Assembly: GCA_029553845.1 (NCBI GenBank)
Contig: JAKPKF010000333.1
Location: 1-8,925, forward strand
DNA from: a bacterium
GTDB taxonomy: Bacteria > Patescibacteria > Dojkabacteria > SC72
Direction: 5' to 3'
DNA: 8,925 nt
The notes beneath the pieces were generated by a model, which worked only from the letters and a program-made list of their open reading frames with translations, was not told where the DNA came from and did not search any database. Positions within the stretch are counted from its first letter, which is position 1; every line of letters starts with the position of its first letter. Made by a program: the position numbers and the translations under genes. Shown here piece after piece: positions 1 to 8,925 of the stretch.

Positions 1-229
1 CGCATGTGCCATAAGCCAACAAACTTTTCCCGTCTGTAACTGCGTGTCGAATGATTAAAAAATCTTCGAAGCCAAGTAGCGTATCGTATGACCACGACTC
101 GGGTGGCGCGGAAAATTCGTTCAGAAGCTTTTGCCAAGCGACTTCGTCTTCATCGTATAACCTTTGAAGAAGTTCGTCAACCTCGTTTTTGAGTAAATTG
201 GCTTTTACTTTATCACTTTGTGTTGGCAT
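1..229 (-). CDS. Hypothetical protein, 5' part only (runs off the left edge)
   Basis: An open frame starts at ATG (229-227) and stays open for 76 codons to the window edge, so the C-terminus is missing. It begins MPTQSDKVKANLLKNEVDEL and is rich in acidic and aliphatic residues. The first 40 residues look helical (KANLLKNEVDELLQRLYDED), followed by a Trp/Pro-containing stretch (APPESWSYDTLLGFEDF). I recognise no family. It lies 12 nt after the stop of the small gene at 242-412, so the two are probably co-transcribed. No Shine-Dalgarno sequence precedes it. Its codons look somewhat richer in G+C than those of the genes at 700-4900. The coding call rests on the uninterrupted frame and sensible composition. 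Confidence 0.7.
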   Translation of the reverse strand, partial: MPTQSDKVKANLLKNEVDELLQRLYDEDEVAWQKLLNEFSAPPESWSYDTLLGFEDFLIIRHAVTDGKSLLAYGTC

Positions 230-241
230 AGGCTAAATAAA

Positions 242-412
242 TTAGGGGTTTTTTGGCGGATTTTTCCCAATAAAAACTCGTGGGCGGTCATCATTCCAAA
301 CTTTCCACCACGTCCCGTCGTACGAGCTTTGCTTATAAACAGCCTTCCCGCAACGGGAAGGAATCTCTTTTGCGACTTTTCCGCAGAATTGTGGATCGTA
401 ACTGGCGTTCAT
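242..412 (-). CDS. Small hypothetical protein, 56 aa
   Basis: The frame runs from ATG (412-410) to TAA (244-242), with an in-frame stop shortly upstream that fixes this ATG as the first possible one. The protein begins MNASYDPQFCGKVAKEIPSR. It has two Cys (residues 10 and 21), an aromatic stretch SYDGTWWKVWNDD (about residues 30-42) and a basic, Pro-rich end (IGKNPPKNP). The Trp-rich strand followed by a short basic tail suggests a small beta-rich fold, but I do not recognise a family. It is followed after 12 nt by the edge-truncated gene at 1-229. A 14-bp direct repeat (425-452) lies just upstream. Confidence 0.6.
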   Translation of the reverse strand: MNASYDPQFCGKVAKEIPSRCGKAVYKQSSYDGTWWKVWNDDRPRVFIGKNPPKNP

Positions 413-424
413 GATTTTGGTGAT

Positions 425-452
425 TTATTTTCTCTAACTTATTTTCTCTAAC
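425..452. repeat. Two tandem copies of a 14-bp repeat
   Basis: TTATTTTCTCTAAC is present twice back to back (425-438 and 439-452), exact in both copies. It sits 13 nt upstream of the ATG at 412. It could be a regulatory site for the two left-end genes, a slipped-strand duplication, or a protein-binding site. Nothing in the sequence distinguishes these. Confidence 0.75.
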
Positions 453-503
453 TACGCGAATAGATTGAGCACGAGTTGGCTAAAGTCAATGTTTTTCCAA
501 AGA

Positions 504-539
504 AAAAGCGGGAAAACTTTTAAGGGTTCTCCCGCTTTT
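504..539. terminator. Bidirectional terminator-like hairpin
   Basis: Perfect 10-bp stem: AAAAGCGGGA (504-513) pairs with TCCCGCTTTT (530-539). The pairing can extend inward as AAC/GTT past one mismatch. A-rich and T-rich flanks lie on the two sides, so the hairpin can act in either direction. It separates the left-end genes from the 2635-710 gene group. Confidence 0.7.
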
Positions 540-660
540 GTGAGATTTTCAAAATCAGGCTAGTTTCGCCAGTTCCTCGCGGATATGTAGAATCAGATTC
601 AGCTAGAATCATTAGATCCGCATCATGCATGATGTTTATCAGCAATTCAGTAGTCTCATT
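540..660. other. Intergenic stretch with a 14-bp palindrome
   Basis: Between the two terminators (504-539 and 661-690) I see no convincing gene. A perfect 14-bp palindrome, CATCATGCATGATG, occupies 621-634 and could be a dimeric regulator site. A 36-codon minus-strand frame from ATG 630 to TAA 520 exists but runs into the terminator stem, so I do not annotate it as a gene. Confidence 0.5.
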
Positions 661-690
661 AAAAAGACTACCATTATTGATAGTCTTTTT
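661..690. terminator. Terminator hairpin after the 2635-710 gene group
   Basis: AAAAAGACTA (661-670) and TAGTCTTTTT (681-690) form a perfect 10-bp stem around a 10-nt loop. On the minus strand it lies 19 nt after the stop of the gene at 710-1093 and ends in a T5 run, so it is well placed to end that operon. The symmetry also allows function on the plus strand. Confidence 0.85.
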
Positions 691-709
691 ATTAGATACG
701 CTTAAGACT

Positions 710-1093
710 TTAAAATCTATGTGTATCTATAATACACATAAAATCATACATCTTAATAAACGGTAGAAACATATGCTTTAATGCAAAATACCTACCATCA
801 ATACTATGTTCATTAGGTGGACCGAAGTGAGTATCTTCATCAACTTGACACTCAGTAGTACTAAAACATTCAGTGAACGCTTTATATATCTTTGTATGGT
901 AATATGATTCCATACTATAATAAGCGTCTCCACATAATTCCTGTATTGTATCTCTTAATACAACACTAAGTCTTAGACTGTAGGGATCGAAATATAACTG
1001 AGATTTGTTTTGCATTCTGCGTTCATACATCTTGATAGCTCGATGTACTACAGTAGATGCTCGAATATATTTGTATGTCATATAGTAACTCAC
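710..1093 (-). CDS. Hypothetical protein, 127 aa
   Basis: The preferred start is GTG (1093-1091), because it overlaps the upstream gene's TGA stop as GTGA, as at other junctions in this window. An ATG four codons in (1081) is the alternative. The protein begins MSYYMTYKYIRASTVVHRAI. It is rich in Tyr, His and basic residues in the first third (YERRMQNKSQLYFDPYSLRL), then has a mixed helical region and ends FIKMYDFMCIIDTHRF. There is no signal peptide, transmembrane segment or familiar motif, and I do not recognise the family. It is the last gene before the terminator at 661-690. Confidence 0.65.
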   Translation of the reverse strand: MSYYMTYKYIRASTVVHRAIKMYERRMQNKSQLYFDPYSLRLSVVLRDTIQELCGDAYYSMESYYHTKIYKAFTECFSTTECQVDEDTHFGPPNEHSIDGRYFALKHMFLPFIKMYDFMCIIDTHRF

Positions 1094-1317
1094 TTACCTG
1101 TATATATGTTCAAATTCTTGATTGTGTTTTGTTTTTCCGTGTGAGATATAGTAGGTATTGTTTGATTAAAGTCAATAAAATTATTCAGACTTTTTATATA
1201 TTCTTCATTGAAATTCTTCCAATGATTAGAAAGGGATTTAATCCCGCACCAAACACCATATATAGCAGCCACTAAAATTATGGTACTGATACCACATACT
1301 ATATGAGCTGCAAACAA
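1090..1317 (-). CDS. Small membrane protein, 75 aa, probable TTG start
   Basis: One hydrophobic segment (about residues 4-26, AHIVCGISTIILVAAIYGVW) is followed by a charged, Asn-rich tail of about 48 residues. This suggests a single-pass membrane protein with a short external or periplasmic N-terminus and a cytoplasmic tail, or the reverse. The frame has no ATG. TTG at 1317 is the best start because a later GTG would remove the membrane segment. The stop TGA (1092-1090) overlaps the GTG of the next gene. Small single-span proteins of this kind in phages include holin- or spanin-like and superinfection-exclusion proteins, but there is no lysis gene beside it. The function is unknown. Confidence 0.55.
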   Translation of the reverse strand: MFAAHIVCGISTIILVAAIYGVWCGIKSLSNHWKNFNEEYIKSLNNFIDFNQTIPTISHTEKQNTIKNLNIYTGK

Positions 1318-1361
1318 ATCGATTGAGTTTACTGCTTTTATTTGGAGATTAAATAAACATG

Positions 1362-1568
1362 TTACACTGCATGTTGAGTGTTTAATTCAACCATTCCTGC
1401 ACCAACACACCCTCTGTTCTTAGCTTCAACTATTCTATCTTCAACCCATTGCAAAAGTGATGGTAGCGTGCATGGTATTTCATCCTTTTTATATGTTTCC
1501 GTGACTGTAATATTTTTACGTTTCATATGTTTATAATGAATTGTATAACTTTCATTTATATTAATCAA
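1362..1568 (-). CDS. Small hypothetical protein, 68 aa
   Basis: The start TTG (1568-1566) overlaps the TGA stop of the phosphatase gene upstream as TTGA, matching the stop/start coupling used elsewhere in the window. If ATG is required, the first is codon 15 (1526), giving 54 aa that begin MKRKNITVTETYKKDEIPCT. The C-terminal half (LPSLLQWVEDRIVEAKNRGC) looks like an amphipathic helix, followed by VGAGMVELNTQHAV. I recognise no domain. Its tight junction with the phosphatase suggests coordinated expression. Confidence 0.6.
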   Translation of the reverse strand: MININESYTIHYKHMKRKNITVTETYKKDEIPCTLPSLLQWVEDRIVEAKNRGCVGAGMVELNTQHAV

Positions 1569-2266
1569 TTATAGACTGATACTTGGATATTACCACTCTC
1601 AACTAATGCTATACCGATACCGCGCTTATGTGATGCATCTATATTACATCTACCATCTTTCGGTGTACCAGTAAATTCAAAAGCTGAATGACCGTGAATA
1701 ATGTAATGATTCTTCATAGGTGTATCACCCATTAAAAATCTAGAACGAATCCATGCCCAGTGATTCTCAGACTCTCTATCATTAAGCGGTATATTCGTCT
1801 TACTATTTTTAAGAAATCTATATACAGACTTTTTATTAATACCGTATGGTATACCACCATGCACTATAATTACATCACCAGATTGATAGTAGTTACTCCA
1901 GTTATCTATACCTAAATTATATTCAGTAAGTGTCTGATTTATATTATCGTGGTTGTTGATACTCCAACTACCACCATTATATAACCATATAGAGTTTGCA
2001 TATTCCTTATATCCAGTATCAGACAATGCAAGAAACATCATCTGTTCATGATTACCTAGACACAATTCAGTATTAGGGTGATCTTTACGAAATTTACCTA
2101 TCGCTTGTAGACATTTAAGTGAATCCGGTCCGCGATCAATAACATCACCGGAAAATATAGTTTTTATGTTTAGATTGTTTGCATGATCTAATACTTTACA
2201 TAAAATATCATATTTACCATGGATGTCTCCAACTACTAATAGAGGTTCAATGGGGTGTATATTCAT
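1565..2266 (-). CDS. PP2A-like metallophosphatase (lambda-phosphatase / ApaH-like)
   Basis: This 233-aa protein has the full set of calcineurin-like phosphoesterase motifs in order: GDIHG (residues 13-17), GDVIDRG (40-46), GNHE (71-74), VHGG (135-138) and HGH (191-193). These residues bind a dinuclear metal centre and the phosphate. The length and the GDVIDRG/GNHE pairing match the small bacterial and phage Ser/Thr phosphatases (lambda phosphatase, PrpA/PrpB) and related symmetrical dinucleoside-tetraphosphate hydrolases. Sequence alone does not separate phosphoprotein from Ap4A activity. It is likely cytosolic. It lies within a compact minus-strand operon: the upstream small frame ends inside its first codons, and its TGA overlaps the next start. 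The start ATG at 2266 has no Shine-Dalgarno sequence. Confidence 0.93.
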   Translation of the reverse strand: MNIHPIEPLLVVGDIHGKYDILCKVLDHANNLNIKTIFSGDVIDRGPDSLKCLQAIGKFRKDHPNTELCLGNHEQMMFLALSDTGYKEYANSIWLYNGGSWSINNHDNINQTLTEYNLGIDNWSNYYQSGDVIIVHGGIPYGINKKSVYRFLKNSKTNIPLNDRESENHWAWIRSRFLMGDTPMKNHYIIHGHSAFEFTGTPKDGRCNIDASHKRGIGIALVESGNIQVSVYN

Positions 2267-2354
2267 AATGTAACTTTAGTATACGACCCAGTCCACCGAT
2301 CTTCAACAGTCCATTTATAGATGCTAAAAAATCTGTGCGAGTTTTATATTCCAT
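2247..2354 (-). CDS. Possible tiny protein, 35 aa, coupled to the phosphatase gene
   Basis: ATG (2354-2352) to TGA (2249-2247). It begins MEYKTRTDFLASINGLLKIG and ends LHYEYTPH, with an amphipathic helix-like centre. It fills the otherwise empty space between the gene ending at 2375 and the phosphatase start at 2266, starts 20 nt after the previous stop, and overlaps the phosphatase start by 20 nt, a layout typical of translational coupling. It is too short to assign by composition alone, so it could also be a leader peptide or chance. Confidence 0.45.
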   Translation of the reverse strand: MEYKTRTDFLASINGLLKIGGLGRILKLHYEYTPH

Positions 2355-2374
2355 AACTATTTATATAATTTGTA

Positions 2375-2635
2375 TTATGCGTGCGGGTTTATAGCTTTTG
2401 CAAAATGTTGACGTTTAATCTTCTGTAATGAATCACCAACACGCCTACGTGTAACTTCAAAGGTTACAACTTCATCTGCAAGACCTCGCTTTATCATGTC
2501 ATATGCATCTTGATATGTCTTAAATTCTTCTGCATTATCAGTAGTAGTATCATAACCGACCACTTCTTTGTTATGACAAACAAGATAACCAAGATTATTA
2601 GCGTAGGTGTAGTGTACAGTACGTTTATTATTCAT
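2375..2635 (-). CDS. Hypothetical protein, 86 aa, leaderless
   Basis: It begins MNNKRTVHYTYANNLGYLVC and has a predicted beta-rich first half (TYANNLGYLVCHNKEVVGYD), then an acidic helix (DNAEEFKTYQDAYDMIKRGL) and a basic C-terminus (EVTRRRVGDSLQKIKRQHFA). The fold could be a small nucleic-acid or protein-binding module, but I recognise no family. The ATG at 2635 lies one base after the start predicted from the promoter at 2643-2670, so the mRNA is probably leaderless. It is the first gene of the 2635-710 operon. Confidence 0.75.
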   Translation of the reverse strand: MNNKRTVHYTYANNLGYLVCHNKEVVGYDTTTDNAEEFKTYQDAYDMIKRGLADEVVTFEVTRRRVGDSLQKIKRQHFAKAINPHA

Positions 2636-2642
2636 GTATTGT

Positions 2643-2670
2643 ATAATACCATATAATCACTCTCTTGCAA
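2643..2670 (-). promoter_or_regulatory. Sigma70-type promoter for the 2635-710 operon
   Basis: On the minus strand, TTGCAA (2670-2665), a 16-bp spacer, then TATTAT (2648-2643). The transcription start, about 7 nt downstream of the -10 box, would be near 2636, directly before the ATG at 2635. The spacer length and -10 sequence are the same as at 4922-4949. Confidence 0.65.
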
Positions 2671-2734
2671 ACATTAAATAGATAATTCACCCATCTTTAA
2701 GAGATAAATGTACAGATTTAATACCACCTAAATA

Positions 2735-3409
2735 TCAAGTCTTCTTAACCCGCTTCTTCCCCTTCCTAAACAACTTATAATGTAGCGCGCCGATCTGCTC
2801 CTTGGTCAACTCACAACCATTGACAACCACAGAATTTTCTTTTACGAGAATTTCTTCTAGAACGTATTTTACTTCTTCTTTCTTGGCGGGTTCATCGACT
2901 TTTTGAAGGACGAAAGTAGGAAAAGTCCATTTATTATCTAGTTCCCACCCATACGAAGCCGCATCACCAGTAATTTTATATGTACGATCAACAAAATCAT
3001 CCATATGACCAGACCATATATCACTCCACCCCATTTCGCGATCTTCCGCTTTACGCACAACCCTGACACTATCTCCAACCTTCAATCCACTTGCGTTATG
3101 AAAAGCGAGATAGTCATCGAAGTCATCGGATGTAGCGGTATTAATGGGCGCAGAATTCACTACTTTAAGAACGAAGAAGGGGACATACCAAGTATCATCT
3201 TTATTATTAATTTGGTAACAATCATCGTATTTACCCGTAACGACGAAATCAACGTCCAAACGGGGTGCATCAGGATCATAATCATTCCAGCAAACATACC
3301 CATAATACCCATATTCCCCATCCTTCCATCCGCGCAAAACCCTTACCGTGTCACCGATCTTAATTGGACAGGTGTTGAAGAGTTTAAGATATTCTTTTGA
3401 TGATGTCAT
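2735..3409 (-). CDS. Duplicated SH3/KOW-like domain protein, 224 aa
   Basis: The start is ATG at 3409, since the TTG three codons earlier (3418) is less likely. Two related modules are visible: residues 8-26 (LKLFNTCPIKIGDTVRVLR) against 100-119 (YLAFHNASGLKVGDSVRVVR), and 65-84 (YQINNKDDTWYVPFFVLKVV) against 154-172 (GWELDNKWTFPTFVLQKVD). The IGDTVRV pattern followed by a Gly/Tyr-rich strand and a closing FFVLK strand is typical of small beta-barrels of the SH3/KOW kind, which bind proteins or nucleic acid. The C-terminal part (about 180-224) has a short helix-strand unit and a strongly basic tail (RKGKKRVKKT), which suggests RNA or DNA contact. It follows the phosphoesterase gene after 26 nt, in the same operon. 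The specific function is unknown. Confidence 0.8.
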   Translation of the reverse strand: MTSSKEYLKLFNTCPIKIGDTVRVLRGWKDGEYGYYGYVCWNDYDPDAPRLDVDFVVTGKYDDCYQINNKDDTWYVPFFVLKVVNSAPINTATSDDFDDYLAFHNASGLKVGDSVRVVRKAEDREMGWSDIWSGHMDDFVDRTYKITGDAASYGWELDNKWTFPTFVLQKVDEPAKKEEVKYVLEEILVKENSVVVNGCELTKEQIGALHYKLFRKGKKRVKKT

Positions 3410-3435
3410 AATAATCAAGTTTGGTTTATAATTGA

Positions 3436-4218
3436 TTATAGTTCAACAATAAAGTTATTATCACGCCACTTTTTACGCTCATCGGGGTAACCTCGGGGGT
3501 TACAAATAAATGCAGTATTTCCTATATTAGTACGATATGAGCTATGAGTATGACCATACACCCAGTATTTTACTGATGTATTGATGTTCAGTAGATGTGA
3601 ACATTCTACAGCAAAATATGGATTAAATGCATCATTTGCATATTCCGGAGTGATACAATAACGTGATGGTATCCAGTGTGTTAGTAATATTACTTTACCA
3701 TCTTTATGCTCAGTAATGGTTTTAGTGAGATATTCACGAGCTTGATTATGTAGAGATATATAATCATGTGGGGTGATACACCCACTCTCCTGATCATTAT
3801 GAATATACCCAAAATCATTAATCATCTTATATCTTGGGTGTGTAGATTCTACTACACCATTACCGAAAAGATTGAAATCAGTATATAGTGGGCTACCTAC
3901 AATAACATACCCATTGAATGTGGTATAATTATTATCCAGGAAGTTGAAATATCTAGAATGCAGAGCTTTATCATGTAAGAACTCTTTAGCTTGTAGAATG
4001 GATGTACCATAAGCGTCATGGTTACCCATAACATAAAAACACGGTACACGTAATGACTCAAGAAACAATTCCCAATTCTGAGGACTATTAACTTGACAGG
4101 CATCACCGGCACAAAATATACAATCCACTTGAGTGTTAGAAATAAAATCGAACAGTATTTTATTCCGAGTTTTACTCCAATGGTCAAGGTGTAGATCGCT
4201 TAGTATTAATGCTTTCAT
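3436..4218 (-). CDS. Calcineurin-like metallophosphoesterase (260 aa)
   Basis: The motifs are in canonical order: SDLHLDH (residues 7-13, D8 and H10), AGD (37-39), GNHD (65-68), THW (180-182) and GHTH (222-225). Together these residues coordinate two metal ions. The SDLH/GHTH pattern is that of the phosphodiesterase-type members (YfcE/MPE and DNA-repair-exonuclease-like), not the PP2A type encoded at 1565-2266. The substrate could be a cyclic phosphodiester, nucleotide or nucleic-acid end. It sits 11 nt after the HAD phosphatase gene and before the SH3/KOW-like gene in one operon. The start ATG (4218) is the first in frame, and no Shine-Dalgarno site is visible. Confidence 0.92.
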   Translation of the reverse strand: MKALILSDLHLDHWSKTRNKILFDFISNTQVDCIFCAGDACQVNSPQNWELFLESLRVPCFYVMGNHDAYGTSILQAKEFLHDKALHSRYFNFLDNNYTTFNGYVIVGSPLYTDFNLFGNGVVESTHPRYKMINDFGYIHNDQESGCITPHDYISLHNQAREYLTKTITEHKDGKVILLTHWIPSRYCITPEYANDAFNPYFAVECSHLLNINTSVKYWVYGHTHSSYRTNIGNTAFICNPRGYPDERKKWRDNNFIVEL

Positions 4219-4229
4219 GTGGAGTATGA

Positions 4230-4703
4230 TTACTTCTTTTTCTTGTTAATACAAGCCCATTCATACAACTTCTTAATATTACTAGTACTCATACCGTCAT
4301 TAGGATCTGTATGAATTACATGTGGAGTGATATCTTCCATATCGAAAATGTCATCATCTAATACAATAAACTTATCAACATCCGCGTGCTTATCTAACCA
4401 TTGACGAATTTCTTTACCACGAGATCCACTAATTCCAGTCTTCCAATCCTTATGTAAATGTTCTGTAAGTTTATGCTCACTAAGCCGTACACCTAAAATA
4501 TCTGATTTATCATAAGGGTTAACACAATAATGTCTCCATGATGAAGATATTACTATTTCTACACCACTCTTACAAACCTCTTTAATAGCCCTAGCACCTA
4601 CAGGATCCCACGAATCTATAATACCTCTACGTTTACGAGCGTATGCATAGTGTGCACGTAGTGTACATAACACACCATCAATATCTAGGAATAAGATTTT
4701 CAT
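4230..4703 (-). CDS. HAD-like phosphatase of the Swiss-Army-Knife RNA-repair type
   Basis: A 157-aa HAD-fold protein. Motif I is FLDIDGVL (residues 5-12; nucleophile D7 and acid D9). Motif II is VISSSWR (51-57). A lysine-containing segment (DWKTG, 86-90) and RGKEIRQWLD (95-104) precede motif IV, IVLDDD (113-118). The VISSSWR signature and short length without a large cap match the HAD domain group described in Swiss-Army-Knife RNA repair proteins and common in phages. A likely role is removal of phosphates from nucleic-acid ends or small phosphoesters, but the substrate is not shown. The start ATG overlaps the upstream stop as ATGA. The C-terminus ends in a Lys run (NKKKK). Confidence 0.9.
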   Translation of the reverse strand: MKILFLDIDGVLCTLRAHYAYARKRRGIIDSWDPVGARAIKEVCKSGVEIVISSSWRHYCVNPYDKSDILGVRLSEHKLTEHLHKDWKTGISGSRGKEIRQWLDKHADVDKFIVLDDDIFDMEDITPHVIHTDPNDGMSTSNIKKLYEWACINKKKK

Positions 4704-4915
4704 TGTTGTTTAGTAAACTTAAGGATTGGTAGATCATAAGATTCACCTTGAACGGGTATAACCTTAGTTTCAAGTGATTCTGAAGTTACCTTAATCATAA
4801 ACACATCACCATCTGGCATTTTTGAATCATACTTCCAGCCCTTCTCCACCAGTTGCTCAAAATAAAGCTCTTGAGTTTCAGATAGTTTAAGATCTTCCAT
4901 GTTTATATCATCCAT
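4700..4915 (-). CDS. Small acidic hypothetical protein, 71 aa, leaderless
   Basis: It begins MDDINMEDLKLSETQELYFE, with an acidic helical first half, then a central strand region (DGDVFMIKVTSESLETKVIP) and ends ILKFTKQQ. I recognise no family. It is the first gene of the operon that continues into the HAD phosphatase (ATGA overlap), the phosphoesterase and the SH3/KOW-like protein. The promoter at 4922-4949 predicts transcription starting at the A of this ATG, so it is probably translated from a leaderless mRNA. Confidence 0.75.
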   Translation of the reverse strand: MDDINMEDLKLSETQELYFEQLVEKGWKYDSKMPDGDVFMIKVTSESLETKVIPVQGESYDLPILKFTKQQ

Positions 4916-4921
4916 ACATAT

Positions 4922-4949
4922 ATAATAACTATTAACGGTATATGTGCAA
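4922..4949 (-). promoter_or_regulatory. Sigma70-type promoter for the 4915-2735 operon
   Basis: On the minus strand, TTGCAC (4949-4944), a 16-bp spacer, then TATTAT (4927-4922). A start 7 nt further on falls at 4915, the first base of the ATG. It lies between the terminator of the Ro60 gene and the first gene of the next operon. Confidence 0.65.
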
Positions 4950-4961
4950 GGGTTAACACAT

Positions 4962-4993
4962 AAAAAAACATCTCACTAATAATAGTGAGATGT
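4962..4993 (-). terminator. Rho-independent terminator of the Ro60 gene
   Basis: An 11-bp perfect stem (ACATCTCACTA 4968-4978 with TAGTGAGATGT 4983-4993) has a 4-nt loop. On the minus strand it is followed by seven T residues. It lies 19 nt beyond the Ro60 stop codon. Confidence 0.92.
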
Positions 4994-5011
4994 TTAATAC
5001 TTCTGATATTT

Positions 5012-6484
5012 TTAATCTGTAAGCATTTCAAACTCTCGAATATAATCAATGACGGATTCCGACCAACCATCAATCGATGTCCACTTACCGTAACCTACAC
5101 CGTACTGAGTATTAGCAACATTGATCATGTAAGCTTTATCCGTGAGAGGTGCTGGTGATATATCCTGTGCTTTACCGGTACATCCCGAGGCATAAGAGTG
5201 GGTACCGGCAGCGCTCATAACATGCCACTCACCATCAGTTAAGACGATGATGCGATCATACCCCTCTTTATTTGCTTGCTCAACCGCGAGACCGCCGCAA
5301 CTCCATCCATTTTGGGTTTTGGCGAGTGCATCCCGAAGGGCGAAACCCCGGCGCGGAGGAATTGAATAAGATTGTTGGTTAAAAGCGAAAATAGAAACTT
5401 CTTCGCAAACTTCCCTAACCAACATACTCAAAGCCGCTGCCGCTTCAAAACGGTCAATTTCAGACTTAACAGATACTGGCGCACCAACCATTGATGGGGA
5501 TGTATCAATGATGAGCGCGGTTTTACCTTTCAGCTTCGGAAGATCAGCACAACCCCTAAACATTGCTTGTTCAAGTTCTGGTTCAAAGTGTGGAGCATAT
5601 TTTGCTGCTGAAATAAAACGGAACGGTAGAACCCTGGAAAAATTAACAGACGTAAAAGCCTTACGAATTACATCGCGGCTAACTCCACACTGTTCCATAT
5701 TACGAAGATTACGCAGAAAAGCAAGACCACCAAGTTTACCTTCGGTAATAAGACGAGTCCATTCGATACGCTTCTCCTGCTCATTCTTACAAGCTGAAAT
5801 TGCAACTTCCCAAGTATCGGGAGTTTGTAGAGTATCATTGATTAACTTAGTGAAAACCGATTTTGCGTGTCGATGTACCTTACCGCGAGAGTATGAAACA
5901 CCTTTACCGCTCTTTTTATCGATAGCGGGTACTAACTTTCCTCTCTTACCCTGAACATCAGTAGGTACTGCATGTGTCAAAAACAGAACATCGCGTAGCT
6001 TAACTTCATTCTGTTGATTATACTTTGCTAGAGAATATTCATCAAACTTACTGAAAGCTTGAGCTAGACCTCGTTTAACTTGAGCACTTAAAGTTTTCTT
6101 ACCGCCATTAGTCTTCCAATAAATTGAAAGAAATTCAGTCAATTCATCAGGACGCTGAATAACCTCACTTAAAATGGTTGAAACAAATGACTTGTGTGTA
6201 TCATGTCGTGCCATTTCACGAGCGATAAACAGTGGTACGTGACGAAGATGCTGATCATTACGCGCTTGAATAGCGAGTGAGGCAACCTTATCAGGTGCAA
6301 CCTTAGGTACAAGATTTGAAATTCGCGCAGCAATCTCTTCACCACTTTCATAGAAACCGGATTCCCAAAGCATAGTCGCTAAGACCGTGCGCTTGAGTTG
6401 AAGATATGGTGAGATGCTTTGAACGCGAGCACCCTCGTGGTTGAAGACTGGCTGTGACTTAGCGGGTTTATTTGTTTTAGACAT
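5012..6484 (-). CDS. rsr: Ro60-like TROVE domain RNA-binding protein
   Basis: This 490-aa protein is an orthologue of Ro60/Rsr, the ring-shaped protein that binds Y RNAs and misfolded RNA ends. The N-terminal part (about residues 20-310) is the helical TROVE ring, with patterns such as LVPKVAPDKVASLAIQARND and GKLGGLAFLRNLRNM. The C-terminal part is a von Willebrand A-like domain whose metal site begins DTSPS (D327, S329, S331), with LTDGE at 415-419. The Thr usually found after the GG pair of this metal site (GGT) is replaced in GGLAV (397-401), so metal binding may be altered. In bacteria Rsr works with Y RNAs and exoribonucleases such as PNPase in RNA decay. Here two Y-like RNAs lie directly upstream on the same strand. 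The ATG at 6484 has no Shine-Dalgarno site. Confidence 0.95.
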   Translation of the reverse strand: MSKTNKPAKSQPVFNHEGARVQSISPYLQLKRTVLATMLWESGFYESGEEIAARISNLVPKVAPDKVASLAIQARNDQHLRHVPLFIAREMARHDTHKSFVSTILSEVIQRPDELTEFLSIYWKTNGGKKTLSAQVKRGLAQAFSKFDEYSLAKYNQQNEVKLRDVLFLTHAVPTDVQGKRGKLVPAIDKKSGKGVSYSRGKVHRHAKSVFTKLINDTLQTPDTWEVAISACKNEQEKRIEWTRLITEGKLGGLAFLRNLRNMEQCGVSRDVIRKAFTSVNFSRVLPFRFISAAKYAPHFEPELEQAMFRGCADLPKLKGKTALIIDTSPSMVGAPVSVKSEIDRFEAAAALSMLVREVCEEVSIFAFNQQSYSIPPRRGFALRDALAKTQNGWSCGGLAVEQANKEGYDRIIVLTDGEWHVMSAAGTHSYASGCTGKAQDISPAPLTDKAYMINVANTQYGVGYGKWTSIDGWSESVIDYIREFEMLTD

Positions 6485-6514
6485 GGAATACCAATGTTTA
6501 TGTTGAAAAATAAT

Positions 6515-6591
6515 GGCTGTAGGGAATAATCGAATGAGGTCGTGACCACGTCTTTAGAATAGAAGTAACCCCATTCTACACCACTACAACC
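6515..6591 (-). ncRNA. Y RNA-like RNA 2
   Basis: On the minus strand the ends pair as GGTTGTAG (6591-6584) with CTACAGCC (6522-6515), with one A-C mismatch, and the pairing continues through GG/CC past a bulge. After an internal loop, AATGGGGT pairs with ACCTCATT with one C-A mismatch. The distal loop contains GTGGTCAC. It shares GGGTTACTTCT and TCGATTATTCCC with the neighbour at 6601-6684, and the mismatch position is conserved, which shows that the two are paralogous RNAs. GGGTTACTTC resembles the conserved GAGUUAUCUC of vertebrate Y RNAs, the Ro60-binding part. A T-rich end (ATTATTTTT) follows, 30 nt before the Ro60 ATG. It could alternatively be a structured Ro60 mRNA leader. Confidence 0.75.
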
Positions 6592-6600
6592 AAAATATGA

Positions 6601-6684
6601 GAGTTTGGGGAATATTCGATTAAGGTTGCCGTGAAGGCGGATATTTTACATAAGAAGTAACCCTAAACTACCACCACCAAACTC
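6601..6684 (-). ncRNA. Y RNA-like RNA 1
   Basis: A perfect 8-bp end helix, GAGTTTGG (6684-6677) with CCAAACTC (6608-6601), continues as GG/CC past a one-base bulge. An internal loop (TGGTAG opposite TCGAATATT) and a second helix follow (TTAGGGTT with AACCTTAA, one mismatch). A short distal hairpin, GCC TTCAC GGC, closes the structure. GGTAGTTTAGGGTTACTTC resembles the vertebrate Y RNA segment GGUAGUGAGUUAUCUC that contacts Ro60, which also indicates that the minus strand is the RNA strand. It lies 9 nt from the second copy and 7 nt after the 129-nt tRNA-like RNA, so all three probably come from one transcript. Confidence 0.75.
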
Positions 6685-6690
6685 AAAAAG

Positions 6691-6820
6691 TGCGCTCGCT
6701 AGGAATTGAACCTAGATATCGATCTCCAAAAGATGAACTGCTTATCTATCACCACATCGCAATTCGATAGGAATAAACGATAAACAGGTTTACGCGTCCT
6801 AACCATTAGACGACGAGCGC
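6691..6820 (-). ncRNA. Oversized tRNA-like RNA (129 nt plus discriminator) upstream of the Y-like RNAs
   Basis: The acceptor stem is perfect: GCGCTCG (6820-6814) with CGAGCGC (6698-6692), then A73 (6691), with no encoded CCA. The D arm is normal (GTCT AATGGTTA GGAC). The T arm is perfect (CTAGG TTCAATT CCTAG, 6715-6699). Between the D and T arms there are about 80 nt where a normal tRNA has about 23. CGTAA and TTGCG can form a stem in the anticodon-stem position around a 27-nt loop. A second arm, ATC TTTTGGA GAT, could present TTG (Gln) if about 57 nt were absent. It could be a tRNA with an insertion, or a Y RNA with a tRNA module like bacterial YrlA. It follows a promoter and a GTTCTTT motif. 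Confidence 0.7.
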
Positions 6821-6829
6821 GAATGTTGA

Positions 6830-6836
6830 AAAGAAC
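6830..6836 (-). promoter_or_regulatory. GTTCTTT motif 9 nt before the 129-nt tRNA-like RNA
   Basis: This copy lies downstream of the predicted start of the promoter at 6854-6881, so it is inside the transcript. It therefore behaves like an RNA processing or binding site and not a promoter element. Confidence 0.6.
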
Positions 6837-6853
6837 TTTAACTTGATTCAAAT

Positions 6854-6881
6854 ATAGTATGATACTTTCATAATTAGTCAA
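6854..6881 (-). promoter_or_regulatory. Sigma70-type promoter for the tRNA-like RNA, Y-like RNAs and Ro60
   Basis: On the minus strand, TTGACT (6881-6876), a 16-bp spacer, then TACTAT (6859-6854). The predicted start near 6847 is 27 nt before the tRNA-like RNA. No other promoter is visible before the Ro60 gene and no strong terminator intervenes, so one transcript could carry all four products. Confidence 0.65.
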
Positions 6882-6901
6882 GTGTTTTTATAGAAATTGT
6901 T

Positions 6902-7038
6902 CTCACAAACATCACCATGCAATGTAGTCGGACAAGAGCCTTCCCTCTTTTTATGCCGATTAAGCGCTACCTGCATCGAGACTGCCAGAAGGTTCGGGGT
7001 CAGTGTGATGTTGTGAGTTTCTTTATGGGAGCTACCCA
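6902..7038 (-). ncRNA. Structured RNA F, closed by a 13-bp helix
   Basis: CTCACAAACATCAC (6902-6915) pairs with GTGATGTTGTGAG (7005-7017): 13 pairs with one bulged A. Inside are ATGCA/TGCAT (6917-6921 with 6972-6976), GTAG/CTAC (6924-6927 with 6967-6970), TCGG/CCGA (6928-6931 with 6956-6959) and AAGAG/CTCTT (6934-6938 with 6945-6949). These make one long arm, beside a second GC-rich branch (6977-7004). A 5' hairpin (TGGG/CCCA, 7026-7038) precedes it on the minus strand. The strand is inferred from the neighbours and the GTTCTTT motif at 7057-7063. I do not recognise the family. Confidence 0.65.
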
Positions 7039-7056
7039 CAAGAGAAATGCTGATAT

Positions 7057-7063
7057 AAAGAAC
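7057..7063 (-). promoter_or_regulatory. GTTCTTT motif before RNA F
   Basis: It lies 18 nt before the 5' hairpin of RNA F, the longest gap of the set, within TTTAGTTCTTTATAT. Confidence 0.5.
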
Positions 7064-7065
7064 TA

Positions 7066-7218
7066 AATTATAGTGGACCGATTCACACGATCCTTAGCCT
7101 GCCAGTTCTGCATAAAGACTCTCGTTAGGCTTTAACGTTTCCTTGTAACCCGACGGCTCCCATGGTGCGCGACCTTTCGGTAAGCGTTGGAAACGACTTG
7201 TGGTCTGGGGAAATTTGT
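7066..7218 (-). ncRNA. Structured non-coding region with a GAAA-capped hairpin
   Basis: CGTTTCC (7136-7142) and GGAAACG (7189-7195) form a 7-bp helix. Inside it, on the minus strand, ACC GAAA GGT (7181-7172) is capped by a GNRA tetraloop and extended by CGC/GCG, which favours the minus strand as the RNA. Two mutually exclusive pairings involve 7127-7131: CGTTA/TAACG (7123-7127 with 7133-7137), and AGCCT (7096-7100) with AGGCT (7127-7131). That arrangement could be a switch or just ambiguity. It has no motif of its own at its 5' end, so it may be the 3' part of the RNA E transcript. The family is unknown. Confidence 0.5.
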
Positions 7219-7310
7219 TTCGACGCTCGCCGGAGTACACAAAGAAGTAATTAATTTCTCGTGCGCGGTAAGCACGTTACTCCCGCATAGGAATCGAACC
7301 TATCGTCGAA
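7219..7310 (-). ncRNA. Structured RNA E with a T-arm hairpin outside a tRNA
   Basis: The outer helix is TTCGACG/CGTCGAA (7219-7225 with 7304-7310). Directly inside it on the minus strand is a perfect tRNA-type T arm: ATAGG TTCGATT CCTAT (7303-7287). Then comes a helix, GGAGTA/TACTCC (7232-7237 with 7278-7283), enclosing a hairpin with a 5-bp stem and a 7-nt loop (CGTGC TTACCGC GCACG, 7276-7260). The T arm occupies the first position after the 5' strand, not the last, and the segment after it (GCGGGAG) has no 5' acceptor partner, so this is not a tRNA. It appears to be a tRNA-mimicking RNA of about 92 nt. Confidence 0.65.
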
Positions 7311-7319
7311 GATGTGTGA

Positions 7320-7326
7320 AAAGAAC
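7320..7326 (-). promoter_or_regulatory. GTTCTTT motif 9 nt before RNA E
   Basis: Its context, TTTAGTTCTTTTCAC, closely matches the copy at 6830-6836 (TAAAGTTCTTTTCAA), and the spacing to the RNA is the same. Confidence 0.55.
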
Positions 7327-7413
7327 TAAAATGGTGAGTCGAGCAGGTGTCTTGCGATTCCTCGGCTCAAATATCCTTTCGGTCCTGTTTTGCATGTACA
7401 TGACAAAATTAGT
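7327..7413. other. Spacer between RNA E and the 135-nt tRNA-like RNA
   Basis: I see no reading frame of interest and only weak pairing here. It contains short GC-rich patches (GTGAGTCGAGCAGGTG, GATTCCTCGGCTC), which may be the 3' trailer of the tRNA-like RNA or part of another unrecognised RNA. Confidence 0.4.
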
Positions 7414-7548
7414 GAGTTTGTGTAGGACTCGAACCTACAAGAGAGTTATCAAGTTTCAGTCCTTCTACTCCCAGTGGCTTTCACCTACCAACTGAAGTTG
7501 GGTCATAGGTTACTGACCTCCACGTCTGCCATTTTCGTCAACAAACTC
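7414..7548 (-). ncRNA. Oversized tRNA-like RNA (about 135 nt) with an 8-bp acceptor
   Basis: The ends GAGTTTGT (7548-7541) and ACAAACTC (7421-7414) pair over 8 bp, like the extended acceptor of tRNA-His, and are followed inward by a perfect T arm (GTAGG TTCGAGT CCTAC, 7438-7422). The body is about 100 nt, longer than in any standard class I or II tRNA. Possible hairpins inside are GGTCA/TGACC, CCAAC/GTTGG, GTG/CAC and GGGAGT/ACTCTC. A D-arm-like segment with GG (ACG AAAATGGCAGA CGT) follows the acceptor. I find no anticodon arm with a 7-nt loop and T33 that pairs well, so an amino acid cannot be assigned. It has no GTTCTTT copy directly before it and may be cut from the RNA D transcript. Confidence 0.65.
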
Positions 7549-7563
7549 GTGATTGTTATAAAC

Positions 7564-7661
7564 TCTCAACCTATCAGTATGTTATACCAATTCCGTCAAA
7601 TAGACATCAACTAGTATGGACGGCCCCCCTCTAGGTGCGTCTATCCGCGCGGAGGTTGAGA
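7564..7661 (-). ncRNA. Structured RNA D, closed by a 9-bp helix
   Basis: TCTCAACCT (7564-7572) pairs with AGGTTGAGA (7653-7661). Inside, on the minus strand, are CCGTC/GACGG and a possible competing ATAGAC/GTCTAT pairing that would cross it as a pseudoknot, plus a self-complementary CCGCGCGG directly after the 5' strand. The RNA would be about 98 nt. The GTTCTTT motif at 7674-7680 lies 12 nt before it. The family is not recognised. Confidence 0.6.
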
Positions 7662-7673
7662 AGTTAAAATAGA

Positions 7674-7680
7674 AAAGAAC
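7674..7680 (-). promoter_or_regulatory. GTTCTTT motif 12 nt before RNA D
   Basis: It is embedded in a T-rich tract on the minus strand (TTTTTTTGTTCTTTTC) and followed by A, not T, on the plus strand. It is a weaker match in context than the copies at 6830 and 7320. Confidence 0.45.
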
Positions 7681-7689
7681 AAAAAAAGA

Positions 7690-7825
7690 AATAGGCCGGT
7701 TGGGTATTTCACCCATTATTCGGGAAACGCTTTCTTTTATAACGTTCCAATGTCAGGAAAGAAAGTATGATTTACTCTCGAAGGCATCCGGTAATACCTA
7801 TACGAATCACTCGTATTGAGGTCGC
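7690..7825 (-). other. Hairpin-rich non-coding stretch
   Basis: It contains GGGT ATTTC ACCC (7702-7714), CTTTCTTT/AAAGAAAG (7730-7737 with 7758-7765), and a strong hairpin ATACGA ATCAC TCGTAT (7800-7816) extended by ACCT/AGGT (7796-7799 with 7819-7822). No coding frame looks real. On the minus strand this is directly downstream of the tnpB remnant. It may be flanking sequence, a further RNA, or both. Confidence 0.45.
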
Positions 7826-7846
7826 GTTTTCAACATTTAATTACAC

Positions 7847-7940
7847 CGTGAACTACCACGCCCTAAAGGGCTGTGGCTTCCTGCTTCACAGAAAAACCAA
7901 TGTTCTTCTCCACAGGCTTAAAATCCCGTCGTTCCGACGG
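7847..7940 (-). mobile_element. IS200/IS605-type right-end / omega-RNA remnant
   Basis: A stem CCAC-GCCC-TAAA-GGGC-GTGG (7856-7876, one bulged T) is followed on the minus strand by GTAGTTCAC, the layout I know from the 3' ends of IS605/IS1341 tnpB genes. A second hairpin, CCGTCG TTC CGACGG (7926-7940), lies upstream on the minus strand. The last codons of tnpB overlap these hairpins, as is usual because the omega RNA includes the 3' end of the gene. No intact tnpB or tnpA lies in the window. This is either a degraded insertion or a retained guide-type RNA scaffold. Confidence 0.6.
7863..7940 (-). pseudogene. tnpB 3'-terminal remnant
   Basis: The minus-strand frame from 7940 to TAG (7865-7863) reads PSERRDFKPVEKNIGFSVKQ, then EATAL and stop. 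The KPVE followed by KQEA pattern just before the stop is one I associate with the C-termini of IS200/IS605 TnpB proteins. The frame stays open upstream only as a Lys/Asn-rich, low-complexity run and shows no RuvC or zinc-finger motifs, so the body of the gene is missing. Recognition is from memory of the family. Confidence 0.55.
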
Positions 7941-8020
7941 TATAAAATTATTTACACTAAAATTCAAGAATTTTTTGTTTTTTTTGTAAGATTTCTTATT
8001 TTTTTCTTTAAACACCCTTG
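7941..8020. other. AT-rich spacer
   Basis: This is mostly T on the plus strand (runs TTTTTTG, TTTTTTTTG and TTTTTTTC) with no gene or strong fold. On the minus strand the A-rich sequence joins RNA C to the tnpB remnant. Confidence 0.5.
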
Positions 8021-8101
8021 CGGACCTGTATCCCGGCGCTAAAGCGACCGGGTTTTAGGTCCGTCAATTTTATAAAACGCAACGGATATGGTGGGAAATT
8101 G
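8021..8101 (-). ncRNA. Structured RNA C with a strong three-tier hairpin
   Basis: CGGACCT/AGGTCCG (8021-8027 with 8057-8063) encloses CCCGG/CCGGG (8032-8036 with 8048-8052) and CGC/GCG around TAAA (8037-8046). A 5' arm (CAATTT/AAATTG, 8065-8070 with 8096-8101) lies on its minus-strand 5' side. It directly follows the stop of the small gene 8117-8347, with the GTTCTTT motif between them. No T run follows, so it does not look like a classical terminator. An IS605-type left-end palindrome is another possibility, given the tnpB remnant about 80 nt away. Confidence 0.6.
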
Positions 8102-8107
8102 TTATGT

Positions 8108-8114
8108 AAAGAAC
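8108..8114 (-). promoter_or_regulatory. GTTCTTT motif between the small gene and RNA C
   Basis: It begins 2 nt after the stop codon of the 8117-8347 gene and ends 6 nt before RNA C. That gene has its own promoter (8372-8399), so this copy must lie within its transcript. Confidence 0.6.
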
Positions 8115-8116
8115 TC

Positions 8117-8347
8117 TTAAACTTCAACCGTTATATCAACTGGTCGAACTATTGCAAATTTATATCCCGTCCGCGGATCAACACTCGACGAGACCATACA
8201 TTCTTCATCTAACTTCTTTTTAGTATAAAGAACGCTATCCGTATCAAGTCCGTGGGGTTCAAAGAAAACAAATACACCATGTTCGTTTACTTGAACTCGC
8301 ACATATGTTTTCTTTTTATTCTTCTTCTTTTTCTTGCTGTTTGTCAT
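8117..8347 (-). CDS. Small basic hypothetical protein, 76 aa
   Basis: It starts at ATG 8347 (MTNSKKKKKNKKKTYVRVQV). An earlier in-frame ATG at 8380 is excluded because it lies upstream of the predicted transcription start (about 8365). A Lys/Asn tract (residues 4-13) precedes what looks like a small beta-rich domain (KTYVRVQVNEHGVFVFFEPH, then GLDTDSVLYTKKKLDEECMV) ending in RPVDITVEV. The basic N-terminus suggests nucleic-acid or membrane contact. No family is recognised. It is the only complete protein gene in the RNA cluster, and its transcript leads into RNA C. Confidence 0.7.
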   Translation of the reverse strand: MTNSKKKKKNKKKTYVRVQVNEHGVFVFFEPHGLDTDSVLYTKKKLDEECMVSSSVDPRTGYKFAIVRPVDITVEV

Positions 8348-8371
8348 GTTATTGTTTAATTTATACGACCT

Positions 8372-8399
8372 ATTATACAAATCTTATCGCTCAAGTCAA
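8372..8399 (-). promoter_or_regulatory. Near-consensus sigma70 promoter
   Basis: On the minus strand, TTGACT (8399-8394), a 16-bp spacer, then a perfect TATAAT (8377-8372). Transcription would start near 8365, leaving an 18-nt leader without a Shine-Dalgarno site before the ATG at 8347. It is the strongest promoter in the window. Confidence 0.85.
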
Positions 8400-8413
8400 G
8401 AGTTTTTCTTGAA

Positions 8414-8526
8414 AATTTTCTCTCCCAACAAATCCACCGTAAAGAATTCTAAGCGCGCTACTTACGATCGGTTTGCTTTCCCAAAACCCAAGTTGCCACT
8501 TTGTTACCTCAGTGGGAGAGAAAATT
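8414..8526 (-). ncRNA. Structured RNA B, closed by a perfect 14-bp helix
   Basis: AATTTTCTCTCCCA (8414-8427) pairs without mismatch with TGGGAGAGAAAATT (8513-8526). Inside, on the minus strand, are CCACT/AGTGG, GGTTT/AAACC around a 9-nt loop, and TAAG/CTTA around TAGCGCG. The RNA would be about 113 nt, multi-branched. GTTCTTT at 8533-8539 ends 6 nt before its 5' end. No reading frame inside looks coding. The family is not recognised, and no T-loop is present. Confidence 0.7.
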
Positions 8527-8532
8527 ATTATA

Positions 8533-8539
8533 AAAGAAC
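8533..8539 (-). promoter_or_regulatory. GTTCTTT motif 6 nt before RNA B
   Basis: It sits between the Trp-like tRNA trailer helix (ends 8550) and the first base of the RNA B closing helix (8526), a position suited to separating two RNAs of one precursor. Confidence 0.55.
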
Positions 8540-8559
8540 TGAAATTGTTGAGGCTTTTT

Positions 8560-8633
8560 ATCCCGCAATGAGATTCGAACTCACATCACCAACTTTGGAA
8601 GTTGGAAATTTTACCATTTAAACTACATCAGGA
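8560..8633 (-). tRNA. tRNA-Trp-like (anticodon CCA), atypical acceptor
   Basis: The anticodon arm is perfect: CCAAC TTCCAAA GTTGG (8605-8589), with anticodon CCA at 8598-8596. The D arm (GTTT AAATGGTA AAAT) and T arm (GTGAG TTCGAAT CTCAT, one G-T pair) match bacterial tRNA-Trp. The acceptor TCCTGAT/TGCGGGA pairs at only five of seven positions (A6-G67 and T7-T66 mismatched), and there is one extra T between the D arm and the anticodon stem. CCA is not encoded. Outside the acceptor, GAGGCTT and AAGCCTC (8639-8633 and 8556-8550) form a further 7-bp helix. It may be a decaying or a specialised tRNA. Confidence 0.75.
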
Positions 8634-8640
8634 AGCCTCG

Positions 8641-8695
8641 GTTGGGTCGTGTGTTGATCAAGCACCGATACCCATTTATCGTTTTACCGACAAAT
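8641..8695 (-). other. Leader hairpins upstream of the Trp-like tRNA
   Basis: On the minus strand, GGGT/ACCC encloses GTG/CAC and the palindrome TTGATCAA. A competing GTCG/CGAC pairing uses 8691-8688 and 8649-8646. It could be a small separate RNA following the motif at 8704-8710, or the 5' leader of the tRNA precursor. Confidence 0.4.
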
Positions 8696-8703
8696 TATTT
8701 CTT

Positions 8704-8710
8704 AAAGAAC
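8704..8710 (-). promoter_or_regulatory. GTTCTTT motif at the right end of the RNA cluster
   Basis: This is the copy furthest upstream, 44 nt after the stop of the edge-truncated gene at 8755. The first helix after it begins about 13-19 nt downstream. Confidence 0.45.
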
Positions 8711-8754
8711 ATTGACGATATTGGTCAAATTACCAAGTTACGTCAAGAGAAAAA

Positions 8755-8925
8755 TCAGGAAAGTTTTTGTTTCGTTGAAACCATACTCAACATATCTTCA
8801 TATGCGGATAAAGCAGAGTCAATCGATTCCTTTAATTGTCTAATTTGATCTAAGGATAAGATCCTACGGTTCCTTTCATTATCACTCTCAAAACTCAATT
8901 CAAACCCAAATTTTTTATTGAGTAT
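8755..8925 (-). CDS. C-terminal part of an unknown protein (enters from the right edge)
   Basis: The frame is open from the window edge to TGA (8757-8755), 56 residues in all. It contains FGFELSFESDNERNRRILSL, then a long helical stretch (DQIRQLKESIDSALSAYEDM) and ends LSMVSTKQKLS. The helix has the heptad-like spacing of a coiled coil. The start and most of the protein lie outside the window, so no family can be proposed. It borders the RNA cluster, and the cluster may be transcribed by read-through from it. Confidence 0.7.
   Translation of the reverse strand: MLNKKFGFELSFESDNERNRRILSLDQIRQLKESIDSALSAYEDMLSMVSTKQKLS

Follow-up and report, generated by a model that had tools for sequence, protein, structure and literature searches.

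The window, an 8925-base stretch of virus-like and probably phage DNA, holds a Ro60 locus whose parts all lie on the minus strand: a gene for a TROVE/Ro60 (Rsr-like) protein (5012..6484), two plain Y RNAs (6513..6593 and 6599..6686) and a third RNA that ends like a tRNA (6691..6820). Of the nine window proteins searched, four match PHROG families. Phage records gave no close match to the DNA of the whole window and no distant match to 6485-8700, and viral contigs contained none of the exact peptides taken from the window protein, nor the Y motif in its window form, nor a narrow window-like permuted pattern.

The Ro60/TROVE gene proposed by the sequence-only reading is real. Its open reading frame of 490 amino acids is intact, and the product matches Pfam TROVE (E 2e-17; PF05731, 64 bits against a cut-off of 23) and PHROG_850, a family annotated as RNA-binding protein (E 2.7e-40). 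A profile of the protein also matches the solved TROVE proteins 9l5y and 9kop and the Ro60 structure 1yvp, and of 7999 candidates scored against the protein 7998 match. For a possible C-terminal von Willebrand A domain, PF25045 scores 19.9 bits, under its cut-off of 27.7; the sequence DTSPSM, which would be the metal-site motif of such a domain, is invariant across 24 sequences. In an AlphaFold model (pLDDT 76.6), helices extend to residue 312 and are followed by strands and helices, the order expected if a von Willebrand A domain follows TROVE. Three relatives share 88-92% identity (92, 92 and 88%) and lie on contigs of about 4.5 kb, and a fourth shares 69%, the contigs of the four reaching at most 4565 bases; in named phages (Brevundimonas, Xanthomonas, Caulobacter and others; 88 records), the best relatives share about 41%.

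A Pfam search of the window proteins placed HAD_SAK_2 and two calcineurin-like phosphoesterases near the TROVE gene. The accessible part of one study of jumbo phages (PMC7824862) lists among RNA repair genes TROVE, a Swiss-army-knife HAD and, in a few phages, calcineurin-type phosphatases. With such kinds of gene grouped with TROVE proteins there, the neighbours fit an RNA repair island. Pfam and PHROG searches recognised no exoribonuclease or other nuclease partner among the nine window proteins, and neither rtcBA nor a PNPase family was present among them.

Directly behind the TROVE stop codon is a terminator-like hairpin of 13 pairs followed by a T run (4966..4995, minus strand), and the whole unit would probably be a single transcript ending there. 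The sequence-only reading counted one terminator and one promoter. The hairpin stands, and has the longest stem of the four terminator-like sites in the window, although overall such sites are no more frequent than chance would give (4 found vs 3.4 expected). The single promoter is unproven: the promoter-like TTGACT-16-TACTAT at 6854..6881 (minus strand) is weak, scoring 9/12, and sites of this kind are no commoner than chance (8 found vs 9.5 expected from shuffles).

The two plain Y RNAs follow a family plan. From the 5' end, an outer stem, a bulged T, GG and TGAAG or similar lead into an inner stem; next come TTACTTC and an apical part, then the inner stem, CGCTTGTTCC or similar, and the outer stem. 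Y RNA 2 has an outer stem (6591-6584/6522-6515), a T bulge, GG, the strands TGTAG / CGATTATTCC, an inner stem and an apical TTACTTC. Y RNA 1 has an outer stem (6684-6677/6608-6601), a 5' motif with one extra G, and TTACTTC. The common sequence earlier ascribed to the two stem RNAs is indeed present in both. An initial idea that their Ro60 motif was inverted was dropped once the common family plan was read. The fold z-score is -4.7 for 6505-6595 (0/200 shuffles as good), only -1.2 when this is cut to 6515-6580, and -2.3 for 6598-6685 (7/200 shuffles as good).

Support for the family comes from TROVE loci sampled from viruses (80) and from bacteria or archaea (80). The motif TACTT...CG..T[GA]TTC is present in 85 of the 160 loci, with 149 occurrences on the TROVE strand and 8 on the other (157 in all); its reversed form is found 29 times, counting both strands. 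A covariance model, R1, was built from 45 short RNAs of other TROVE loci, with the window excluded. It matches Y RNA 2 at 60.2 bits (E 4.1e-17) and Y RNA 1 at 45.5 bits (E 1.6e-12), and its third-best match in the window reaches only E 1. The training set (A2, 45 of 54 short RNAs) includes one member, L006:2655-2716, that looks incomplete. Across the set, 87.8% of cells are paired (57.3% in shuffles) and covariation scores 0.787 (0.219 in shuffles), more than in any of the 500 shuffles or any slid control; the way the set was chosen fixes the letters of the Y motif but leaves the stems free. Fifteen pairs change on both sides, a number that does not stand out from shuffles (14.6). Of the 45 training RNAs, 40 stem from the 80 viral loci, where R1 finds 158 matches at E up to 0.001, every one on the TROVE strand. 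Matches at the same threshold occur in 8 of 12 named-phage loci, including that of crAss001.

Rfam has no Y RNA family among its four window matches at E up to 5, and neither Y RNA nor tmRNA matches over the window (E up to 5) or over 6880-7340 (E up to 10). The similarity to Y RNA covariance models anticipated by the sequence-only reading is therefore lacking in Rfam but found with the models built in this analysis, and it is on these that the Y RNA assignment rests. Judged by sequence, 6593-6513 and 6686-6599 are Y RNAs, and the proposal that the Ro60 gene has its own Y RNAs beside it is well supported, since a model from other TROVE loci matches both.

The third RNA is built differently. 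It consists of a 7-bp acceptor, a D arm, a sealed Ro60 module, an anticodon-like arm, a T arm and an A behind the acceptor, and it pairs at 7/7 positions in the acceptor, 4/4 in the D arm, 7/7 and 4/4 in the inner and outer stems of the module, and 5/5 in the T arm. The acceptor, D and T arms stand in tRNA order; unlike in a tRNA, a 50-nt module (6738..6787), predicted to bind Ro60 and permuted in its order, separates the D arm from the anticodon-like arm. The module starts with the inner 3' strand (6787-6780), CGTTTATTCC (6779-6770) and an outer hairpin, TATCG-AATTG-CGATG (6769-6755), and continues with T-GG-TGATAG (6754-6746) and the inner 5' strand (6745-6738). Its motif strands are CGTTTATTCC / GGTGATAG. 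The anticodon-like hairpin is preceded by TTCATC, a variant that also occurs, together with an extra base in the 5' motif, in other Y RNAs (L190, L248 and L262); the Y RNA of L258 carries TTACATC. The fold z-score is -3.2 (0/200 shuffles as good), and a motif-and-pairing score for the permuted module gives 39.0; the highest control values are 26.8 (window sequence, 60 dinucleotide shuffles) and 22.7 (160 loci, antisense strands).

These parts are those of YrlA. As read in the sampled loci, an ordinary YrlA runs through the outer stem, the Ro60 motif, the inner stem, TTACTTC with the anticodon-like hairpin, and the T arm; there follow a loop-sealed acceptor, the D arm, the inner stem, the Ro60 motif and the outer stem. 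In both YrlA, according to the available part of PMC8394870, and the window RNA, a Ro60-binding stem is combined with D, T and acceptor arms and the gene adjoins that for Ro60. In the sampled loci, YrlA ends at the Ro60 stem and has a loop-sealed acceptor, whereas the window RNA ends at the acceptor and has a sealed Ro60 stem. In its sequence layout, the window RNA is a circular permutant of YrlA, built from the same set of parts but with its ends at the acceptor. The sequence-only reading had a 129-nt tRNA-like RNA at this site. Its tRNA-like character and its grouping with Y RNAs hold, but it is not classed as an ordinary YrlA because the acceptor ends are open and the Y stem is sealed, a permutation that this reading had missed.

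Relatives of the third RNA were found with a second covariance model, R2, built from six RNAs (two from L037, two from L322, and one each from L227 and L045) with the window excluded. The training RNAs show changes on both sides in 17 of 27 pairs, and 0/500 shuffles were as good. The L037, L227 and L322 RNAs came from pattern scans of viral contigs, the L045 RNA from a scan of TROVE loci, and the second copies in L037 and L322 from reading. One hundred pattern matches were scored, those shown having acceptor pairing of at least 6 or CG before the motif; 27 distinct CG-type candidates were kept, 7 were listed and 4 were accepted (the window, L037, L227 and L322). R2 matches the window RNA at 55.5 bits (E 2.1e-11). 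Its next matches in the window are at 6673-6535 (27.0 bits), straddling the two plain Y RNAs, and at 7548-7412 (19.7 bits, E 0.0018), a possible second tRNA-ended Y RNA on the minus strand that is degenerate, Leu-like and not secure. The degenerate look of this stretch, further upstream, would suit a reading in which the TROVE gene and its RNAs are functionless relics, but this is highly improbable, given an intact 490-codon frame with relatives at 92% and intact helices in all three RNAs.

How widespread is the tRNA-ended layout? The 80 viral TROVE loci gave 90 R2 matches, of which 3 are training RNAs and 20 were examined, with 7 of these accepted; the layout is thus present in at least 7/80 loci, a lower bound because the other 67 matches were not read one by one. 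The 80 genome loci gave 14 matches, 9 examined and 3 accepted (L155 and, twice, L150, both bacterial contigs), and seven named-phage loci gave 21 matches, 4 accepted. The RNAs accepted from R2 matches include those in L006, L007 (two), L033, L048 and L070, and the four from named phages lie in crAss-like phages: crAss001 (a predicted RNA of about 145 nt on the complement strand, MH675552.1:96451-96597, or L260:4623-4769), PhiCrAssBcn17, cr106_1 and cr112_1. In all, 20 RNAs on 16 records were accepted, window included (19 on 15 others). A TROVE gene lies on the same strand within 2 kb in 15 of the 16 records, most of which were picked for holding TROVE; L322 and L227 were not, and L227, a 66.8 kb record, has none. 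The order in L322 resembles that of the window, with a Y RNA (by eye), two tRNA-ended RNAs and TROVE. When 17 of the 20 RNAs were aligned to R2, an alignment fitted to the structure, 22 of 27 pairs were changed on both sides, including all seven acceptor pairs. Rejected candidates include L126, whose acceptor pairs at 7/7 but whose module spans 107 nt, and L023, with only 5/7 acceptor pairs and a module of 27 nt. L045, with an acceptor of only 5/7, is nonetheless in the training set and counted; L234 and L254, which are Tyr-like with the module in the anticodon loop, were left out of all models and counts.

An ordinary YrlA arrangement could give a similar picture if the 3' half of one YrlA were followed by the 5' half of the next, with tight spacing mimicking a permutation. 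In tandem arrays, adjacent Y RNA motifs are commonly 16-24 nt apart. Moreover, rejected R2 matches, mostly ordinary tandem YrlA arrays straddled by the model, reach 47-79 bits, a range that includes the window's score, so the R2 score alone is not decisive. The layout rests on the length of the closed module and on the acceptor and other pairings. Measured from CC to GG, the module spans 13-20 nt and has a self-paired loop in each of the 20 accepted RNAs, and it spans 22-107 nt in the other 27 aligned R2 matches; the window, with 20 nt, is at the edge of the accepted range, and the nearest rejected match has 22 nt. The acceptor pairs at 7/7 in 17 accepted RNAs, 6/7 in two and 5/7 in L045. Three other matches also reach 7/7, with longer modules (L126, 107 nt; L136, 68 nt; L119, 45 nt), and none of the 27 combines a 7/7 acceptor with a module shorter than 45 nt, as the fully paired window RNA does. 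Because module length was one ground of acceptance, the two groups are described more than independently tested. Among 67 ordinary junctions (22 with a T arm for the acceptor test), none has inner pairing of at least 7/8 with acceptor pairing of at least 6/7, whereas the window has 8/8 and 7/7; the cut-off was chosen afterwards, and the accepted RNAs of L037 (6/8, 7/7) and L045 (5/8, 5/7) fail it too. By eye, there is no T arm or acceptor hairpin just upstream of the window RNA and no D arm just downstream. A chance junction of two YrlA halves is therefore quite improbable, and the permutant remains the preferred reading.

The tRNA identity of these RNAs was read from their loops. The window RNA is Gln-like (loop TTTTGGA, UUG), L037 is His-like (a G before position 1 facing C73, loop CTATGGA) and L227 is Ile-like (loop CTGATAA). 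CCA is encoded behind the acceptor in five relatives (L227, L033, L006, L045 and L037:4088-4217) and is not encoded in the window RNA. ARAGORN makes no tRNA call at the window RNA in its bacterial and intron modes; in the lenient mitochondrial mode, applied to the intact window, it reports Gln(ttg) at 6752-6690 plus three other tRNAs. With the module removed and the flanks joined, its calls are tRNA-SeC (window) and tRNA-Lys (L037), and L227 yields no call. Because of this disagreement, the Gln-, His- and Ile-like readings stand by eye. The same results bear on another explanation, namely a tRNA gene with an intron-like insertion, such that removal of the module would yield a working tRNA. The acceptor, D and T arms are complete, the insertion adjoins the anticodon-like arm, and in the variant L234 it seemingly lies, by eye, within the anticodon loop. 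Against this, the insertion is a predicted Ro60-binding motif whose stems covary and which TROVE genes adjoin, no Rfam intron family matches the site, and ARAGORN finds no tRNA with the expected anticodon in the joined flanks. Such an intron is improbable.

What might the locus do? Sequence and covariation show the gene, both Y RNAs and how the third RNA folds, with its open acceptor and sealed module. A virus-like element probably carries a Ro60 unit in which a TROVE protein is accompanied by two plain Y RNAs and a tRNA-ended one. Each of the three RNAs would be held by Ro60 at its module. Through its open acceptor, the third RNA could be matured by RNase P and the CCA-adding enzyme, and would then offer Ro60 a handle of tRNA type. 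During infection the unit would most likely serve to control RNA quality or to repair the translation apparatus, with Ro60 tethered to a nuclease or to factors that bind tRNA. The sequence-only reading saw in the unit a complete RNA-decay particle, perhaps one that reprograms host RNA turnover; this may be so, but no exoribonuclease was recognised among the nine window proteins searched. A bolder version, which we regard as tentative, is that phages including crAss001 carry true tRNA-Y RNA chimeras: tRNAs with a Ro60 dock, permutants of YrlA, trimmed by tRNA enzymes and perhaps charged, that would bring Ro60 to EF-Tu, synthetases, ribosomes or tRNA-cutting nucleases. Alternatively, tRNA-ended Y RNAs and YrlA may be decoys that absorb anticodon nucleases or other tRNA-cutting defences. 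In their apical hairpins, Y RNAs resemble anticodon stem-loops: loops of 7 nt number 32 vs 7 in shuffles, and position 2 is T in 45/59 loops and position 6 a purine in 50/59, both counted without a control. A decoy would have no need of Ro60, though, and no defence nuclease is known for this host, which makes this role rather unlikely.

Vertebrate Y RNAs have a Ro60-binding stem with a CGAAG-like 5' strand and a CACUUG-like 3' strand. The window RNAs have such a stem with similar motif strands; they differ in having no Rfam Y RNA match and, in the third RNA, in having tRNA parts. Ro60 with Y RNAs is already known in bacteria and phages, as the available portions of PMC12282133 and PMC8394870, with reference to Chen 2014, indicate. 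Y RNA genes lie beside TROVE in Deinococcus and Salmonella (PMC7790460 and PMC8394870, in the parts available), as they do here; the window differs in having three RNAs of two architectures and no rtcBA or PNPase among the nine proteins searched. The RYPER complex (Rsr-Y RNA-PNPase) has a tethered PNPase, whereas the window has no recognised nuclease among those nine. Among phages, a TROVE or Ro60-like gene is described, in the accessible text, for Listeria phage CKA15 (PMC12282133, whose authors suggest Y RNAs nearby), jumbo phages (PMC7824862, PMC7765460) and crAss001 (PMC8375218, PMC10136315). The accessible parts of these papers describe no RNA of the tRNA-ended layout; the window RNAs are defined by models and covariation. 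For YrlA, the structure 6CU1 superposes on tRNAs with a circular permutation, according to the portion of PMC11472068 available. Among the open papers listed by the searches, as far as their accessible parts go, no permutant with open acceptor ends was described; Chen 2014, Wang 2018 and Sim 2018, outside that scope, may already draw it. Hence, the pairing of Ro60 with Y RNA is known, and the open-acceptor permutant may be a new variation on it, as far as open papers go.

The permutant has several implications. First, its occurrence in several phages suggests a tRNA-plus-Ro60 shape that is maintained in evolution even as the ends move. Second, it bears on why YrlA resembles a tRNA despite its sealed acceptor end. 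Third, with the acceptor open, one can test whether the tRNA part serves as a tRNA end (CCA addition, charging, EF-Tu) or as a shape only. crAss001, a gut crAss-like phage, carries the layout and can be grown and tested. According to the part of PMC8375218 available, which also names RNA-seq of its one-step growth (BioSamples SAMN16810643-SAMN16810654), its TROVE gene is an early gene, among the first expressed at 0-10 minutes.

Among 135 Y RNAs from 160 TROVE loci (80 viral and 80 bacterial or archaeal), a perfect 4-bp apical stem follows the conserved TTACTTC motif in 94, versus 70.6 in shuffles, and 7-nt apical loops occur in 32, versus 7 in shuffles. T occupies position 2 of the apical loop in 45 of 59 Y RNAs, as a raw count. 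The apical hairpin that follows TTACTTC is thus like an anticodon stem-loop. A variant in module position was seen in two other records, L234 (13062-12912) and L254, where the anticodon loop of a Tyr-like tRNA apparently holds the Ro60 module.

What else is encoded upstream of the TROVE gene? First, positions 7548-7412 (minus strand) are possibly a second tRNA-ended Y RNA. The T and D parts are Leu-like and come with a hairpin that precedes TAGGTGAAAG, and the stretch is matched (E 0.0018) by R2, a covariance model built from six tRNA-ended Y RNAs of other records. Second, a divergent tmRNA in circularly permuted form may lie at 7318-6985 (minus strand): by eye, a T arm and GCGGGAGT precede ACTCCGGC, and farther along lies an open frame, KPNESLYAELAG-stop, that is like a proteolysis tag. 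Rfam and ARAGORN detected no tmRNA at 7318-6985. In cr106_1, a crAss-like phage with a TROVE gene and a tRNA-ended Y RNA, an annotated tmRNA lies ~2.3 kb upstream of TROVE.

Other features share this strand. At 7940-7845, GTGAAGCAGGAAGCC...CCCTTTAGGGCGTGGTAGTTCAC resembles the right end, or omega RNA, of IS605-type elements; no TnpB family was found among the nine window proteins searched. Inverted repeats of 17 and 23 nt close the stretches at 7669-7556 and 8535-8405, respectively (raw fold energies −38.8 and −37.7 kcal/mol). The tRNA-Trp predicted by ARAGORN and Rfam at 8633-8560 has a poor acceptor stem and is enclosed by a longer GAGGCTT/AAGCCTC stem. GTTCTTT, a motif chosen by eye before being counted against shuffles, occurs eight times in the window versus 2.0 expected on both strands, a count reached in 0 of 200 shuffles. 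Every copy is on the minus strand within the RNA-rich part (6830-8710), one of them inside an 87-aa ORF, and we take the motif to resemble boxA, an antitermination element found in rRNA leaders.

Downstream of TROVE, on the same strand, are genes for HAD_SAK_2 (4230-4703) and two calcineurin-like phosphoesterases (3436-4218 and 1565-2266), which we regard as RNA repair kin.
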